From an uncultured Dehalococcoidia bacterium (GTDB lineage Bacteria > Chloroflexota > Dehalococcoidia > Lucifugimonadales > UBA3495), in NCBI GenBank assembly GCA_958296385.1, contig OY282494.1, positions 2,269,537 through 2,333,536 on the forward strand: a DNA stretch of 64,000 nucleotides, given 5' to 3'. The translations under genes were made by a program, and so were the position numbers. Under the pieces are notes generated by a model that was not told the origin of the DNA, made no database searches, and saw nothing but the letters and a program-made list of their open reading frames with translations. The stretch's first letter is position 1. Each line of letters begins with the position of its first letter. This document shows positions 1 through 64,000 of this stretch, in pieces.

Positions 1-734
1 TCGGTTACCCCGGCCTCCAGCAGCGCGTTGGCCGCGTTCACTATGGTGCCGCCGGTGAGTATCTCATCGTCAAAAGTCAGCGCCCGCTTGCCCCGCACTT
101 CGCCGATGACGTTCAGCGTCTCCGAGCGGTCGTCGTTGCCGGTGCGCCGTTTCTCAATGACCGCCACCGGCACCCCCAGCCGTTCGGCCATGTCCCGGGC
201 CCGCTTGCTGATGCCAAAGTCAACGGCCACCAGCACCAGGTCATCCAGCCCTTTCGCCAGGAAGTAGTTGGACAGGATCGGCTCGGCGGTCAGCTCGTCC
301 ACCGGGATGTTGAAAAACCCCTGTATTTGCCCGGCGTGCAAGTCCAGGGTCAGCACCCGGTCGGCGCCGGCGGTGCTGATTAGGTCGGCCACCAGCCGGG
401 CGGTAATCGGCACCCGGGGCTGGTCTTTCTTGTCGGTGCGCCCGTAGCCGTAGTACGGCACCACGGCGGTAATGCGCCCGGCCGACGCCCGCCGGGCCGC
501 GTCAATCATTATCAGCAGCTCCATCAGGTTGTCGTTCGTCGGCGCCGACGTCGGCTGCACGATGAACACGTCGCGCTCCCGGATGTTCTCGCCGATGCGG
601 ACAAAGGTGTTGTCGTTAGCGAACTTGAAAGCCTCGCTGACGCCCACCTCGATACCCAGATAATCGCACACGTCCCGCGCCAGTTGGGGATGCGCATTGC
701 CGGAAAACACCTTAAGTTCGTTCAGCATCGACAT
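1..734 (-). CDS. prs: Ribose-phosphate pyrophosphokinase (PRPP synthetase), 3' end cut by window
   Basis: The enzyme makes PRPP from ribose 5-phosphate and ATP for purine, pyrimidine, histidine and NAD synthesis in the cytoplasm. The first 244 residues are visible. They hold the N-terminal ELKVFSGNAHP segment, the VVPYYGYGRTDKK loop, DLHAGQIQGFF around residue 130 and the PRPP-binding FDDEILTGGTI segment near the truncated end. The start is ATG 734, read MSMLNEL; an AAAGGTG ribosome site lies about 7 bases upstream. A second in-frame ATG at 728 is possible. The C-terminal part lies outside the window. The family call is secure because the motifs are co-linear with known Prs proteins. Confidence 0.95.
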   Translation of the reverse strand, partial: MSMLNELKVFSGNAHPQLARDVCDYLGIEVGVSEAFKFANDNTFVRIGENIRERDVFIVQPTSAPTNDNLMELLIMIDAARRASAGRITAVVPYYGYGRTDKKDQPRVPITARLVADLISTAGADRVLTLDLHAGQIQGFFNIPVDELTAEPILSNYFLAKGLDDLVLVAVDFGISKRARDMAERLGVPVAVIEKRRTGNDDRSETLNVIGEVRGKRALTFDDEILTGGTIVNAANALLEAGVT

Positions 735-905
735 TGAGAACACCTTTCGCAGAAGTTGAGATACGACGGTTCGCCGGCGCGGTTATGACGCCGGCCGAGC
801 GGGCCCGCCCGCCGGTATGGTAAATGGGCAGGCAAAGGTAGTCAACGCCGCCCGGCGGAATATCGGCCGCCCGGCGCAAATGCCCGGCAACCCGGCCATC
901 TTGCG

Positions 906-939
906 TTGACATCGGGGTGATGATGCCTGCTAGACTAGC
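906..939 (+). promoter_or_regulatory. Candidate promoter with overlapping palindromic operator
   Basis: TTGACA at 906-911 and TAGACT at 931-936 are 19 bases apart, slightly long for a sigma-70 promoter. The -10 hexamer sits inside the perfect palindrome TGCTAGACTAGCA (927-939), a plausible repressor site. The pair lies 36-70 bases ahead of the gene at 975. The rest of the 735-974 gap shows nothing else recognisable. Confidence 0.45.
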
Positions 940-974
940 AAGCCGGGTTACATCCCAACCGTGAGGGCCTTGCC

Positions 975-1676
975 ATGACTACGCCACAGCAGCTTTTCGC
1001 CTTGCAGGAAATCGACCATCGCATCGACGATATTGACGCCGAGCGCCGCAAGGCGGAGCAGCGCCTGGCCGCCGGCGTCAACCGCCCCGACTTGACCACC
1101 GAGGCCGAGCATCACCGCGACCGGGCCGTTGCGATTCGTACTAATCTGGGCGCCCGGCGGGATGACGCGGAGCGGCTGCGCGAGCGGCTGAACGGCCTGG
1201 AAAGCCGCCTCTACAACTCCAACACCTCCCGCCGCGACCTGTCCTCCCTCCAGCGCGAAGCCGACTCCGCCAAGTACCAGCTCAATCAGCTGGACGAATT
1301 GCTGCTGGAGCTGGAAGGCGAGCAGCGTACTCACGAAGCATCCGCCGTGTCAGCGTTAGACCAGATGAAAGCCGCTGAATCGGAATGGGAGTCGGCAATC
1401 AACGCCCTCAACGCGCGGCTGTCCGAGCTGACCGCCAATCGGGAGGAAGCCACCGGCCTGCGCCAGTCGCTGGCGTCAACCCTGCCCTCCGCCGACCTGC
1501 AACGCTACGAACGGCTGCGCCGCACCAAAGCCGGCACCGCCATCGCCGTCGTGGACAACGGCCGCGTGTGCCTCTCGTGCCGTATGACCCTCCCCAGCAA
1601 CGTCCTCCGCCAGCTCCGCAACCGCGATGCCCAAGTCCCATGCAGCACCTGCGGCCGCATCCTCTACCAACCCTGA
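975..1676 (+). CDS. Zinc-ribbon coiled-coil protein (COG1579-like)
   Basis: This 233-residue protein has a long, charged, heptad-rich helical region (about residues 10-170). A C-terminal C4 zinc ribbon follows, with two CxxC pairs (CLSC and CSTC) in the last 40 residues. The layout matches the C4-type zinc-ribbon family whose members are thought to bind nucleic acid or act as scaffolds; the exact role is unknown. The start at ATG 975 follows a GAGGG-like ribosome site. It stands alone between prs (divergent) and a palindromic repeat that may end its transcript. The family call is good; no specific function is claimed. Confidence 0.8.
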   Translation: MTTPQQLFALQEIDHRIDDIDAERRKAEQRLAAGVNRPDLTTEAEHHRDRAVAIRTNLGARRDDAERLRERLNGLESRLYNSNTSRRDLSSLQREADSAKYQLNQLDELLLELEGEQRTHEASAVSALDQMKAAESEWESAINALNARLSELTANREEATGLRQSLASTLPSADLQRYERLRRTKAGTAIAVVDNGRVCLSCRMTLPSNVLRQLRNRDAQVPCSTCGRILYQP

Positions 1677-1736
1677 TGACGGCCCCGCAGTGGTTCGGTC
1701 TGTCCCCGCTGTGCATCTCAAGGGACTACTTACCAC

Positions 1737-1846
1737 CTAATGTCATTCTGAGCGTAGCGAAGAATCTCGAAAGCGTAGCAGCGGCGTTTCCCCCAAAGTT
1801 TGCCCTACGCCGTCGAGATTCTTCGCTACGCTCAGAATGACATTAG
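1737..1846 (+). repeat. MITE-like palindromic element, copy 1 of 3
   Basis: Two perfect 34-base inverted arms (1737-1770 and 1813-1846) flank a 42-base centre, together able to form a long hairpin. The same arms and a clearly related centre occur at 36202-36316 (opposite orientation) and 52618-52733. It lies between two plus-strand genes. Downstream, a good TATAAT (1877-1882) with only a weak -35 may drive the nitrilase-family gene. Confidence 0.9.
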
Positions 1847-1983
1847 GGGATGTTCAGAGCATCCCGTCCGGGGTGCTATAATCCGGCGCAACCCGGCCGG
1901 CTGTCCGCTCATTATGAGCCTGTCGCAGTATCGGCCCCGGTTAAAGATTACCCCCACAGGCCAGGTTCGGAGGACGTTATCCG

Positions 1984-2784
1984 ATGCAACCGCTGCGTAT
2001 TGCCAAGCTGCACTTGGCCCCGGTTACCGCCGACATCGCCCACAACCGCCAGCTTGCCGAGCAGGGGCTGGCCCAGGCGGTGGCCCGGGGCGCCGATTGG
2101 GTCATCACGCCCGAACTGTTTATCACCGGCTACAAGTTTGCCGAAGTGATTGGCACCGACTGGATTTTGCCCCAGCCCGACGCCTGGATGCAGGATTTCT
2201 GCCGCAAAGTGGCCGACGCCGCCGTTACCGTGTTCCTGTCCCACCCCGAACGCGACCCCGACGCCGGGCTGATGTACAACACCGTGTTTGTCATCGGCCC
2301 CGACGGCAGCATCATCGGACGCCATCGCAAAGTCAAGGCGCTGCGCGGCCCGGAAGCCTGGTCATCGCCCGGCGACGAGATTGCCCCCATCACCGTGCCG
2401 GCCGGCGCCGGCGCCGGCGACGCTGCCGCTGCCGTCGGCATAGTGATCTGCGCCGACGCCTACCGCAACGACGTAGCCGGCGTCCTGAAAGACCGGGGCG
2501 CCCAGCTGCTGGTATCGCCGGCCTCCTGGGGCCCGGGCGACTGCGGCCCGATTGGCGAATGGGAGCAGCGCACCCTGGACACCGGCCTGCCCATAATGGT
2601 CTGCAACCGCGCCGGCTGGGAAGCCGACGACCTGGATTTCACCGAGGCCGTCAGCATAGTAGCCAGCAACGGCCAACGAATCCTGCAAGCCTACTGCGGC
2701 GAGGAATCCGCAATACTGCTGTTCGACTGGGACTTGGATACAATGACGCCGCTGTCGCAAGACTACGAGCGGGCGCTGCTGTGA
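1984..2784 (+). CDS. Carbon-nitrogen hydrolase (nitrilase superfamily)
   Basis: This 266-residue cytoplasmic protein has the Glu-Lys-Cys triad of the nitrilase/amidase superfamily: Glu in ITPELFITGY (about residue 44), Lys in GRHRKVKAL (about 117) and Cys in VGIVICADAY (about 157). Such enzymes hydrolyse amides or nitriles; the substrate cannot be read from the sequence. The start at ATG 1984 gives a protein beginning just before the first strand of the fold. A TATAAT lies about 100 bases upstream. It is followed by a gene-free repeat block, so it appears monocistronic. Family confidence is high and substrate confidence is nil. Confidence 0.85.
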   Translation: MQPLRIAKLHLAPVTADIAHNRQLAEQGLAQAVARGADWVITPELFITGYKFAEVIGTDWILPQPDAWMQDFCRKVADAAVTVFLSHPERDPDAGLMYNTVFVIGPDGSIIGRHRKVKALRGPEAWSSPGDEIAPITVPAGAGAGDAAAAVGIVICADAYRNDVAGVLKDRGAQLLVSPASWGPGDCGPIGEWEQRTLDTGLPIMVCNRAGWEADDLDFTEAVSIVASNGQRILQAYCGEESAILLFDWDLDTMTPLSQDYERALL

Positions 2785-2806
2785 CGACGTAGCATCACCC
2801 TTTACC

Positions 2807-2860
2807 CCAAAGGCACACCGAGGGGGTCTGGGGGAAATCATTTCCCCCAGCGTCACCCCC
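2807..2860 (+). repeat. 54-bp dispersed palindromic repeat, copy 1
   Basis: It contains a 23-base palindrome (2828-2850) with 11-base arms, CTGGGGGAAAT and its complement. A nearly identical 54-base copy lies inverted at 33245-33298. Its position just after a stop codon would suit a transcription terminator, but no T-tract follows. Confidence 0.8.
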
Positions 2861-2871
2861 TTAGAATCCCC

Positions 2872-3355
2872 CGCAAAATCCAAAAAATCAGCGACGCCAA
2901 CCCCTTGCCACCGTACATCAGTTCGTGTAAGATACATCTATCGGGCATCTCAACCAACCAATCCCCGCCTCAGCCGTTCTCCACCGAGAGCGTCCCCTGA
3001 GGAACCGGGGCCATCACACTATCACAACACCGCATCAAACGTCGCCGGAGATTCCAGTCACCACGGCCACCCCCGTCAGCATCCAAACCGCAATCGGCCA
3101 GGCCGACCCATCGACGCATCCACGGCGTGGGCGGTACTCCGCAGGGTATCGAGCTTCAGCCCGCGCGCTGTCCCCCCAAAGGACAGGACACGTAAAATGA
3201 AGGTCCGTAATAGTTGCGTAAAAACCTTCCGGCCGTAAGGGCTGACACCGACTGGAATCTCCGACAACAACCACCAAACCAACCAACACCAAACCGAACC
3301 CACCGCCCGATACCGATAGCCCGATTACCACACCCGCCCGATACCAGCCAACCGC
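2872..3355 (+). repeat. Large (~480 bp) dispersed intergenic repeat, copy A
   Basis: Most of the gene-free stretch 2785-3429 is this element. Its reverse complement recurs at 55330-55763, matching along the whole length with small gaps. Shared blocks include GTTCGTGTAAGAT, CAGCCGTTC, GCCGGAGATT, AAACCGCAATCGGC, CACGGCGTGGG, GTATCGAGCTTCAGC, CACGTAAAATGAAGGTCC, TAGTTGCGT and CCGATACCGATAGCCCGAT. No reading frame is shared intact by both copies. It may be a mobile-element remnant or encode a structured RNA; the type is unresolved. Confidence 0.85.
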
Positions 3356-3392
3356 AAAACCCTCACCTCAAGGAGATGACCGATGCCGCAAT

Positions 3393-3415
3393 GACCAAAC
3401 CACCTGAAACGGAAC
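3393..3415 (-). repeat. Solo IS end (terminal inverted repeat remnant)
   Basis: This 23-base segment is, on the minus strand, almost identical to the inverted repeats that bound the decayed transposase at 62527-63190. No transposase remains beside it here. It lies between repeat copy A and the 3' end of the beta-propeller gene. Confidence 0.6.
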
Positions 3416-3429
3416 GCCGCATCCTGAAA

Positions 3430-4776
3430 CTACTCCACGGCGTGCATCATCCCGTCGGCGGTGCGTACAAACAGCCGTCCCCCGGCGTAGGCCGGCGGCA
3501 GGTCAATAGCCGCCCCCAAATCCAGCGTCCATTCTACGTCCCCGTTATCCCGGTTGATGGCGTACAGGCTGCCGTCCCGCGCTCCCACGTACACCCGGCT
3601 GCCCAGCGCTATTGGCGAGCTGACCACCGGCCCGCCCAGCTTGATGCGCCAGTGTTCGTCGTCGGTCTTGGCGTCCCGCGCGTAGAACAGGCCGTCGGTA
3701 TCGCCGATGTAATAGCGGCCGTCGGCGATTGCCGGCGATGCGGTTACGCCTTGCGAGGCGCGGGATTCCGGGAAAAATCGCCACAAGTCGCCCCGCTGCG
3801 CCGGCGCCGGCGGCACCAGCGGGATTTGCCAAATCCACAGTTGCAGCCACGCCCGTTTCATCCAGAACAGCCCCGGCAGCCCTTTCACGCCGGCGTCCAC
3901 GGCGTACAGCGACCCGCCGGACGGGAAATAGACCACCCCGTCGCTGTACACCGGCGGCCCGTCGGCGGAGCCTACCGTGCGGTAGCGGAACCGCTGCCGG
4001 CCCCGCTTGGCGTCCAGCCGGTACAGGTTGCCCTCGTCGTCCGCCACGAACAGGTAGCCCTCCGCCAGCGCCGGCGTAGTTTTCACATTCCCCTTAATTC
4101 GCTTCGTCCACAGCTCATCCCCGGTTTGGGCGTCCAGCGCGTAAATCACGTTGGCGGCCGAGGTTGCGTAGGCGATGCCGTCGTGCACCAGCGCCGATGC
4201 GGTGATTGGCCAGTCGGCCTGAAACTCCCACGCCACGGCGCCCGTTTCCTTGTCCAGCGCCAGCATCCGATGGTTAGTCTGGCCCACGAACACCAGCCCG
4301 TTGTTGGCGATAGTCAGCGCATGGTCCATCGGCCCCGGCGTGTCCACCGTCCAGAGCATACCGCCGTCGGCGGCGTCCAGCGCCATCACGGTAAAATGTC
4401 CCCCCACGTACACCACGCCGTCCGCCGCCAGCGGCGCCGACCGGGTAGGCATCCCCAAATCCTGCGACCAGGCCAGCCGGCCGGCCGGCAATTGCGGCAC
4501 GTCTGCCACGTATCCGGTCAGCGGCGGCCGGTGCCCCAGCATTGACCACTGGCCGGCCGGCGATGCCGCGGTCACGATGCTGCTCGGCTGGCCGGCGAAC
4601 CAGCGCGCCGGATTAGGCAGGCTGTACCAGTAGAGCCAGCCCACCAGCGCAACTACCGCAATCAGCGCGCCGCCGCCGCCGTACAGCAGCCAGCGCGCCC
4701 GGTTGCGCGTCTGATGGTCAACGCGGGTGCGTTCCAGCCAGCCGGGCAGTTCGGATGCCGGTTCCCGGTCATTCAT
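3430..4776 (-). CDS. PQQ-type beta-propeller repeat membrane protein
   Basis: The 448-residue protein has an N-terminal cytoplasmic tail of about 30 residues and one membrane helix (about 31-52, rich in G/A/V/W). An extracytoplasmic domain follows, built of repeats of the PQQ/BamB kind such as GVVYVGGHFTVMALDAADG, FVADDEGNLYRLDAKRG and VYVGARDGSLYAINRDNG. Such propellers act as scaffolds or, with PQQ, as dehydrogenases; no dehydrogenase active site is evident, so a binding or scaffold role is more likely. It is the last gene of the minus-strand run after the ABC permeases, 68 bases behind the DppC-like gene. Ribosome-site evidence for ATG 4776 is weak. Confidence 0.8.
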   Translation of the reverse strand: MNDREPASELPGWLERTRVDHQTRNRARWLLYGGGGALIAVVALVGWLYWYSLPNPARWFAGQPSSIVTAASPAGQWSMLGHRPPLTGYVADVPQLPAGRLAWSQDLGMPTRSAPLAADGVVYVGGHFTVMALDAADGGMLWTVDTPGPMDHALTIANNGLVFVGQTNHRMLALDKETGAVAWEFQADWPITASALVHDGIAYATSAANVIYALDAQTGDELWTKRIKGNVKTTPALAEGYLFVADDEGNLYRLDAKRGRQRFRYRTVGSADGPPVYSDGVVYFPSGGSLYAVDAGVKGLPGLFWMKRAWLQLWIWQIPLVPPAPAQRGDLWRFFPESRASQGVTASPAIADGRYYIGDTDGLFYARDAKTDDEHWRIKLGGPVVSSPIALGSRVYVGARDGSLYAINRDNGDVEWTLDLGAAIDLPPAYAGGRLFVRTADGMMHAVE

Positions 4777-4844
4777 TCGCTAACGCATTTACCGGCGCCA
4801 ACGCAATCACCGGAAACCGGACGCCGCCGCTCCGCTGGCCTTTG

Positions 4845-5945
4845 CTACACATTGCGCTGCTTGGGGTCAAGCCGGTCGCGCAGCCAGTCGCCCAGCAAGT
4901 TCACCGACAGCACCGTAAAGAGGATGGCCAGGCCGGGGAAAAAGGACACCCACCACGAGTCTATGATGAGCTCCCGCCCGTCGGCAACCATCAGCCCCCA
5001 CGCCGGGTTGGGCCGGGGGATGCCGGCGCCCAGGAAGCTGAGGCCCGCCTCCAGCAGGATGACGAAGCCCAGCTGCAAGGTGGCCAGCACGATGATGGTG
5101 TTCACCAGGTTGGGGAATATGTGCCGCAGCATTATGCGGAACTGCGATGCGCCGGCCACCCGCGAGCGGGCGATAAAGTCCTGCGTTTTCAGCGCCAGCG
5201 TTTCGCCCCGCACCAGCCGCGCGTAGCGCGACCACAGGAACAGGCACACCACGATTAGCACGTTCTCAATGCGCGGCCCCAGCGTAGCCGCCAGCACCAG
5301 CGCAATCAGCACCAGCGATATGGACAGCGACATATCCACCAGCCGCATCACCACCGTGTCAATCCAGCCGCCAAAATAGCCGGCTAATATGCCCAGCACG
5401 GTTCCGATAAAGCCCGATACGAATATCGCCATCAGCGACACCACCAGCGCCAGCCGCGCCCCGTGCACAATCCGGCTGAATATGTCCATCCCGTTCTTGT
5501 CGGTGCCTAACAGGTACTTGGTCGAGCCGCCCTGCTTGATTACGGTGACGAGCTGATCGCCAACCTCCGGGGCGGCGCCCTCCGGTTTGCCCACCACGCT
5601 GGCGTCCCCGATACGCACGTTGCGCTCGGCGTCCGACAGCTTGACCTCGTTCTGCCGGTTCTCCCGGTTCACCTTCTCCACCACCGTGCGCACCGACATT
5701 TTGCCGCCGGACCAGGCCGGCGGCACCAGCCGGTCATCTAGGTCGCCCCGCCGGGCGTTGTGCGGCGCAATCAGCTCGGCAAAGATTGCGGGGATAATCA
5801 GAAATACCAGCAGCAGCGAGAGGGGCAGCAGCGGCAGCCGCCGCACTTCCCGCACCCAGTGCGCGATTTTGCCGCCCGTCCCAACGGAGGCCTCAGCCTC
5901 CTCCGCGGGCGTTGCTGCCGGTACCGGAGACGTGGAAATCGCCAT
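4845..5945 (-). CDS. ABC transporter permease, DppC/OppC type
   Basis: This is an inner-membrane subunit of a peptide- or nickel-type importer. It has 366 residues: a cytoplasmic N-terminus, a first helix at about 36-55, and a hydrophilic external insert (about 70-140) longer than in typical DppC. A BPD-type permease core follows, with the EAA-like cytoplasmic loop ([19 protein letters not shown]) that contacts the ATPase. It is preceded by the DppB-like permease and the binding protein. ATPase genes are not adjacent; two matching ones lie at 26744-28866. The start at ATG 5945 has a GGAGGATA ribosome site. Confidence 0.9.
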
Positions 5946-6026
5946 GGTCTATCCTCCGCCTGACGCGTTCGCCAATCAGCCGAATCTACGGATTGGATGC
6001 TCTGCGGGATGCTCCCGGCCAGTTGT

Positions 6027-6079
6027 CGTATCGGATATTGTCGTATCGGATATTGTCGTATCGGGTGTCGTCGTATCGG
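6027..6079. repeat. Short tandem repeat between permease genes
   Basis: About four degenerate units of 13-15 bases (TTGTCGTATCGGATA type) fill the gap just upstream of the DppC-like gene, on its coding side. The function is unknown. Similar low-complexity spacers recur ahead of several other genes in the window. Confidence 0.75.
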
Positions 6080-6080
6080 G

Positions 6081-7004
6081 TTAGGTGTACCGGATGCGCG
6101 GATCCAGGTAGGCGTAGAGTATGTCCACTATCAGGTTGGACAGAATGTAGATGGACGAGCCGACGATGACGACGGCTTGCAGCACCTGGAAATCCCGCCC
6201 CCGGACCGCGCCCACCGCCAGCTGCCCCACCCCCGGCCACGAGAACACCGTTTCCACGATGACCGTGCCGGTGAACAGCGACCCGATGATGATGGCAAAG
6301 TAGGTCAGCGGCGCAATAAAAGCGTTCCGCAGGCAGTGTTTCCAGATGACTTTCCACTCCGGCACCCCCTTGATGCGCGCCAGCTTGACGAACTCCGTGT
6401 CCAGCACGTCCAGCATCGAGGAGCGGATGAGCCGCAGCAGCGCCGCCACCTGGAAAAAGCCCAGCGTGAACGCCGGCATCAGCATATGCGACAGCCCGCC
6501 TTTGCCCGACGACGGCAGCCAGCCCAGCTTGACCGCAAACAGCCACAGCAGCATTATGCCCAGCCAGAAACTCGGCACCGACTGCCCCAGAAAGGCCAGC
6601 CCCTTGCCCTGGTAATCCAGCCAGCTGTCCTTCCGCGCCGCCGTAATCACCCCCAGCGGCACCCCGATAATCACCGCAATCACGATGGCCAGCCCCCCCA
6701 GCTGCAAGGTCGCCGGGAACCTGTCCAGCACCATCCCCATCGCCGACTGCCCGCCAAAGGCGTAAGACTCGCCAAAGTCCCCTTGCAGCGCGTTCCCCAG
6801 GAAAGTCAGGTAGCGCAGATGCAGCGGCTTGTCCAGCCCCCACTTCTCCTTAAGTGCCTGTATGTCCTCCGGCGTAGCCTCGCCCATCGGCAGCATCACC
6901 GAAGTAGCGTCCCCCGTAATGTTGGAGAGCATAAACACGATGATGCTCACCAGCAGGACGGCGATAATTGCCTGCCCGACGCGGAAAAGGATGAAACGCT
7001 GCAT
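6081..7004 (-). CDS. ABC transporter permease, DppB/OppB type
   Basis: The 307-residue inner-membrane permease starts with the typical DppB N-terminus (MQRFILFRVGQAIIAVLLVS). It has about six membrane helices, the periplasmic loop between helices 1 and 2, and the cytoplasmic coupling loop (RIKGVPEWKVIWKHCLRNA). It pairs with the DppC-like subunit to form the channel for peptides or similar solutes. The start at ATG 7004 follows a GGAGAG ribosome site. It lies between the binding protein (upstream) and the second permease, consistent with one transcript. Confidence 0.92.
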   Translation of the reverse strand: MQRFILFRVGQAIIAVLLVSIIVFMLSNITGDATSVMLPMGEATPEDIQALKEKWGLDKPLHLRYLTFLGNALQGDFGESYAFGGQSAMGMVLDRFPATLQLGGLAIVIAVIIGVPLGVITAARKDSWLDYQGKGLAFLGQSVPSFWLGIMLLWLFAVKLGWLPSSGKGGLSHMLMPAFTLGFFQVAALLRLIRSSMLDVLDTEFVKLARIKGVPEWKVIWKHCLRNAFIAPLTYFAIIIGSLFTGTVIVETVFSWPGVGQLAVGAVRGRDFQVLQAVVIVGSSIYILSNLIVDILYAYLDPRIRYT

Positions 7005-7033
7005 GGTGCTCTCCTGGTTTTCCGGGCCCGCTT

Positions 7034-7118
7034 TCGGTTCAGTTAGGCTTGTTCAGTTTCAGTTTTAATTCGGGTTCAGTTAGGTTCGGTACGGTTCAGT
7101 ACGTTTAGGTTCGGTTCG
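7034..7118. repeat. Degenerate short repeats in transporter intergenic gap
   Basis: The 187-base gap between the binding-protein gene and the DppB-like gene carries at least five degenerate copies of a GGTTCAGTTAGG-like unit, with variants GTTCAGTTTCAG and GGTTCGGT. No gene fits here. Confidence 0.65.
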
Positions 7119-7191
7119 GCTTGATGCAATTCCGCAGCCGCCGGAGCATCGGAACACCCCGGCGGCCCGTTGTCGGATGCCGTCGCTTGTT

Positions 7192-9018
7192 CTACTTGAC
7201 GGCCTTGGCGTACTCCAGATGCCCGAACACCCCGGTAAGGCTGCCGAATTCGTACTCGGCTACCTCGTCAGGATTCACCACCAGCGTAGAGCGGATGTTG
7301 ACGATGGGGATGGTGCGGTAGGTGTCGTAGATGTCATCGCCCATGGCCCGGACGAGGCGATCCCGCTCGGCCTGGTCGGTTTCCTCCAGCAATGCCTCGT
7401 AGGTCATGTCGTACAGCGGGTCTTCCATATAGATGACGCCGCCGTTGGGCAGGCCGGTGTCCGGGTTGATGGGGCCGGTGTAGTAGTAGATGCGGGCGTT
7501 GGCGTTAATCTGCCGGATGGTCTGGCGCACCGGCAGCACGAAATGCGCGTCGTGCAAGTCGCGGAACGCGTCCAGCGCGCGGGCAAACTCCACCTCCACC
7601 AACCGGGCGTCAATGCCAATGTCCTCGAAAGCCTGCGCTACCGACTGCGAAACCTCAATGGTCTCCGGCAGTCCGGGCAGGCTGGACTGCCACACTTCCA
7701 GGCTAAAGCGGTTCTCCCCGTTGTCCCCGGGGAAACCGGCCTCGTCCAGCAGCTGCTTGGCCCGTTCCGGGTCGTAGCCGTACTTCTCGTCAAACTCGTC
7801 GGCCCAGCGCTGGTTCCATCCCTCCAGCGAATCGTGAAAGATGGTGTTGTACATCGGCTCGCCCCGGCCCTTGAACAGCTCGTTGATAATCTGCTCCCGG
7901 TTGATGGCCCGGTTCATCGCCTCCCGCACCAGCGCGCCCGTTTCGCCGGGGGCGTTCCAGGGTTCGGTGTCCGGGTTCCAGTTCACTTCGCTGGCGTAAT
8001 ACTGGCCCAGCGGCAGAATGGTCAGCCCCACCGAGGGCAGCGGGCTTTCGAATATCTCCATACCCTCGTCAATGGCCTGCTGGTGCAGCACTTTCGGCAC
8101 GTCCACCATATTGGCCTCGCCGGTCAGCAGCATCGCCAGCCGGGTCAGGTCTTCCGGCGCGGTGGTAATCCGCAGCCGGTCAAATTCGGGATTGACCCGC
8201 CAGTGGTCAAAAGGCACCGCCTCGTACTCGGTGAATTCCTTCAGCTCCCGATTGACGAACTGATAGGCGCCGGTGCCGGCCGGGCCGCTCTCAAACATCG
8301 CGTCGCCCTCGGCGGCGTGCTGCGCCGAACTGCGCACCGCGGCGCACGGCACCACCAGGATGTTGAACCACCAGTCGGCCACGTCAACCTGCGGCTGGGC
8401 CAGCTTCATCTTGAAGGTGTAGTCGTCAATCACCTCCATATTGCCCGCCGCAATCATCTCGGTCATGGAGTCAGACCCCATAAACCGCTTCAGCGGCGCC
8501 TTGCACCCGGCCAGCGGGTCCGACATCTGCTGGTCAATCGTAAGGATGACGTCATCCACCGTGAACTCGCCGTGTCCGAAGTGGAACTCAACCCCCTCTT
8601 GCAGCCGGAAAGTGTACTCGCTGGCGTCCGGGCTAACGTCCCACTCCCTGGCCAGCTGGGGCAGTATGGTTTGCACGCCGGTGCGCGGCGAGATGGTGGT
8701 CAGGTTCTCCCACATCGGGCGGAACGGCAGATGCCCGCTGCTGGTAGCCAGCCAGGGCAGAAAAGTGTCCTGCGGCAGCGGGGTGACGGCCAGATGCAGG
8801 TAAGATTCCGCGGCGGCCTCGGCGGGCATCGCCGTAGGCTCCGGCATTGCGGTAGCGGAACCGCCGCCGCCGCTGGCCGGAGCTGCCGGCGCCGCCGCCC
8901 CGCCGCCCGAATCCTCAGGAGCCGCCGTCGACTGGCAGGCCAGCGCAGCGGCTAAACTCAGCGACAATACGATAGGGAGGGCCAATCTCAGCAGGGTTTT
9001 CAATGGTGTGCTTGCCAT
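7192..9018 (-). CDS. ABC transporter substrate-binding lipoprotein (SBP family 5)
   Basis: The 608-residue extracytoplasmic binding protein has a signal peptide ending in a lipobox (LAAALAC, Cys about 28) and a Gly/Ala/Pro-rich linker. The family-5 peptide/nickel-binding fold follows, with its usual segments PLAREWDVSPDASEYTFRL, LEVWQSSLPGL and the NPDTGLPNGG region. The Cys would be lipid-anchored to the membrane and deliver solute to the two permeases encoded downstream. It is first in the minus-strand run and probably carries the promoter, in the AT-richer region 9019-9300. The substrate could be oligopeptides or another compound. Confidence 0.92.
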   Translation of the reverse strand: MASTPLKTLLRLALPIVLSLSLAAALACQSTAAPEDSGGGAAAPAAPASGGGGSATAMPEPTAMPAEAAAESYLHLAVTPLPQDTFLPWLATSSGHLPFRPMWENLTTISPRTGVQTILPQLAREWDVSPDASEYTFRLQEGVEFHFGHGEFTVDDVILTIDQQMSDPLAGCKAPLKRFMGSDSMTEMIAAGNMEVIDDYTFKMKLAQPQVDVADWWFNILVVPCAAVRSSAQHAAEGDAMFESGPAGTGAYQFVNRELKEFTEYEAVPFDHWRVNPEFDRLRITTAPEDLTRLAMLLTGEANMVDVPKVLHQQAIDEGMEIFESPLPSVGLTILPLGQYYASEVNWNPDTEPWNAPGETGALVREAMNRAINREQIINELFKGRGEPMYNTIFHDSLEGWNQRWADEFDEKYGYDPERAKQLLDEAGFPGDNGENRFSLEVWQSSLPGLPETIEVSQSVAQAFEDIGIDARLVEVEFARALDAFRDLHDAHFVLPVRQTIRQINANARIYYYTGPINPDTGLPNGGVIYMEDPLYDMTYEALLEETDQAERDRLVRAMGDDIYDTYRTIPIVNIRSTLVVNPDEVAEYEFGSLTGVFGHLEYAKAVK

Positions 9019-9322
9019 AAACGTGCCTCCGTCGGTTCGCCAATTCGTGAACGGTTACGGTTGCTCTATCGGCATTGACCAGGCCGATTGGCCGCTGCCG
9101 GGCGCCGGACGACGCTGCCGGAGCAGGTGCGCCAAACATTAGCACCCGCAAATCGTAATGTCAATTATCCCAATATCCGATAACGCCAACGCCTCAAAAT
9201 GACCATACCAGGGTATAAACAACGCAAACCACCCCCAACAGCCCACATAGCGGCGGCCCATCCCCCCCGCAGACGCCATCGCAAAACGCTCATTTTGCGA
9301 TTTTTGGCGGGTTGGGGTGTTG

Positions 9323-9350
9323 TTGACAGGGTGAATTGAATGTGATAATT
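9323..9350 (+). promoter_or_regulatory. Candidate promoter for the alternative complex III operon
   Basis: TTGACA (9323-9328) is followed 15-16 bases later by GATAAT/ATAATT (9344-9350) in a locally AT-rich stretch. The gap 9019-9457 separates the divergent transporter and respiratory operons and holds no gene. An imperfect dyad (TCACCAGCC...GGCGGTGA, 9352-9375) just downstream could be an operator. Confidence 0.45.
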
Positions 9351-9457
9351 TTCACCAGCCTTGAATGAGGCGGTGATTTTTCGCTACAAAACTCCGGCTC
9401 AGCCGTCATTCGCCGCTACTCAGCGATGCAAATTCCAGCGTAGGTTTCCCTTCCACA

Positions 9458-9760
9458 ATGCCGCAAACCGACCCCAATGCGATGACCGCCGTGTACTGGG
9501 CGGACGTTAGCCTCTGGCTGACTTACCTGTGGATTTACTTCCCGCTCATTATCATTTTTGCGTTCAGTATGCTGATTGCCCACGGCCTGATACCCTCGGG
9601 CGTGCGGACGGGAACCTACCCGGCCGGCCTCGCGCGTTTGCGTTTGCCCATCACCTTAATCGGCCTGGCGGCCCTGGCCGGCGCCGGCGTGATGATGGCC
9701 CTCACCGTTATGCACACCCCCACCGTCCTGCTCAACGTCTGGGATCGCCTGTTCGTATAG
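9458..9760 (+). CDS. Small two-helix membrane protein heading the Act operon
   Basis: This 100-residue protein has two strongly hydrophobic segments: about residues 18-45 (LWLTYLWIYFPLIIIFAFSM core) and about 65-88. I do not recognise a family. It lies 90 bases before the pentaheme gene and in the same direction, so it is probably co-transcribed and may be an accessory or assembly factor of complex III. No strong ribosome site is seen before ATG 9458. Hydrophobicity and context support a real gene. Confidence 0.6.
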   Translation: MPQTDPNAMTAVYWADVSLWLTYLWIYFPLIIIFAFSMLIAHGLIPSGVRTGTYPAGLARLRLPITLIGLAALAGAGVMMALTVMHTPTVLLNVWDRLFV

Positions 9761-9849
9761 CCGATTGCCGACTTGCCACTCAATCCATACCCATCCATTG
9801 ACCACATCCCACCTGACCGTACCGCACCGCCAACCGCTTTCGTAATCCG

Positions 9850-10530
9850 ATGCCGCCGCTGCCGCCCACCCGACAACTTATTCCAATGGCGATTGCGGGA
9901 CTCGCCGCTACCGCCATCGTTGCGTTTATCGTGGTGGTGCTGTTCATCTCGTGGTTCTCCAACCCGCCTTTCGGCTGGGGCAACGCGCCCGACCAGCCCA
10001 TACCTTTCCCGCACACGGTGCACGCCGGCCCGGTCGAGGAGGGCGGCCACGCCATCCAGTGCGAGTTCTGCCACCGCAACGTCACCACCGGCGCCGCCGC
10101 TACCGTCCCCGCCGTGGAAGTCTGCCTCATCTGCCACAAGCAGGTGAACGGCGCCAACGTCACCCCCGCCGCCGAGGTGGATCCGGACAAGCACATCAAC
10201 ATCCAGCGCGTCCTCGACCGGCACGCCGACAATAACCCCATCGACTGGGAGCGGGTGCACCGCGTGCCCGACCACGTGCGATTCGTGCACGAGGCCCACA
10301 TCCGGTTCCTCACCCAGGGCGAACCGGAAACCGTTACCCTGCCCATCGGCGACGAAAAGCCCATCAACCTGCCGCTGGAAGTCCCCGAAGCCTGCTCGGT
10401 GTGCCACGGCGACATCGCCGGCATGGCCGAAGTCCAGCCCCAGGACAGCCAGTCCCTCAAGATGGGAACTTGCCTGGACTGCCACCGGGAAAACAGCGTA
10501 AGCACCGACTGCACGGTTTGCCACAAGTAG
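9850..10530 (+). CDS. actA: Alternative complex III subunit ActA, pentaheme cytochrome c
   Basis: This subunit is the electron-carrying, membrane-anchored cytochrome of the quinol-oxidising alternative complex III. Its 226 residues contain one N-terminal membrane helix (about 11-36) and five CxxCH heme sites: CEFCH (71-75), CLICH (92-96), CSVCH, CLDCH and CTVCH near the C-terminus. Additional His residues in the loops suit distal ligands. Five hemes plus a single anchor is the ActA pattern. It is followed 28 bases later by ActB. The hemes require the Ccm machinery encoded about 9 kb downstream. Confidence 0.93.
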   Translation: MPPLPPTRQLIPMAIAGLAATAIVAFIVVVLFISWFSNPPFGWGNAPDQPIPFPHTVHAGPVEEGGHAIQCEFCHRNVTTGAAATVPAVEVCLICHKQVNGANVTPAAEVDPDKHINIQRVLDRHADNNPIDWERVHRVPDHVRFVHEAHIRFLTQGEPETVTLPIGDEKPINLPLEVPEACSVCHGDIAGMAEVQPQDSQSLKMGTCLDCHRENSVSTDCTVCHK

Positions 10531-10558
10531 GCCGTCCCCGATAGGTCGTACACCAACT

Positions 10559-12793
10559 ATGAAGCTAACTCGCCGCAACTTCCTCGCTTGGGCCGGTATC
10601 GCCGCCACCGGCGCCATCGCCTGCGACCTGTTCGACGACGAGCTGCGGGTGCAAAGCCCGGTGGACATCCCGGAGGACCTGGTCAGCGGCCGGGACAACT
10701 GGTATGCCACCTACGACGCCTCCGTCCCCGGCGGCCAGGGCATCCTGGTGCGCGTTATGGAGGGCCGGGCCAAAAAGGTGCGCGGCAACCCCCGTTTCCC
10801 CACCAATCAGGGCAAGCAGTCCCCCGCCGCCGACGCCATCCTCCAATCCCTCTACCACCCCGACCGCATCGCCGGCCCTATGCTCCGCAACGGCCCCCGC
10901 GGCGCCGGCCAGTTCCGCCCCATCAGCTGGGAGGAAGCCCTCAACCGTTTCAACGCGGCAGTGGCCGAACGGGGCGACCGGATGCTGCTGATTACCGAGC
11001 CGCGCCCCGGCGCTTTCGCCCGCATCTGCGACAGCTTTGCCGACGCTTTCGGCGGCCGGCATCTGGCCTTTGACACGGTTGATGATTCAGCATACCGGCA
11101 CGCCGTCAAAGACATCATGGGCAGCGACGGCCAGCCTTATCACGACATCGCCAACGCCGAGACGCTGGTCAGTTTCGGCTCCGATTTCCTGTCCACCTGG
11201 GGCAATCCCACCGCCTACTCCGTAGCCTACGGCAAGTTCCGCTCCGGCCACCGGGGACGCCACGTCCACTTTGACCCGCGCTACTCCATGACCGCCGCCA
11301 ACGCCGACAAATGGCTGCCCATCGCCCCCGGCGCCGAGGGCTACGCCGCCCTGGCCCTGGCGTGGACATTGATCGAGATGGGACTGGCTGAGGGCGACGT
11401 TGCCCGCCTGACCAACGGCCAGGGCGCGGCGGCCCTCAACGCTTTCCGCCCCGACGCCGTAGCCGGCGCTTTGCAGATTCCCGACGCCGCCCTGGACGGC
11501 GCCACCGTCGCGCAATTCTTTGCGGAACTGGCGTCCAAACTGGCCCACGGCGGATTGGCCATGGGCGGCGGCGGCGCGGCCGGCGCGTACAGCAACGGAC
11601 GCTTTAACGCCTCCGCCGCACTGGCCCTCAACTACCTGCTGGGCAACGTGGGGCAACCCGGCGGCCTCCTCCCCGCCCCGGACACCCCGATTCCCGGCGG
11701 TATCGACGCCCGCCCGGCGCCGCTGTCCGACTGGCAGGGCGTTGCCAGCGACATCGCCGCCGGCGCAACCCGCCTGGTCATCGTACACAACGCCGACCCG
11801 GTTTATGGACTGCCCGCCCGCGTTGGTCTGGCCGACGCCCTCTCCAACGAAGCCGTCGCCATCATCAGCGCCAGCCCCTTTATCGATGAAACTACCGCAA
11901 TGGCCGACTTGCTCATCCCCGACCGGGCCGCCCTGGAAAGCTGGGGCGATGACTTGCCCGACCCGATGCCGGGCCATACCGTGTACGCCGTGCAGCAGCC
12001 GGTAGTAAATCCGCTGAGCGACCTTGACCCGCGCAGTTTCCCCGATGTCCTGCTGAACGCCGCCGCCGATTTGGGCCAGGGCGCCAGTATGCCGGCCGAC
12101 AGCCACGAGGCGCTGATTCGTTCCAACATTGAGGACGAACTGGGCGCTGATTTCACGGAGGCGCTGCAAAACGGCGGCTGGTGGAACGAGAACTCTGCCG
12201 GCAGCGCCCCCCCGCCGGCCAGCGGCCTGCTGGCAAACGTAGCAGCCCTGGCCGCCCCCGCCGCGGCCAACGGCACCGGCGAATTCCAGCTGCTGCCCTA
12301 TCCCCATCATACCGTGCTGGATGGCCGCAACGCGCATCTGCCCTGGGCGCAAAGCACCCCCGACCCCATCACAACGGTAGTCTGGCAAACCTGGGTTGAC
12401 ATCAACGAACAGCAGGGCCGCCGGATGGGCCTGCGCGAGGGCGACGTGGTGCAAATCACCGGCCCCAACGGCAGCATAACGGCGCTGGTCTATCTGAACC
12501 CCGGTATGCCGCCCGGTATCGCCGCCGTGCCCATGGGCGGCGGCCGCCGCTCCGGTTCCGCTTACGCTACCGACCGGGACGCGCGGGAAAGCAGCAACGT
12601 AATGTCCATTCTGGCCGCGGCCCAGGTGGACGGTTCCGGCGGGCTGGCCTGGAGCGGCAACCGCTGTTCCATCACCCCGGCCGGCGACAGCATGGCCGTA
12701 GCCAAGCTGGAGGGCGATTACACCAGCCGCGAAATCGGCGAACACTCCGCCGAACTGGTCTTCAAGAGCGTTTCCGAGGAGGGCAGTCACTAG
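10559..12793 (+). CDS. actB1: Alternative complex III subunit ActB1, molybdopterin-oxidoreductase-like
   Basis: The 744-residue protein begins with a twin-arginine-type signal (RRNFLAWAGIAATGAIAC); the Cys at residue 22 could be a lipobox. The body is the molybdopterin-oxidoreductase fold in the version typical of ActB, which is known to lack the cofactor and to serve as a scaffold. Recognisable segments are GGGGAAGAYSNGRFNA, LNYLLGNVGQPGG, VIVHNADPVYGLP, and a C-terminal MopB-type barrel with REGDVVQITGPNGS. In many bacteria ActB is one polypeptide fused to its iron-sulfur part; here the iron-sulfur domain is the next gene. Confidence 0.9.
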   Translation: MKLTRRNFLAWAGIAATGAIACDLFDDELRVQSPVDIPEDLVSGRDNWYATYDASVPGGQGILVRVMEGRAKKVRGNPRFPTNQGKQSPAADAILQSLYHPDRIAGPMLRNGPRGAGQFRPISWEEALNRFNAAVAERGDRMLLITEPRPGAFARICDSFADAFGGRHLAFDTVDDSAYRHAVKDIMGSDGQPYHDIANAETLVSFGSDFLSTWGNPTAYSVAYGKFRSGHRGRHVHFDPRYSMTAANADKWLPIAPGAEGYAALALAWTLIEMGLAEGDVARLTNGQGAAALNAFRPDAVAGALQIPDAALDGATVAQFFAELASKLAHGGLAMGGGGAAGAYSNGRFNASAALALNYLLGNVGQPGGLLPAPDTPIPGGIDARPAPLSDWQGVASDIAAGATRLVIVHNADPVYGLPARVGLADALSNEAVAIISASPFIDETTAMADLLIPDRAALESWGDDLPDPMPGHTVYAVQQPVVNPLSDLDPRSFPDVLLNAAADLGQGASMPADSHEALIRSNIEDELGADFTEALQNGGWWNENSAGSAPPPASGLLANVAALAAPAAANGTGEFQLLPYPHHTVLDGRNAHLPWAQSTPDPITTVVWQTWVDINEQQGRRMGLREGDVVQITGPNGSITALVYLNPGMPPGIAAVPMGGGRRSGSAYATDRDARESSNVMSILAAAQVDGSGGLAWSGNRCSITPAGDSMAVAKLEGDYTSREIGEHSAELVFKSVSEEGSH

Positions 12794-12838
12794 CCGTCGC
12801 GGGTATAATCCCCGGACGCCGGCCGACTACGAATCAAG

Positions 12839-13627
12839 ATGCCAAACGCGCAATTCGAGCATAAATGGGGCATGGTCGTTGACCTGGACAAGTGCACGGG
12901 CTGCCAAGCCTGCGTCGTCGCCTGCCAGGCCGAGAACAACATCCCCATCAATACCAAGGATTACTTCCTGCAACGCCGGGCCTACGAGTGGATTCGCATT
13001 GAACGCTACTGGGAGGGCGAGTATCCCAACGTCAAGGCGCGCTTTATGCCCGTGCTGTGCCAGCACTGCGAGAACGCCCCCTGCGAGCCCGTTTGCCCGG
13101 TCTATGCCACCTACCACAACGAGGAGGGGCTGAACGTGCAGGTGTACAACCGCTGCGTCGGCACCCGCTACTGCATCAACAACTGCCCCTACCAGGTGCG
13201 GATGTTCAACTACTGGCACCCCAACTGGCCCCACCGGATGGAGAACCAGCTCAACCCGGACGTTACCGTGCGCTCCCGCGGCATCACCGAGAAATGCACT
13301 TTCTGCGTCCAGCGCATCCGCCGGGGCGAAATCCAGGTGGAAGCCCGCGCCGGCCAGCGCCTTGACGACAACCGCATCGCCGCCGGCAACTACGACCCGG
13401 CCTGCGTGCAGGCTTGCCCCACCAGCGCCCTGATGTTCGGCGACCTCAACGAACCCAACACCGCCATCAAGCCCTACTTTGACGACGTGAACAACTACCC
13501 CGGCCATCACGAACACGAACGCGAAACCCGGGGCTACCGCCTGCTGGAGGAAATGAACACCCGCCCCAGCGTCATCTACCTCAAGAAAGTCGACCAGTAT
13601 CCCCTGGCTGACAAGGGCGCGCACTAA
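12839..13627 (+). CDS. actB2: Alternative complex III subunit ActB2, iron-sulfur protein
   Basis: This 262-residue protein carries four ferredoxin-type cysteine groups: CTGCQACVVAC, CQHCENAPCEPVC, CVGTRYCINNC and CTFCVQR paired with ACVQACP. This is the arrangement of DmsB/NrfC and of the B2 domain of ActB, holding three [4Fe-4S] and one [3Fe-4S] cluster in known complexes. It would pass electrons within the extracytoplasmic arm. It has no signal of its own, so it probably travels with the Tat-exported ActB1. Its stop TAA shares a base with the next ATG (TAATG), a sign of translational coupling. Confidence 0.93.
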   Translation: MPNAQFEHKWGMVVDLDKCTGCQACVVACQAENNIPINTKDYFLQRRAYEWIRIERYWEGEYPNVKARFMPVLCQHCENAPCEPVCPVYATYHNEEGLNVQVYNRCVGTRYCINNCPYQVRMFNYWHPNWPHRMENQLNPDVTVRSRGITEKCTFCVQRIRRGEIQVEARAGQRLDDNRIAAGNYDPACVQACPTSALMFGDLNEPNTAIKPYFDDVNNYPGHHEHERETRGYRLLEEMNTRPSVIYLKKVDQYPLADKGAH

Positions 13628-15108
13628 TGGCCAGCGAAACGCAACCCCACGGCGGAGCCGCCCACGACGGGAGCGCTCATGACGGCGGAGCCCACGAACA
13701 CGGCCACTTCGGCCCGGAAATGTGGGTCATCCCGGAAAGCGCTGGCCTGACCTCCGACATCGCCGAGAAACAGCGCAGTTCGTCAACCCTGTTCACCGTC
13801 GTACTCTACGCCGGGGCGCTGCTCACGGTGCTGGGCGTCATCGGCTTTGTACTGCGCCTGCTGGACGGGTTCTCCGACCATCGCGTCTGGGGATTTTACG
13901 TCGCCGCTTTCGCCTTTGTGTTCACCCTGACGTCGTCGGCGCCGCTGGCGGCCTGCGCTTTCCGGTTCACCAAGAGCCACTGGCGCCGCCCCCTGTCCCG
14001 CATCAGCGAGCTTTTCGCGCTGGTCAGCGTCGTCAACATCCTGCTGTTCATCCCCGCCCTCATCGCACTGCCCGACATCCTGAACCCCCTGGGCGCCAGC
14101 AACGAGGCCCTGGACATTCGCCGCACCATCTGGTTCCGCGTGCCGGGCGGCTCCCCGGAGTGGTGGCAGTTCGCCGGCATGGTCGGCTTGGCCGTCAACT
14201 CCCTGGGCATCCTCTGGCTGGCCGCAATGCCCGACATGGCCCAAAGCCGCTCCCAGATGACCGGCTTCCGCGCCTCCCTGTACCGCACGCTGTCCGGCCG
14301 CTGGTACGGCACCAAACGCCAGTGGCAAATCCAGAAAGCCGGCCTCGCCATCCTGGGCGCCTTCTACTTCATGCTGCTGGTTTTCATGCAGTTCCTGGTC
14401 GTCAGCGACTTCGCAATGTCACTGATTCCGGGCTGGAAAGATTCCATCCTGCCGCCGTTCTACACCGTAATCAGCTTCCAGGGCGGCCTGGCCATCATCC
14501 TGCTGATGGCCTACGCCATGCGGCGCTGGGGCGGCTACCGGGAAATCATCGGCGTCGCCCCCTTCTGGGCCGCCAGCAAAGTGCTGCTCGGCCTCACCCT
14601 GCTGCACACCTACCACCTCTTCGCCTTCTTTATCACCTACTGGTACGGGCGGCTTGAAGTGGAGCAGAACATCCTGAACTACCTGATGTTCGATTCCTAC
14701 CTCGGCATCTTCTGGGCGCAGCTGTTCTTCACCTTCTTTATCCCCTTCCCCATACTGGTCTCCAACCACGCCCGTCGGCTGGGCTGGGGCGCGCCGCTGG
14801 CCGGCATCTTCATCATCATCGGCCTGATGCTGTTCCACATCCGCATCTTTGCGGCGGCCTTTGCCTCATCCGACAGCGAAAGCCTGTACTACTTCTTTAT
14901 GCTCAAGCCCATACCGGCGGCCACGTTCCCCGACTTGTGGGACATCTTCATCATCCTGGGCGCCGTCGGCATCGTAATGCTGGTGTTCCGGCTGGGGATG
15001 ATGCTGCTCCCGCCCATATCGGTGTGGGAGATGAAAGAGGGCGCCATGTACCAGCGGGTTGACACGCTCATCCGCGGCCGCTACCTGGTGCTGGGCAAAC
15101 CGGAGTAA
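13627..15108 (+). CDS. NrfD-family membrane subunit, ActF-like
   Basis: The 493-residue integral membrane protein has a His/Ala/Gly-rich N-terminal tail (about 1-30) and about ten membrane helices. It belongs to the NrfD/PsrC family: a WRRPLSRISELFALVSVVN segment aligns with the equivalent WRRPATRAAEVLTIFS segment of the ActC gene downstream. Since 15214-16602 is the clearer ActC, this is best taken as the second NrfD-like subunit (ActF). Its position before ActC, rather than after ActE, differs from the usual actABCDEF order. It probably takes part in quinol-side or proton-pathway function. Confidence 0.8.
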   Translation: MASETQPHGGAAHDGSAHDGGAHEHGHFGPEMWVIPESAGLTSDIAEKQRSSSTLFTVVLYAGALLTVLGVIGFVLRLLDGFSDHRVWGFYVAAFAFVFTLTSSAPLAACAFRFTKSHWRRPLSRISELFALVSVVNILLFIPALIALPDILNPLGASNEALDIRRTIWFRVPGGSPEWWQFAGMVGLAVNSLGILWLAAMPDMAQSRSQMTGFRASLYRTLSGRWYGTKRQWQIQKAGLAILGAFYFMLLVFMQFLVVSDFAMSLIPGWKDSILPPFYTVISFQGGLAIILLMAYAMRRWGGYREIIGVAPFWAASKVLLGLTLLHTYHLFAFFITYWYGRLEVEQNILNYLMFDSYLGIFWAQLFFTFFIPFPILVSNHARRLGWGAPLAGIFIIIGLMLFHIRIFAAAFASSDSESLYYFFMLKPIPAATFPDLWDIFIILGAVGIVMLVFRLGMMLLPPISVWEMKEGAMYQRVDTLIRGRYLVLGKPE

Positions 15109-15213
15109 CCGACTTAGACCACCCCGGCCCTTTCCGTCCGACGGATTCGGGCCGCAATCACGCCAACCAAACTACCAAACCAACCGAGCACGGCAAGCTA
15201 AGAGTAAGGCAAA

Positions 15214-16602
15214 ATGCAGGAAGGCAAAGTCCTACCCGCGGCGCAAATCAACCGGGACTTGCTGCGGTCCATACTGGAGACGCCACGCTGGTTCTGGCCG
15301 GTGGTAACCCTGCTGGGCCTGATAGTGCTGGTCGCCGCCATCACCATCGGCGTGATGATTAACACCGGCCTCGGCATTACCGGCCTCAACTACAAGGTCG
15401 TCTGGGGCTTCTTTATCACCAACTTTGTGTTCTGGATTGGCATCAGCCACGCCGGGGTGATGCTCTCCGCCATCCTGCGCCTGGCCAAAGCCGAATGGCG
15501 CCGCCCGGCCACCCGCGCCGCCGAAGTGCTGACCATTTTCTCGCTGATGACGGCCATGATTATGCCCATCATCCACACCGGCCGGCCCTGGCGCATCCTG
15601 TACTGGGCCTTCCCCTACGACTTCGCCCGGGGCGTCTGGCCCAACATCCGCACCCCGCTGGTCTGGGACCCGTCGGCCATCTTGACCTACCTAACGTCGT
15701 CCACCATGTTCGTCGCGATTGCGCTGGTGCCCGACTTCGCCGTGCTGCGCGACCGCACCACCGGCTGGCCCCACCGCATCTACACCCTGCTGGCAATGGG
15801 CTGGGAGGGCAACCCCCGCCAGTGGAAACTGCAAATTATCGCCGGCGTCCTGCTTTCCGCCCTCATCCTGCCCGTGTTCGTATCCGTACACTCCATCGTG
15901 TCCTGGGACTTCGGCATGGCGGTGGCCATCAAGTCATGGCACAGCACCGTGTTTGCCCCCTACTTCGTCGTCGGCGCCGTCCACTCCGGCGTGTCGGCGG
16001 TGGTCTTCGCAATGATACTGCTGCGCTGGGCCTACGGCTGGCAGGAATACATCCGACACGAGCACATCGACGCCCTGGGCCGCCTGCTTATCGTAGTAGC
16101 CACCGGCTGGTTCTACTTCCTGGTAATGGAAATCGTCTTCGGCATCTACGGGCTGGAGGGCGATGAGCTGGCAGTGCGCGCCCTGCAATTCCTGCCCACC
16201 GAATCCGGCGTGCCGTACAACATCTGGATGATTGTCTTCGTCGGCATAACCTACTTCCTGCCCGTCATCCTGTGGCTGCCGCGAGCGTGGCGCCGCAACC
16301 TGTGGATAATGTCCACCGCCTGCATCTCCGTCAACGTGGGGATGTGGCTGGAACGCTACCTGCTGTTCGTCCCCGGCCAGGCCAACAAGCAATTCCTGAC
16401 TTTTACGTGGAACGACTACCTGCCCCAGCCGGCCGAGGCAATCATCGTAGGCGCAACTTTCGCCTTCGTGTCAATGCTGATGCTGCTGTTCAGCCGCGTA
16501 TTCCCGCTGGTGCCCCTCTACGACATCAAGGAAGGCGATATTCTCAAGACCGAAATTAAGGTGGGCCGGCGGACGGTGCCGGCCACGTTCAGAGAGGACT
16601 AA
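15214..16602 (+). CDS. actC: Alternative complex III subunit ActC, NrfD-type quinol-binding membrane protein
   Basis: The 462-residue protein has about ten membrane helices. It contains the ActC/NrfD hallmarks: TGLNYKVVWGFFITNFVFW, GISHAGVMLSAILRL, IIHTGRPWRILYW, TPLVWDPSAILTYL and, near the end, MWLERYLLF. It is the quinol-oxidising membrane core in known complexes. The C-terminal motif FPLVPLYDIKEGD parallels the LPPISVWEMKEGA end of the preceding gene, showing that the two are paralogues. The stop codon is directly followed by the ActD start. Confidence 0.92.
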   Translation: MQEGKVLPAAQINRDLLRSILETPRWFWPVVTLLGLIVLVAAITIGVMINTGLGITGLNYKVVWGFFITNFVFWIGISHAGVMLSAILRLAKAEWRRPATRAAEVLTIFSLMTAMIMPIIHTGRPWRILYWAFPYDFARGVWPNIRTPLVWDPSAILTYLTSSTMFVAIALVPDFAVLRDRTTGWPHRIYTLLAMGWEGNPRQWKLQIIAGVLLSALILPVFVSVHSIVSWDFGMAVAIKSWHSTVFAPYFVVGAVHSGVSAVVFAMILLRWAYGWQEYIRHEHIDALGRLLIVVATGWFYFLVMEIVFGIYGLEGDELAVRALQFLPTESGVPYNIWMIVFVGITYFLPVILWLPRAWRRNLWIMSTACISVNVGMWLERYLLFVPGQANKQFLTFTWNDYLPQPAEAIIVGATFAFVSMLMLLFSRVFPLVPLYDIKEGDILKTEIKVGRRTVPATFRED

Positions 16603-17115
16603 ATGGCAAAGCAAGCAATTCTGGGGCTGTTCCAGGACGCCGAGTCCGCCGCCAACGCCGGCGACGCGCTCAAGTCCGCCGGAATTGCCGACACCGAGTA
16701 CGACTTTCTGACCGACTCGCCCTATCCCGAAGGCGCGTTCGGCGAGCGTGAGGAGAAGCACAACCTCTACCTCTACCCCTTTATCGGGGCGCTGCTGGGC
16801 CTCACCTCCGGCATCCTGATTACCGCCATGACGCAGGTTGCCTACCCACTGGAAACCGGCGGCAAGCCCATCCTGTCCCTGCCCCCCATGGCCATCGTCT
16901 GCTACGAAGGCACCATGCTGGGCGCCATCCTGTTCACCGTCATCGGCATCGTCTTTGAGTCCCGCCTCCCCAAAATGAAAATGGGCCTCTACGACAACCG
17001 CATCACCCAGGGCCTAATCGGCCTGCTGGTCAACGCCGAACAGGAAAAAGGCCCGGAGGTGATGCAGATACTTAACGGCGCCGGCGCCGTCGACGTCAAG
17101 TCCGAAGACGACTAA
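16603..17115 (+). CDS. actD: Alternative complex III subunit ActD (DUF3341 family)
   Basis: This 170-residue protein has a soluble N-terminal domain (LGLFQDAESAANAGDALKSAG) followed by two membrane helices (about 60-80 and 100-120) and a short soluble tail. Length and layout match ActD, a peripheral/anchoring subunit of complex III. The start ATG directly abuts the stop codon of ActC, so translation is probably coupled. Confidence 0.92.
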   Translation: MAKQAILGLFQDAESAANAGDALKSAGIADTEYDFLTDSPYPEGAFGEREEKHNLYLYPFIGALLGLTSGILITAMTQVAYPLETGGKPILSLPPMAIVCYEGTMLGAILFTVIGIVFESRLPKMKMGLYDNRITQGLIGLLVNAEQEKGPEVMQILNGAGAVDVKSEDD

Positions 17116-17138
17116 CCGCACCCGCTGCGCCGACGCTG

Positions 17139-17762
17139 ATGACGATGAACAAACAGACTACATCAAGAATGACTCTGGCCCGGATGATGCCGGCCGGAAC
17201 AACGCCGGCAAAGACGATGCCGGCCGGGATGACACTGTCCCGCGCTTGGCGGCTGCCGCTGCTGCTGGCGACGCTGGCGCTGGTAGGCATAATCGCGGCC
17301 GGCTGCTCCCAGGGCTCATACCCGCTGGACATCTTCTACGAGATGCACTACCAGCCGTCCTACAAGCCCCACGAACCGCCCCGACTCAGCCCGCCGGCCT
17401 CAGCGGTGCCCTGGTACGGCTCCACGCCGCCCCAGCCAACGTCATTCGCCGGTTCCGGCAAGCACCTGTTCGACGTCAACTGCGCAATGTGCCACGGCGT
17501 AACCGGCCAGGGCGATGGCCCGGTGCTGGCCCGGATGATAGTAGATTACGGCTACCAGGCCACCGACGCCCCCCTGCTCAACCCGGTGTTAACCTCAGAA
17601 GTAGCCACCAACCTGACCCGCGACGAAATGCGCGGCGTAATCACCGGCGGCGTCAACGTAATGCCCAACTTCTCCAAACTGCTAACCGACGAACAAATCG
17701 AGCAGGTAATGGACTACGTACAAGGCTGCATCCAACAAAACAACCAGGCAGCCTGCCAGTAG
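17139..17762 (+). CDS. actE: Alternative complex III subunit ActE, monoheme cytochrome c lipoprotein
   Basis: The 207-residue lipoprotein has one c-type heme site (CAMCH, residues 115-119) followed by GVTGQGDGP, and a distal Met (NVMPNF). The signal peptide ends in IIAAGC (Cys 56), unusually far from ATG 17139. The extra N-terminus is encoded by near-repeats of an ATGCCGGCCGG unit containing several in-frame ATGs. The true start may therefore be ATG 17160s-17229, the last giving MTLSRAWRLP directly before the hydrophobic core. ActE is thought to pass electrons to a terminal oxidase or soluble carrier. Confidence 0.9.
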   Translation: MTMNKQTTSRMTLARMMPAGTTPAKTMPAGMTLSRAWRLPLLLATLALVGIIAAGCSQGSYPLDIFYEMHYQPSYKPHEPPRLSPPASAVPWYGSTPPQPTSFAGSGKHLFDVNCAMCHGVTGQGDGPVLARMIVDYGYQATDAPLLNPVLTSEVATNLTRDEMRGVITGGVNVMPNFSKLLTDEQIEQVMDYVQGCIQQNNQAACQ

Positions 17763-17797
17763 GGGCATTGCGCGTTCTCCCCGGCTTGCGGTCCGGC

Positions 17798-17825
17798 TTG
17801 CAGTTTTGATACGGCCGGCTATAAT
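17798..17825 (+). promoter_or_regulatory. Candidate promoter for restriction-modification genes
   Basis: TTGCAG (17798-17803) and a perfect TATAAT (17820-17825) are 16 bases apart. The -10 lies within the dyad GCCGGCTATAATGCCGGC, which might be an operator. It is placed 45 bases before the methyltransferase gene and could let the cassette be expressed apart from the Act operon. Confidence 0.55.
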
Positions 17826-17869
17826 GCCGGCCTGAATCAAGGGCAAGTCCGCAGCAAGGAGCTAACGGC

Positions 17870-18829
17870 ATGATGTTGTTCACTCAGCCGACGCTCGAGC
17901 ATTCTGCGCTGGCAAAGCGAAACCGGGCCTGGCGCGGCCATCCGCTCATCCCCTCGTGGGTTGACGTCGCGGCAGTGGGCCTTGACCAGTTCTTTACCCG
18001 CCCGGAGATTGCCCAACACTGCTACCGCTCACTGCTGTACTGGATGCAGGCCCATGGAGCAGAACCGGATAACTACCAGTTCATCGAACCCGCAGCCGGG
18101 CAGGGAGCGTTCTACGACTTGCTGCCGCCCGCCCGTCGCTCAGGAATAGATATTCTCCCCTTGCGCGCCGATTTTACCGAGCACGATTTCTTGAGCTGGT
18201 ATCCCTGGGAGAGTAACAGCCGCTACGCGGTGATTGGAAACCCGCCCTTTGGGTATCGGGCCTGGCTGGCGCTGGCCTTTGTCAATCACGCCGCATCTTT
18301 TGCGGATTACGTCGGCATGATTCTGCCGATGGCCTTTCAGAGCGACGGCAAGGGCAGCCCCAAACACCGGGTTAAGGGACTACAACTGGCGCACACCGAA
18401 TATCTGCCGCCGGACAGCTTTGTGGACATTGCGGGCCGGCCGGCCAAAGTCAACGCGCTTTGGCAAGTATGGCAGCGCGGCCCGAACATCCTGCCGGCGG
18501 AGCAAACCTGCGCTAATTGGGTAGAACTGTTCACCGTAGATACGCGCAAAGAACGGCGCTGCGGGCATGAGAGATTGCACGAAGCGGATTACTTTCTACA
18601 GCGAACGTTCTACGGAGACCCGCCGGCGCTGGTGCGGGATTTTGCCGACGTCCGTTACGCGTGCGGATACGGCCTGGTCATACGAAACGGCCATCAAGGG
18701 ATTGTTGAACTGCTGAACCAAACGGACTGGAGACGGTACAGCAATCTGGCCGCGCACAACTGCCGGCACATCAGTATGTACCACATCCGCCGGGCGCTGA
18801 CGGACGGGGGGTTTGTTGATGACCGATAG
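17870..18829 (+). CDS. DNA adenine methyltransferase-like protein (restriction-modification)
   Basis: This 319-residue protein has the SAM-binding motif I region (FIEPAAGQGAFYDLLP, about 66-81) and the catalytic NPPFG motif (residues 124-128) of N6-adenine methyltransferases. AAGGAG ahead of ATG 17870 is a good ribosome site. The next gene overlaps its end by 11 bases and encodes a PD-(D/E)XK-like nuclease, so the two probably form a type II restriction-modification pair with this enzyme as the protecting methylase. The sequence is not typical of large type IIG fusions. Recognition site unknown. Confidence 0.8.
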   Translation: MMLFTQPTLEHSALAKRNRAWRGHPLIPSWVDVAAVGLDQFFTRPEIAQHCYRSLLYWMQAHGAEPDNYQFIEPAAGQGAFYDLLPPARRSGIDILPLRADFTEHDFLSWYPWESNSRYAVIGNPPFGYRAWLALAFVNHAASFADYVGMILPMAFQSDGKGSPKHRVKGLQLAHTEYLPPDSFVDIAGRPAKVNALWQVWQRGPNILPAEQTCANWVELFTVDTRKERRCGHERLHEADYFLQRTFYGDPPALVRDFADVRYACGYGLVIRNGHQGIVELLNQTDWRRYSNLAAHNCRHISMYHIRRALTDGGFVDDR

Positions 18830-19352
18830 CGGCCGGATACTGCTGGAAGTCCTGGACGGATACGCCAACGCCAGCAAGTGGCTGGATGCCCCCTTTGGTA
18901 AAATCAAGCAACTGTCCAACACGCACATCGGGGACGTTGGGCAGGATTTCGTCGCCCGTCTATGCGAAGCAACCGGGCTAGAGTGCGAGTTGCCCTTGAA
19001 TCAGCAGGGAGTTACGACTACGCAAAGCCCGTGGGATGTCAGAATTAACGGCAAGGATTTTGAGTTGAAAACCGCCACCGAGGACGTGCGCAGAAGTTTC
19101 CAGTTCAATCACATCCGCCTCCATCGCAGCTACGATGCGGTGCTTTGCGTCGGAATTGCTCCGGATGCCATTCTGTTTGATGCCTGGTCTAAAGCTGCGC
19201 TCACGACTGAGGCGGCGGGAAAGCTCACTACTATGGACCGCGGCTCCTCCGCTACCTGGAAACTAACTAAACGGCGCAACGAACTAAGGCCCATTGCCGA
19301 TTTCGCAGCGCGCCTTACCGAACTGATTGCCGAATTACAGGGCAAAGAGTAA
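18819..19352 (+). CDS. Probable type II restriction endonuclease, PD-(D/E)XK type
   Basis: This 177-residue protein contains a candidate nuclease core: Asp73 in SPWDVRING and E82-L83-K84 in DFELKTATE, spaced as in PD-(D/E)XK enzymes. The upstream HIGDVGQDFVARLCEATG segment resembles the first helix of such folds. ATG 18819 overlaps the methyltransferase gene; a TTG six bases earlier is possible. The pairing with an adenine methylase supports the call more than the motif does. It ends 8 bases before CcmH, so it is tightly inserted between two cytochrome gene groups. Confidence 0.7.
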   Translation: MTDSGRILLEVLDGYANASKWLDAPFGKIKQLSNTHIGDVGQDFVARLCEATGLECELPLNQQGVTTTQSPWDVRINGKDFELKTATEDVRRSFQFNHIRLHRSYDAVLCVGIAPDAILFDAWSKAALTTEAAGKLTTMDRGSSATWKLTKRRNELRPIADFAARLTELIAELQGKE

Positions 19353-19360
19353 GCGGTACG

Positions 19361-19882
19361 ATGGTTCGTGTATCGGTATTAATCGCCGCCCTTGCCGTGG
19401 CGTTGGCGTTGGGCGCGCTGTTTGCCGGCGCCGCTTTGGCCCAGTCCGACTACGACGAGGCCGAGGCGCAGGCTATTGACCAGATGCTGATGTGCCCGGT
19501 TTGCCCGGCCGAGAGCATCGACCAGGCCCAAGTGCCGCTGGCCCGGCAGATGCGGGCGCAAGTGCGCGAACTGCTGGCCGCCGGCGCCACCCGTGAGGAC
19601 GTGCTGGACTGGTTTAAAGCCCGCTACGGCCCCGGCATCGTCGCCGAACCCCCCCGCTCCGGGTTCAACCTGATTGCCTGGATTGTGCCGGGCGTAGCCG
19701 TAATCGCGGGTCTTGCCGGCGGTGCGCTGGCCCTGCGCGCAATGCGCCGCCGAACGGACGACGGCGATGCCACCGATGCCACCGCTGAGAACGCCCCCGC
19801 CGACTTGCAGCCCTGGCTGGCCGCAGTTGACCGTGATTTGGCGCTAACCGACCCTCAACGAAAGGAGCCGGATGATGGCTGA
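19361..19882 (+). CDS. ccmH: Cytochrome c maturation protein CcmH
   Basis: The 173-residue membrane-anchored thiol protein reduces apocytochrome cysteines before heme attachment. It has a signal peptide ending near ALAQ (about residue 28) and the CcmH motif LMCPVCPAES with Cys45 and Cys48. The helical segment VRELLAAGATREDVLDWFKARYG is typical of the family, and a C-terminal membrane helix spans about 104-128. Its end overlaps the ccmF start by 11 bases, indicating translational coupling. Confidence 0.93.
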   Translation: MVRVSVLIAALAVALALGALFAGAALAQSDYDEAEAQAIDQMLMCPVCPAESIDQAQVPLARQMRAQVRELLAAGATREDVLDWFKARYGPGIVAEPPRSGFNLIAWIVPGVAVIAGLAGGALALRAMRRRTDDGDATDATAENAPADLQPWLAAVDRDLALTDPQRKEPDDG

Positions 19883-21860
19883 CCTGGGCGCAACTTGCTT
19901 GTGGATGGCGCTGGCGCTGGCCGTGTACTCGATGGCAGCGTCGGCGGCCGGCCAGCTGCGGGGCGCCCCCGGCCTCGTGGACAGCGGACGCAAAGCGTCC
20001 TACGCGCTGGCGCTAGTGCTGCTGGTGGCCACCCTGTCGCTGGTGCAGTCGTTCATCACCCGCGATTTCTCGCTGGCCTACGTCGCGGCGCACAGCAGCC
20101 TGGCAATGCCCAACATCTACACGTGGGTCGCCTTTTACGCCGGCAACGAGGGTTCCCTGCTGTACATCGCCTTCGCCCTGTCGGTAATGGCGGCGGCGGC
20201 AATCCGGCTGGCGCCCCCGTCCACCCGCCCCACCCTGGCCTGGACGGTAGCCGTCCTGATGTTCATCGAGGTGTTCTTTCTGGCGGTGATGGCATTCATG
20301 GCCAACCCCTTCCAGCGGCTGCCCTTCCCCGTTCCCGACGGCCAGGGCATCAACCCGCTGCTGACCCATTTCGGAATGTTCTTTCACCCGCCGGCGCTGA
20401 TGGCCGGGCTGGTAGGCATCAGCATACCCTTCGCCTTCGCGCTGGGCGGGCTCATCGGCGGGCGCGCCGGCGACGAGTGGATTGACGCCGGGCGGGCCTG
20501 GGGCGTCGGCATCTGGGCGCTGCTAGCCGCCGGATTGCTGCTCGGCTCCTGGTGGGCCTACACCATCCTGGGCTGGGGCGGGTTCTGGTTCTGGGACCCG
20601 GTAGAGAACGCCGCCTTTATGCCCTGGATTGTGCTAACCGCCTTCGTGCACTCCATAATGGTGCAAAAGCGGCGCGGAATGTTCCGAATGTGGAACATCG
20701 TGATCATCAACGCAGCCTTTGCCATGGCCCTGTACGGAATGTTTATGAACCGGGGCGGCCCGGTGCCGTCGGTGCACTCATTCGGCGCGTCAACCCTGGG
20801 CTGGGTATTCCTGCTGTTCCTGGCGGTAGGCGTGGTGGTGCCGCTGGCCATCTTCTTCTGGCGATACGACCTGATGCGCAGCCGCCAGGCCCTGGACTCC
20901 CTGCTGTCCCGCGAAGCGGCGTTCCTGGTGAACAACCTGCTGCTGCTGGGAATCGCCTTTGCGACCCTCTGGGGCACGGTGTACCCCCTGCTCTCCCGAC
21001 TGTTCGCCGAGCAGGAGATTACCGTCGCCCGCCCCTTTTACGACCAGGTGAACGGCCCGCTGATGCTCGCTCTGATTCTGCTGATGGGCGTCGGCCCGCT
21101 GCTGCCCTGGCGCCGGGCCAACCTGCGCTCCCTGCAACGCGCCCTGCTGCTGCCCGGAGCGACGGCCCTGGCCACCGCTGCCGTCCTGCTGGCCGTCGGC
21201 GTGCGCCAGCCCTACGCGGTCATCGGATTTGCGCTGTGCGCCCTGGTTGCGACGGGCATCTTTGCGGAATGGACACGGGGCGTCATCGCCCGCCGGCGCA
21301 GCGTAGGCGATAATCCGGTGGTCGGATTCGCCCGCCTGATTGCCGCCAACCGCCCCCGCTACGGCGGCTACGTGGTGCATCTGGCCGTCATCATGGTAGC
21401 CCTGGGCGTGGTGGGGCAGTCGTTCTACGGCATCCAGCGCGACATCGTGCTGACGCCCGGCGAGGAGGTGGTCGTTGGCGATTACCGGATGCTGTACGTG
21501 GATACCACAACCCTGGCCTACGCCGACCGCACCGAGTTCCGCTCCACCGTTGAGGTGTACCGCAACGGACGGCTGCTGGAGACGATGCAGCCCCGCCGCA
21601 CGTTCCATCCCGACCACAACATGGCATCAACCCGCGCGGCCATCCGCTCAACGCCGGTAGAGGATTTCTACGTGGTGCCCAGCGAGAATATCGGCGCTGG
21701 CGCAGTAGGATTCCGCATCCTGGTCAACCCGCTGGTGTGGTGGATGTGGACGGCCGGCGGCGTGATGATTGCCGGTACCGTAGTTGCCCTGTGGCCGTCC
21801 CGCGCCCCCGCCCGGCGTCCGGCCACGGTTCCAGCGCCCGCCACCGCCGCCGCCGACTAG
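19872..21860 (+). CDS. ccmF: Cytochrome c maturation heme lyase subunit CcmF
   Basis: The 662-residue polytopic membrane protein attaches heme to apocytochromes together with CcmH. It contains the tryptophan-rich heme-handling WWD-type segment GWGGFWFWDPVENAAFMPW (about 233-251), conserved His residues in external loops (FFHPPALMAG), and a soluble external domain before the final helix. ATG 19872 follows AAAGGAG. It supports maturation of ActA and ActE, whose genes lie upstream on the same strand. Confidence 0.95.
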   Translation: MMADLGATCLWMALALAVYSMAASAAGQLRGAPGLVDSGRKASYALALVLLVATLSLVQSFITRDFSLAYVAAHSSLAMPNIYTWVAFYAGNEGSLLYIAFALSVMAAAAIRLAPPSTRPTLAWTVAVLMFIEVFFLAVMAFMANPFQRLPFPVPDGQGINPLLTHFGMFFHPPALMAGLVGISIPFAFALGGLIGGRAGDEWIDAGRAWGVGIWALLAAGLLLGSWWAYTILGWGGFWFWDPVENAAFMPWIVLTAFVHSIMVQKRRGMFRMWNIVIINAAFAMALYGMFMNRGGPVPSVHSFGASTLGWVFLLFLAVGVVVPLAIFFWRYDLMRSRQALDSLLSREAAFLVNNLLLLGIAFATLWGTVYPLLSRLFAEQEITVARPFYDQVNGPLMLALILLMGVGPLLPWRRANLRSLQRALLLPGATALATAAVLLAVGVRQPYAVIGFALCALVATGIFAEWTRGVIARRRSVGDNPVVGFARLIAANRPRYGGYVVHLAVIMVALGVVGQSFYGIQRDIVLTPGEEVVVGDYRMLYVDTTTLAYADRTEFRSTVEVYRNGRLLETMQPRRTFHPDHNMASTRAAIRSTPVEDFYVVPSENIGAGAVGFRILVNPLVWWMWTAGGVMIAGTVVALWPSRAPARRPATVPAPATAAAD

Positions 21861-21893
21861 CCCCCTGACGCCGCCGGAACGGACGCACACAAA

Positions 21894-22196
21894 ATGCAGA
21901 TAGGACTCGCCAGCGCGCTGGCCCTGCTGATTATCGGCGTAGTAGCCTGGCCCCTGCTGGTAGCCGCCCGCCGCCGCAGCGCCCGACCCGCCGCCCCCCC
22001 GCCCGCCGAGTTCCATTCCGACGAACGCCGGCTTGCCCTGGAATCCGTGTACGAAGCCATCCGCACCCTGCAAACCGACCACGCCCTGGGCCGAATCGCC
22101 GAGCCGGATTTCCAGAAGCAACTGGCCGAGTACCGTCAGGAAGCCGCCATAATCCTCAAGGACATAGACAACGCCGGCCAGGAACAACCAACATGA
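21894..22196 (+). CDS. Small membrane protein, CcmI-like
   Basis: This 100-residue protein has one N-terminal membrane helix (about 5-25) and a cytoplasmic helical domain (LALESVYEAIRTLQTDHALG...EPDFQKQLAEYRQEAA). That layout recalls the N-terminal part of CcmI, which recruits apocytochrome to CcmF/H in other bacteria, but lacks the TPR part. It follows ccmF by 33 bases and its stop overlaps the next ATG. The CcmI relation is an inference from location and layout. Confidence 0.65.
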   Translation: MQIGLASALALLIIGVVAWPLLVAARRRSARPAAPPPAEFHSDERRLALESVYEAIRTLQTDHALGRIAEPDFQKQLAEYRQEAAIILKDIDNAGQEQPT

Positions 22197-22798
22197 TTGG
22201 GCAATACCAGCCCGACAACGATGGCCCAACCTTTCTGGATCTGGTCGAAGTCCTGCGCCTGCCAATAGCCAGCGCCCTGATCACAGCGGCAATAACCTGG
22301 CTAATCTGGTACTATACAACCGTGCCCTGCACCCCGGAAGTTGCCAGCATAACAGCCTGCAACCCGGCGCCAGCAGCCCGCTACGTCAACGTCGACATAT
22401 TCGGAAGAATGCTAACCTACGCCCTGCTAGTAGGCGGCATCGGAGGCCTTTGGAAGTACGACATGATTAAGAAAGAACGCGCCGCACGAATAGCGGCAGA
22501 AGAAAAGCGGGCTGCGGCGGAAGGAAAGTGGGTTGCGGCAGAAAGCCGGCTTGTAGAAGAACGGGCGGCGGCAGAAAAACGGCTTGCGGAAGAGCGTGCT
22601 GCGGCGGCAGAAAACCGGCTTGCGGCGGAAAATCGGTTTGCCGAAGAGCGGCAGGCGTTTCTGGCTACGCTGGTGGAAGAACGCGAAGTTACGATGACTA
22701 CCATCAATGGATTAATGGCGCAAATGACCCAGTTACTGGAACAGCGGAACGGCAATCACGGCGGCAACGACGATGCCGATGCCACAGCCCGGCGGTAG
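22193..22798 (+). CDS. Unknown membrane-anchored coiled-coil protein in ccm operon
   Basis: This 201-residue protein has two membrane segments (about 24-43 and 72-88). A long charged helix follows (about 95-185) with repeated EERAAAEKRLA-like units, very probably a coiled coil. The start ATG overlaps the preceding stop (ATGA). I recognise no family. Its place between CcmI-like and CcmG genes suggests a role in assembly or scaffolding of cytochrome maturation, unproven. The repetitive GCGGCAGAA-type codons suggest expansion by slippage. Confidence 0.6.
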   Translation: MIGQYQPDNDGPTFLDLVEVLRLPIASALITAAITWLIWYYTTVPCTPEVASITACNPAPAARYVNVDIFGRMLTYALLVGGIGGLWKYDMIKKERAARIAAEEKRAAAEGKWVAAESRLVEERAAAEKRLAEERAAAAENRLAAENRFAEERQAFLATLVEEREVTMTTINGLMAQMTQLLEQRNGNHGGNDDADATARR

Positions 22799-22807
22799 TT
22801 CTTTCTA

Positions 22808-23923
22808 GTGCCCCGGACTTTGCTTGCCCGATGCGGCGTATTGGCCGCGCTAATCGCGGTGGCGTTGGCGGTGGCGGCGCTGGTTCCGGCGGCGTTGTCC
22901 GCACAGTCGCCCGAACCGGCGTCCGTCTCCGGCGTGCTGGTTAACGGAACTGGCGGCGGGGCGACGCCGAGCGACATCCCGGTCCTACTGCACGTTTTCG
23001 CCGGGGCCGGCGGCGCGGTCGAAACGCGCGAAACGTTATCCGATGCCGATGGACGGTTTCAGTTTGACGACGTTCCGCCGCTCCCATCCGAGGGCAGCGC
23101 CGCGCTGGTGGTCTCCTACGGCGGGGCAGCGTACCGGCGGGTGCTTTCGCCGGCGGAGTTGGATGCCTCCCTGTCGTTGACCGTCTATGACGCCACGCAG
23201 GACGTGGGCGTAGTTACGGTTGCCGAGCAGTCAATAATCATCGCCGGCGTTGATGCGGTAACCCGCCGTCTGGCCGCCGTTCAGCTGCTCACGCTGGAAA
23301 ATCGCAGCGATACTACCCTGGTGCCCGACCTGTCGGCGCCGCCGGTCATCGGCCAGTTCAGCTTTATGCGCTTCTCGCTGCCGCCCGACGCAGCGGAGCT
23401 GGACGTTGCTACCGACCTGGTCGGCGGCGAAGTGATTCCCGTCGGCACCGGGTTTGCCCTCACCGCACCGGCGCCGCCGGGCCGTCATCAAGTCAGTTTC
23501 ACCTTTACCGTCCCCTACGAAGCCGATACCCTGGCCTGGCGGGATAACACGCTGCAAGGCGCCGAGTCGTTCCGCGTGGTAATTCCGTCCGAGCTGGACG
23601 GCATCAGCGTCAACGGCCTGCCCGCCGCCGCCCCCATCAGCTTAGCCGACGTGTCCTACTTGGTCTGGCAATCCGAGGACATTGCGCCGGGCGAGGGCGT
23701 CAATCTGGAACTTACCGGCTTGCCCGAACCCGGCGTATTCACCCGCGTTGGCGGCGGGCTGGCGGTGCCGGCGTTCTGGTTTGCGGCGGTGCCGATACTG
23801 GTAGCCGTTGCGCTGGCCGGCCTGCTGGTTTGGGGCGTCTGGCGTCGCACCGGAGCGTCCTCTCCCGACGGTGTGGCCGCGCCCGATAGTGTTCCCTCTC
23901 CCGATGTAACGATGGAGTCCTAG
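22808..23923 (+). CDS. Exported protein with carboxypeptidase-regulatory-like domain
   Basis: The 371-residue protein starts at GTG 22808. It has a signal peptide (cleavage near LSAQ, about residue 38) and a CarboxypepD_reg-like beta domain (VSGVLVNGTGGG...SDADGRFQFDDVPPL). A second beta-rich region and a C-terminal membrane helix (about 321-344) follow. It should therefore be anchored with its bulk outside the membrane. Its position just before CcmG (6-base gap) suggests participation in cytochrome assembly or heme delivery, an inference from context only. Confidence 0.75.
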   Translation: MPRTLLARCGVLAALIAVALAVAALVPAALSAQSPEPASVSGVLVNGTGGGATPSDIPVLLHVFAGAGGAVETRETLSDADGRFQFDDVPPLPSEGSAALVVSYGGAAYRRVLSPAELDASLSLTVYDATQDVGVVTVAEQSIIIAGVDAVTRRLAAVQLLTLENRSDTTLVPDLSAPPVIGQFSFMRFSLPPDAAELDVATDLVGGEVIPVGTGFALTAPAPPGRHQVSFTFTVPYEADTLAWRDNTLQGAESFRVVIPSELDGISVNGLPAAAPISLADVSYLVWQSEDIAPGEGVNLELTGLPEPGVFTRVGGGLAVPAFWFAAVPILVAVALAGLLVWGVWRRTGASSPDGVAAPDSVPSPDVTMES

Positions 23924-23929
23924 TACGGC

Positions 23930-24502
23930 ATGAGCCGGCGCAACTGGATTCTGCTGGGCGTCGTCGTCGCGCTGGCCCCGCTGTTCGCCCTGCTGGTTTG
24001 GGCGGCGGTGCAGCAGCGGGGGCAGCCGGCGGGAACGGGCATCAATCAGGATTTCGGCCAGGTGGACGTTGCCGCCGCGCCAGCCGCCGACTTTGCGTTG
24101 CCGCTGCCCGATGGCGGCACTCTGCGGCTGTCGGAGCTGGAGGGCAAAGTCGTGCTGGTCGATTTCTGGGCATCATGGTGCGGCCCCTGCCGGCAGGAAG
24201 CAGCGGCCCTCAACCGCGTCTATAATTCCTACGCCGGCCGCCCGGTGCAGTTTGTCGGCGTCAACATCTGGGATACCGACGAAGCCGCCGCCCAATTCAT
24301 CGCCGAGTTCGGCGTGCCGTATCCTACCGGCGTGGATAAATCCGGCAGCATCGCCCTGGACTACGGCGTGCGCGGCATCCCGGAGAAATTTTTTATCGAT
24401 GCAAATGGTATCATCCAACGCAAGTACGTCGGCCCCATGCCGGAAAGCGAGCTGATTGCCGCGCTGGAAGGGCTGCTGGCGAACCCGGAAACCGGCGGTT
24501 AA
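23930..24502 (+). CDS. ccmG: Thioredoxin-like CcmG/TlpA/ResA protein
   Basis: The 190-residue membrane-tethered thiol-disulfide protein has one N-terminal helix (about 7-26). The thioredoxin fold has active site WCGPC (residues 83-87) and the cis-Pro loop VRGIPEKFFID. It would reduce the CxxCH cysteines of apocytochromes, passing electrons through CcmH. It ends the ccm set. ResA or another TlpA role is possible, but the context favours CcmG. Confidence 0.9.
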   Translation: MSRRNWILLGVVVALAPLFALLVWAAVQQRGQPAGTGINQDFGQVDVAAAPAADFALPLPDGGTLRLSELEGKVVLVDFWASWCGPCRQEAAALNRVYNSYAGRPVQFVGVNIWDTDEAAAQFIAEFGVPYPTGVDKSGSIALDYGVRGIPEKFFIDANGIIQRKYVGPMPESELIAALEGLLANPETGG

Positions 24503-24560
24503 ATCAACGAACCGGCGGCTAATCAACAACGGCAAATTGGCGCGGAGACACGGCACGGAT

Positions 24561-25607
24561 ATGACGACACCAAGCGGCACGCCCGGCAATCAATCATCCG
24601 AAGTGGCCCCGGCTGAAGTGGCCCTGGCTATGGACTGGGGCGGCACCTGGGCCAGGGCCGCCGTTATTGACCGGGATGGCCGCGTGCTGTGGCAAGACCG
24701 GATGGCCAACCCTCCGGGCGCAACCCAGGATGCCCTGGTTGCCGGCGCCGGCGACCTGCTGCTGCGGGCCAAAGACCAGGCCGGCGGCCGTCCCATCGCC
24801 GGCGTTGGCGTGGCACTGGCCGGCTCCATTGACGCCGCCACCAGTATGCTGCTGTCGTCGCCGAACCTGCCGGCGCTGGATGGCGTGGTGCTGCCGGCGC
24901 TGTGGGCGCCCCGGCTGGGCGCGCCGGTGTGGGTGGGCAACGATGCTAACCTGGCCGCTTTGGGCGAGTATTACTTTGGCGCCGGCCGCGCCGCCCCGCC
25001 CCACCGGATGGCCGCGCGCACGCTGGCCTACGTCACGTTCAGCACCGGCGTGGGCGGCGGCATCGTTGACCGGGGCGCAATGTTCACCGGCGCTGCCGGC
25101 GCGGCTGGCGAGATTGGACACATGACCATTGACGCGCGCCCCGACGCCCCGGCCTGCGGCTGCGGCAACAGCGGCTGTCTGGAGTCCCTAACCTCCGGCA
25201 CCGCCATCGGACGGGCAGCCCAGGCCCGCCTCGGCGATGCCACCCCCGGCTCGCCCTTGCAGCAGGCTTACGAATCCGAGGCCACCGTCACCGGCGAAGC
25301 GGTGTTCGCCGCCGCCGCCCGTGGCGACGTAGTTGCCCTTGAGGTAGTAGAAGCCGCCGTCGGCTGCATGATTGTCGGCCTGTCCAACGTCCTCAACATC
25401 TTTAACCCGGACGTGGTGGTAATCGGCGGCGGCGTAACGCAGGGTTTGGTGTCTTTGGGACTGGTGGAGCACATTGAGGCTGGGATGCGTCGCCGGGCCA
25501 TGAGTTCCGGGCACCGGGCCTTCCGGCTGGCGCCGGCGTCTCTTGGCGAGAACGAGGGAATGGTAGGCGCCGCCAGCCTGGTCTGGGCTCAAATAGGTCA
25601 ATCCTGA
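24561..25607 (+). CDS. ROK-family sugar kinase (glucokinase-like)
   Basis: This 348-residue cytoplasmic kinase has the N-terminal phosphate loop (LAMDWGGTWARAAVI) and the ROK zinc motif CGCGNSGCLESLTSG (about residues 196-210). Also present are the GTG loop (FSTGVGGGIVDRG) and the C-terminal NPDVVVIGGG segment. Such proteins phosphorylate glucose or related hexoses; no N-terminal helix-turn-helix is present, so it is a kinase and not a ROK repressor. I chose ATG 24561 (MTTPSGT) over an upstream start inside the ccmG gene. The short AATCAACGAACCGGCGG-like repeats of 24503-24540 lie in the gap. Confidence 0.88.
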   Translation: MTTPSGTPGNQSSEVAPAEVALAMDWGGTWARAAVIDRDGRVLWQDRMANPPGATQDALVAGAGDLLLRAKDQAGGRPIAGVGVALAGSIDAATSMLLSSPNLPALDGVVLPALWAPRLGAPVWVGNDANLAALGEYYFGAGRAAPPHRMAARTLAYVTFSTGVGGGIVDRGAMFTGAAGAAGEIGHMTIDARPDAPACGCGNSGCLESLTSGTAIGRAAQARLGDATPGSPLQQAYESEATVTGEAVFAAAARGDVVALEVVEAAVGCMIVGLSNVLNIFNPDVVVIGGGVTQGLVSLGLVEHIEAGMRRRAMSSGHRAFRLAPASLGENEGMVGAASLVWAQIGQS

Positions 25608-25628
25608 CCGTCGCTGCGCCGCCCCTCT

Positions 25629-26396
25629 TTACACGATATAGCGGCCGCCGACTACGTTCATCCGGTCGCCGGTGATGTACGATGACTCGTCGCTGGCGTA
25701 GAACAGGCAAGCGTTGGCGATGTCCTGGACGGTGCCTTGACGCCCCATCGGAATACCCTTGACGTGTTCGGCTGAGCCCCGGGCTACGTCCTCAAACTCC
25801 GGATACCACTCCGGATGGGCGCGGCTGGTGTCCGTCGAGCCGGGGTTGACCAGATTGGCGCGCACCCCGTGCTCCGCGCACTCAGCGGCCACCGCCCGAA
25901 TCAGCCCCAGCAGCCCCGTCTTGGCGGTAGTGACGATAGCAGTGTCCGGGCGTCCCGTAATAGCAGCCTGCCCGCCCAGGGCGATGATGCTGCCGGAGCC
26001 GCGCTCCATCATCCCCGGCAAGACATTCTTGATGAGATAAAAAGCCGAATGCAGGTTAGTGGCAATAACATCCTGCCACTCCTCAACAGACACTTCGAGA
26101 ATAGGCTTGTGCGGACGGACGGCCACGTTGCTAACCAGTATGTCCACCTTGCCCAGAGCGTCAATACCCTCGGCAACCATACTGGCCACCCGCTCCGGGT
26201 CCGCCACGTCGCCCAGCACGGTATGCGTGCGGACGCCCAACTCCCGGCACTCAGCAGCCACCGCCTCCAGCTCCGCTGCCGACTGGCGGGTATTCAGCAC
26301 CAAATCCGCCCCCTCCCGCGCAAAAGTCCGGGCAATCTCAGCCCCGATATTACGGCTGGCCCCGGTAATGAGAGCAGTTTTGTTCTCAAGACGCAT
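25629..26396 (-). CDS. Short-chain dehydrogenase/reductase
   Basis: This 255-residue NAD(P)-dependent oxidoreductase has the Rossmann motif TGASRNIG (about 11-18), NVA at about 90 (VSNVAVRPH) and a catalytic Ser in ALGGQAAITG. The usual YxxxK is replaced by TTAKTG: Thr/Ala occupies the Tyr position. The altered active site resembles enoyl-reductase-like or otherwise divergent SDRs and leaves the activity open. The start is ATG 26396, which begins MRLENKTALITG and has GAGG upstream; a longer reading frame upstream has no support. A small membrane protein gene precedes it by 17 bases. Confidence 0.85.
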   Translation of the reverse strand: MRLENKTALITGASRNIGAEIARTFAREGADLVLNTRQSAAELEAVAAECRELGVRTHTVLGDVADPERVASMVAEGIDALGKVDILVSNVAVRPHKPILEVSVEEWQDVIATNLHSAFYLIKNVLPGMMERGSGSIIALGGQAAITGRPDTAIVTTAKTGLLGLIRAVAAECAEHGVRANLVNPGSTDTSRAHPEWYPEFEDVARGSAEHVKGIPMGRQGTVQDIANACLFYASDESSYITGDRMNVVGGRYIV

Positions 26397-26413
26397 AATG
26401 ATAACCTCAAACG

Positions 26414-26623
26414 TTATTGGGAAGGACGGCGGCTTTTGGTAGTCTGCAAACCCAGCACAATCACAATGCCCGATATTCCGACAGCGGTTGCGGCCAATCC
26501 CAGCAGGATGGCGCCAATCAGAAAAACAGTAGGCAACCCCGGCCATACAAAATGGCCTAACAGCATTATGACGCTGCTGATGGCGTGAGCCGCCAGGGAC
26601 GCCGTAAAAATCTTATCCCACAT
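26414..26623 (-). CDS. Small two-helix membrane protein
   Basis: This 69-residue protein consists of two hydrophobic helices (about 5-30 and 32-58) and a basic C-terminal tail (TTKSRRPSQ). No family is recognised. It is on the same strand and 17 bases ahead of the SDR gene, so it may share its transcript. Short length makes the call moderate. Confidence 0.5.
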   Translation of the reverse strand: MWDKIFTASLAAHAISSVIMLLGHFVWPGLPTVFLIGAILLGLAATAVGISGIVIVLGLQTTKSRRPSQ

Positions 26624-26743
26624 ACTGGCTGGACTTCTTCGTTTGAGCGTCCCCTATCGTTAATGAATGACAGTAACAATAGGGAAACGATAGGGGCAGC
26701 TCACGCCGCCCCCGGTTGTGTCTGGCAATACCACCCCGTCCGG

Positions 26744-27784
26744 TCAGTAGGGCCCGTAGTTGGGTGCGTTGATGCAGGCTGCTATGTGGTCGGGCAGCAC
26801 TTCCCGCGCTTCGGGCAGCACGCGGGTGCAGTCGTCGGTGGCGATGGGGCAGCGGGGGTGGAACACGCAGCCCGACGGCGGGTTCAGCGGGCTGGGCACC
26901 TCTCCCGACAGGATGATGCGCTCCCGCTGCGCGTCCAGCACCGGGTCGGGAATCGGCACCGCCGACAGCAGCGCGCGCGTGTACGGATGCTGCGGGTTCT
27001 CGTAGATGGCGTTCCGGTCTGCAATCTCCACCATCTTGCCCAGGTACATCACCGCCACCCGGTCGCTGATGTGCCGCACCACCGACAGGTCGTGGGCAAT
27101 GAACAGGTAAGTCAGATTGTACCGTTCCTGCAAATCCTCCAGCAGGTTGATGATTTGCGCCTGAATTGACACGTCCAGCGCCGAAACCGGCTCGTCGCAC
27201 ACGATAAACGACGGGTCAACCGACAGCGCCCGGGCCACGCCGATGCGCTGGCGCTGTCCGCCGCTGAACTCGTGGGGAAAGCGGTCGGCCATATAAGGAT
27301 TCAGCCCCACGTTGCTCAGCAGCTCGCCCACCCGCTCCCGGTATTCCCGCTTGTTGCTCACCAGCCCGTGCACGGCCAGCGGTTCGCCGATGATGTTGCC
27401 GGCGGTCATTCGCGGGTTGAGCGAGCTGTATGGGTCCTGGAAAATAATCTGCATCTGGCGGCGCATAGTCCGCATCTGCCCGGTGCGGGCCTGCGCGATG
27501 TCAACGCCGTCAAACCAGATTTGCCCCTCGGTAGGGCGATAGAGGCGCAGGATGCAGCGTCCCGTAGTAGTCTTGCCGCAGCCCGACTCGCCAACCAGCC
27601 CCAGCGTCTCGCCGCGCCGCACCGTAAAGTTAACGTCGTCAACGGCCTTAATGTAAGCGACGGCGCGCTGGAACAGGATTCCCGAGGTGACCGGGAAGTA
27701 CATCTTGAGGCCGCGCACGTCCAGCAGGGTGTCATCCCCGGCGGTTGGCGTGGCGGCGGCTTGTGGCATCGTTGCGGTGGTCAT
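26744..27784 (-). CDS. Peptide-type ABC transporter ATP-binding protein, DppF/OppF type
   Basis: The 346-residue ATPase has Walker [10 protein letters not shown], the ABC signature FSGGQRQRI, Walker [13 protein letters not shown] and the oligopeptide C-terminal domain ([12 protein letters not shown] with its Cys group). The start is ATG 27784 (MTTATMPQ) with AGGTGA upstream. It follows the DppD-like ATPase by 41 bases. Matching permeases and binding protein are about 18-22 kb away at 4845-9018 on the same strand; they may be the partners, or the ATPases may serve several systems. Confidence 0.92.
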
Positions 27785-27825
27785 TTGGTCACCTTTTGCG
27801 TAGGTTTGCAATGTTTCGGGAGTAA

Positions 27826-28866
27826 TCAGCGGCCGCCGCCGGCGTAGCTCAGCGCCTGCGCGCCCAGTTCGTCGGTGCGCCAGCACGCCGACACGTGGGG
27901 TTCGTCCCCCTCGCTCGGCACGGGTTGCAGCGTCGGCGCCTCGACCGCGCACTGGTCAACCGCCCACCGGCACCGCGCGCGGAACGAGCAGCCCTGCGGC
28001 AGATTCACCAGGTCCGGCGGCTGCCCCTCAATCGGCACCAGCTTGGCGGCGTTGCCGGTTTCGTCGGTCAGCCGCTGGTCCAGGCGCGGCACCGAGTCCA
28101 GCAGGCCGACGGTATATGGATGGCGCGGATTGGTGTAGATTTCGTAGGCCGAGCCGCGCTCGATAATCTTGCCGGCGTACATCACGTTCACCCGGTCGGC
28201 GTAGCGCGCCACGACGCCCAGGTTGTGCGTGATGATGATGAGCGCCACGCCCAAATCCTGCGTCAGCGATTTCATCAGCTCCAGAATCTGCGCCTGAATC
28301 GTAACGTCCAGCGCGGTAGTAGGCTCGTCGGCGATGATGAGGCGCGGGTTGCAGCTCAGCGCCATCGCAATCATCACGCGCTGGCGCATCCCGCCGCTGA
28401 ACTGGTGCGGATACTGGCGAATCCGCCGCTCCGGGTCGGGAATACCCACCCTGGCCAGCAGGTCAACCGCATCCCGCCGCGCCTCGTCCCGCGACTTGCC
28501 CATGTGCAGCTGGATAGTTTCGGTAAGCTGCCGGTCCAGCGTCAGCACCGGATTCAGCGACGTCATCGGCTCCTGAAACACCATGGCCATCTTGGCGCCC
28601 CGGATACGGCGCATATCGTCCATACCGACGTCCAGGATATTCTCGCCGTCAAAAATAACCTCCCCGCCGATAGTCTTGCCCGGCGGGTCCGGAATCAGGC
28701 GCATCAGCGACAGCGCGCTAACGCTCTTGCCGCACCCGCTCTCCCCCACCAGCCCCAGCGTTTCGCCAGGCATCACCTCATAAGTAACGTCGTCAACCGC
28801 TTTCACGACGCCCTCGTAGGTGAAAAAATAAGTTTGCAGATTTTTCACTTCAAGCAGCGGATCCAC
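27826..28866 (-). CDS. Peptide-type ABC transporter ATP-binding protein, DppD/OppD type
   Basis: The 346-residue ATPase begins [14 protein letters not shown] and has Walker [10 protein letters not shown], the signature FSGGMRQRV, Walker [13 protein letters not shown], the H-loop IITHNLG and the DppD C-terminal Cys-containing segment [12 protein letters not shown]. It powers a dipeptide/oligopeptide importer together with the DppF-type subunit downstream. The region 28867-29032 upstream holds no gene. Confidence 0.92.
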
Positions 28867-29032
28867 TAAGATACTCCTTGATGCGCGGGTAAAACCGCCC
28901 GGCGCAAACCGGGCAAAAGCCGGCAGCCGTCGCCGGTGCCGCCCTAAAGCCCCCGCAAGTACAACGTCAAAACCAAAAGCAACTTACCACACCAACCGAC
29001 AACCCGCAAGCGAACCGCTGACAGCGCGCCCG

Positions 29033-29061
29033 TTGACGCCTAATTTGCTACGCCATATAAT
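29033..29061 (+). promoter_or_regulatory. Strong candidate sigma-70 promoter
   Basis: TTGACG (29033-29038) and a perfect TATAAT (29056-29061) are separated by 17 bases, about 65 bases ahead of the TPP-enzyme genes. This is one of the best promoter matches in the window. Confidence 0.7.
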
Positions 29062-29127
29062 GCCGGCGAAATCCGTAGCGTTTGCTTGCCTTTCAATTCA
29101 ATGCCCATCGCCCAAGGAGTCGCGATA

Positions 29128-29640
29128 ATGACCACCGAAGTCCACGAATCCATACTGCACCCGGCTGCCCTTGTTGCCGAGCTCAAAAAGAACGATGTTT
29201 CCCACGTCGTTTGGCTGCCGGACAGCGAAACCAATTTCCTCTACAACATGATGATGGAGGAGCCCACTCTGGACCTGGTCCCCGTTTGTCGCGAGGGCGA
29301 AACTATGGCCGTCGCCGCCGGGCTTTGGGTTGGCGGGGCCAAGCCGGTTGTTCTCATCCAGAACACCGGCATCTTTGAGGCTGGCGATTCCATTCGCGGG
29401 CTTAGCCTTGACCTCAACCAGCCTCTGGTCATGCTCATTGGCTACCGGGGCTGGACGCGGCGCGGGCCTACTCCCGACTCGGCCGGCCGGTTTATCGAGC
29501 ACATCCTCCACGCCTGGGGCATCAACTACTATCTGGTTGAAACCGATGACGACGCCGACCGCATCAGCATCGCTTTCGACGAATCCCGACGTCTCAACCG
29601 TCCGGTGGGCGTCCTGATTGGAACCGAATTCGGCTCCTGA
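29128..29640 (+). CDS. TPP-enzyme pyrimidine-domain subunit, sulfopyruvate decarboxylase alpha-like
   Basis: This 170-residue protein corresponds to the N-terminal (Pyr) half of a TPP-dependent decarboxylase. It has the catalytic-type Glu in REGETMAVAAG (about 57-67) and the NTGIFEAGDSIRGLSLD segment seen in ComD and in phosphonopyruvate decarboxylases. The partner is the next gene. The reaction is probably decarboxylation of a 3-substituted pyruvate such as sulfo- or phosphonopyruvate. ATG 29128 has AAGGAG 9 bases upstream, preferred over an earlier in-frame ATG. Confidence 0.82.
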   Translation: MTTEVHESILHPAALVAELKKNDVSHVVWLPDSETNFLYNMMMEEPTLDLVPVCREGETMAVAAGLWVGGAKPVVLIQNTGIFEAGDSIRGLSLDLNQPLVMLIGYRGWTRRGPTPDSAGRFIEHILHAWGINYYLVETDDDADRISIAFDESRRLNRPVGVLIGTEFGS

Positions 29641-29682
29641 TTCCTGCCCCATCACACCCCGAACTATCCCAGGAGATACCCC

Positions 29683-30276
29683 ATGATTAACAACACCGAT
29701 GCCGTTCGTGTCATTGACAGCAAGCGCGACGATGCCGTTATCATCCCCACGATGAACGCCGGCAACGTGCGCTTTGGGCTGCCCACCGTTACCAGCAACC
29801 AGAACCTTGACCTGCCCATTTCCGGCGCGATGGGCAAGGCCAGCAACGTTGGCCTGGGCGTTGCGCTGGCCCAGCCGGGCCGCAAGGTATTCGTCCTTGA
29901 CGGCGATGGCAGCCTGCTGATGAACCTGGGCGCGATGGTTACCGCCTCTACCAAGCAGCCCAAGAATTTCTACCACTTCCTCTTTAACAACGGCGTTTAT
30001 GCCGTCACCGGCGGCCAGCCCATCCCCGGCTCCGAGGGCGTCACCGACTGGACGGAACTGGCCAAAGGCGCCGGCTATGCCGCCGTCTTTTCCTTTGACA
30101 ACCTGGAAGACCTCAGCACCGGCATCGACGAAGTCCTCGCCGCCGAGGGGCCCGTGTTCGTCCATCTCACGGTGGAGCCGGAAATTGAGAACACGCCCGT
30201 GCAGTTCCGCCAGCGGGCCAGCCGCACCGCGCAGCAAGCCTACGCCGAAGTAACCGCCGCCCTCGCCAGCGACTAA
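29683..30276 (+). CDS. TPP-enzyme cofactor-binding subunit, sulfopyruvate decarboxylase beta-like
   Basis: This 197-residue protein corresponds to the C-terminal TPP-binding half. The thiamine-diphosphate/Mg motif GDGSLLMNLGAMVT is intact (about residues 73-86), followed by FNNGVYAVTGGQP. It pairs with the preceding gene to form an alpha/beta enzyme of the ComDE or phosphonopyruvate-decarboxylase type. AGGAG precedes ATG 29683. Substrate remains open. Confidence 0.85.
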   Translation: MINNTDAVRVIDSKRDDAVIIPTMNAGNVRFGLPTVTSNQNLDLPISGAMGKASNVGLGVALAQPGRKVFVLDGDGSLLMNLGAMVTASTKQPKNFYHFLFNNGVYAVTGGQPIPGSEGVTDWTELAKGAGYAAVFSFDNLEDLSTGIDEVLAAEGPVFVHLTVEPEIENTPVQFRQRASRTAQQAYAEVTAALASD

Positions 30277-30371
30277 CCCCGGCGGGACGGACGCCGGCTG
30301 CCATTTTGAGCGCTCCCCGTCACTATGGCGGCGGGGGCGCTCGGAATAACCGCCGGCCGAGGCAAACGCTT

Positions 30372-30599
30372 ATGCTCAAGCTACCCTTTGGCGGCATCAT
30401 CGGCCGCCTGGCGGCCTCGGCCGTCGTCGTGGCCGGGTTCTATCTGCTTTGGCTGGGCTTTGTGGAGAGCAACGCGCTCAAAGCCGTCCCCGGCGCCATC
30501 CTGATACCTGCCGGCCTTTACCTGATGGTATTCAGTCGCCGCTCCGAAATCCGCCGGCAGTCCCGCCCGTCGGATGATTCGGATTCGGACGTTGATTGA
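30372..30599 (+). CDS. Small two-helix membrane protein in TPP-enzyme cluster
   Basis: This 75-residue protein has two hydrophobic segments (about 10-28 and 36-52) and an acidic Ser/Asp tail (PSDDSDSDVD). The start is ATG 30372; an upstream TTG would add 22 basic residues but has no ribosome site. It ends 3 bases before the next gene. No family recognised; association with the TPP subunits is inferred from tight spacing. Confidence 0.5.
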   Translation: MLKLPFGGIIGRLAASAVVVAGFYLLWLGFVESNALKAVPGAILIPAGLYLMVFSRRSEIRRQSRPSDDSDSDVD

Positions 30600-30602
30600 A
30601 CT

Positions 30603-31172
30603 ATGATTCCGTCTCACGAAGTTGCCCGCGCCATCAACTACCACCGGAACGACGCGGTGGTGGTATCCACGTCGTCCGCCCTGCGCGACTGGCACCGCGT
30701 TTCAGACCGGCGGGAGTTGGACGTTGACCTGAGCGATTGTATGGACCGCGCGCCGGCCGTTGGGCTTGGCCTGTCGCTGGCCCAACCCGGCCGGCGCATC
30801 CTGGTGCTGGACTGCGACGCCACGCTGCGCACCGATCTGTCCAGCCTGGCAACCATCGGGGAGGCGGCCCCGGCCAACCTGGTGCACTTCGTCCTGGAGG
30901 ACGCCGACCACACCTCCACCGACGGCGTGCCCATCCCCGGACTGGACAACATCGACTTTGAGGGAATGGCCCGCAGCGCCGGCTACGCCAGCGCCCATCG
31001 CTTTGATGACCTGGAGGAACTCCTAATTGGCTTGGAAAGAATAATGCGGGAAACCGGCCCCACGCTGGTAACCGTCAAAGTACTGCCCAATCCGGAGCAG
31101 CCCGACTTCCCAACCCGCCCCATGGCCGAAGGCTGGGCCCAAGTACGCAGCGCCCTCACCTCCGACACGTAG
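30603..31172 (+). CDS. Degenerate paralogue of the TPP-binding subunit
   Basis: The 189-residue protein aligns with the subunit at 29683-30276: N-terminal VARAINYHRNDAVVV, AVGLGLSLAQPGRRILVLD and DGVPIPGLDNIDFEGMARSAGYA match. The cofactor motif is broken: the GDG...N of the true subunit reads C71-D72-A73...D78. Mg-TPP binding by the usual residues is therefore unlikely. It may be a regulatory or structural subunit or have a new function. It is not obviously a pseudogene, since the frame is open and the rest is conserved. Confidence 0.75.
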   Translation: MIPSHEVARAINYHRNDAVVVSTSSALRDWHRVSDRRELDVDLSDCMDRAPAVGLGLSLAQPGRRILVLDCDATLRTDLSSLATIGEAAPANLVHFVLEDADHTSTDGVPIPGLDNIDFEGMARSAGYASAHRFDDLEELLIGLERIMRETGPTLVTVKVLPNPEQPDFPTRPMAEGWAQVRSALTSDT

Positions 31173-31179
31173 CCAGCGT

Positions 31180-31206
31180 GTCATTCCTGGCCGCGCGCGG
31201 AATGAC
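31180..31206. terminator. Possible terminator hairpin after TPP gene cluster
   Basis: GTCATTCC (31180-31187) and GGAATGAC (31199-31206) can pair around an 11-base GC-rich loop, 8 bases beyond the stop codon. No T-run follows, so a rho-independent terminator is uncertain. Confidence 0.4.
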
Positions 31207-31291
31207 GGCGGGTTGGGCCTGGCTGGAGGTGATAAACTGGCATTGTCAGCTTTTTGTGGGAACTTGCCGCTGCTTTGTTGGGGAGGATGCT

Positions 31292-32050
31292 ATGCCGCCG
31301 GAGATTCGGGCTATTGGGATTGAGGGGATGCCGGAGGTGCGGGCGGGGGATGACCTGGCCGCGCAGATTATGGATGCTTGCGCCGGGCAGGGGACGTCCA
31401 TTGACGATGGCGACGTGCTGGTGGTGACGCAGAAGGTTGTTAGCAAGGCCGAGGGGCGGGTGATGACGGTTGACGCGGTGGTGGCGTCGCCGCTGGCGGT
31501 GGCGATTACCGAGGGGCATCGCCGCGACCCGCGCCATACCGAGATGATTTTGCGGGAAAGCGCGCGCATCGTGCGGATGGACCGGGGGGTCATCATCAGC
31601 CAGACTTATCACGGGTACATTTGCGCCAACGCCGGCATTGACGCCTCGAACATTCCCGGCGACAACGCCATCTGCCTGCTGCCGGTTGACCCGGACGGCT
31701 CGGCGCGGCGCATCCGGGAGGCCGTGGGGGAGCGGTTGGGCGTGGACGTGGCAGTGCTGGTTTCCGATACTTTTGGGCGTCCCTGGCGCAACGGGGCCAT
31801 CAACGTGTCCATCGGGGTTGCCGGGTTTAATCCGATAGTTAGCTACATCGGCGAGGTTGACCCGCACGGCAACGAGCTGCACACGACGACCATCGCGGTG
31901 GCCGACGAGCTGGCGGCGGCGGCGGAGCTGGTGACGGGCAAGCTGCTGGGGGTGCCGGTGGCCATCATCAAGGGCTACCCCTACGAGCGGATGGAGGACG
32001 CCGACAGCCGGGCCATCGTGCGCGACAGCGATAGGGACTTGTTCCGGTAA
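31292..32050 (+). CDS. cofE: Coenzyme F420-0:L-glutamate ligase
   Basis: The 252-residue enzyme adds gamma-linked glutamates to F420-0 using GTP. Family hallmarks are DVLVVTQKVVSKAEG near residue 40, the RESARIVRM segment, and SDTFGRPWRNGAINVSIG followed by VAGFNPI. The start is ATG 31292 with GGGAGG just upstream. The gene implies that the cell makes F420, which fits several luciferase-like oxidoreductases in the window. Some of these belong to F420-using subgroups in other organisms. Confidence 0.93.
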   Translation: MPPEIRAIGIEGMPEVRAGDDLAAQIMDACAGQGTSIDDGDVLVVTQKVVSKAEGRVMTVDAVVASPLAVAITEGHRRDPRHTEMILRESARIVRMDRGVIISQTYHGYICANAGIDASNIPGDNAICLLPVDPDGSARRIREAVGERLGVDVAVLVSDTFGRPWRNGAINVSIGVAGFNPIVSYIGEVDPHGNELHTTTIAVADELAAAAELVTGKLLGVPVAIIKGYPYERMEDADSRAIVRDSDRDLFR

Positions 32051-32055
32051 GCGGC

Positions 32056-33183
32056 TTATCCGTCAACGGGCAGGGCCAGTTGGTAGGCCGGCGGGGTTTG
32101 ATTTGCCGGCGCATCGTCTAATGGCTTAGCGCCAGCCCGGTCGGGTTGGCTGAAACCGGAGGCGCCTACTCCGAGCAGGCGGAAAGCGCGTTGCGGGGCC
32201 AGTTCGCGCTCTAGCAGCATCCAGGCGGCCGTTGCGATGATGCTGGCGTCGTTGGTGGTATCGCTGAGGGTTTGCTGGCGGGTGAAAGTGGTGTAGTCGG
32301 ACAGGCGTATCTTGACGGTTACGGTGCGGCCGGCGATGTCTTTGCTGGCCAGGGCGTCGGCTACTTTGCCGGACAGCTGCTGCACAACGGCCCGCAGTTC
32401 GGCGGCGTCGCTGATGTCCGCGCCAAAGGTGGTTTCGCTGCTGATTGACTTGGCCGCGCGGGTGGTTTGCACCGGGGAATCGTCAATGCCCCGGGCGTGG
32501 TCGCGGACGCTGCGGCCCCGTTTGCCGAAAGTGCGGTCGAACCAGTCGTCGGGCATCTGCGCCAAATCGCCGATGGTGCGGACGCCGTCGGCGTGGAGGC
32601 GGGCGGCGGACTTGGGGCCGATGCCGGCCAGTTTGCCCACGGGCAGCGGGGCCAGGAATTCGGCTTCGGCGCCAACCGGCACTACCACCAGGCCATCGGG
32701 CTTTTGCAAGTCGGAGGCAATCTTGGCAACGCATTTGCCGGTGGCCAGGCCGACGGATATGGCCAGGCCGGTTTCCTGCGCCACGCGCTCCTTGATGTCA
32801 ATGGCGATGGCGAGGGGGGCGCGCAGCGCGGCGGCCGGGGTGATGTCCAGATAGGCTTCGTCAAGGGATTGGGGTTCGATGACGTCGGTAACGGAGCGGA
32901 ATACGGCCATCACCTGCGCCGAAACTGCGCGGTAGCGGTCAAAGCGGGGGCGGATGATGATACCGTCGGGGCAGTGACGCACGGCGGTGGCCATGGGCAT
33001 GGCGGAGTGGACGCCGAACTTGCGGGCCTCGTAGGAGGCGGTGGCAACGACACCTCGGCCATCGGGCCGGCCGCCCACCATGACGGGCTGGCCGCGCAGC
33101 TCCGGATTGTCGTGCTGCTCAACCGCCGCGTAAAAGGCGTCCAGGTCGGCGTGAATGATGTAGCGTAGCGGGTTTTGTGGCAT
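32056..33183 (-). CDS. dinB: DNA polymerase IV (Y-family, DinB)
   Basis: This 375-residue translesion polymerase has the palm motif HADLDAFYAAVEQ with its catalytic Asp (about 12-24), YEARKFGV, the catalytic pair in SLDEAYLD (about 105-112) and GLATGKCVAKIASDLQKP. The helix-hairpin-helix AGIGPKSAARLHADG and the little-finger domain follow. No clear C-terminal beta-clamp motif was identified. It converges with cofE (5-base gap) and stands alone. DNA damage induction cannot be judged from the upstream bases. Confidence 0.95.
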   Translation of the reverse strand: MPQNPLRYIIHADLDAFYAAVEQHDNPELRGQPVMVGGRPDGRGVVATASYEARKFGVHSAMPMATAVRHCPDGIIIRPRFDRYRAVSAQVMAVFRSVTDVIEPQSLDEAYLDITPAAALRAPLAIAIDIKERVAQETGLAISVGLATGKCVAKIASDLQKPDGLVVVPVGAEAEFLAPLPVGKLAGIGPKSAARLHADGVRTIGDLAQMPDDWFDRTFGKRGRSVRDHARGIDDSPVQTTRAAKSISSETTFGADISDAAELRAVVQQLSGKVADALASKDIAGRTVTVKIRLSDYTTFTRQQTLSDTTNDASIIATAAWMLLERELAPQRAFRLLGVGASGFSQPDRAGAKPLDDAPANQTPPAYQLALPVDG

Positions 33184-33244
33184 GGCAATAGCACCGTCGC
33201 CAGCGTGGGCCGGCGGGCAACGGGGGTATTGTAACCCCGGAGGC

Positions 33245-33298
33245 GGGGGTTACGCTGGGGGAAATGATTTCCCCCAGACCCCCTCGGGGTGGCTTTGG
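33245..33298 (-). repeat. 54-bp dispersed palindromic repeat, copy 2
   Basis: Inverted copy of 2807-2860 with only a few mismatches and the same 23-base palindrome. It lies between dinB and the MFS gene, which makes the longest open frame for the MFS protein (from 33264) unlikely to start there. Confidence 0.8.
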
Positions 33299-33383
33299 CG
33301 TTGCCGTGTGGGGGGTTGGGCTTTACACTGGCAGGCTGTTGTTGGGGTGCGGCTTGCTCCGGCGGCGAATTTTATCTGGTTTA

Positions 33384-34724
33384 GTGCGGGTTGGCATTTT
33401 GACGACTTCCGGCGGTTCGGCGGCGAGGGAGAGTTCCGGCATCTACTATGGGTGGTGGATGGTGGGCATCACTTCGGTGATGAGTTTCTTTGCCAGCGGG
33501 ATATTTTTTCGCGGTTTTGGCGTGCTGGTGCTGCCAATTCGCAATCAGCTGGGCATTACGCAGGCGCAGACGAATCTGGTGTTCTCGGTGGCCCGGGCGG
33601 AGGGCGGGCTGGAGGGGCCGGCGGCCGGGTGGCTGATTGACAAGTGGGGCGAACGCGCGGTGCTGGTGCCGTCGCTGGTCATCGCGGTGGTCGGTTATTT
33701 CGTAATGGCGTTCTGGCTGCCCAACGTGTGGGCGTTTGCGCTCATCTATCTGGGATTAATCTCGCTGGGCAACAGTATGGCGTTCCAGCACGCCTGCTTT
33801 GGGGGGCTGAATCAGTGGTTCCAGCGGCGGCGGGCGCTGGCCATCTCCATACTGGCGGCGGTGGCCTCGCTGGGCGGGCTGGCGCTGATACCGACGATGA
33901 ACCTGCTCATCGTCAAAACGAACCTGCAATGGGGGCTGATTGTATCGGGGCTGTTCTATCTGGTAATTCTGCTGCCGATTTGCTACTGGTTCCGCAACCG
34001 GCCGGAGGACATGGGGCTGCTCCCCGACGGGGCGACGCGTCCGCCGCCGGCGCGTCCGGGCCAGCCGGCGGCGCGGCGGCGGGAGAGCCGCGATTACACG
34101 GTGCGGGAGGCGCTGCGGACGCAAGCCTACTGGCTGCTGCTGCTGGGCGCCGGGCTGCGTCAAACGGCAACGCTGGGCATACTGGTCAGCCTGTTTCCGA
34201 TACTGGTTGAGGACAAGGGAATGAGCACGCAGATGGCGGCCAACGTCATCGGCCTGATGTCGTTCATCAACTTTGTGTCCCGCCTGATAATGGGCTACCT
34301 GGGCGACCGCATATCAAAGAAGGCGATTCTGGCGTTCAGCCTGGCCGTTGAGGGGGTTGGCTACCTGCTGCTGTGGCAGGGCGACTGGCAGACGGCCATC
34401 GGCATTACGCTGGTGCTGGGGTTTGTGCTGTGCGAGGGGATGATGGACGGCGCCGGGGTCATCGTGTGGGCGGCGCTGGGGGAGTATTACGGGCGCAGCC
34501 GGTTCGCCACGCTGCGGGGCTACATAACCTTTGCCTACGCCTGGGCGCTGGTGGCGTCGCCGGTGTACGCCGGCTGGGTGTACGACCGATTTGGCAGCTA
34601 CGACCGGGCGATAGTGCCGGGGGCAATCTGCGCGCTGGCGGCCGGGGTCTGCTTTATGTTCATCAAAACGCCGCCACGATTAATGACTGAGCCCGTGCTG
34701 ACGGAACCGGAATCCGCCGGATGA
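33384..34724 (+). CDS. Major facilitator superfamily transporter
   Basis: The protein has about 446 residues and twelve predicted membrane helices, beginning with YYGWWMVGITSVMSFFASGIF. The MFS A-type loop GWLIDKWGERAVL follows helix 2 and its repeat MGYLGDRISKKAIL occurs in the second half, with a Pro/Arg-rich central loop (about 200-230). The YYGW start resembles the oxalate/formate and monocarboxylate subgroup (MCT-like). GTG 33384 is chosen; TTG 33399 is an alternative, and neither has a clear ribosome site. The substrate is probably a small organic acid, an inference. Confidence 0.85.
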   Translation: MRVGILTTSGGSAARESSGIYYGWWMVGITSVMSFFASGIFFRGFGVLVLPIRNQLGITQAQTNLVFSVARAEGGLEGPAAGWLIDKWGERAVLVPSLVIAVVGYFVMAFWLPNVWAFALIYLGLISLGNSMAFQHACFGGLNQWFQRRRALAISILAAVASLGGLALIPTMNLLIVKTNLQWGLIVSGLFYLVILLPICYWFRNRPEDMGLLPDGATRPPPARPGQPAARRRESRDYTVREALRTQAYWLLLLGAGLRQTATLGILVSLFPILVEDKGMSTQMAANVIGLMSFINFVSRLIMGYLGDRISKKAILAFSLAVEGVGYLLLWQGDWQTAIGITLVLGFVLCEGMMDGAGVIVWAALGEYYGRSRFATLRGYITFAYAWALVASPVYAGWVYDRFGSYDRAIVPGAICALAAGVCFMFIKTPPRLMTEPVLTEPESAG

Positions 34725-34824
34725 CGCCGGCGTGCATCGGCTGCCGCTGTGCTAGAATGGCGGCACATGACCGTTGACTTGATGCCGGCACCGCTGACGC
34801 CGGCACCGCCGTTGGAGTTTGACT

Positions 34825-36159
34825 ATGCCTACGATTCTGGAACAGTACATCGCGCAGCATCCCGGCTCGGCGGAGCGCTACCGGGAGGCGGTAGGCATAT
34901 TTCCCGGCGGGGTAACCCACGACAACCGCTACGCCGAGCCGTTTCCGCTGTACATAACGCACGGGCAAGGGCCGCGCAAGTGGGACGTGGACGGGCAGGA
35001 GTATATTGACTACGTTTCGGGCCACGGGGCGCTGCTGTTGGGCCATTCGCACCCGGCGGTGGCCGATGCGGTTGCGGAACAGATGCGGCGCGGCACGCAC
35101 CTGGGCGCCTGCACCGACGAGGAAGTGCGCTGGGCCAAGGCCATTATGAACCTGATGCCGGCGATTGAACGCGTCCGGTTCCACAGCTCCGGCACCGAGG
35201 CTACGCTGATGGCGATGCGGCTGGCGCGGGCATACACCGGGCGCAGCAAGGTCATCAAGCTGCAAGACCACTTTCACGGCTGGCACGACTACGCGATGGC
35301 CGGCTCCGACCGCCCGGCGCCGGGCATACCCGCCGAATCGTGGGGCAGCATGGTCATTGCGCCGGCCGGCGATTTGGACGCCGTAGAGCAGGCGATGGAA
35401 CGGGATCCGGACATCGCCGCCATCATCCTGGAGCCGACCGGGGCGCACTACGGGCAGCTGCCATTTGACGCGCCAGCCTACCTGGCCGGCCTGCGGCAGC
35501 TGTGCGACCGGCACGGGGTGACGCTAATCTTTGACGAAGTGGTTACCGGGTTCCGGGCCTCGCCCGGCGGGGCGCAGGTTCGCTACGGAATCACGCCGGA
35601 CTTGACGACGATGGCAAAAATCGTAGCCGGCGCCCTGCCCGGCGGGGCCGTGGGCGGCAAGGCCGACATCGTGGATATGATTGCGCAGCGGGGAGACCCG
35701 GAGTGGGACAACACGCAGCGGGTGTACCATCCGGGCACGTTCAACGGCAACCCGCTGTCGGCGGTAGCCGGCGCAACCTGCCTGGAACTGATTGCCGCCG
35801 AACCCGTCAACCAGCAGGCCGACGCGATGGCGGCCCGGCTCAAAGCCGGCCTGAACGACGCGTTCTCGCGAATGGAGGTCAACGGCCACGCCTACGGGGT
35901 TGCGTCAATGATTCACTTTACCCTGGCCGACGGCGATTTTGACAACGAGTTTGGGCCGGACGTCAACCGGCGCATCAAAGCGGCCGCCGCATCGCCGGCG
36001 GTAACCGGCATCAAGCGCGGGCTGCAAAATCGCGGGGTAGATATTATGGGCCGCGACGCATTTCTGGTATCGGCAACGCACGCCGAGGGGGACATTGACG
36101 CTACGCTGGCGGCTTTTGAGGCAACGCTGGCGCAAGCGCGGGAGGAGGGGCTGGTGTAG
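34825..36159 (+). CDS. Class III PLP aminotransferase, glutamate-1-semialdehyde aminomutase-like
   Basis: The 444-residue enzyme has the HemL-type fold: FPGGVTHDNR near the N-terminus, the PLP phosphate-binding HSSGTEATLMAMRLARAYTG, FDEVVTGFR with its Asp, and the Schiff-base Lys in TTMAKIVAGALPGGAVGG. True HemL proteins have closely related motifs, but the N-terminal and C-terminal parts diverge. An aminotransferase or aminomutase of a different substrate is more likely than tetrapyrrole synthesis, and no other heme genes are nearby. ATG 34825 with GGAG is preferred over the upstream TTG. Confidence 0.82.
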   Translation: MPTILEQYIAQHPGSAERYREAVGIFPGGVTHDNRYAEPFPLYITHGQGPRKWDVDGQEYIDYVSGHGALLLGHSHPAVADAVAEQMRRGTHLGACTDEEVRWAKAIMNLMPAIERVRFHSSGTEATLMAMRLARAYTGRSKVIKLQDHFHGWHDYAMAGSDRPAPGIPAESWGSMVIAPAGDLDAVEQAMERDPDIAAIILEPTGAHYGQLPFDAPAYLAGLRQLCDRHGVTLIFDEVVTGFRASPGGAQVRYGITPDLTTMAKIVAGALPGGAVGGKADIVDMIAQRGDPEWDNTQRVYHPGTFNGNPLSAVAGATCLELIAAEPVNQQADAMAARLKAGLNDAFSRMEVNGHAYGVASMIHFTLADGDFDNEFGPDVNRRIKAAAASPAVTGIKRGLQNRGVDIMGRDAFLVSATHAEGDIDATLAAFEATLAQAREEGLV

Positions 36160-36201
36160 GGGCCTTTATCCGTCATACTGGACACCACCAAATGTCATTC
36201 C

Positions 36202-36316
36202 CCCCAATGTCATTCTGAGCGCAGCGAAGAATCTCGACGGCGTAGGGCACGCTTTGGGGGGCAACATTACTGCTACGCTATCGAGATTCTTCGCTGCGCT
36301 CAGAATGACATTAGGG
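36202..36316 (-). repeat. MITE-like palindromic element, copy 2 of 3
   Basis: Inverted arms of 36 bases (36202-36237 and 36281-36316, one mismatch) flank a 43-base centre that, read on the minus strand, matches the centres of copies 1 and 3. It lies between the aminotransferase and the first dienelactone hydrolase gene. Confidence 0.9.
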
Positions 36317-36379
36317 GGGCGAAATGACGGTGGGGATGTGATAGGAATGACAATGATATGAACAAGTGAGAGGTTTGTC

Positions 36380-37111
36380 ATGGCCAGTTTCTGGGAAAAG
36401 GTTAGCGTCAACGGGCTGGAGATGGATTTGTACGCCAGCGTGCCTAGCAGCGGCTCGGGGTTCAGCGCGCCGTATCCGGCGGTGCTGGTGGCGCAGCACG
36501 CTACGGGGGTTGATGCGTTTATTCAGGATATTTGCGACCGTTTGGCGGCGGAGGGGTATGCCGCGGTTGCGCCCAATTTGTATCATCGGGTGACCGATCC
36601 GGCTTTGCTGAACGAACAGCCGCGGCCCCGGCCGGCCGCTTTGCTCAGCGACCCGGATATTGTTGCCGACGTCAACGCTACGGTAGAGTGGCTGCTTGGG
36701 CATGATGCGGTGCTTAGTGACCGGATTGGGGTTACCGGGTTTTGCATGGGCGGGCGCGTGGCCTGGCTGGCCGCCGCCGTCAACCCGCATTTTGCGGCGG
36801 TTGTGCCTTATTATGGGGGCAACCTGATGGCCAGCTGGGGGGCGGGCGAAACGCCGCCGTTTGCGCTGGCCAACGACATCAACTGCCCGATGCTGTTTCA
36901 TTTTGGCGGCATTGACGAGAACCCGTCGCCGGCCGACATGGACACGCTGGACGCTGAGCTGACGCGTCTGGGCAAGGCGCATCGGTTTTATTCCTACCCC
37001 GGCGCCGACCATGCCTTTATGAATCCAGATGGCGGCCGGTATCAGCAAGCCGCCGCCGAAACGTCCTGGCCCCGCACGCTGGAGTTCTTTGCGGAACATC
37101 TTAAGGGGTAG
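36380..37111 (+). CDS. Dienelactone hydrolase family protein (first of tandem pair)
   Basis: This 243-residue alpha/beta hydrolase has the Cys nucleophile in GVTGFCMGGRVAW (about 114-126), an Asp in HFGGIDENPS and a His in GADHAFMN, the Cys-Asp-His triad of dienelactone hydrolases. These enzymes open cyclic lactones in aromatic degradation, but relatives act on many esters. AGGTTTG upstream of ATG 36380 is a weak ribosome site. The next gene is a close tandem paralogue. Confidence 0.9.
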   Translation: MASFWEKVSVNGLEMDLYASVPSSGSGFSAPYPAVLVAQHATGVDAFIQDICDRLAAEGYAAVAPNLYHRVTDPALLNEQPRPRPAALLSDPDIVADVNATVEWLLGHDAVLSDRIGVTGFCMGGRVAWLAAAVNPHFAAVVPYYGGNLMASWGAGETPPFALANDINCPMLFHFGGIDENPSPADMDTLDAELTRLGKAHRFYSYPGADHAFMNPDGGRYQQAAAETSWPRTLEFFAEHLKG

Positions 37112-37176
37112 GCAGTCCGGGGCCGGAGTAATCAGCAACGCCAAAACCGGAGGCGTCATCAACTGGAGGCATCATT

Positions 37177-37902
37177 ATGGCTACTTTCTGGGAGAAACTT
37201 ACCGTTGACGGGAGCGAGATGGATATGTACGCCAGCGTGCCCAGCAGCAGCGCCGGGTTCAGCGCGCCGTTTCCCGCCGTCGTGGTGGCACAGCACGGCG
37301 GGGGCGTTGACGAGTTTATCCGCACCATCTGCGACCGTTTGGCGGCGGAGGGTTATGCTGCCGTTGCGCCCAATCTTTATCATCGGACGTCCGATGCGGT
37401 GATGAACGCGGAGCCCCGGCCCCGTCCGTGGGACGTGTTGAGCGATCCGGACATCGTTGCCGACGTGAACGCTACGGTGGAGTGGCTGCGGAATCACGAG
37501 GCCATCACGGACCGCATCGGCGTTACCGGGTTCTGCATGGGCGGGCGGGTGGCTTGGCTGGCGGCGGCGAGCAATCCGCATTTCTCGGCGGTGGCGCCGT
37601 ACTATGGGGGCAACCTGCTGGTGACGTGGGGCGCCGGCGAAACGCCGCCTTTTGAGCTGGCCGGCAACATCAACTGCCCGATGCTGTTCCACTTTGGCGA
37701 GGTTGACGAGAACCCATCGCAAGAGGATATGCGCCGGTTTGACGCCGAGCTGAACCGGCTGGGCAACGTGCATCAGTTTTACGTCTATCGGGACGCCGAC
37801 CATGCTTTTATGGACTTTACCGGCCCCCGGTATCAGAAAGAGGCCGCCGACCGTTCCTGGCCGCGCACGCTGGAGTTTTTCGCCCAACATCTGAAAGCCT
37901 AG
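37177..37902 (+). CDS. Dienelactone hydrolase family protein (second of tandem pair)
   Basis: This 241-residue paralogue of the preceding gene shares most of its length, including GVTGFCMGGRVAWLAAA, HFGEVDENPS and DADHAFMD. It therefore keeps the same Cys-Asp-His triad. Differences cluster in the substrate-side segments, for instance RPWDVLSD in place of RPAALLSD. GGAGGCATCATT precedes ATG 37177. A recent local duplication is the simplest origin; the two may have split substrates. Confidence 0.9.
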   Translation: MATFWEKLTVDGSEMDMYASVPSSSAGFSAPFPAVVVAQHGGGVDEFIRTICDRLAAEGYAAVAPNLYHRTSDAVMNAEPRPRPWDVLSDPDIVADVNATVEWLRNHEAITDRIGVTGFCMGGRVAWLAAASNPHFSAVAPYYGGNLLVTWGAGETPPFELAGNINCPMLFHFGEVDENPSQEDMRRFDAELNRLGNVHQFYVYRDADHAFMDFTGPRYQKEAADRSWPRTLEFFAQHLKA

Positions 37903-37917
37903 CGACGCAGCCGCCAG

Positions 37918-37975
37918 CATCCATCCATCCTGCCGTCATCCATCTTGCCATCATCCATCCTGCCGTCATCAATAA
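37918..37975. repeat. Short direct repeats ahead of 37988
   Basis: Four degenerate copies of a CATCCATCCTGCCGT-like unit (15-18 bases) fill the gap up to the AAAGGAG ribosome site of the next gene. Confidence 0.75.
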
Positions 37976-37987
37976 AGGAGATTACTG

Positions 37988-38512
37988 ATGCCCAGAGTAG
38001 CGTTAGACCTTGAACAGAAAGCCGACCTTGCCGTTATCCAGTCCGATGGCTGGCGGGTGGCTCAGGGGCTGGAGCCGGGGGAACCCAATCAGGGGCTGGT
38101 TGCCGAGAAGCTGGGCAGCGCGGCCCGCTTGCCGGATTACGACGATTCGGCCTGGGAAAGCGGCGCCGACTTTCAGAAGCGGTACTCGGTCGGGCTTACT
38201 TTTGCGTGGTATCGGCTGCGCTTTACGATGCCGGAAACGGTGAAGGGGCAGGACGTTACTACCTGCCGGGTGTGGTTTGAGACCAACGTTGACAACTACG
38301 GCGAGGTGTTTATCGACGGCCAAATTGACCGCAACATCGGCGTGGTAACGGGCAACAACACGCCCAAGCGCGTTCTGGTAGAGGAACCGGGGCAGCCGGG
38401 GCAGGAACACGTCATCGCCGTGCTGGTGGCCAACGCGCCGCTGGGCGAGCCGGTGGGCGCCATCTTTATGCGCCATGCTACGCTGGCCTTTGAGTCGCAG
38501 CCGCCGCGCTAA
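37988..38512 (+). CDS. Galactose-binding-like (jelly-roll) domain protein
   Basis: The 174-residue protein lacks a signal peptide. Its segments [27 protein letters not shown] and [18 protein letters not shown] resemble the sugar-binding jelly-roll of glycoside hydrolase family 2 and related beta-sandwich modules. There is no catalytic domain. AAAGGAG precedes ATG 37988. It may bind a carbohydrate or act as a cupin-like scaffold; the function is not known. Confidence 0.65.
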
Positions 38513-38517
38513 CCATC

Positions 38518-38610
38518 CGTCCATCTATCTATCGCCCATCGCATCGCCAACCGCATCGCCCAACGCATCGCACCCGAACCGCATCGCATCGCATCACATC
38601 GCATCGTCCA
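38518..38610. repeat. CGCATCG-rich low-complexity spacer
   Basis: The gap before the selenoprotein candidate has about ten degenerate copies of a CGCATCG unit and shows no gene or promoter I can identify. It is followed by GGAG and ATG 38626. Confidence 0.75.
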
Positions 38611-38625
38611 AAATGGAGCGCAACT

Positions 38626-40146
38626 ATGGCTACCCGCTCTTTCGCCGGCACCGTTAACGCGCCGGATTTTCCCGAGGACCTGGAATGGGTCAACACCAAC
38701 CGCCCGCTCAGCATGGCTGACTTGCGGGGCAAACTGGTGGTGCTGGACTTTTGGACGTACTGTTGAGTGAACTGTATGCACGTATTTCCGCAGTTGCGGA
38801 AACTGGAGGAGAAGTACGCGGACGAGTTGGCGGTTATTGGCGTCCATTCGCCCAAGTTCCCCAACGAGCGGTACGCCGACAACGTGCTGCTGGCGGCGCA
38901 GCGTTACGAGCTGAAGCATCCGGTTATCAACGACGTTGAGATGCAGGTTTGGCGGCAGTACGGATGCCGCGCCTGGCCGACGCTGATGTTCGTTGACCCG
39001 GCCGGCAAGGTGATTGGCAAGCACGAGGGCGAGATACCCTACGGGCCGTTTGACGAGCTGTTTGCCGAGATGATTGCCGAGTTTGACGCCAAAGGAATGA
39101 TGGACCGGCGCAGCCTGAACCTCCAGCCCGATGCGCTGGGAGATGACGCGCTGGCGTTTCCGGGCAAGGTGCTGGCCGACGGGCCGGGCAATCGCCTGTT
39201 CATCGCCGACACCAATCACAACCGCATCGTGGTGTCGGATTTGGACGGCGCCGTGCAGGACGTCATCGGCGGCGGCGCGGAGGCTTTCGCCGACGGGGGC
39301 TACGCTGCGGCGGCGTTCAACCATCCGCAGGGTATGGAGTTGATTGGCGATGCGCTGTACGTAGCCGACACCGAGAACCACGCCATCCGCCGGGTGAACC
39401 TGGCCGGCCGGACGGTGGACACCATCGCCGGCACCGGCGAGCAGGGGATGGATCGCCGGGCCGTGGGCCCCGGCCAGCAGGTTGCCCTGAGCAGCCCCTG
39501 GGACCTGGCGCACCACGAGGGGACGCTGTACATCGCGATGGCCGGCATCCACCAGCTGTGGCGGCTGTCGCTGGCCGACGGGATAGTACAGCCCCACGCC
39601 GGCACGGGCGGGGAGAGCATTGACAACGGGCCATTGGCCTCGGCCACGCTGGCCCAGCCCAGCGGCATCACGGTTGGCGTCGACCGGGCTGGCGAAAGCA
39701 TCCTGTACTTTGCCGATTCCGAAACCAGCAGCATCCGCAGCGCCGGCATCAACCCGGCCACCGGGCGGGTGGCTACGCTGGTGGGCGTTGACCTGTTCGC
39801 TTTTGGCGACCGGGACGGCGTGGAGCATCACGTCCGCTTGCAGCACCCCATCGGTATTGAATGGCACGAGGGGGAGCTGTTTTTTGCCGACACCTACAAT
39901 CACAAGATAAAACGGCTGCTGCCGTTGACGCGCGCGGTGCAAACGCTGCTGGGCGCGGGCGCCGCCGGCCGGCACGACGGGGCCAGCAAGCAGGCCACGT
40001 TCAGCGAGCCAAGCGGCCTCAGCTTTGCCCGGTTTGACGACGGGCGCACACCGCTAATGTACATCGCCGACACCAACAATCACGCCATCCGAGTAGCCGA
40101 CCTGCAAGCCGAAAAGGTGTGGACTTTGGAGCTGAGCGGGTTGTGA
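38626..40146 (+). CDS. Thioredoxin-like/NHL-repeat protein with in-frame TGA; candidate selenoprotein (NHLRC2-like)
   Basis: Read through one TGA (38764-38766), this is a 506-residue protein: a thioredoxin-like domain (about 1-160) and an NHL beta-propeller (about 165-500) with blades such as [36 protein letters not shown] and [16 protein letters not shown]. Relatives carry a CCxNC redox site; here it reads C46-TGA47-V48-N49-C50 in the usual setting LDFWTYC...CMHV, and the cis-Pro loop [10 protein letters not shown] is present. The TGA thus replaces the N-terminal Cys of the CxxC. Both sides stay in one frame, GGAG precedes ATG 38626, and a SECIS-like hairpin follows. Alternatives are a nonsense mutation or a sequencing error. 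Automatic annotation would start it after the TGA. Confidence 0.85.
38764..38802 (+). promoter_or_regulatory. Candidate bacterial SECIS element
   Basis: A perfect 7-bp stem TTTCCGC/GCGGAAA (38785-38791 with 38796-38802) closes a loop AGTT. The loop begins 26 bases beyond the TGA (25 between) and has G as its second base. As I recall, bacterial SECIS models want a small loop with a G in the first two positions, 16-37 bases after the TGA. It lies within coding sequence, as bacterial elements do. Confidence 0.75.
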
Positions 40147-40256
40147 TGACCGGGGCAGTCTAACCGTCGCGCTTGTTGACGGCGCAAGTTTCATAGGGCA
40201 ACATACAGTGACGGTCTTACGGGCCGTCCTGTCCATCCCGATTGTCTGGAGCAAAT

Positions 40257-40700
40257 ATGGTCGTCTCTACCGCTGATGAAACCAACGCGGCCTACGCCGT
40301 CAATCATTCCGATAACATCACGCTTCTGGCCAGCAAGATTGTGCGCGACATACTGGTGACGCGCGCCGAGCCGGTGCGCCGGCGGGAGCTGTGGCAGGCC
40401 GTGGAGCTGGCGATGGGCGAACGCTCGCCGGACGTGGACGGCGTGCTGAAAGGCGACTGGTTTAACAACCCGGTTTATGGCAAGTGGGTTTTGACCGATG
40501 AGGCGCAGGCCACCGACTCGCCCTTTGCCGATGACCAGGGCGTTATCAACGTGTCGCGGGTGGTGGACTACCTGCGGCAGTGCCGGGGCGAACCGCCGTA
40601 CATCCGGGTAGTCAGCGATTTTATCAACGTGTGCCAGCCCAAGCTGAACGTTGACCCCGATTCGCTCATCCGCAGCGGGCGCAGCCTGGCAAAAGCGTAG
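40257..40700 (+). CDS. Conserved-looking protein of unknown function
   Basis: The 147-residue soluble protein has an N-terminal helical part with VRRRELWQAVELAMGERSPDVDGVL, which could be a winged-helix-like segment. A DWFNNPVYGKWVLTDE motif and a C-terminal helical half follow. I do not recognise a family. ATG 40257 has GGAG 5 bases upstream. It converges with prmC. Confidence 0.7.
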   Translation: MVVSTADETNAAYAVNHSDNITLLASKIVRDILVTRAEPVRRRELWQAVELAMGERSPDVDGVLKGDWFNNPVYGKWVLTDEAQATDSPFADDQGVINVSRVVDYLRQCRGEPPYIRVVSDFINVCQPKLNVDPDSLIRSGRSLAKA

Positions 40701-40731
40701 TTCACCGGCCGGCCGGGGCCGGCGGCCGGAT

Positions 40732-41604
40732 TCAGTATTCGGGGCCGGCCAGGCTTACCGCCAGCACGCGCTCCATTCCGGCAAGGTCGCGTTCCGTCGT
40801 TATATCGGCTTCGGGAAAGGCCGTCGCGGCCAGCGTCCGGGCCGGCGGGATTTGCTCCGGGTCCATTTCCAGCAGGATGACGCCGTGCGCTTTGAGCCGG
40901 CTGCCGGCGGCGGCCTGGGCCAGCAGGCGGCTGATGAGGGCGATGCCGTCGGGGCCGCCGTCCAGTGCGGCGGCGGGTTCCCACTGCACTTCCGGTTGCA
41001 GGGTGGGGATTCGTGCGGTGGGCAGATAGGGCAAGTTGGCGACGATTACGTCCACCGGCTCCGGCAGCGGTTCCAGCAGGTCGCCTTTGAGCAGCGTTAC
41101 CCGGTCGGCTACGTTGTGCATCCGCACGTTGTACGCCGCCACGTCCAGGGTAGCGTCAAAGGCGTCGGTGGCGTAAATGCGGGCGGCCGGCAAATGCAGG
41201 GCCAGGTTGACGGCGATGGCGCCGGTGCCGGTGCCGACGTCGGCAATCACCAGCTCCCGGCTCTCCATGCCCATCAGCGCCATAAACAGGGCGTGCTCTA
41301 CCATGATCTCGGTTTCGGGCCGGGGAATGAGTACGTCAGGATTGACCAGCAGGTTGACGCCGTAAAACTCGCGGTAGTTCAGGATGTAGGCCAGCGGCTC
41401 GCGGGTGAGGCGGCGCTGCACGATGGCGTCCAGGGCCGCTTCCTGCGGCGGGGAGACTTGCGATTCCTGCTCGGCAAACATCGCCTGGCGGGGCATCCGC
41501 ATCACGTCCATCACCATCACCTCGGCCTCGAGGCGGGCGTCGGGGATGCCGGCGGATTCCAGCGTGCGATGGGTTTGTTGCAGTACGCTGCGCAGGTTCG
41601 GCAT
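40732..41604 (-). CDS. prmC: Release-factor glutamine methyltransferase (PrmC/HemK)
   Basis: The 290-residue SAM-dependent enzyme methylates the Gln of the GGQ motif in release factors. It has the N-terminal helical domain, the IPRPETEIMVEHAL segment and the SAM site IADVGTGTGAIAVNLAL. The family's NPPY active-site motif here reads NLPY (about 188-191). It directly follows prfA (9-base gap), whose product is its substrate. The P-to-L change should still allow the backbone role of Asn. Confidence 0.93.
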   Translation of the reverse strand: MPNLRSVLQQTHRTLESAGIPDARLEAEVMVMDVMRMPRQAMFAEQESQVSPPQEAALDAIVQRRLTREPLAYILNYREFYGVNLLVNPDVLIPRPETEIMVEHALFMALMGMESRELVIADVGTGTGAIAVNLALHLPAARIYATDAFDATLDVAAYNVRMHNVADRVTLLKGDLLEPLPEPVDVIVANLPYLPTARIPTLQPEVQWEPAAALDGGPDGIALISRLLAQAAAGSRLKAHGVILLEMDPEQIPPARTLAATAFPEADITTERDLAGMERVLAVSLAGPEY

Positions 41605-41613
41605 AGCGCCGGT

Positions 41614-42696
41614 TCAGGCGACGTCTTGTGCCAGGCGGCGGGCCTGGTCGTGGGCCACAATCTGGTCGATAAGGTCTTTCAGGCCGCCATCCATGATGCG
41701 CTGCATCCCGTGCATGGAGGCGCCGATGCGGTGGTCGGTGACCCGGTCTTGCGGGTAGTTGTAGGTGCGGATTTTCTCGCTGCGGTCGCCGCTGCCAATT
41801 TGAGCCTTGCGGCTGTTGGAGATGGCGGCCTGCTGCCGGTCCTGCTCGGCGGCGTAGAGGCGGCTGCGCAGGATGGTCATGGCCTTGGACTTGTTCTTGT
41901 ACTGCGAGCGTTCGTCCTGGCAAACGACGACTAATCCGGTGGGTTCGTGGACGATGCGCACGGCGGTGGCAACCTTGTTGACGTTCTGCCCACCGTGGCC
42001 GCCGGCGTGAAAAATGTCAATCCGCAAGTCGTCCTCGCCGATGTTAACCTCAACCTCATCGGCCTGCGGCAGCACGGCAACGGTGGCGGTGGAGGTGTGG
42101 ATGCGGCCCTGCGCCTCGGTTTCCGGCACGCGCTGCACGCGATGCACGCCGGCCTCAAACTTCAGGGCGCTGTAAGCATTGGCGCCATCCACGGAGAACG
42201 CAATCCGGTTGAACCCGCCCAAATCGGACGGGTTGGAGTCGAGAATCTCAACGGCCCACCCCTGCTCCTGGGCGTAGCGCTGATACATCCGGTACAAATC
42301 GCCGGCAAACAGAGATGCCTCCTGGCCGCCGGCCGCCGAATGGATTTCCACGATGACGTTGCGCTCGTCGTTGGGGTCTTTGGGCAAGAGGGCCAGTTTG
42401 AGCTGCTCGGACAGGGCCGACAACCGCTCCTCGCAATCGGCCAGTTCCGACTGGGCCATCTCCACGATTTCCGGATCGCCGCCCTCGCCCACCAAAGCCC
42501 GCAAATCCTGCGCTTCTCCGGACAGCCGCCGGCGCCGGGCGTCAATGGATACGAGTTCCTCCATAGAGGCCCGTTCGCGGTTGAGCTCGCGGAGGCGGGC
42601 GTAATCGGCCGCAACCTCCGGCTGCGCCATCTCGCTTTCGATGTCCTGATACCGCTGCACAATAGGGTGCAGCCTGACGAAAATATCAGACGCCAC
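41614..42696 (-). CDS. prfA: Peptide chain release factor 1
   Basis: The 360-residue factor reads UAA and UAG stops. It has the codon-recognition PxT motif (PET in QRVPETEAQGRIHTST) rather than the SPF of RF2, and the hydrolytic GGQ in HAGGHGGQNVNKV. The start GTG 42696 has AGAGG upstream. RF1 does not read UGA, relevant to the in-frame TGA in the gene at 38626. It forms an operon with prmC. Confidence 0.95.
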   Translation of the reverse strand: MASDIFVRLHPIVQRYQDIESEMAQPEVAADYARLRELNRERASMEELVSIDARRRRLSGEAQDLRALVGEGGDPEIVEMAQSELADCEERLSALSEQLKLALLPKDPNDERNVIVEIHSAAGGQEASLFAGDLYRMYQRYAQEQGWAVEILDSNPSDLGGFNRIAFSVDGANAYSALKFEAGVHRVQRVPETEAQGRIHTSTATVAVLPQADEVEVNIGEDDLRIDIFHAGGHGGQNVNKVATAVRIVHEPTGLVVVCQDERSQYKNKSKAMTILRSRLYAAEQDRQQAAISNSRKAQIGSGDRSEKIRTYNYPQDRVTDHRIGASMHGMQRIMDGGLKDLIDQIVAHDQARRLAQDVA

Positions 42697-42837
42697 AACG
42701 CAAATCCTCTGCAAAATTGCCGCAAACAGTATAACGCAGGGGAGGCGGCGGCGGCAAGCCGGGGTGGGGGGCGGTATTATCAACTTGGGCGGTGGTTATG
42801 TATAGTTAGGCTAAACTTGGTTTTTGGAGGTGAGGCT

Positions 42838-42924
42838 ATGGCGCGCGCGTGTTTATCGCCACGATGTACGCTGCCAAGATTGCGGCTCCAACGTACCGGC
42901 CCGCGGTTCGGGAACGGGCTGTTG
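42838..42924 (+). pseudogene. Possible transposase N-terminal fragment (IS1-like zinc ribbon), frameshifted
   Basis: An ATG (42838) with a perfect GGAGG ribosome site opens a frame that shifts at a GCGCGCGCG run. In the shifted frame it reads RVYRHDVRCQDCGSN, like the first residues of IS1-type transposases, and soon meets a stop. It lies in the prfA-fur divergent gap (42697-43007), where no other gene is seen. This is a weak call on a short match. Confidence 0.3.
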
Positions 42925-43007
42925 AGAATACCATGACAAGGGGGAGCGTTGGAATGTCCGGGATGATATACTGTCAGGCAAGGACATCGTTTTTACGGGG
43001 TTACGTT

Positions 43008-43436
43008 TTGACTACCCAGGAACATTTGGCAACACGGCTGAAGCCTTTGGGCATCCGGCTGACTCCGCAGCGGCTGGCGATTGCCGAGGTGGTGGTGAAC
43101 TCGGCTGACCATCCTACGGTGCGGGAGATTTTTGAGCGGGTGCGCGATTTCTTTCCCTACGTAACGCTGGCCACCGTGTACTCCACGCTGGGGCTGCTGG
43201 AGCAGGTTGGCATCGTGCGGGAGCTGCCGTTTCAGAAGCAATCCCGCTATGACGCCAACCTTTCGCCCCACGCCAACCTGGTTTGCCTGGGCTGCTCGGC
43301 GGTGGTGGATGCCGACGTGGGGCAGGACAAGGTTGCCGAGCTGGAAGTTTCGATTAGCCACAGCACCGAGTTTCAGGTATCCTCGCAGCGGGTGGATTTT
43401 TACGGCTACTGTGAAGGATGCGCGCTGAGCAACTGA
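43008..43436 (+). CDS. Fur/PerR-family metal-dependent transcriptional repressor
   Basis: The 142-residue regulator has the winged-helix part (GIRLTPQRLAIAEVVVNS, HPTVREIFERVRDFFPYVTLATVYSTL) and two zinc CxxC pairs (CLGC and CEGC). A His-rich metal region (SPHANLV) and FYGYCEGC near the end are typical. It probably senses iron or peroxide (PerR-like), since the length ahead of the HTH equals that of PerR. I take TTG 43008 as start; ATG 42954 with GGAG is the main alternative, adding 18 residues. Targets are not identified here. Confidence 0.88.
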   Translation: MTTQEHLATRLKPLGIRLTPQRLAIAEVVVNSADHPTVREIFERVRDFFPYVTLATVYSTLGLLEQVGIVRELPFQKQSRYDANLSPHANLVCLGCSAVVDADVGQDKVAELEVSISHSTEFQVSSQRVDFYGYCEGCALSN

Positions 43437-43463
43437 CCCACCGGCTTTCAGGACCACGTCAAC

Positions 43464-44294
43464 ATGATGGTCTATATTTCATACGAAGAGCCGAGGCGCT
43501 CGCCGCTGCGTATCGTCCTCATTATTCTGACCGTGCTGCTGGCGCTGGCGCTGCTGGCCGCCGCCGGGGTGGGGGCGGTGTCGTGGCTGGACAACAACGG
43601 CGTGCTGGCTCCGGCCGGCGCCGCCGCGCCGTCGTCAACTCCGGCTCCAACCCGCGTGTCGCCGCTCAGCCCGGAGCGCGCGCCGGCCAACGCTTTGCCC
43701 TTGTCGCAAGCCGTCGCATCGCTGTATCAGGCCAATCACGGCGCCAGCGTCAGCGCTACTGCGAACGACAATACCAACACGGTGTTTCTGGTGGACGTGG
43801 GGCATAGCGTCGCGGACGACAGCATACTGGACTGGCTGAAACGGTCGCTGCTGGACGTGCTGCTGCCGCACATCAACCCGGGGATTGGCGATGCGCCGGA
43901 GAACAGCCGGGTGGCGCTGATGACGTTCTCCGACAGCACGCAAATCGTAAGGCCGCTGGCGTCGCTGGACGACAACGCCGAGCAGGAAGGCTGGCTGAAC
44001 GACGTCGGGGGGCTGGCCGTGGGCGGCGATGGGGAGTCCATTTACAACGCAATAGCGGAGGCGTACCTGCTGCTGGTACGCGAGAACGACCAGACCCGCG
44101 GCAACGCAATCGTAGTCTTGACCGACGGCGCCGCCGACGAGACGGGGCGGGCGGAGCTGGTGGCGCTTTTGGCCGACAGCCCGGTGCCGAACCTCAAGGT
44201 GCACATCATCGGAGTTGGCGCCGAGGCCGACCATGCGTCGCTGCAAGCGCTGGCGCAGGCCACCGGCGGGGCGCACATCTACGCTACCAAGTAA
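43464..44294 (+). CDS. Membrane-anchored VWA-domain protein
   Basis: The 276-residue protein has one N-terminal membrane helix (about 15-38), a Pro/Ser/Ala linker (about 47-75) and an external von Willebrand A domain (about 95-275). The metal site (MIDAS) DxSxS appears as DVGHS (Gly for the first Ser), while the Thr/Asp of ALMTFSD and VVLTDGAADE are kept, so metal binding may be altered. It probably mediates protein contacts at the cell surface. Its start lies 28 bases after the fur stop, suggesting shared transcription. Confidence 0.8.
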   Translation: MMVYISYEEPRRSPLRIVLIILTVLLALALLAAAGVGAVSWLDNNGVLAPAGAAAPSSTPAPTRVSPLSPERAPANALPLSQAVASLYQANHGASVSATANDNTNTVFLVDVGHSVADDSILDWLKRSLLDVLLPHINPGIGDAPENSRVALMTFSDSTQIVRPLASLDDNAEQEGWLNDVGGLAVGGDGESIYNAIAEAYLLLVRENDQTRGNAIVVLTDGAADETGRAELVALLADSPVPNLKVHIIGVGAEADHASLQALAQATGGAHIYATK

Positions 44295-44339
44295 GGCATC
44301 GCGTCGGCCGCTACGCCAATCCACGTCGGGAGCCCGCAC

Positions 44340-45530
44340 TTGGCCCATCTGGTTCGGCTGAGCCTCAGCAACTACCGCAACTTTCGGGAGGTTGAGGTTG
44401 ACCTGGCGCCCGGCGCGGCGGTGTTTGTCGGCGGCAACGCGCAGGGCAAAACCGCCCTGCTGGAGGCGGCGTACACGCTGGCCATTGGCCGCTCTTTCCG
44501 CGCTGACCGGGAGCGGGAAGTGGTGAACTTTGACGCCGCCCGCCGGGGCGAGGCCGCCTACGTAACCGGAACGGTCAAAAGCGGCGAGCAGCACAACACC
44601 GCCGTAGTTGGCTACCTGCCGGCCGCCGCTCCAACGCACGCGCCGGGCCCCGATGCTTCCGATGGCAACTCCGGCGGGCCGGTGATGCCCCCAATCCGCA
44701 AGCAGATACGCGTGAACCGGCAGCCCGGCACGGCGGCCAGTCTGCTGGGGCGGCTGCCGGTTACCCTGTTCTTTGCCGACGACGTGAACCTGGCCCTGGG
44801 CGCTCCATCCGAGCGGCGGCGCTATCTGAACGTACTGTTGAGCCAGGCGGACCGGGAATATCTGGCGGCTTTGCAGCGTTACCAGGCGGCTTTGCGCAAC
44901 CGCAACGGGCTGCTGCGGCGGCAGCGGAAAAGCCACGTTGACCCCGATGAGATGCAGTATTGGGACGGCCAACTGGTGCAGTCCGGTTCTATTCTGGTGA
45001 TGCGCCGGGCGGCCGCTTTGACGCAGCTGGCCCCCTCGGCCGATGCACTGCACGGCGAATTGTCCGACACGCACCGCTCGCTAACGCTGTCGTACCGGCC
45101 CCGCACCGCCGCTTTGGATTCAATTGAGGAAACCGAGGCGGCGTTCCGGGAGGCGCTGCAAAAGTCGGCCGGCCGGGAGCGGGCCACGGCGACGACGGCG
45201 GTGGGGCCGCATCGGGATGACATCATGATTATGCTCAACGGGCTGCTGGCCGGTTCCTACGCATCGCGGGGCGAGGCGCGCACCATCGCCCTGGCCCTGC
45301 GGCTGGCCGAGGCCAACTATCTGTCCGACGTCCGCGCCGACGACCCGGTTATCCTGCTGGACGACCCGTTCTCCGAGATGGACGCCGCGCGCCGGGAACG
45401 GGTGCTGCGCAAGGTTGGCGACTACGGGCAGGCCCTGATTACGACTACGGACATTGAGCACGTCCGTCCCTATCTGGCAGACCGGGCGGCACACTGGCAA
45501 GTAGCCGGCGGCGCCGTTGCCCGATTGTGA
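44340..45530 (+). CDS. recF: DNA replication and repair protein RecF
   Basis: The 396-residue SMC-like ATPase loads RecA at gaps. It has Walker A GGNAQGKT (31-38) after the SNYRNFREVEVDL opening, and the C-terminal ABC-type Walker B/D-loop VILLDDPFSEMDAARRERVL. The signature region is around GPHRDDIMIMLNG and ASRGEARTIALALRLAE. The start is TTG 44340 with a modest GGGA site. In many bacteria recF lies with dnaA/dnaN/gyrB; here it lies by a VWA gene instead. Confidence 0.93.
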   Translation: MAHLVRLSLSNYRNFREVEVDLAPGAAVFVGGNAQGKTALLEAAYTLAIGRSFRADREREVVNFDAARRGEAAYVTGTVKSGEQHNTAVVGYLPAAAPTHAPGPDASDGNSGGPVMPPIRKQIRVNRQPGTAASLLGRLPVTLFFADDVNLALGAPSERRRYLNVLLSQADREYLAALQRYQAALRNRNGLLRRQRKSHVDPDEMQYWDGQLVQSGSILVMRRAAALTQLAPSADALHGELSDTHRSLTLSYRPRTAALDSIEETEAAFREALQKSAGRERATATTAVGPHRDDIMIMLNGLLAGSYASRGEARTIALALRLAEANYLSDVRADDPVILLDDPFSEMDAARRERVLRKVGDYGQALITTTDIEHVRPYLADRAAHWQVAGGAVARL

Positions 45531-45651
45531 CGCTCTGTCCCTTGACGGTTATTCCCGCCGGGTTACAATCGTAACGGCGGCGATTTATCCCCTATACTGT
45601 CTATCCTAAACTATCCCGCCGTCCGGTTTGGGGCGGCTTTGAGGTGGCACG

Positions 45652-46404
45652 ATGCGTTTGGAGAACAAGGTTGCTCTGATTAGCGGCGGCGCGCGGGGGC
45701 AAGGCGCCGCGGAGGCCCGCCTTTTTGCCGGCGAAGGCTGCCGGGTCGTCATTGCCGACGTGCTGGAGGACGAGGGGCGGCAGCTGGAGGCTGAGATTAA
45801 CGAAACGGGCGGCGAGTGCGTGTTCGTCAAGCTGGACGTTACCAGTGAGGACGAGTGGCAGGCTGCCGTCGCGGCCGCCGTGGCGCGGTTTGGCAAGCTG
45901 GATATTCTGGTGAATAACGCCGGCATCTACCGGCAGGTTGGCATCGAGGATACCAGCGTGGAGCTGTGGGACAGCATCTTTGACATCAACGCCAAAGGCG
46001 TTTTCCTCGGCACAAAGGCGGCCATTCCCGAAATGCGCAAGGCGGGCGGCGGGTCTATCATCAACATATCCAGCGTTGCCGGGCTGATTGGCAGCTGGCG
46101 GGCGCCGGCTTACGGCGCTACCAAAGGGGCGGTGCGGCTGTTCACCAAGTCCACCGCCATCCAGCACGCCGCCGACGGCATCCGCTGCAACTCGGTACAC
46201 CCCGGCATCATTGAAACGCCGATGACTACGCCCAACCTGCTGCGGGATGACGCGGCCCGGCAAGCGTCGCTGGAGCGCACGCCCATCGGACGGATTGGGC
46301 AGGCTGAGGACGTTGCCTACGGCGTGCTGTTCCTGGCGTCCGACGAATCATCCTTTATGACGGGCAGCGAACTGGTCATCGACGGCGGGCTGTTTGCACA
46401 GTAA
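45652..46404 (+). CDS. Short-chain dehydrogenase/reductase (first of tandem pair)
   Basis: The 250-residue enzyme has the NAD(P) motif GGARGQG (about 12-18), DVTSEDEW, NNAG (about 86-89), the catalytic Ser in NISSVAG and YGATKGA with its Tyr and Lys (about 152-156). The C-terminal FMTGSELVIDGG is classic. It may oxidise a secondary alcohol. GAGGTGG precedes ATG 45652. The next gene is a close tandem paralogue. A TATACT (45593-45598) may be its -10 box. Confidence 0.92.
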   Translation: MRLENKVALISGGARGQGAAEARLFAGEGCRVVIADVLEDEGRQLEAEINETGGECVFVKLDVTSEDEWQAAVAAAVARFGKLDILVNNAGIYRQVGIEDTSVELWDSIFDINAKGVFLGTKAAIPEMRKAGGGSIINISSVAGLIGSWRAPAYGATKGAVRLFTKSTAIQHAADGIRCNSVHPGIIETPMTTPNLLRDDAARQASLERTPIGRIGQAEDVAYGVLFLASDESSFMTGSELVIDGGLFAQ

Positions 46405-46482
46405 AGGCGTCGTCAATCGAAACGGGGCGCTCATCAAAACGGGGCGCCAATCAAACGGGGTCGGTCAATCAAAACGAGGAGA
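46405..46482. repeat. Short direct repeats between the tandem SDR genes
   Basis: Four degenerate copies of a TCAATCAAAACGGGG-like unit (18-22 bases) lie between the stop of the first SDR and the GAGGAG ribosome site of the second. Confidence 0.7.
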
Positions 46483-46489
46483 ACGGATT

Positions 46490-47236
46490 ATGCGTTTGGA
46501 GAATAAGGTTGCTTTTATCAGCGGCGGCGCGCGGGGGATGGGGGCTGCGGAGGCGCGGCTTTTTGTGCGGGAGGGGTGCAAGGTGGTCATTGGCGATTTG
46601 CGCGATGAGCTGGGGCGGCAGCTGGAGGCTGAGATTAACGAACTGGGCGGCGAGTGCCTGTTTGTCCATCTGGACGTTACGGATGAGCAGTCGTGGCAGG
46701 ATGCGGTGGCGGCGGCGGTGGGCCGCTTTGGCCGGCTGGACATTCTGGTGAATAACGCCGGCGTGTATATGCCGGAAACGGTGGAGAATACCAGCATTGA
46801 GAATTGGGATACTACCATGTCGGTGAACGCCAAAGGGGTTTTCCTCGGCACCAAAGCCGCTATTCCGGAGCTGCGCAAGGCCGGCGGCGGGTCTATCGTC
46901 AACATATCCAGCGTTGCCGGGCTGGTGGGCAATCACATCTCGTCGGCCTACACTGCGTCCAAAGGGGCGGTGCGGCTGTTCACCAAGTCAACCGCCATCC
47001 AGCACGCCGCCGACGGCATCCGCTGCAACAGCGTCCATCCCGGCACGATTGAAACCGACATGACCGCCGACCTGCTGGCCGCCGGCGGGCGGGAGGATCG
47101 CCTGAACCGCACGCCGCTGGGCCGTTTGGGCCAGGCCGATGACATTGCTTACGGCGTGCTGTTTCTGGCGTCGGACGAGGCATCCTTTATGACGGGCAGC
47201 GAACTGGTCATTGACGGCGGGCGGACGGCGATGTAG
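46490..47236 (+). CDS. Short-chain dehydrogenase/reductase (second of tandem pair)
   Basis: The 248-residue paralogue of the preceding gene begins MRLENKVAFISGGARGMG and keeps NNAGVY, NISSVAG and YTASKGA (Ser-Tyr-Lys). The C-terminal FMTGSELVIDGG is identical. ATG 46490 with GAGGAG is chosen over an upstream start that would lie in the repeat spacer. Duplication probably occurred in this lineage. Substrates unknown. Confidence 0.92.
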   Translation: MRLENKVAFISGGARGMGAAEARLFVREGCKVVIGDLRDELGRQLEAEINELGGECLFVHLDVTDEQSWQDAVAAAVGRFGRLDILVNNAGVYMPETVENTSIENWDTTMSVNAKGVFLGTKAAIPELRKAGGGSIVNISSVAGLVGNHISSAYTASKGAVRLFTKSTAIQHAADGIRCNSVHPGTIETDMTADLLAAGGREDRLNRTPLGRLGQADDIAYGVLFLASDEASFMTGSELVIDGGRTAM

Positions 47237-47260
47237 CCGCCGGCTGACGCCGCAATCGCC

Positions 47261-47318
47261 GATGCCGCCGTATCACTGATGCAGCCGTAATCTCCGATGC
47301 AAACGTAATCTCCGATGC
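47261..47318. repeat. Short direct repeats ahead of the channel gene
   Basis: Three copies of a GTAATCTCCGATGCA-like unit precede, and the last one includes, the chosen ATG 47315. Slippage could move the start codon. Confidence 0.7.
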
Positions 47319-48184
47319 AATTGTTAGCGGGAAAGTTCAGCCTGTTGCAGTGCCGGCTGCCGGGCGCCAGCGTGTACGCCAAGTTTCAGCACGCGGTGTT
47401 TCACGTGCTGGAGGCCGACTCTACCGGGCCGGCGCGGGTGTTGGATTTTGTGATATTCGGGCTGGTGCTGTTCAGCGCCGTCAACCTGGCGGTGGGCAAT
47501 CCCCGGCTGGAGTTCTTTTTCGTCAGCGTTTTCGCATCAGAGTACATAATCCGCCTGTGGTGCATCGTGTGGCACCGGGATTACCGGCAGGGCGGGTTCA
47601 AGGGGCGGCTGCGGTACGCGACGACCAACGCCGCCGCCATCATTGACTTTATCGCCATCTGGCCTACGCTGGTGGTGATGATTATATTCGGCGAGGTGGA
47701 AGTGCTGCCCATCTTTCGGCTCATATCGCGGCTGATAATGACGGGGCGGCGCTTTCCGGCGATGCGGCTGATGGGGACGGTGATGCTGCGGTCGGCAACG
47801 CAGCTGGTGAGCGTGCTGGTGACGCTGGGGGTGTTCTGGCTGGCGGCGGGCTACCTGATGCACTCCGCCGAATCGCAGCTGCCCGGCGGCAACCACGAGC
47901 AGTTCGGCACCATCGGCGAATCGCTGTGGGCGTCGGTGGTGGTGCTAACCACGCTGCCGTCGGTGGAGGTGGTGCCCGGCACGCTGGCCGGGCGGGTCAT
48001 CGCCGGGTTCATCGCCCTGCTGGGCATCGGCCTGTTCGCGCTGCCCGCCGGCATCCTGACGTCCAACTTTCTGGACGCCTACCAGCAGGAGCGCGAAAAC
48101 GCCGGCAAACCCGAAGTGCCAACCTGCTACGTCCAGGCCGGGGCGGGTGAACCGGCCCTGGCCGGCGCAGCGGGGGATGGGTGA
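47315..48184 (+). CDS. Voltage-gated-type ion channel with non-canonical selectivity filter
   Basis: The 289-residue protein has six helices of the Kv type, with an S4-like segment rich in Arg (FRLISRLIMTGRRFPAMRLM, about 133-152) and a pore loop before the last helix. The pore helix ends T212-T213-L214-P215-S216-V217-E218, then VVPGT. KvAP-type channels read TTVGYGDVVP there, so the GYG signature is replaced by PSV. The S6-like AGFIALLGIGLFALPAGIL is normal. Potassium selectivity is therefore doubtful; it may be a divergent cation channel. No SD-like sequence supports the start strongly. Confidence 0.8.
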   Translation: MQLLAGKFSLLQCRLPGASVYAKFQHAVFHVLEADSTGPARVLDFVIFGLVLFSAVNLAVGNPRLEFFFVSVFASEYIIRLWCIVWHRDYRQGGFKGRLRYATTNAAAIIDFIAIWPTLVVMIIFGEVEVLPIFRLISRLIMTGRRFPAMRLMGTVMLRSATQLVSVLVTLGVFWLAAGYLMHSAESQLPGGNHEQFGTIGESLWASVVVLTTLPSVEVVPGTLAGRVIAGFIALLGIGLFALPAGILTSNFLDAYQQERENAGKPEVPTCYVQAGAGEPALAGAAGDG

Positions 48185-48209
48185 GGACGATAGCCGGTTC
48201 GGGAGTAAG

Positions 48210-49979
48210 TTACCGGCCCATTGCGTAGCCGTCGCGCCGCAGGTCGGCGCCGCCGTACATGGTGCCGCGCGCGGCGTCCACCTCAATGGCGCAGAGGGAG
48301 CCCATCCGGGGCGTCCACTCGTTCCAGACGTCCACGTCGTGGCCGCGCTTGCGGAGCTCGTCCACTACCGACGGGGCGATGCGGGATTCTACCCCTACCA
48401 GGCCGGGGCGGTAGGCGTGGGGCCAGAATGAGTTGGGGAAACTCCACGTTGACGCGCGGGGGGCTTCGATGGCCTGCTGGACGTCCATGCCGAACTCGAC
48501 GACGTTGAGGAACAGCTGCACCATTGACTGGGGCTGCACGTCGCCGCCGGGGGTGCCGAAGGGCAGCCAGGGCTTGCCGTTCTTGAACGCCAGGGCCGGG
48601 TTGGGCGTCAGACGGGGGCGCTTGCCGGGTTGCAGGCTGGCGGGGTGGTCGTCGTCCAGCCAGCTTTGGGCGCCGCGGGCCGAGACCATAAAGCCCAGGC
48701 CCGGCACGATGGGGGCGCCGCCGAAACCGTCGCTGGGCGTAGCGGAGAATGCGTTGCCCCAACGGTCAATGGCGCAGATGTACGAGGTATCGGCGGACAG
48801 CGGGCCGGCAACCGGCTCCGGCTGGCGGGCCGCCCGGCCTTGCCCGGACTGGTGCGCCCAGGGGTTGCCGGCGTCGGGCATTTCAGCGCTGGCCCGGTGC
48901 GGGTCAATCTCCCGGCGGCGGACGGCGGCGTACTCGCGGGAGAGCAGGCCGGCCATGGGGACGTCCACGAAATCGGGATCGCCGTACCACGCATGGCGGT
49001 CGGCAAAGGCCAGCTTGAGCGCCTCCAGCACCGTGTGGACGTAATCGGCGGAGTTGTGGCCCATGCCGCGCAGGTCGCAGCCCTCGAGGATACGCAGGGC
49101 GTGGAGGTTCATGGGGCCCTGGCACCAGGGGCCGCAAGCGTACACTGCGATGTCGTCTGCGGAACCGGGGCTTTGGTAGTCAATCATCGGCGGGGTTGCT
49201 ACGCCAACGGCGAAATTGGCCAGGTCGTCCATAGAGAGCCAGCCGCCCTGGCCACGGATGAACGCTACCATCTCCGCGGCGATGTCGCCCTCGTAGAAAC
49301 GCGCACGGGCCGCCGCGAGGCCGGCTTCACGTCCCTGTCCAGATGCGGCGCGTTCGGCGTCGATAAGGCGTTGGAAAGTGCGGGCCAAATCGGTCTGCAC
49401 CAGCAAATCGCCGATGCCAAGAGCCCGGCCGCCGGGATAGAATATCCGCATTGTGCTGTCCCACTGGCTGGTATCGCCCTCGTCCAGGATGATGTTATCG
49501 CCGCTGCTGACCAGCGCGCGGTGCAGGGTGGGCGGTATGGGAAAGCCGCCGGCGGCCAGTTCCAGGGCCGGGGTCACCACCTGCTCAAAGGACATTGTGC
49601 CGTAGCGACGGAGCGAGGTTAGCCAGGCATCGGGGGCGGCGGGCGTAACCGTCCGCATCACGCCGTGGGGCATATCGCCGCCGTGCTCGCGCCGGAAGTA
49701 GTCGCTGCTGGCGGCGGCGGGCCAGCGTCCCAGGCCGCTAATCTCGCGGGTTTCGCCGCTGGCCGCGTGGTGGATGATGATAGGCGCCACGCCGCCAAAG
49801 CTGGTGTACTGGGGCAGGGTGACGTTGATGACGATGCCGGCGGCAACGCCGGCGTCAATGGCGTTGCCGCCCTGCTCCAGGATGCGGTAGCCGGCAGCGG
49901 TGGCCAGATAGTGGCCGGTGCTGACCATGTGCGTAACGCCGCCCACCAGCGGCCGGTAGCTGTGCAGTCCAATAGCCAT
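48210..49979 (-). CDS. Gamma-glutamyltransferase family protein
   Basis: The 589-residue N-terminal-nucleophile hydrolase family member lacks a signal peptide. It has ILEQGGNAIDAGVAAGIVINV, the autocleavage/nucleophile Thr in ADTSYICAIDRWGNAFS (about 393-409) and the GTPGGDVQPQSMVQ loop near 520. Active members cleave into two chains and act on gamma-glutamyl bonds, or as cephalosporin acylase relatives. The start ATG 49979 has GGAGG. It lies tail-to-tail with the channel gene. Confidence 0.88.
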   Translation of the reverse strand: MAIGLHSYRPLVGGVTHMVSTGHYLATAAGYRILEQGGNAIDAGVAAGIVINVTLPQYTSFGGVAPIIIHHAASGETREISGLGRWPAAASSDYFRREHGGDMPHGVMRTVTPAAPDAWLTSLRRYGTMSFEQVVTPALELAAGGFPIPPTLHRALVSSGDNIILDEGDTSQWDSTMRIFYPGGRALGIGDLLVQTDLARTFQRLIDAERAASGQGREAGLAAARARFYEGDIAAEMVAFIRGQGGWLSMDDLANFAVGVATPPMIDYQSPGSADDIAVYACGPWCQGPMNLHALRILEGCDLRGMGHNSADYVHTVLEALKLAFADRHAWYGDPDFVDVPMAGLLSREYAAVRRREIDPHRASAEMPDAGNPWAHQSGQGRAARQPEPVAGPLSADTSYICAIDRWGNAFSATPSDGFGGAPIVPGLGFMVSARGAQSWLDDDHPASLQPGKRPRLTPNPALAFKNGKPWLPFGTPGGDVQPQSMVQLFLNVVEFGMDVQQAIEAPRASTWSFPNSFWPHAYRPGLVGVESRIAPSVVDELRKRGHDVDVWNEWTPRMGSLCAIEVDAARGTMYGGADLRRDGYAMGR

Positions 49980-50163
49980 TGCGCCCTCCCCAAGTCCGTA
50001 TCAATTGCAATCCAACGATTAGCCCGCAGTATAACCCCCCGGCACACCGGCTGTCATTGAGCTGCCCGTCATTGAACCGCAGGCCGTTGAACCGCGGGCC
50101 GTGCTGCGGGAGATGCGTTGACCGCCGGTTGGCGGGCGGCTACACTTGGGGTTGATTTATCCG

Positions 50164-50853
50164 ATGTATTCATTGCCCCAACGACTCCTTGCCGAAGCGG
50201 TGGGCGCGGCGTTTTTGCTGATGGCCGTCGTTGGCAGCGGCATCGCAGCCGAACGGCTCAGCCCGAACGACGGGGGACTCCAGCTGTTTGAGAACGCGGT
50301 GGCAACGGCGTTTGCGCTTACTGCGCTCATCTGGGCCTTTGGGCCAATATCCGGCGCGCATTTCAACCCGGCGGTGACCTGGGCCGAGGTGGTGCAGCGG
50401 ATGCGGCCGGTTAAGGAAGGCGTCGCTTACAGTGTCGCGCAGGTTGCCGGCGGCATTGCTGGCGTCGTGCTGGCCAACCTGATGTTTGGGCTGCCGGCGG
50501 TGCAGTGGTCGCAAACCCGGCGCAGCGGGCCGGAGCTGTGGCTGGCCGAGGTTGTCGCTACGCTGGGGCTGCTGATGACTATATTCCTCATCGCACGCAC
50601 CCGGAGCGGAGCGGTGGCGGTGGCGCCGGCGGTGGGGCTGTACATCGGGGCGGCCTACTTTTTCACGTCGTCAACCAGCTTTGCCAACCCCGCCGTAACG
50701 GTGGCGCGGATGTTCTCCGATACCTTTGCCGGCATACACCCGGCGTCGGCGCCGGTGTTTATCGTAATGCAGGCTGCTGGCGCCGGGCTGGCGGTGGCGC
50801 TGGTGTGGGCGCTGCGGCGGCGGGCGATTGACGAGCCGGGCGGGTGCGCCTAA
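50164..50853 (+). CDS. MIP-family aquaporin/glycerol channel
   Basis: The 229-residue channel has six membrane helices and the two half-helix NPA signatures GAHFNPAVT (about 60-68) and FANPAVTVARM (about 180-190). Water, glycerol or arsenite-type solutes are possible; the residue set does not decide. ATG 50164 is preferred over upstream alternatives. It is followed 9 bases later by a small gene. Confidence 0.88.
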   Translation: MYSLPQRLLAEAVGAAFLLMAVVGSGIAAERLSPNDGGLQLFENAVATAFALTALIWAFGPISGAHFNPAVTWAEVVQRMRPVKEGVAYSVAQVAGGIAGVVLANLMFGLPAVQWSQTRRSGPELWLAEVVATLGLLMTIFLIARTRSGAVAVAPAVGLYIGAAYFFTSSTSFANPAVTVARMFSDTFAGIHPASAPVFIVMQAAGAGLAVALVWALRRRAIDEPGGCA

Positions 50854-50862
50854 CATACCGCT

Positions 50863-51246
50863 ATGCTGTACGAAGTGGAAGTTGTTGCGGATGGCAACAG
50901 CCCGATGGACTTGAACCGGGTGTTTGACCTGCTTACCGATGCGCGGCCGGTGCTGCGAATCCTGGCGCCGGACCCGCTGGGCGCGGACGTTTGGTGCGAC
51001 GTTACGGGGTGGGAGGACGGCGGGCCGTGTCCGGCGCGGGCGGCGCTGTCGGAGGATTCGGGGGAGGGCGTCGTTATGCTGATTTACGGCGGCGAGGACG
51101 GTATCCGACTCAAGCCGGCCGGCGATGGGGCGGCCTGGGATTTAGCGGCGTCGGGCCAGTGGGGCGAGGCTTGTTTGATGCTGGGCAGCGACGTCCGGAT
51201 TGAGTACGCCCCGCCGGATTGGGATTTTAGCCAGCATCCGCACTGA
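50863..51246 (+). CDS. Small protein of unknown function
   Basis: The 127-residue acidic soluble protein begins MLYEVEVVADGNSPMDLNRVF and has Gly/Asp-rich loops (GGEDGIRLKPAGDG). No family recognised. It lies 9 bases after the aquaporin gene on the same strand and is probably co-transcribed. No clear ribosome site is seen. Confidence 0.55.
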   Translation: MLYEVEVVADGNSPMDLNRVFDLLTDARPVLRILAPDPLGADVWCDVTGWEDGGPCPARAALSEDSGEGVVMLIYGGEDGIRLKPAGDGAAWDLAASGQWGEACLMLGSDVRIEYAPPDWDFSQHPH

Positions 51247-51275
51247 TTAGGCATCTTTACTGAACCGGGGCAGCG

Positions 51276-52541
51276 TCACTGAACCAAGGCGTCGTCGTCA
51301 ACCGGGCCGTCGTCTAATCGTACCGGGGCGGCGGTGAGGGTTGCCATCAGATGGGGGACGTCGCGGCGGTAGGCGCCTTTGCGGTCTTTGCGGGGGCGGA
51401 GGGTGGTTAGCCGGCTGCGGCGCAGGAATTGGCGCAGGTTGTCGTCGGCGTCGGTCAGGCAGTCGTCCATTGCTACGCTGACCAGGTACACGCGGCGGGC
51501 GTCGGATGAGGTTTGGCGCTGGTAGATGTCGTTGTAAAGGCGCCAGCAGTAGGCGCTTTCCAGGGCGGCGCGGGAGCAGAGCAGGGCTACCCGGTCAAAG
51601 TTGCGAAAGCGGCTCATGGGCGGGAAAACCTGGGTGTTATAGACGGTGGCTTCGTCGTCGGCCAGCAGGCTCCAGCATTGCAGGCCGCGCTGGCGCAGCT
51701 CGGTTTCCAGCCAGTCCACGATGGTGCAATCCAGCACGGAGCCGATGAGCAGGATGCGGCGGTATTCGGGGGCGGACGCCGGCAGTTGCAGACGTCCGTT
51801 GATGAAATCATCCGGCACGCCGGCGGAGCGGAGGAACAGTTCGGGGAGGCCGGCGCCGGAGCGGGCCAGGGTGTCGGCGCCGACGATGCTGGGGCCGTCG
51901 TGCCGGACGGTTTCCAGGGCCAGGGCCGAGCTTAAATCGCAATCGCCGAACAGCGTCATGTCAACTACGCAGTCTTGCAGCAGGGCGCGGTCGAGGCGGG
52001 TGCGGATCAGGGAGGCGCGGCGCAAATCGCAGCGGGTCAGGTTGGCGACGTCCAGGCCGGCCGAGCCGAGGCGGGCGCCGCTGAGGTTGGCGTCGGTCAA
52101 GTCGGCCATGGTCAAGTCGGTTTCGGTCAGGTTGGCGCCGGAGAGATTGGCGCCCACCAGCGTGGCAAAGGCGGCGTCGCAGTTGGACAGGTCGGCGCCG
52201 CGCAGGTCGGCGTTGTCCAGGTTGCAGCCGCGCAGATTGGAGCGGATGAACGACACGCCGGCGGCCTGCGCGTCGGTGAAAACCGCCCGGTTCAGGTTGC
52301 AGCGGGAGAGGTGGGCTTGACGCAGGGAGGCGCCGGCAAAGTTGCCGTTGCGGAGGTCGGCGGTGGTGAGGTCGATTTCGCTGAGGTCATCGTAGGCGAG
52401 GTCAACGCCGGGCATACGGATGCCGCTGAGGTAGGCGCCGGAGAGGTTGAGGCGCTCCCGGCGCTGAAAGAACTGCGCCCGCCAGCGGTTGATGGCAAAG
52501 GTGCGCCGTTTGGCGATGGCGACGTGTTCCGGATTGGCCAA
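51276..52541 (-). CDS. Pentapeptide-repeat protein with C-terminal TIR-like domain
   Basis: This 421-residue protein starts at TTG 52541 with GGAG upstream. Residues about 30-200 are A(D/N)Lxx pentapeptide repeats forming a right-handed helix (for example NLSGANLTETDLTMADLTDANL). A C-terminal domain (about 260-400) fits the TIR fold: YRRILLIGSVLDCTIVDW, ALLCSRAALES and a RRVYLVSVAMDD strand. The catalytic Glu of NAD-cleaving TIRs, expected after WC, is replaced by Leu in ESAYCWRLY, so it may be a non-enzymatic signalling module. The fusion may act in defence or signalling, unproven. Confidence 0.8.
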   Translation of the reverse strand: MANPEHVAIAKRRTFAINRWRAQFFQRRERLNLSGAYLSGIRMPGVDLAYDDLSEIDLTTADLRNGNFAGASLRQAHLSRCNLNRAVFTDAQAAGVSFIRSNLRGCNLDNADLRGADLSNCDAAFATLVGANLSGANLTETDLTMADLTDANLSGARLGSAGLDVANLTRCDLRRASLIRTRLDRALLQDCVVDMTLFGDCDLSSALALETVRHDGPSIVGADTLARSGAGLPELFLRSAGVPDDFINGRLQLPASAPEYRRILLIGSVLDCTIVDWLETELRQRGLQCWSLLADDEATVYNTQVFPPMSRFRNFDRVALLCSRAALESAYCWRLYNDIYQRQTSSDARRVYLVSVAMDDCLTDADDNLRQFLRRSRLTTLRPRKDRKGAYRRDVPHLMATLTAAPVRLDDGPVDDDALVQ

Positions 52542-52617
52542 CCCGCTACTCCAACCGTTGTGCCGGGCGCTCCGCTATTATCATTCCGGGACTGACCCTC
52601 TCTGTCATTCGGATATT

Positions 52618-52733
52618 CCCCTAATGTCATTCTGAGCGCAGCGAAGAATCTCGATAGCGTAGCAACGTTGTTTCCTCCAAAGTCTGCGCTACGTCGTCGA
52701 GATTCTTCGCTGCGCTCAGAATGACATTGGGGG
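52618..52733 (+). repeat. MITE-like palindromic element, copy 3 of 3
   Basis: Arms 52618-52654 and 52697-52733 are inverted with one mismatch. The 42-base centre has the same TAGCGTAGCA...CTACG layout as copy 1. It lies between two minus-strand genes, immediately upstream of the TIR fusion. Confidence 0.9.
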
Positions 52734-52763
52734 TAAAGGGGCGTTCCGAATGACGATGGTAAA

Positions 52764-53933
52764 TCAGTCGTCGCCCACCGGCGCCGGGGTTTCCTGGGCG
52801 GCGAATTCCGGCATTACGTCGGCGGCGAATATGGAGAGCTGCTGCTTGAATTCGTGCCAGGGCATACCCTCGGGCCATTGGAGTACGATGTCCTCCAGGC
52901 CGGGATATTTGTCCTCAATCTCGTGGAGGAACTCTACGAAATCGGCGGGGGAGCCGCAGAACCAGGCTTTTTGCTCTACGCCGTCCTCGATGCGGGGCGT
53001 GCGGGCGGGGGCGCCGGGGGTGCCCCAGGGGCGGCCCTGCTCGTCGGTGTAGCGGACGAAGCCAAAGGGGGCGAACCACTTGTAGCGTTCGTCGTGGAAG
53101 GGGCGCACTTTCTCGATGGCCTCCTCCCGGCTGCCGGCGATGTAGAACCCGAAGCCCAGGGCCATGTCGCCGCCCAGGGGGATGTCGCGGCCGGCGCCGA
53201 CGGCGGCGTCGTGGTATTGGGTAATCATCTGCTCGGCGTAGCGTTCGCCGGTGAGGGCAACCATGGCCTTGATGCCCTGCTCGGCAACGTAGTTCAGCGT
53301 GCGCCCGCTGGCGATGGGCTGCCAGATTTCTACGGGGCGGTTCACCGGGCGCGGCACCATCGTAATCTCTTTGAGGTCGTAGCCCCGGTAGGGCACTGCC
53401 GGCGGGATGGTGTAATACTTGCCCTGATGACTCCAGCGCTCCTCGTTGAAAGCCTTGCGGATGACTTCCATCTGCTCCAGGTAAAGCTCCCGGTTGGCGT
53501 CGTTGTCGATGACGGGAGAGCCAAAGGTTTCGACTTCGCGGGAGTGGTAGCCCCGGCCCACGCCAAAGATGAGGCGGCCGCCGGTGAGGATGTCGGCCAT
53601 GGCAAAGTCCTCGGCGATGCGGAGGGGGTGCCACATGGGGATGATGTTGAAAGCGGAGCCGAACTTGAGGTTTTTGGTCTGGCCGGCCAGATGCACGCCC
53701 ATCAGGATGAGATTGGGGATGCACTCGTAGCCCTCGTGCTGAAAGTGATGCTCGGCCATCCACATACAGTGAAAGCCCAACTCGTCCATGTGCTGGGCCA
53801 GCTCAACGGCGTGGTCGTAAGCCTGGGCGAGCTGCTCGTTGGAATAGCGCCGCTCGTCGGCCGGCGTGCCGTCCGCTCCCACGTTGTCAAGGTCAATCTG
53901 GCCAACGTAAAGCACTGAAAACCGCTTAATCAT
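52764..53933 (-). CDS. Luciferase-like flavin/F420-dependent monooxygenase
   Basis: The 389-residue TIM-barrel enzyme is of the bacterial luciferase family. It has AEHHFQHEG with the conserved His residues, GGRLIFGVGRGYHSREVETFG and a C-terminal WPEGMPWHEF. Typical members add oxygen to or oxidise organic substrates with reduced FMN or F420. Three such genes occur in this window, and many paralogues are typical of some marine Chloroflexota. Start ATG 53933. Substrate unknown. Confidence 0.88.
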   Translation of the reverse strand: MIKRFSVLYVGQIDLDNVGADGTPADERRYSNEQLAQAYDHAVELAQHMDELGFHCMWMAEHHFQHEGYECIPNLILMGVHLAGQTKNLKFGSAFNIIPMWHPLRIAEDFAMADILTGGRLIFGVGRGYHSREVETFGSPVIDNDANRELYLEQMEVIRKAFNEERWSHQGKYYTIPPAVPYRGYDLKEITMVPRPVNRPVEIWQPIASGRTLNYVAEQGIKAMVALTGERYAEQMITQYHDAAVGAGRDIPLGGDMALGFGFYIAGSREEAIEKVRPFHDERYKWFAPFGFVRYTDEQGRPWGTPGAPARTPRIEDGVEQKAWFCGSPADFVEFLHEIEDKYPGLEDIVLQWPEGMPWHEFKQQLSIFAADVMPEFAAQETPAPVGDD

Positions 53934-53997
53934 CTATAGAAACTCCGAATCAAAACTGCCCGGCATTATAGCACGGGGCGGGCAAGGCCGTTCCGCT

Positions 53998-54027
53998 TTC
54001 ACGCTGGCGTCGTCAAGCCGTTATAAT
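53998..54027 (+). promoter_or_regulatory. Candidate promoter for SDR gene
   Basis: TTCACG (53998-54003) and a perfect TATAAT (54022-54027) are 18 bases apart, 36 bases ahead of ATG 54063. Confidence 0.55.
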
Positions 54028-54062
54028 CGGTGCAATTAATTGCTGATGATGGAGGCAGTCTG

Positions 54063-54839
54063 ATGGATTTGGCGCTGGATGGAAAGGTGGCGATGATTAC
54101 GGGGGGGAGCCGGGGGCTGGGGCGGCAGTGCGCGCTGGCGCTGGGGCGGGAGGGGTGCGCGGTGGCGATTTGCGGGCGCAGCGTTGACCAGGTGCGGACG
54201 ACTACCGCCGAACTGAACGGGCTGGGCATCCGGGCGCACGGCAGCCAGGCGGACGTTACTGATGCGGACGATGCGGCCCGGTTTTTGCGGGAGACTACCG
54301 ATGCGCTGGGTGCGCCGGATATTCTGGTGAACAACGTGGGCGGGCGGCGCGGCTCCGTGCTGTTTGACGAAACTACGATGGAGCAGTTCATCGAGGGGCT
54401 GGAGGTCAACCTGCTGTCGGCGGTGCGGCTGACCAAGCTGGCGCTGCCGCATATGCAGGCGCAGGGGTGGGGGCGGGTCATCAACATCGCGTCCATCTAC
54501 GGGCGGGAGCATGGCGGTTCGGTGGATTATATGACGGGCAAGGCGGGGATGATTGCGTTCTCCAAGCATCTGGCGCTGCAACTGGCGCAAAGCGGGGTGC
54601 TGGTGAACTGCGTGGCGCCGGGCAGCATTGACTTTCCCGGCAGCAGCTGGGACCGTTTCCAGCAGAACAACACGCCGGAGGTGGTGGACGAGTTCATCGA
54701 CCGCAACCTGCCCATGGGCAAGTTCGGCTGGCCGGAACCCATCGGCGAAACGGTGGCGTTTCTGGCCTCAGACCGGGCCAACCTGATTACCGGGGCCTGC
54801 ATCAACGTGGACGGCGGGCAATCCAAGTCGCTGTTCTAG
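54063..54839 (+). CDS. Short-chain dehydrogenase/reductase
   Basis: The 258-residue enzyme has GGSRGLG (about 13-19), DVTDADD, NNVGG in place of NNAG, a Ser in NIASIYG and YMTGKAGM with Tyr and Lys (about 158-162). The C-terminus ITGACINVDGGQSKSLF is typical of 3-oxoacyl reductase-like SDRs. GGAGG precedes ATG 54063. It runs towards rnpB (opposite strand). Confidence 0.9.
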   Translation: MDLALDGKVAMITGGSRGLGRQCALALGREGCAVAICGRSVDQVRTTTAELNGLGIRAHGSQADVTDADDAARFLRETTDALGAPDILVNNVGGRRGSVLFDETTMEQFIEGLEVNLLSAVRLTKLALPHMQAQGWGRVINIASIYGREHGGSVDYMTGKAGMIAFSKHLALQLAQSGVLVNCVAPGSIDFPGSSWDRFQQNNTPEVVDEFIDRNLPMGKFGWPEPIGETVAFLASDRANLITGACINVDGGQSKSLF

Positions 54840-54855
54840 CGGCGCCGTGCTAAAT

Positions 54856-55239
54856 GGGAGAATGTCGGACGGCCTGTAAGCCGGGTTCTGTATCCTGCCG
54901 TAGCGGGATGGCGGGCATCTATCTAGCCCCAGCGTCTCCGCTGGGGTCGAGCGGCCAACCCGGGGACGGGCCGGACACCCATAGTCCCCCTATTTGGCCT
55001 TGCTCCAGGTGGGGTTTGGCCGCCGGTGCGTTGCCGCACGCGGCCGGGCGCTCTTACCGCCCGATTGCACCCTTGCCGTCCGGATGGCCGGCCGGCGGTA
55101 TGTTTCTGTGCCACTTTCCGTCCCCGGCGCGGGGCCGGGGCCTGGGAGTTACCCAGCACCCTGTCCGGTGGAGCCCGGACTTTCCTCCCCGGGACGCAAA
55201 ACGCCCCGCAGCGACCGCCCAACCGTCCGGCATCCTCCC
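54856..55239 (-). ncRNA. rnpB: RNase P RNA, bacterial type A
   Basis: This is the catalytic RNA that trims tRNA 5' ends. On the minus strand all consensus blocks are present in order: GAGGAAAGTCCGGGCTC, ACAGGGTGCTGGGTAACTCC, ACAGAAACATACCGCC, GGTAAGAGCGC, AGATAGATGCC and ACAGAACCCGGCTTACAGGC. The ends pair (GGGAG...CTCCC) to form helix P1, giving the limits used (about 384 nucleotides). A weak TTGCCC/TAACCT pair just upstream on the minus strand could be its promoter. Confidence 0.97.
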
Positions 55240-55329
55240 GGTGCGAGGTTAGCACAGGCGGGGATACGGGGCAAGGCGGGCGGCCTTTGGCATTGGCGGT
55301 TTGGCTATCGCATAATCTGTCCTCCCGTT

Positions 55330-55763
55330 GGGGTTGGCTGGTATCGGGCTATCGGTATCGGGCGGTGGGTTCGGTTCGGTTGGTTTGATGTTGGTTGTCG
55401 GAGATTCAAGTCGTTGTCAGCCCTACGGCCGGAGGTGGTTACGCAACTATTTTGGACCTTCATTTTACGTGTCCTACCCTTTTTAGGGGGCTGCACGCGG
55501 GCTGAAGCTCGATACCCAGCGGAGGCAGCCCACGCCGTGTAAGCGGGGATGGGACTACCCTTGCCGATTGCGGTTTTGCTGACTGGCCGTTTTTGACTTG
55601 AATCTCCGGCGGTTGTGCTAGCGGTGTGATGGCTCCGGTTCCCCAGGGGACGTTCCTGGCCGGGAACGGCTGGGGGCCGGGGGTTGGTTGATTTGCCCGA
55701 TAGATGTAATCTTACACGAACGAATGTACGATGGCAAGTGATTGGTGTCGCTGATTTTTGGAT
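55330..55763 (-). repeat. Large (~440-480 bp) dispersed intergenic repeat, copy B
   Basis: This is the reverse complement of 2872-3355, similar along its full length with several small gaps. It fills most of the gene-free stretch 55241-55868. The remaining 55764-55868 holds a possible TATACT -10 box for the dehydrogenase gene at 55869. Confidence 0.85.
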
Positions 55764-55868
55764 TTGGCCGGGGATTTTGACGGGGCGGGCGGCGTTGCGG
55801 ATGGCGTTGCGTCGGGTGCTATACTGCGTAGCTGATATTGCCGTTGCCGATTGAGCCGGAGGTGTGCT

Positions 55869-56945
55869 GTGCTGCCCAAGTTTCGCGTTAGTCTGGACGA
55901 GGCTACTATGGTGCCGGGGGACGACTTGAAGTCGGTCGTTGCCGCCGTGTTTGAGAAGATGGGGGTGCCGCCGGAGGATGCGGAGCTGGGCGCCGACGTG
56001 CTGGTGCTGGCCGACTTGCGGGGCGTGGATTCGCACGGCGTTTCCAATATGCTGCGCAGCTACGTCAACGGCTACACCGGCGGGCAGATTAACCCCAATC
56101 CGCAACTGCGCATCGTGCGGGAAACGCCCGGCACCGCCAGCATCGACTCGGATCGAGGGCTGGGCATCATCACAACGCCCAAGGCGATGGAGCTGGCGAT
56201 TCGCAAGGCGGCCGACGTGGGCGTGGGAATGGTTACGCTGGGCAACGCCCGGCATCTGGGGATGGCGTCGTATCACGCGATGCTGGCGCTGGAACACGAC
56301 ATGATTGGCGTCTGCATGACCAGCTGCCCGCCGTCGGTGGTGCCGACGTTTGGCGCGGAACCGCGTCTGGGCACCAATCCCATCGCCATCGCCGTGCCGT
56401 CGCGCAACGAGGCGCCGTTCGTCTTTGACGCCGCGACCAGCACCGTTGCCGGCAACAAAGTGGGCATCGCGCGGCGGCTGGGCGTCAAGCTGGAACCGGG
56501 GTGGCTGGCGGACGCCGAGGGCACGCCGATTATGGAGGAGGCGGACGCGCCGGACAATTACACGCTGCTGACGCTGGGCAGCACCCGCGAGCTGGGTTCG
56601 CACAAGGGCTACGGGCTGTCGTGTATGGTGGACATACTGGCCGGCGTGCTAACCGGGTTCGGCTACGGCGCCGTCCCCGGCCGCCCGAACTTTGGGCATT
56701 ATGTAGCCGCCTACAACGTGGCCGGGTTTGACGACCCCGACCACTTTAAGGACGAGATGGACGAATGGCTGCGGATGATGAAGTCAACGCGGCCGGCGCC
56801 CGGCGAGGAGCGGGTGCTGGTGGCCGGGCAGCCGGAGGCGGAGATGGAGGTCATACGCCGGGAGGAGGGCATCCCGCTGCATCAGGAGGTGGTGGACTGG
56901 TTCCACGACACGTGCGGCGAACTGGGGATAGACTGCCCGTTTTAG
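55869..56945 (+). CDS. Malate/L-lactate/ureidoglycolate dehydrogenase family protein
   Basis: This 358-residue NAD(P)-dependent oxidoreductase is of the Ldh_2/YlbC family. It has RGVDSHGV (about 51-58), a segment with the catalytic His, NARHLGMASYH (about 124-134), and TNPIAIAVPS. The C-terminal SHKGYGLSCMVDILAGVLTG is characteristic. The reaction is probably oxidation of a 2-hydroxy acid such as malate or sulfolactate. The sulfolactate possibility would feed sulfopyruvate to the TPP enzymes at 29 kb, a speculative link. GTG 55869 with GGAGG is chosen. Confidence 0.88.
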   Translation: MLPKFRVSLDEATMVPGDDLKSVVAAVFEKMGVPPEDAELGADVLVLADLRGVDSHGVSNMLRSYVNGYTGGQINPNPQLRIVRETPGTASIDSDRGLGIITTPKAMELAIRKAADVGVGMVTLGNARHLGMASYHAMLALEHDMIGVCMTSCPPSVVPTFGAEPRLGTNPIAIAVPSRNEAPFVFDAATSTVAGNKVGIARRLGVKLEPGWLADAEGTPIMEEADAPDNYTLLTLGSTRELGSHKGYGLSCMVDILAGVLTGFGYGAVPGRPNFGHYVAAYNVAGFDDPDHFKDEMDEWLRMMKSTRPAPGEERVLVAGQPEAEMEVIRREEGIPLHQEVVDWFHDTCGELGIDCPF

Positions 56946-57181
56946 GCCAGGCTGGAGAACCAGAGGCAGGTGACGGTGTTGAGCACGCCGGATATGGGGC
57001 GCACCCGATGGCGCAGGATTTGGGTAATGTCCTCCGGCGTGTCGGCCTCCAGCTCAACGACGATGTCGTAGGGGCCGAGGACTTCCCGAACCTGGGTGCC
57101 GCCGATGGCGTTCAGGCGTTCCAGCACCCTCTCCGTATGAGCGGGTTCCGCAGTGATGAGGATGTACGCGTTTGCTGCCAT
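56942..57181 (-). CDS. Lrp/AsnC-type ligand-binding domain protein without DNA-binding domain
   Basis: This 79-residue protein has the alpha-beta sandwich of the Lrp/AsnC ligand-binding (RAM) domain: AYILITAEPAHTERVLERL, EVLGPYDIVVELEA and ILRHRVRPISGVLNTVTCL. The helix-turn-helix half is missing. Such single-domain proteins may sense amino acids or associate with full-length Lrp proteins. ATG 57181 has GGAGGT. Its end overlaps the dehydrogenase stop by 4 bases (convergent). Confidence 0.85.
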   Translation of the reverse strand: MAANAYILITAEPAHTERVLERLNAIGGTQVREVLGPYDIVVELEADTPEDITQILRHRVRPISGVLNTVTCLWFSSLA

Positions 57182-57212
57182 GATGTACCTCCGTTGCCGC
57201 ATTGCGGCCTAG

Positions 57213-57803
57213 TCAGTATGCGACCGGGTGTGCTGCGCCGTTGTTGACCGCCTCGAGAAAGCCGCCAAAACTGCGGCTGCGCTGGGATATAGTCCGAGCG
57301 TCCAGTGTCCTGGCGATGTTTTCGGATGTTCGCGCAGTATAAACCCCGTCGAGCAGGTTTTTGAGATGCTGTTTCGGATTCTCGATGGCGTCGGGTTGCG
57401 ACGGGTCAACACTCCCCAAATCGCGCTGGCCCAAGTATGTTCTCAAGTTGTTGGCGTCCGCAAAGAACCACGCTTCAAGATGCCACTGTGAATAGGCGTA
57501 TTGTACACTGGCCGGGAACTGCGCGCCAAGTCGCAACGGCAACCCCGCTTGTATGGAGGCTAATACAGCAGCGGGGTCTTTTCCATCAACATCTACCAAG
57601 ACGACGTACTTATCCGGCGGGCTTGGAAAATCGTACCGGGTGGACTGGATGATTTTGTAGGCTTCGTCAACGGTTATCGCCCGGTGCCTCGGCGGAATCC
57701 GGATGCTCACCGCAATGCCGTCATCTTGCAGATGCGCCAGTAAATAGGGGAGGGCGCGCCGCTCGGTCTCCCCGGATGCGATGACGACTACGCGTTTTGG
57801 CAT
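57213..57803 (-). CDS. TOPRIM-like (DUF4276-type) protein paired with ATPase
   Basis: The 196-residue protein has a TOPRIM-like pattern: Glu residues in SGETERRALPYLL (E12/E14) and the DxD pair D71/D73 in VVLVDVDGKDP. That fits metal-dependent nucleases of the DUF4276/OLD-type group. It follows the ATPase gene by 5 bases. ATPase-TOPRIM pairs of this sort (OLD, PARIS-like) act in anti-phage defence, so a defence role is plausible. No direct evidence is given by the sequence. Confidence 0.7.
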   Translation of the reverse strand: MPKRVVVIASGETERRALPYLLAHLQDDGIAVSIRIPPRHRAITVDEAYKIIQSTRYDFPSPPDKYVVLVDVDGKDPAAVLASIQAGLPLRLGAQFPASVQYAYSQWHLEAWFFADANNLRTYLGQRDLGSVDPSQPDAIENPKQHLKNLLDGVYTARTSENIARTLDARTISQRSRSFGGFLEAVNNGAAHPVAY

Positions 57804-57808
57804 CGGGA

Positions 57809-58939
57809 TTATGCTCCAAAGCCGCTGGTTTCGTAGTATTCGCCCAGGCCGAATCCCGAGACTTCCAAAGCCTGGCGCACCTTATCGGGATGCAGCTCAG
57901 GCCGGACAACCGTGCCGTCGGCCTCATCACGCTTGACGATGTTCAGCGCTGCGGGGTCATTCAGATAATCGAGCATGAGGGGCGAGTGGGTGGTGATGAG
58001 CAGCTGAACGCGGCGCCGTGCGCTGATGACGTGCTCTACGAAAGCGGACAGAGCGGAGGGGTGGATGTAATTCTCCGGTTCCTCTATGCCAATCAGGGCG
58101 GTTCCCGGCTGGCCGTAAAGCGCCGTCATCAGCGCCAGCATACGCAGCGTTCCGCTGGAAACGCCCAGCTGGTTCACGGGGGACTGCAAGCCGGGTTCGT
58201 GCTGCACAAAGTAAAATCTGTCCTCCGACATACGGGGTTCGATTGACGTCGGCAATCCTATGATTGACTGCGTGGCGGCGACGACTTTGTTCAGGGTGGC
58301 GGGGGATTTTTCCCGCATGGCGTACAGCGTTGCGCCCAAGTTGCGCCCGTGGTCGTCAAAGCCGGCGGCATCCGCAAGGTTCCAATCCCGCCGGAGCAGG
58401 AAAGGGCTGGGGTCAAAGAAACCCCATTGCCCGACAAACTCGGCGACGGCGCGGGCCGGGAACGAGGCATCGGCGGCGGCCGCCGCCAGCGCGCAGGCCG
58501 TAGGCGCCTGCAACAGGCTAACCCCTTCCGCTTTCTCACCGGAACACCATGAACCCCGACCGTTATTCGCGTTGAGCAGTTCCGACGGGGGATGTCCGTT
58601 AGTAATCTCTCGTACTTGCTCCGCCACGTAAAAATCATGGCCTTGCCTGACCAGTTGCGTCAGCCATTCGAAACGCCGGCCGGCGTCTGACAAGGTTACG
58701 GCCAACTCGATCCGGTCAGCATCCTGACCTTTCCAGACCAGATTCAGTATGCCGCCGCGCACATGGACGGGAGCGCGAAAGTCGCGCGCCTGGACGGCTT
58801 CGCTCAGAAACCGCATGGCATCCAGTATTGCGCTTTTCCCCGAGGCGTTGGCGCCGATGAACAAATTGAGGTCGTCCAACTTGACGCTGGCGTTGCGGAG
58901 GCTGCGGTAGTTCTTTGCGGTGAGCCGCAGGACTTTCAT
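57809..58939 (-). CDS. AAA/ABC-type ATPase, OLD/RecF-like (defence-associated candidate)
   Basis: The 376-residue ATPase has Walker A GANASGKS (29-36) after the SMC-like opening YRSLRNASVKLDDLNLFIG. The C-terminal half has the signature VSSGTLRMLALMTALYG, Walker B LIGIEEPENYIHP and the LLITTHSPLMLDYL H-loop. The start is ATG 58939, only 5 bases after the monooxygenase stop, so it may share that transcript. Its downstream TOPRIM partner suggests a two-gene toxin/defence unit. Confidence 0.8.
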   Translation of the reverse strand: MKVLRLTAKNYRSLRNASVKLDDLNLFIGANASGKSAILDAMRFLSEAVQARDFRAPVHVRGGILNLVWKGQDADRIELAVTLSDAGRRFEWLTQLVRQGHDFYVAEQVREITNGHPPSELLNANNGRGSWCSGEKAEGVSLLQAPTACALAAAAADASFPARAVAEFVGQWGFFDPSPFLLRRDWNLADAAGFDDHGRNLGATLYAMREKSPATLNKVVAATQSIIGLPTSIEPRMSEDRFYFVQHEPGLQSPVNQLGVSSGTLRMLALMTALYGQPGTALIGIEEPENYIHPSALSAFVEHVISARRRVQLLITTHSPLMLDYLNDPAALNIVKRDEADGTVVRPELHPDKVRQALEVSGFGLGEYYETSGFGA

Positions 58940-58944
58940 TGTCG

Positions 58945-60072
58945 TTACTCTTGCAGCGCGGGTATTACTTCTTTGCCGAATAGTTCTATGGAGCGCATGG
59001 TGTCCTGGTGGGATAGTTGGCCGCCCTGGGCTTCTAGCAGGAGGGTGCCTACGCCTAGTTCGTCGCGGATGTGGCGCAGTTTTTGGATTACGGTTTCGGG
59101 GCTGCCTACTACCAGGTGGTAGCGCTGTTGCAGTTCCTCGTAGGACAGTTCGTGCAGGGGCGTGGGGCGGCGGGCGGCTACTGCGGCGGCGCCGGCGCGG
59201 GAGGCGTACCCCGGCGGCGACCAGTATTCGCGGGGGCCGCGCAGGGGGTAGTTCATCCGCCAGAGGAACGCCTTGCCGGATTCCTGCGCTTTGGCGTCGG
59301 TGTCGTTGACGTGGGCGCAAATCATAAAGGCGAACTTGTCGGGGCCGGGCTGCCAGCCGTCGGCGGCGGCGTATTCCCGGTAGCGGGCGAACAGGTTTTT
59401 GGCGACGTCCAGGGGCGTCAGAAAGGCGGCGTAGGTGTAGCGATGGCGGGCCGTCCACTCCACCGTTTCGGGGCTGCCGGTGCCGGGCACCCACACCGGC
59501 GGATGGGGCTTTTGGATGGGCAGCATCCACGGATTGACCGCCCGATAGTGGTAGTGATTGCCCTCCCAGCGGAACGGGCCGGGCGTGGTCCAGGTCTTGA
59601 CCACCAGGTCGTGGCACTCCTCAAACCGCTCGCGGTTGTGGATGGGGTTGGTGTTGTTGGCCCAGGATTCGATGCCGATGCCGCGCACGAAACCGGAGAT
59701 GATGCGGCCGCCGGAGATGACGTCGAGCAGGGCGATTTCCTCGGCGAGGCGCACCGGGTTATCGGACGTGGGCAGCATATTGCCGAGCATCAGGATTTTG
59801 GCCCGGCTGGTGATGCGGGCCAGGATGCCGCCGGTGATGTTCACCTCAACGTCCATACACGACGGCGTGTTGTGATGCTCGTTAATCATCAGGCCGTCAA
59901 AACCCGCTTCCTCGGCGTACTGGTACTCGTCCAGGTATCGGTTCAGCAGGCCGCTGGCCGTGTTGGGGTCAAAGTAGGTGTTGGGAAAAGTGAGGCGCAT
60001 GGAGGGGTATTTCTCCGCCTCCGACTCCGGGAACTCGGCGTAGGGCATCTCGGTGAAGTAGAAAACGTCCAT
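58945..60072 (-). CDS. Luciferase-like flavin/F420-dependent monooxygenase
   Basis: This 375-residue TIM-barrel enzyme has EHHNTPSCMD (about 66-75), GGRIISGFVRGIGIES and the PGTGSPETVEW loop. It is closely similar in layout to the protein at 60963-62192; the shared FVRG(I/T)G(I/V)ES and KTWTTPGPFRWEG indicate paralogy. The oxidised substrate is unknown; the alpha/beta hydrolase between them may act on the product. Start ATG 60072. Confidence 0.88.
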   Translation of the reverse strand: MDVFYFTEMPYAEFPESEAEKYPSMRLTFPNTYFDPNTASGLLNRYLDEYQYAEEAGFDGLMINEHHNTPSCMDVEVNITGGILARITSRAKILMLGNMLPTSDNPVRLAEEIALLDVISGGRIISGFVRGIGIESWANNTNPIHNRERFEECHDLVVKTWTTPGPFRWEGNHYHYRAVNPWMLPIQKPHPPVWVPGTGSPETVEWTARHRYTYAAFLTPLDVAKNLFARYREYAAADGWQPGPDKFAFMICAHVNDTDAKAQESGKAFLWRMNYPLRGPREYWSPPGYASRAGAAAVAARRPTPLHELSYEELQQRYHLVVGSPETVIQKLRHIRDELGVGTLLLEAQGGQLSHQDTMRSIELFGKEVIPALQE

Positions 60073-60126
60073 AATCGGCGCCTCCGTTATTTGGCCACTC
60101 CGGTCGTCATTCCGGCTTGCGCCGGC

Positions 60127-60906
60127 CTAGAGAAAGGCCAGCGCGGTTTGCACGAAATCGTCGGGTTTCTCAATCTGCGGGGAGTGGCCGCAGTTGGGGA
60201 GGACGGTTACCTGCGCGCCGGCGATGGCCTGCCGGTAGAGGTCGGCGCACTCCACCGGCACCAGGCCGTCCTGCTCGCCCCAGACGATGTGGGTTGGGAT
60301 GCTGACGCGGGCGAGCTTGGCGGGCAGGCGGGGGTTGTGCATATAGGGGCGCCAAGTGAGGCGAATGGCCATCTCGCGGTCGCCCTCGGCCTGCTGCGCC
60401 TGCTCCGGCGTGGGCGGCGCGCCGAACAGCTCATCCCACTCGGGAACCTGCGCCGGGTCGTGGTAGGCCAAATCGCGCACCTGCTGGGGGCTGATGATGA
60501 ATATGTCGGTAATCTCGCCCTGCTGGGGCTTGATGCCGGCGGCGCCCACCAGCATGACCTTGCTGAACGCGTGGCCGGTCATGGACAGCAGCTCGGCGGC
60601 CAGCCAGCCGCCCATGGAGAACCCGATGGCCCTGATGTTCTCCAGTCCTTCCTGCTCCTGATACCAGGTGTAAAAGCAGGCCAAATCCTGCATCGACTCC
60701 AGCCAGTTGGGGCGGTCGCTTTTGCCGTAGCCGGGGTGAGAGGGGAGATACACGGTGAACTTCTCGGCCAGGGCCTGGGCGTAGCGGCGGGGGCCGGCGT
60801 TGCCGCCGGCGCCGTGCAAAACCAGCAGGGGGTCGCCGCTGCCGCCCTTGAACACCTGGAAGTTGCCGCCGGCTACCGAGACCGTTTCCTCAGTGAAAGT
60901 TGCCAT
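60127..60906 (-). CDS. Alpha/beta hydrolase
   Basis: This 259-residue hydrolase has the oxyanion HGAGGN (about 31-36), the nucleophile elbow GFSMGG (Ser about 96), an Asp in WGEQDGLVPVE and the His in NCGHSPQIEKP. These form a standard Ser-Asp-His triad. The start is ATG 60906 with AAGGAG; longer upstream frames lie in another gene. It lies between two monooxygenase genes on the same strand and may hydrolyse ester or lactone products of a Baeyer-Villiger-type oxidation (inferred). Confidence 0.9.
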   Translation of the reverse strand: MATFTEETVSVAGGNFQVFKGGSGDPLLVLHGAGGNAGPRRYAQALAEKFTVYLPSHPGYGKSDRPNWLESMQDLACFYTWYQEQEGLENIRAIGFSMGGWLAAELLSMTGHAFSKVMLVGAAGIKPQQGEITDIFIISPQQVRDLAYHDPAQVPEWDELFGAPPTPEQAQQAEGDREMAIRLTWRPYMHNPRLPAKLARVSIPTHIVWGEQDGLVPVECADLYRQAIAGAQVTVLPNCGHSPQIEKPDDFVQTALAFL

Positions 60907-60962
60907 TCTAGTATTGCTCCTTGATTGTAAAAAATCCGATGGGTAAGCCCGGTGCGTGCGGG

Positions 60963-62192
60963 TTAGCGGGCCGATTCCGGCTGCGCCATCTTTTGGAACG
61001 GGTCGGTGAGTTCCAGCTCCTCGCCGATTTCGCGCAGGGCGGGGAGGACTTCCTGTCCCATCAACTCGAGGCAGCGCATGGTGTCCTGATGGCTGATGGA
61101 GCCGTCGTTGGTCCAGACGGCGAGGATGCCGGGGCGCATAAAGCTCAGCACTTCGCGCAGCTGGGAGATGACGGTGTCCGGGCTGCCGATAATCCAGCGC
61201 TTGGAGTTGAGGATTTCGTCGTATTGAGCGCCGTCGAGGCCGCCCACGCGGAACGGGTCGCTGCGGATTTGCTCGCGCAGGCGGAGGAACCGGGGGTCGT
61301 CGCTGCGGCTGCCGTAGCCGACGGGGGAGGCGTAATCGCGGGGCAGGGGGATGCGGCCCACGCCGATGTTGCCCACCATGTAGCCCTTGCCCACGTCGTA
61401 GGCTTTCTCGTCGGTGTCCTGCACGTGGATACGCACCAGGTAGCCAAAGTTCTCCGGCCCCGGCTCGTAGCCGTGGGCGCGGGCGGTTTCGGCGTAGATG
61501 GCCTTCATATCCTGCGTGCCCTGCGGGTCGGTTTCCAGAAAGATGTAGGGGTAATTGCGCTCGGCGCACCACACCAGCGTTTCGGGGCTGCCGGTGCCGG
61601 GTATCCAGATGGGCGGGTGCGGCTTTTGCAGCGGCACCTGAAAGGGATTGACGACGCGGAAATGATAATGCTCGCCCTCCCAGCGGAACGGGCCGGGCGT
61701 GGTCCAGGTTTTGAGCACGAGGTCGTGGGCTTCCTCGAACCGGGCGCGATTGTGCAGCGGATTGGTGTTGGTGGCGAGGCTTTCCACGCCGGTGCCGCGC
61801 ACAAAGCCGGACACCAGCCGGCCGCCGGAAATCATGTCAATCTCGGCCAGTTCCTCGGCCAGACGGATGGGGTTGTCAAAGATGGGCAGAGGGTTGCCCA
61901 GCAGCACGATTTTGGGCTTTTTGGTAGTGCGGGCCAGAATGGCCGCCTCCAGGTTCATCGTCGCGCCCAGACAGGTGGGGGTGTTGTGATGCTCGTTAAG
62001 CATCAACCCGTCAAAGCCCACTTCCTCGGAGTACTGGTACTCGTCCAGGTACATATTGTAGAGGAAATGGCCCTCCTGAGGGTCAAAGTTGGAGTTGGAG
62101 AAAGTGAGCCGCACCGCCTCGTTAGGCGAATTGCGGACGTCCTCCTCGGTATAATTGACGTAAGCCCGTTCGGTAAAACGCATCAAAAACAT
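60963..62192 (-). CDS. Luciferase-like flavin/F420-dependent monooxygenase
   Basis: The 409-residue TIM-barrel oxidoreductase is a paralogue of 58945-60072: EHHNTPTCLG, GGRLVSGFVRGTGVES, KTWTTPGPFRWEGEHYHF and PGTGSPETLVW match. It is first in the minus-strand run of monooxygenase, hydrolase, monooxygenase, ATPase and TOPRIM genes. AAGGAGG precedes ATG 62192. A G-rich tract (62303-62324) lies about 110 bases upstream. Confidence 0.88.
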   Translation of the reverse strand: MFLMRFTERAYVNYTEEDVRNSPNEAVRLTFSNSNFDPQEGHFLYNMYLDEYQYSEEVGFDGLMLNEHHNTPTCLGATMNLEAAILARTTKKPKIVLLGNPLPIFDNPIRLAEELAEIDMISGGRLVSGFVRGTGVESLATNTNPLHNRARFEEAHDLVLKTWTTPGPFRWEGEHYHFRVVNPFQVPLQKPHPPIWIPGTGSPETLVWCAERNYPYIFLETDPQGTQDMKAIYAETARAHGYEPGPENFGYLVRIHVQDTDEKAYDVGKGYMVGNIGVGRIPLPRDYASPVGYGSRSDDPRFLRLREQIRSDPFRVGGLDGAQYDEILNSKRWIIGSPDTVISQLREVLSFMRPGILAVWTNDGSISHQDTMRCLELMGQEVLPALREIGEELELTDPFQKMAQPESAR

Positions 62193-62526
62193 AAACCGGC
62201 CTCCTTAAGGCGCAGGCTGGATAGCACCGGCAGCAGCGGCGGAGCGGGAAAAGGCCACGATGCCGCGCCGCGCACGCGCGCCCCATAATACACCGAAACG
62301 GTGGGGGTGGGGGGCTTGGAGGGGAAGGTGTTCTTAGCTTGCGCTGAAATTGAATTTGGCCCATCGGTTCCAGCAGACAACGCCAGCGAATACACCGGCT
62401 CCGCCTCCGGCATCCGCTCGTACAGCCGCAGGAATGGCCAGCCCCGCGCGCAATCACCCGGGCGGATGAGGGTTTCCCACTCCGCACGCACGCCAGCCCC
62501 GCGCGCCCCCGCAATCACCGGGCAAC

Positions 62527-63190
62527 GTTCCGTTTTAGGTGGTTTGGTTGTAGGATGCCGGCAAATGTTTGGCCGGCAGTTGGCGGGAGGGGCGTTGCTA
62601 TGGGATTGCTTTATGATTTGGAAACCCGGTTGGATCGGCAACTGCCCGTCCGGTTGCAGCCGTCGTTGCGGCAGGCTTTGGATGATTACCAGCCCCTCTG
62701 CCCGGACTGCGGCCTGGCGATGCACCGGCATCATCACTACGCCCATACCATCACCACCCATTACGGCACAATTCCGCGTGAGCGACGGGGATGCGGCCAT
62801 CGCATCGGCCATCCTGATGGCTATGGCCGGCCTGCGCCGCATCAGCTCTGCCATTTTCACGTGCTGCGGGAGTACCGGCGGAACATTGGGGAGACTGGCC
62901 GGCGGCGCAGCGATTGCTGGCGTCATCCGGCCTGATGGAGGCCCGGGGTTACGCGGCGCGGGTGCAGTGTTGACCGGAGGCCAGTGGATGTACTGGTGTC
63001 GGAAAGCCCTGCCGGAGGGACTGCGCCATCTGGCCACTGGGCAAGCGCGCTTCAAGGCAACCTCTCGTTTGGAACGGCACAACCGGGAACTGCGGCGTAG
63101 GGAAAGAATGGGCACGGTCTGGATACCCCACAACCTTATGGCACTGCTCCAAAACCGGGGCCTCATAAACCAAACCGCCTAAAACGCAAC
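62527..63190 (+). mobile_element. Decayed insertion sequence bounded by inverted repeats
   Basis: Inverted ends 62527-62549 and 63168-63190 match at 21 of 23 positions and bracket a broken transposase. At about 664 bases it is short for an IS, pointing to an internal deletion. A third, solo end lies at 3393-3415. The gap 62193-62526 upstream has a G-rich run and a duplicated CCAGCCCCGCGCG segment but no gene. Confidence 0.65.
62600..63182 (+). pseudogene. Transposase pseudogene, frameshifted and internally deleted
   Basis: An opening frame from ATG 62600 has a zinc-finger-like CPDCGLAMHRH and a HYGTI segment, then HQLCHFHVLREYRRNI, a hallmark of transposase cores. The C-terminal part (TSRLERHNRELRRRERMGT...NLMALLQNRGLI) is in another frame and ends in the right inverted repeat. 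Length is about half of what a whole protein would need. The IS family is unresolved. No functional protein is expected. Confidence 0.7.
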
Positions 63191-63212
63191 GCTACCAAGT
63201 GACAAAACGGTG

Positions 63213-63242
63213 CTGACAGTTGTCGGGCGCAGGTGCTATAAT
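63213..63242 (+). promoter_or_regulatory. Strong candidate promoter for rpsF
   Basis: CTGACA (63213-63218) and a perfect TATAAT (63237-63242) are 18 bases apart, 38 bases ahead of the rpsF start. It directly follows the IS remnant. Confidence 0.7.
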
Positions 63243-63279
63243 CGGTGGCACGCTTGCGCCAAATTATCAGGAGTCTAAC

Positions 63280-64000
63280 TTGCGCCACTTTGAACTTGTA
63301 GCGATTCTCAGTCCCATGCTCAACCAGGATGAAGCCTCGGCAACCTGGGATGACATCAAATCGTTCATCTCCAACCGCGACGGCGCCATCACCGCCGAGC
63401 AGGTTTGGGGCACCCGCCGGCTGGCTTACCCCATCCGCAAGGGGAATTACAATTTCCTGGAGGGGGCGTATTACCTCAGCTCTTTTACGGTTGAGGATGC
63501 GTTCAACCGGGAGTTGGAGAACTATCTGCGCCTTGACGAGCGGGTTTTGCGCTCGCTGGTAGTGAGCTGCGAAGGGCCGCTGCCGGACCGCCCGGCGCCG
63601 GGCCAGTTGACTGCGCCATCCCGTTACATCCCGCCCGGACGGGGGCGGCGGCCCGATGGCGGCGGCCCGATACCGGATGCGCCGGGCGGCGGCTTTGGCG
63701 ATCGTGGGCCGCAACCCGCCCCGGCCGCTCCGGCCCCGGCGGCAGCTCCGGCAGCCCCAACCGACGCAGCGCCGGCACCGCCAGCCGCAACTGCCCCGGC
63801 CGACGCTCCGGCAGCCCCAACCGACACGGCGCCGGTGCCGCCAGCCGCAACTGCCCCGGCCGACGCTCCGGCAGCCCCAACCGCTGCTCCGGCAGCCGAT
63901 GCGCCATCGCCAGCGGCCGAGGCTCCGGCAGTCCCAACCGTTGCTCCGGCAGCCGATGCGCCATCGCCAGCGGCCGAGGCTCCGGCAGTCCCAACCGCTG
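63280..64000 (+). CDS. rpsF: 30S ribosomal protein S6 with long Ala/Pro-rich C-terminal extension, 3' end cut
   Basis: The first 100 residues are ribosomal protein S6: RHFELVAILSPML, GTRRLAYPIRKGNYNFLEG and YLRLDERVLRSLVV. A long low-complexity tail follows (from about residue 110), running on past the window with at least 120 residues of Ala/Pro/Thr/Asp repeats; most S6 proteins have only a short acidic tail. The start is TTG 63280, six bases after AGGAG. Further genes such as ssb and rpsR would be expected beyond the window. Confidence 0.92.
   Translation, partial: MRHFELVAILSPMLNQDEASATWDDIKSFISNRDGAITAEQVWGTRRLAYPIRKGNYNFLEGAYYLSSFTVEDAFNRELENYLRLDERVLRSLVVSCEGPLPDRPAPGQLTAPSRYIPPGRGRRPDGGGPIPDAPGGGFGDRGPQPAPAAPAPAAAPAAPTDAAPAPPAATAPADAPAAPTDTAPVPPAATAPADAPAAPTAAPAADAPSPAAEAPAVPTVAPAADAPSPAAEAPAVPTA
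63721..64000 (+). repeat. In-frame tandem repeats in the S6 tail
   Basis: Two unit types are seen: a 63-base unit (CCGCCAGCCGCAACTGCCCC start, 63778-63840 and again 63838-63900) and a 60- to 66-base unit encoding PAADAPSPAAEAPAVPT (from about 63890 and 63950). Both keep the reading frame, so length variants would stay translatable. Confidence 0.75.

Follow-up and report, generated by a model that had tools for sequence, protein, structure and literature searches.

A Kv-type channel of one Dehalococcoidia genus with a glycine-free TLPS[L/V]E sequence in place of the K+ selectivity filter

The channel gene and its neighbourhood

The window (the whole 64,000-nucleotide stretch that was analysed) contains, at 47315-48184(+), an uninterrupted open frame of 289 codons encoding a one-domain, 289-aa protein of the Kv fold (Table 1), here called the TLPSVE protein after its filter sequence. 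Pfam scanning of this protein recovered Ion_trans (7.7e-22) and Ion_trans_2 (5.9e-8) and no CNBD; about 26 residues remain beyond the S6 helix. Among sequences in the PDB, the best matches were KCNQ1, KCNQ2, KCNQ4, and KCNQ5 (E about 2e-20), followed by Kv4 and Kv1, and the KCNQ alignment is ungapped across the filter, so that T212-T-L-P-S-V-E218 occupies the position of TTVGYGD or TTIGYGD. This ranking, together with the S6 stretch FALPAGIL common to KCNQ, identifies Kv/KCNQ rather than Nav/Cav channels as the nearest sequences.

The AlphaFold model (mean pLDDT 85.5) contains helices S1–S6, a short pore helix, and a loop. Its underlying alignment comprised 52 sequences, including 44 K+-channel relatives from viral contigs; as a monomer built mostly on TVGYGD channels, the model supports the overall fold, while the geometry of the loop that carries the new filter is unreliable. 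Compared with PDB structures, it matched Kv4.2 (Z 17.7 over 229 residues, rmsd 2.7) as well as other Kv and KCNQ channels. The Pfam domains, the model, and the Kv4.2 match all indicate six transmembrane helices with a re-entrant pore helix. By sequence and predicted fold, the TLPSVE protein belongs to the Kv branch of the voltage-gated channel superfamily.

Table 1. Features of the channel gene and its surroundings (window positions).
Feature	Position	Strand	Basis or remark
Two tandem short-chain dehydrogenases	45652..47236		order with channel conserved
Short-chain dehydrogenase (SDR), directly upstream of channel gene	46493..47236	+	conserved neighbour in genus
Short direct repeat (cgtaatctccgatgca and variants)	47262..47325		just upstream, reaching into channel start codon
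CDS, 6TM Kv-fold protein with TLPSVE filter, 289 aa	47315..48184	+	ORF, Pfam, PDB matches, model
S1, residues 39-60	47429..47494	+	AlphaFold model helix
S2, residues 63-86; conserved E66, F73, E76-Y77, R80-x-W82	47501..47572	+	alignment, model
S3, residues 106-125; conserved D111, P117	47630..47689	+	alignment, model
S4, residues 129-146	47699..47752	+	alignment
S5, residues 161-187	47795..47875	+	model
Pore helix, residues 200-211	47912..47947	+	alignment, model
Replaced selectivity filter, T212-T-L-P-S-V-E218	47948..47968	+	sequence, orthologue alignment
S6, residues 224-252, with GIGLFALPAGIL as in K+-channel relatives	47984..48070	+	alignment, segment selection
MIP/aquaporin-family gene	50146..50853	+	Pfam MIP 4.3e-26
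Pentapeptide-repeat-like protein	51276..52541	-	A-N/D-L-x-x repeats

The SDR, 91–95% identical to that of the window, lies directly upstream of the channel in 12 of the 13 genomes of the genus that carry the channel gene (the window included); in the thirteenth (L006), it is about 1.4 kb away. The two genes may be functionally linked; a role of the SDR as a redox subunit resembling Kv beta subunits would be speculation. Downstream genes vary between species. In the window, a MIP/aquaporin-family gene lies two genes downstream of the channel, and no match to it was found beside the channel in the other fetched flanks. The pentapeptide-repeat-like protein has distant matches (31–33% identity) near the channel in three other loci (L001, L003, L004).

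Residues of the filter, its support, and the voltage sensor

Aligned with TVGYGD relatives, the filter carries the replacements V214 to L, G215 to P, Y216 to S, G217 to L or V, and D218 to E, leaving no glycine and introducing a proline. In the pore helix, W205 is kept, while the second Trp has become A206 and a conserved Thr has become I/V210. In Shaker numbering, which is our own mapping by alignment, W435, T439, and Y445 are lost, while W434 (W205) and the D447 acid (E218) persist. Thus, only the first Trp remains of the Trp-Trp/Thr/Tyr cuff that supports the filter of K+ channels. Retained alongside this Trp/acid pair are T212-T213 and S6, in which every residue from G237 to L248 is the one most frequent among relatives, including the stretch GIGLFALPAGI found in K+-selective relatives. 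The open frame and the replacement of TTVGYGD by TTLPSVE, as called in the first-pass annotation, are borne out by these alignments and the Pfam scan, and the predicted model, with its full set of helices, pore helix, and pore loop, speaks against a fold without a pore loop. Of the further statement that pore helix and S6 are intact, only the part concerning S6 holds.

In Shaker, hydrogen bonds join W434 to D447 and T439 to Y445, and in Kv2.1, Kv2.2, and Kv1.2, W-to-A/F or Y-to-F changes of the W-Y pair abolish K+ current while surface protein is not lost; the effect of W435F in Shaker is milder (PMC8001480). In Kv channels, the residues at the positions of W(206), T(210), and Y(216) are packed against one another, and their joint loss is better accommodated by a rebuilt loop than by random damage; it fits replacement of the filter Tyr and its supporting partners as one unit. 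That the altered loop might still be an unusual K+-selective filter is very improbable. The retained T212-T213, W205, acid at 218, and S6 would be in keeping with such a channel; however, both filter glycines and the Tyr are gone, a proline lies inside the filter, and single changes in the Trp-Tyr pair are enough to eliminate the K+ current of mammalian Kv channels (PMC8001480). Because loss of the Trp-Tyr bond alone has this effect, K+-selective conduction by the TLPSVE protein is very unlikely.

In S4, the positions of R1, R2, and the last basic residue are occupied by E129, P132, and M142, respectively; R135, R139, and R145 are kept, and R146 is new. Arg or Lys at every third position is therefore not observed, and although the S1–S6 layout of the initial reading is supported by Pfam and the model, its "clear" Arg-rich S4 is in fact charge-poor. 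The TVGYGD paralogue in the same genus also has no basic residues at R1 and R2, which indicates that a weak S4 is not peculiar to the TLPS[L/V]E clade.

Distribution, relatives, and selection

The gene is present in 13 of the 14 genomes of the window's genus, which are mostly metagenome-assembled. Genome-collection searches recovered orthologues at 79–85% identity in Chloroflexota, under the labels Dehalococcoidia, SAR202 cluster, and Chloroflexi. The K+-channel signature T-x-G-Y/F-G is replaced by TTLPS[L/V]E in all distinct orthologues (13/13), each reading TTLPSLE except for the window's own TTLPSVE. A DNA pattern combining T-T-(hydrophobic)-P with a correctly spaced S6 motif A-L-P-A-G matched once in each of the 13 genus genomes with the gene, while 236 other genomes of the order gave no match; likewise, a DNA-pattern search of 59 further genomes sampled from the class found no TLPS filter. 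A search of viral contigs found no TLPS[L/V]E orthologues. In family-wide and sampled phylum-wide protein searches, the strong out-of-genus matches that were read carry TVGYGD, most weaker phylum matches not being among those read. The one-genus distribution holds for the collections searched, which are of genomes rather than metagenomes and are sampled beyond the order.

TTVGYGD stands in every one of the 55 distinct Kv-like non-orthologues whose filter could be read, which further opposes the reading of the altered loop as a K+ filter. These include an in-genus paralogue found in all 14 genomes, and therefore in every TLPS[L/V]E carrier, that is unlinked to the TLPS[L/V]E gene and only about 35–39% identical to it. 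The TLPS[L/V]E proteins form a single clade (100/100 support), though its placement within the Kv tree is uncertain given a long branch and midpoint rooting. Copies of the ordinary paralogue include L042 (G000:C1:1246345-1247001), L029, and L036-L048; of these, L029, L036, and L037 were read to the end and have a C-terminal CPHCG motif. A fragmentary frame from position 1218 of L031 (G023:C17) has a Kv-like S6, GIGMFALPAGI, and no recognisable filter upstream, and may be a broken channel gene. Elsewhere in Chloroflexota, the two-repeat Kv-like channels of family f159 (L248:2643-4910(+), L250:600-2813(+), and L249:19-2985(+)) are single ORFs of about 740–990 aa with two 6TM Ion_trans domains and the filters TTTGYGD and CTVGYGD. 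Pfam recovers two Ion_trans stretches each in L248 and L250, and L248 holds another two-repeat ORF upstream of the first.

Orthologues show a median pairwise dN/dS of 0.11, which indicates purifying selection, and synonymous codons vary inside the filter while its residues are fixed. The filter and following turn (residues 214–223) have the lowest pN/pS in the protein, 0.021, as compared with 0.064 for S6 and for the S4-S5 linker, 0.099 for the pore helix, 0.245 for S2, and about 0.15 overall; as the segment comprises ten codons and the ranking carries no significance test, this order is indicative. The constraint on 214–223 argues that the loop is not drifting freely, and the conserved filter points to a functional membrane protein, probably not an ordinary K+ channel.

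These data bear directly on whether the motif reflects a decaying gene or an error of sequencing or assembly. The motif is itself odd, and one genus genome (G008, 86% complete) does not carry the gene; however, the orthologues come from 13 independent genomes with intact frames, the low dN/dS given above, and a conserved neighbour gene, leaving this explanation a very small probability. Conservation across the 13 genomes rules out a sequencing error or a pseudogene. G008 also has no close orthologue of the upstream SDR (best match 66%, vs. about 92% elsewhere); this points to a segment that is absent or was not assembled, and not to decay of the gene. By itself, this genome has 41 SDR matches, a large expansion. 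The earlier judgement that the replacement is not simple decay is thus strongly supported by purifying selection across the genus, strongest at the filter. The family with the same filter that the first-pass annotation proposed to look for exists, as the orthologues of one genus; TVGYGD homologues, which it had named as a sign of sequencing error if close, are confined to the paralogue and other distant relatives at about 30–40% identity, every close homologue reading TLPS[L/V]E.

Proposed function and comparison with known channels

The alternatives originally offered, selection of a different ion or an absence of conduction, remain the right pair. We give an even chance to the first, in the form of a tetrameric cation pore without a K+ filter and with little or no K+ selectivity. 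One-domain, six-helix subunits of the Kv fold presumably form a tetramer. In the genus ancestor, TVGYGD and the cuff of side chains holding its Tyr would have been swapped as a unit for T-L-P-S-L/V-E, with the S6 inner gate helix, the two Thr at the end of the pore helix, and the acidic mouth residue kept through the swap. Four subunits would then form a pore with at most an inner Thr site and a ring of four Glu (E218) at its mouth, through which cations might pass with little or no discrimination for K+. Gating would be via S6 and, with the outer arginines of S4 missing, would depend only weakly on voltage. Such a pore could also simply be plugged by the proline and the two bulky residues that stand where glycines were, and a role that is purely structural is likewise compatible with conservation of the loop.

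That plugged state is the essence of the alternative, in which the protein is a non-conducting homologue, acting either as a silent subunit (e.g., one that damps or tunes the TVGYGD paralogue by co-assembly) or as a membrane sensor without ion flow. We attach to it an appreciable probability, though one well short of even. The paralogue is available in every carrier genome, the filter is without any glycine, and loss of the filter support network abolishes K+ conductance in Kv channels (PMC8001480). Against this, the two genes are unlinked and of low mutual identity, no segment is under tighter constraint than the new filter, and the S6 gate helix, needless in a plugged pore, is kept almost letter for letter. 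The constraint on filter and S6, together with the retained acid, favours the cation pore over the silent homologue.

Going further, the Kv scaffold may here carry a new class of cation-selective pore: the glycine-free T-L-P-S-[L/V]-E filter would have replaced the K+ signature at the level of a bacterial clade, separately from CNG channels, and would confer a new ion selectivity. We hold this proposal tentatively and with a little less than even confidence. Few motifs in membrane proteins are as conserved as the TxGYG filter, and a bacterial clade in which filter and support network have changed together under strong constraint would constitute a natural experiment in K+-pore conversion. Small size and a TVGYGD paralogue in the same genome suit the protein to direct structural and electrophysiological study. 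No published description of non-GYG Kv-like bacterial clades was found in the open-access literature searched, which is not proof of absence.

The TLPSVE protein shares with KCNQ/Kv channels (Kv7, Kv4, and bacterial TVGYGD channels) the one-domain 6TM fold, the S2 and S3 acids, the start of the pore helix, the TT before the filter, and, with KCNQ, the FALPAGIL of S6. The clade differs from them in the filter with its Tyr, the second pore-helix Trp, the Thr, and the change of S4 R1 and R2 to E and P. CNG channels are non-selective cation channels with a shorter filter, and their proteins carry a C-linker and a CNBD. Metazoan CNG channels, with a TIGE filter, likewise form a whole clade of the Kv superfamily in which GYG has been replaced (PMC7576140), and they too have an acid in the filter region. 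However, the TLPSVE protein has an unshortened filter, no CNBD, and a different sequence, and does not have the defining features of CNG channels. The NaK channel is a 2TM channel. This bacterial protein is also related to K+ channels, has a modified filter (TVGDGN), and shows no K+ selectivity (PMC9822992). NaK retains both glycines, whereas the TLPSVE protein has none. Bacterial Nav/Cav-type channels are one-domain 6TM proteins with non-GYG, Glu-containing filters. In these respects, TLESW-like filters such as those of the CavMr type (PMC7041947) resemble that of the TLPSVE protein. These channels, however, belong to the Nav/Cav branch, whereas the relatives of the TLPSVE protein, by sequence and by model, are Kv/KCNQ channels.
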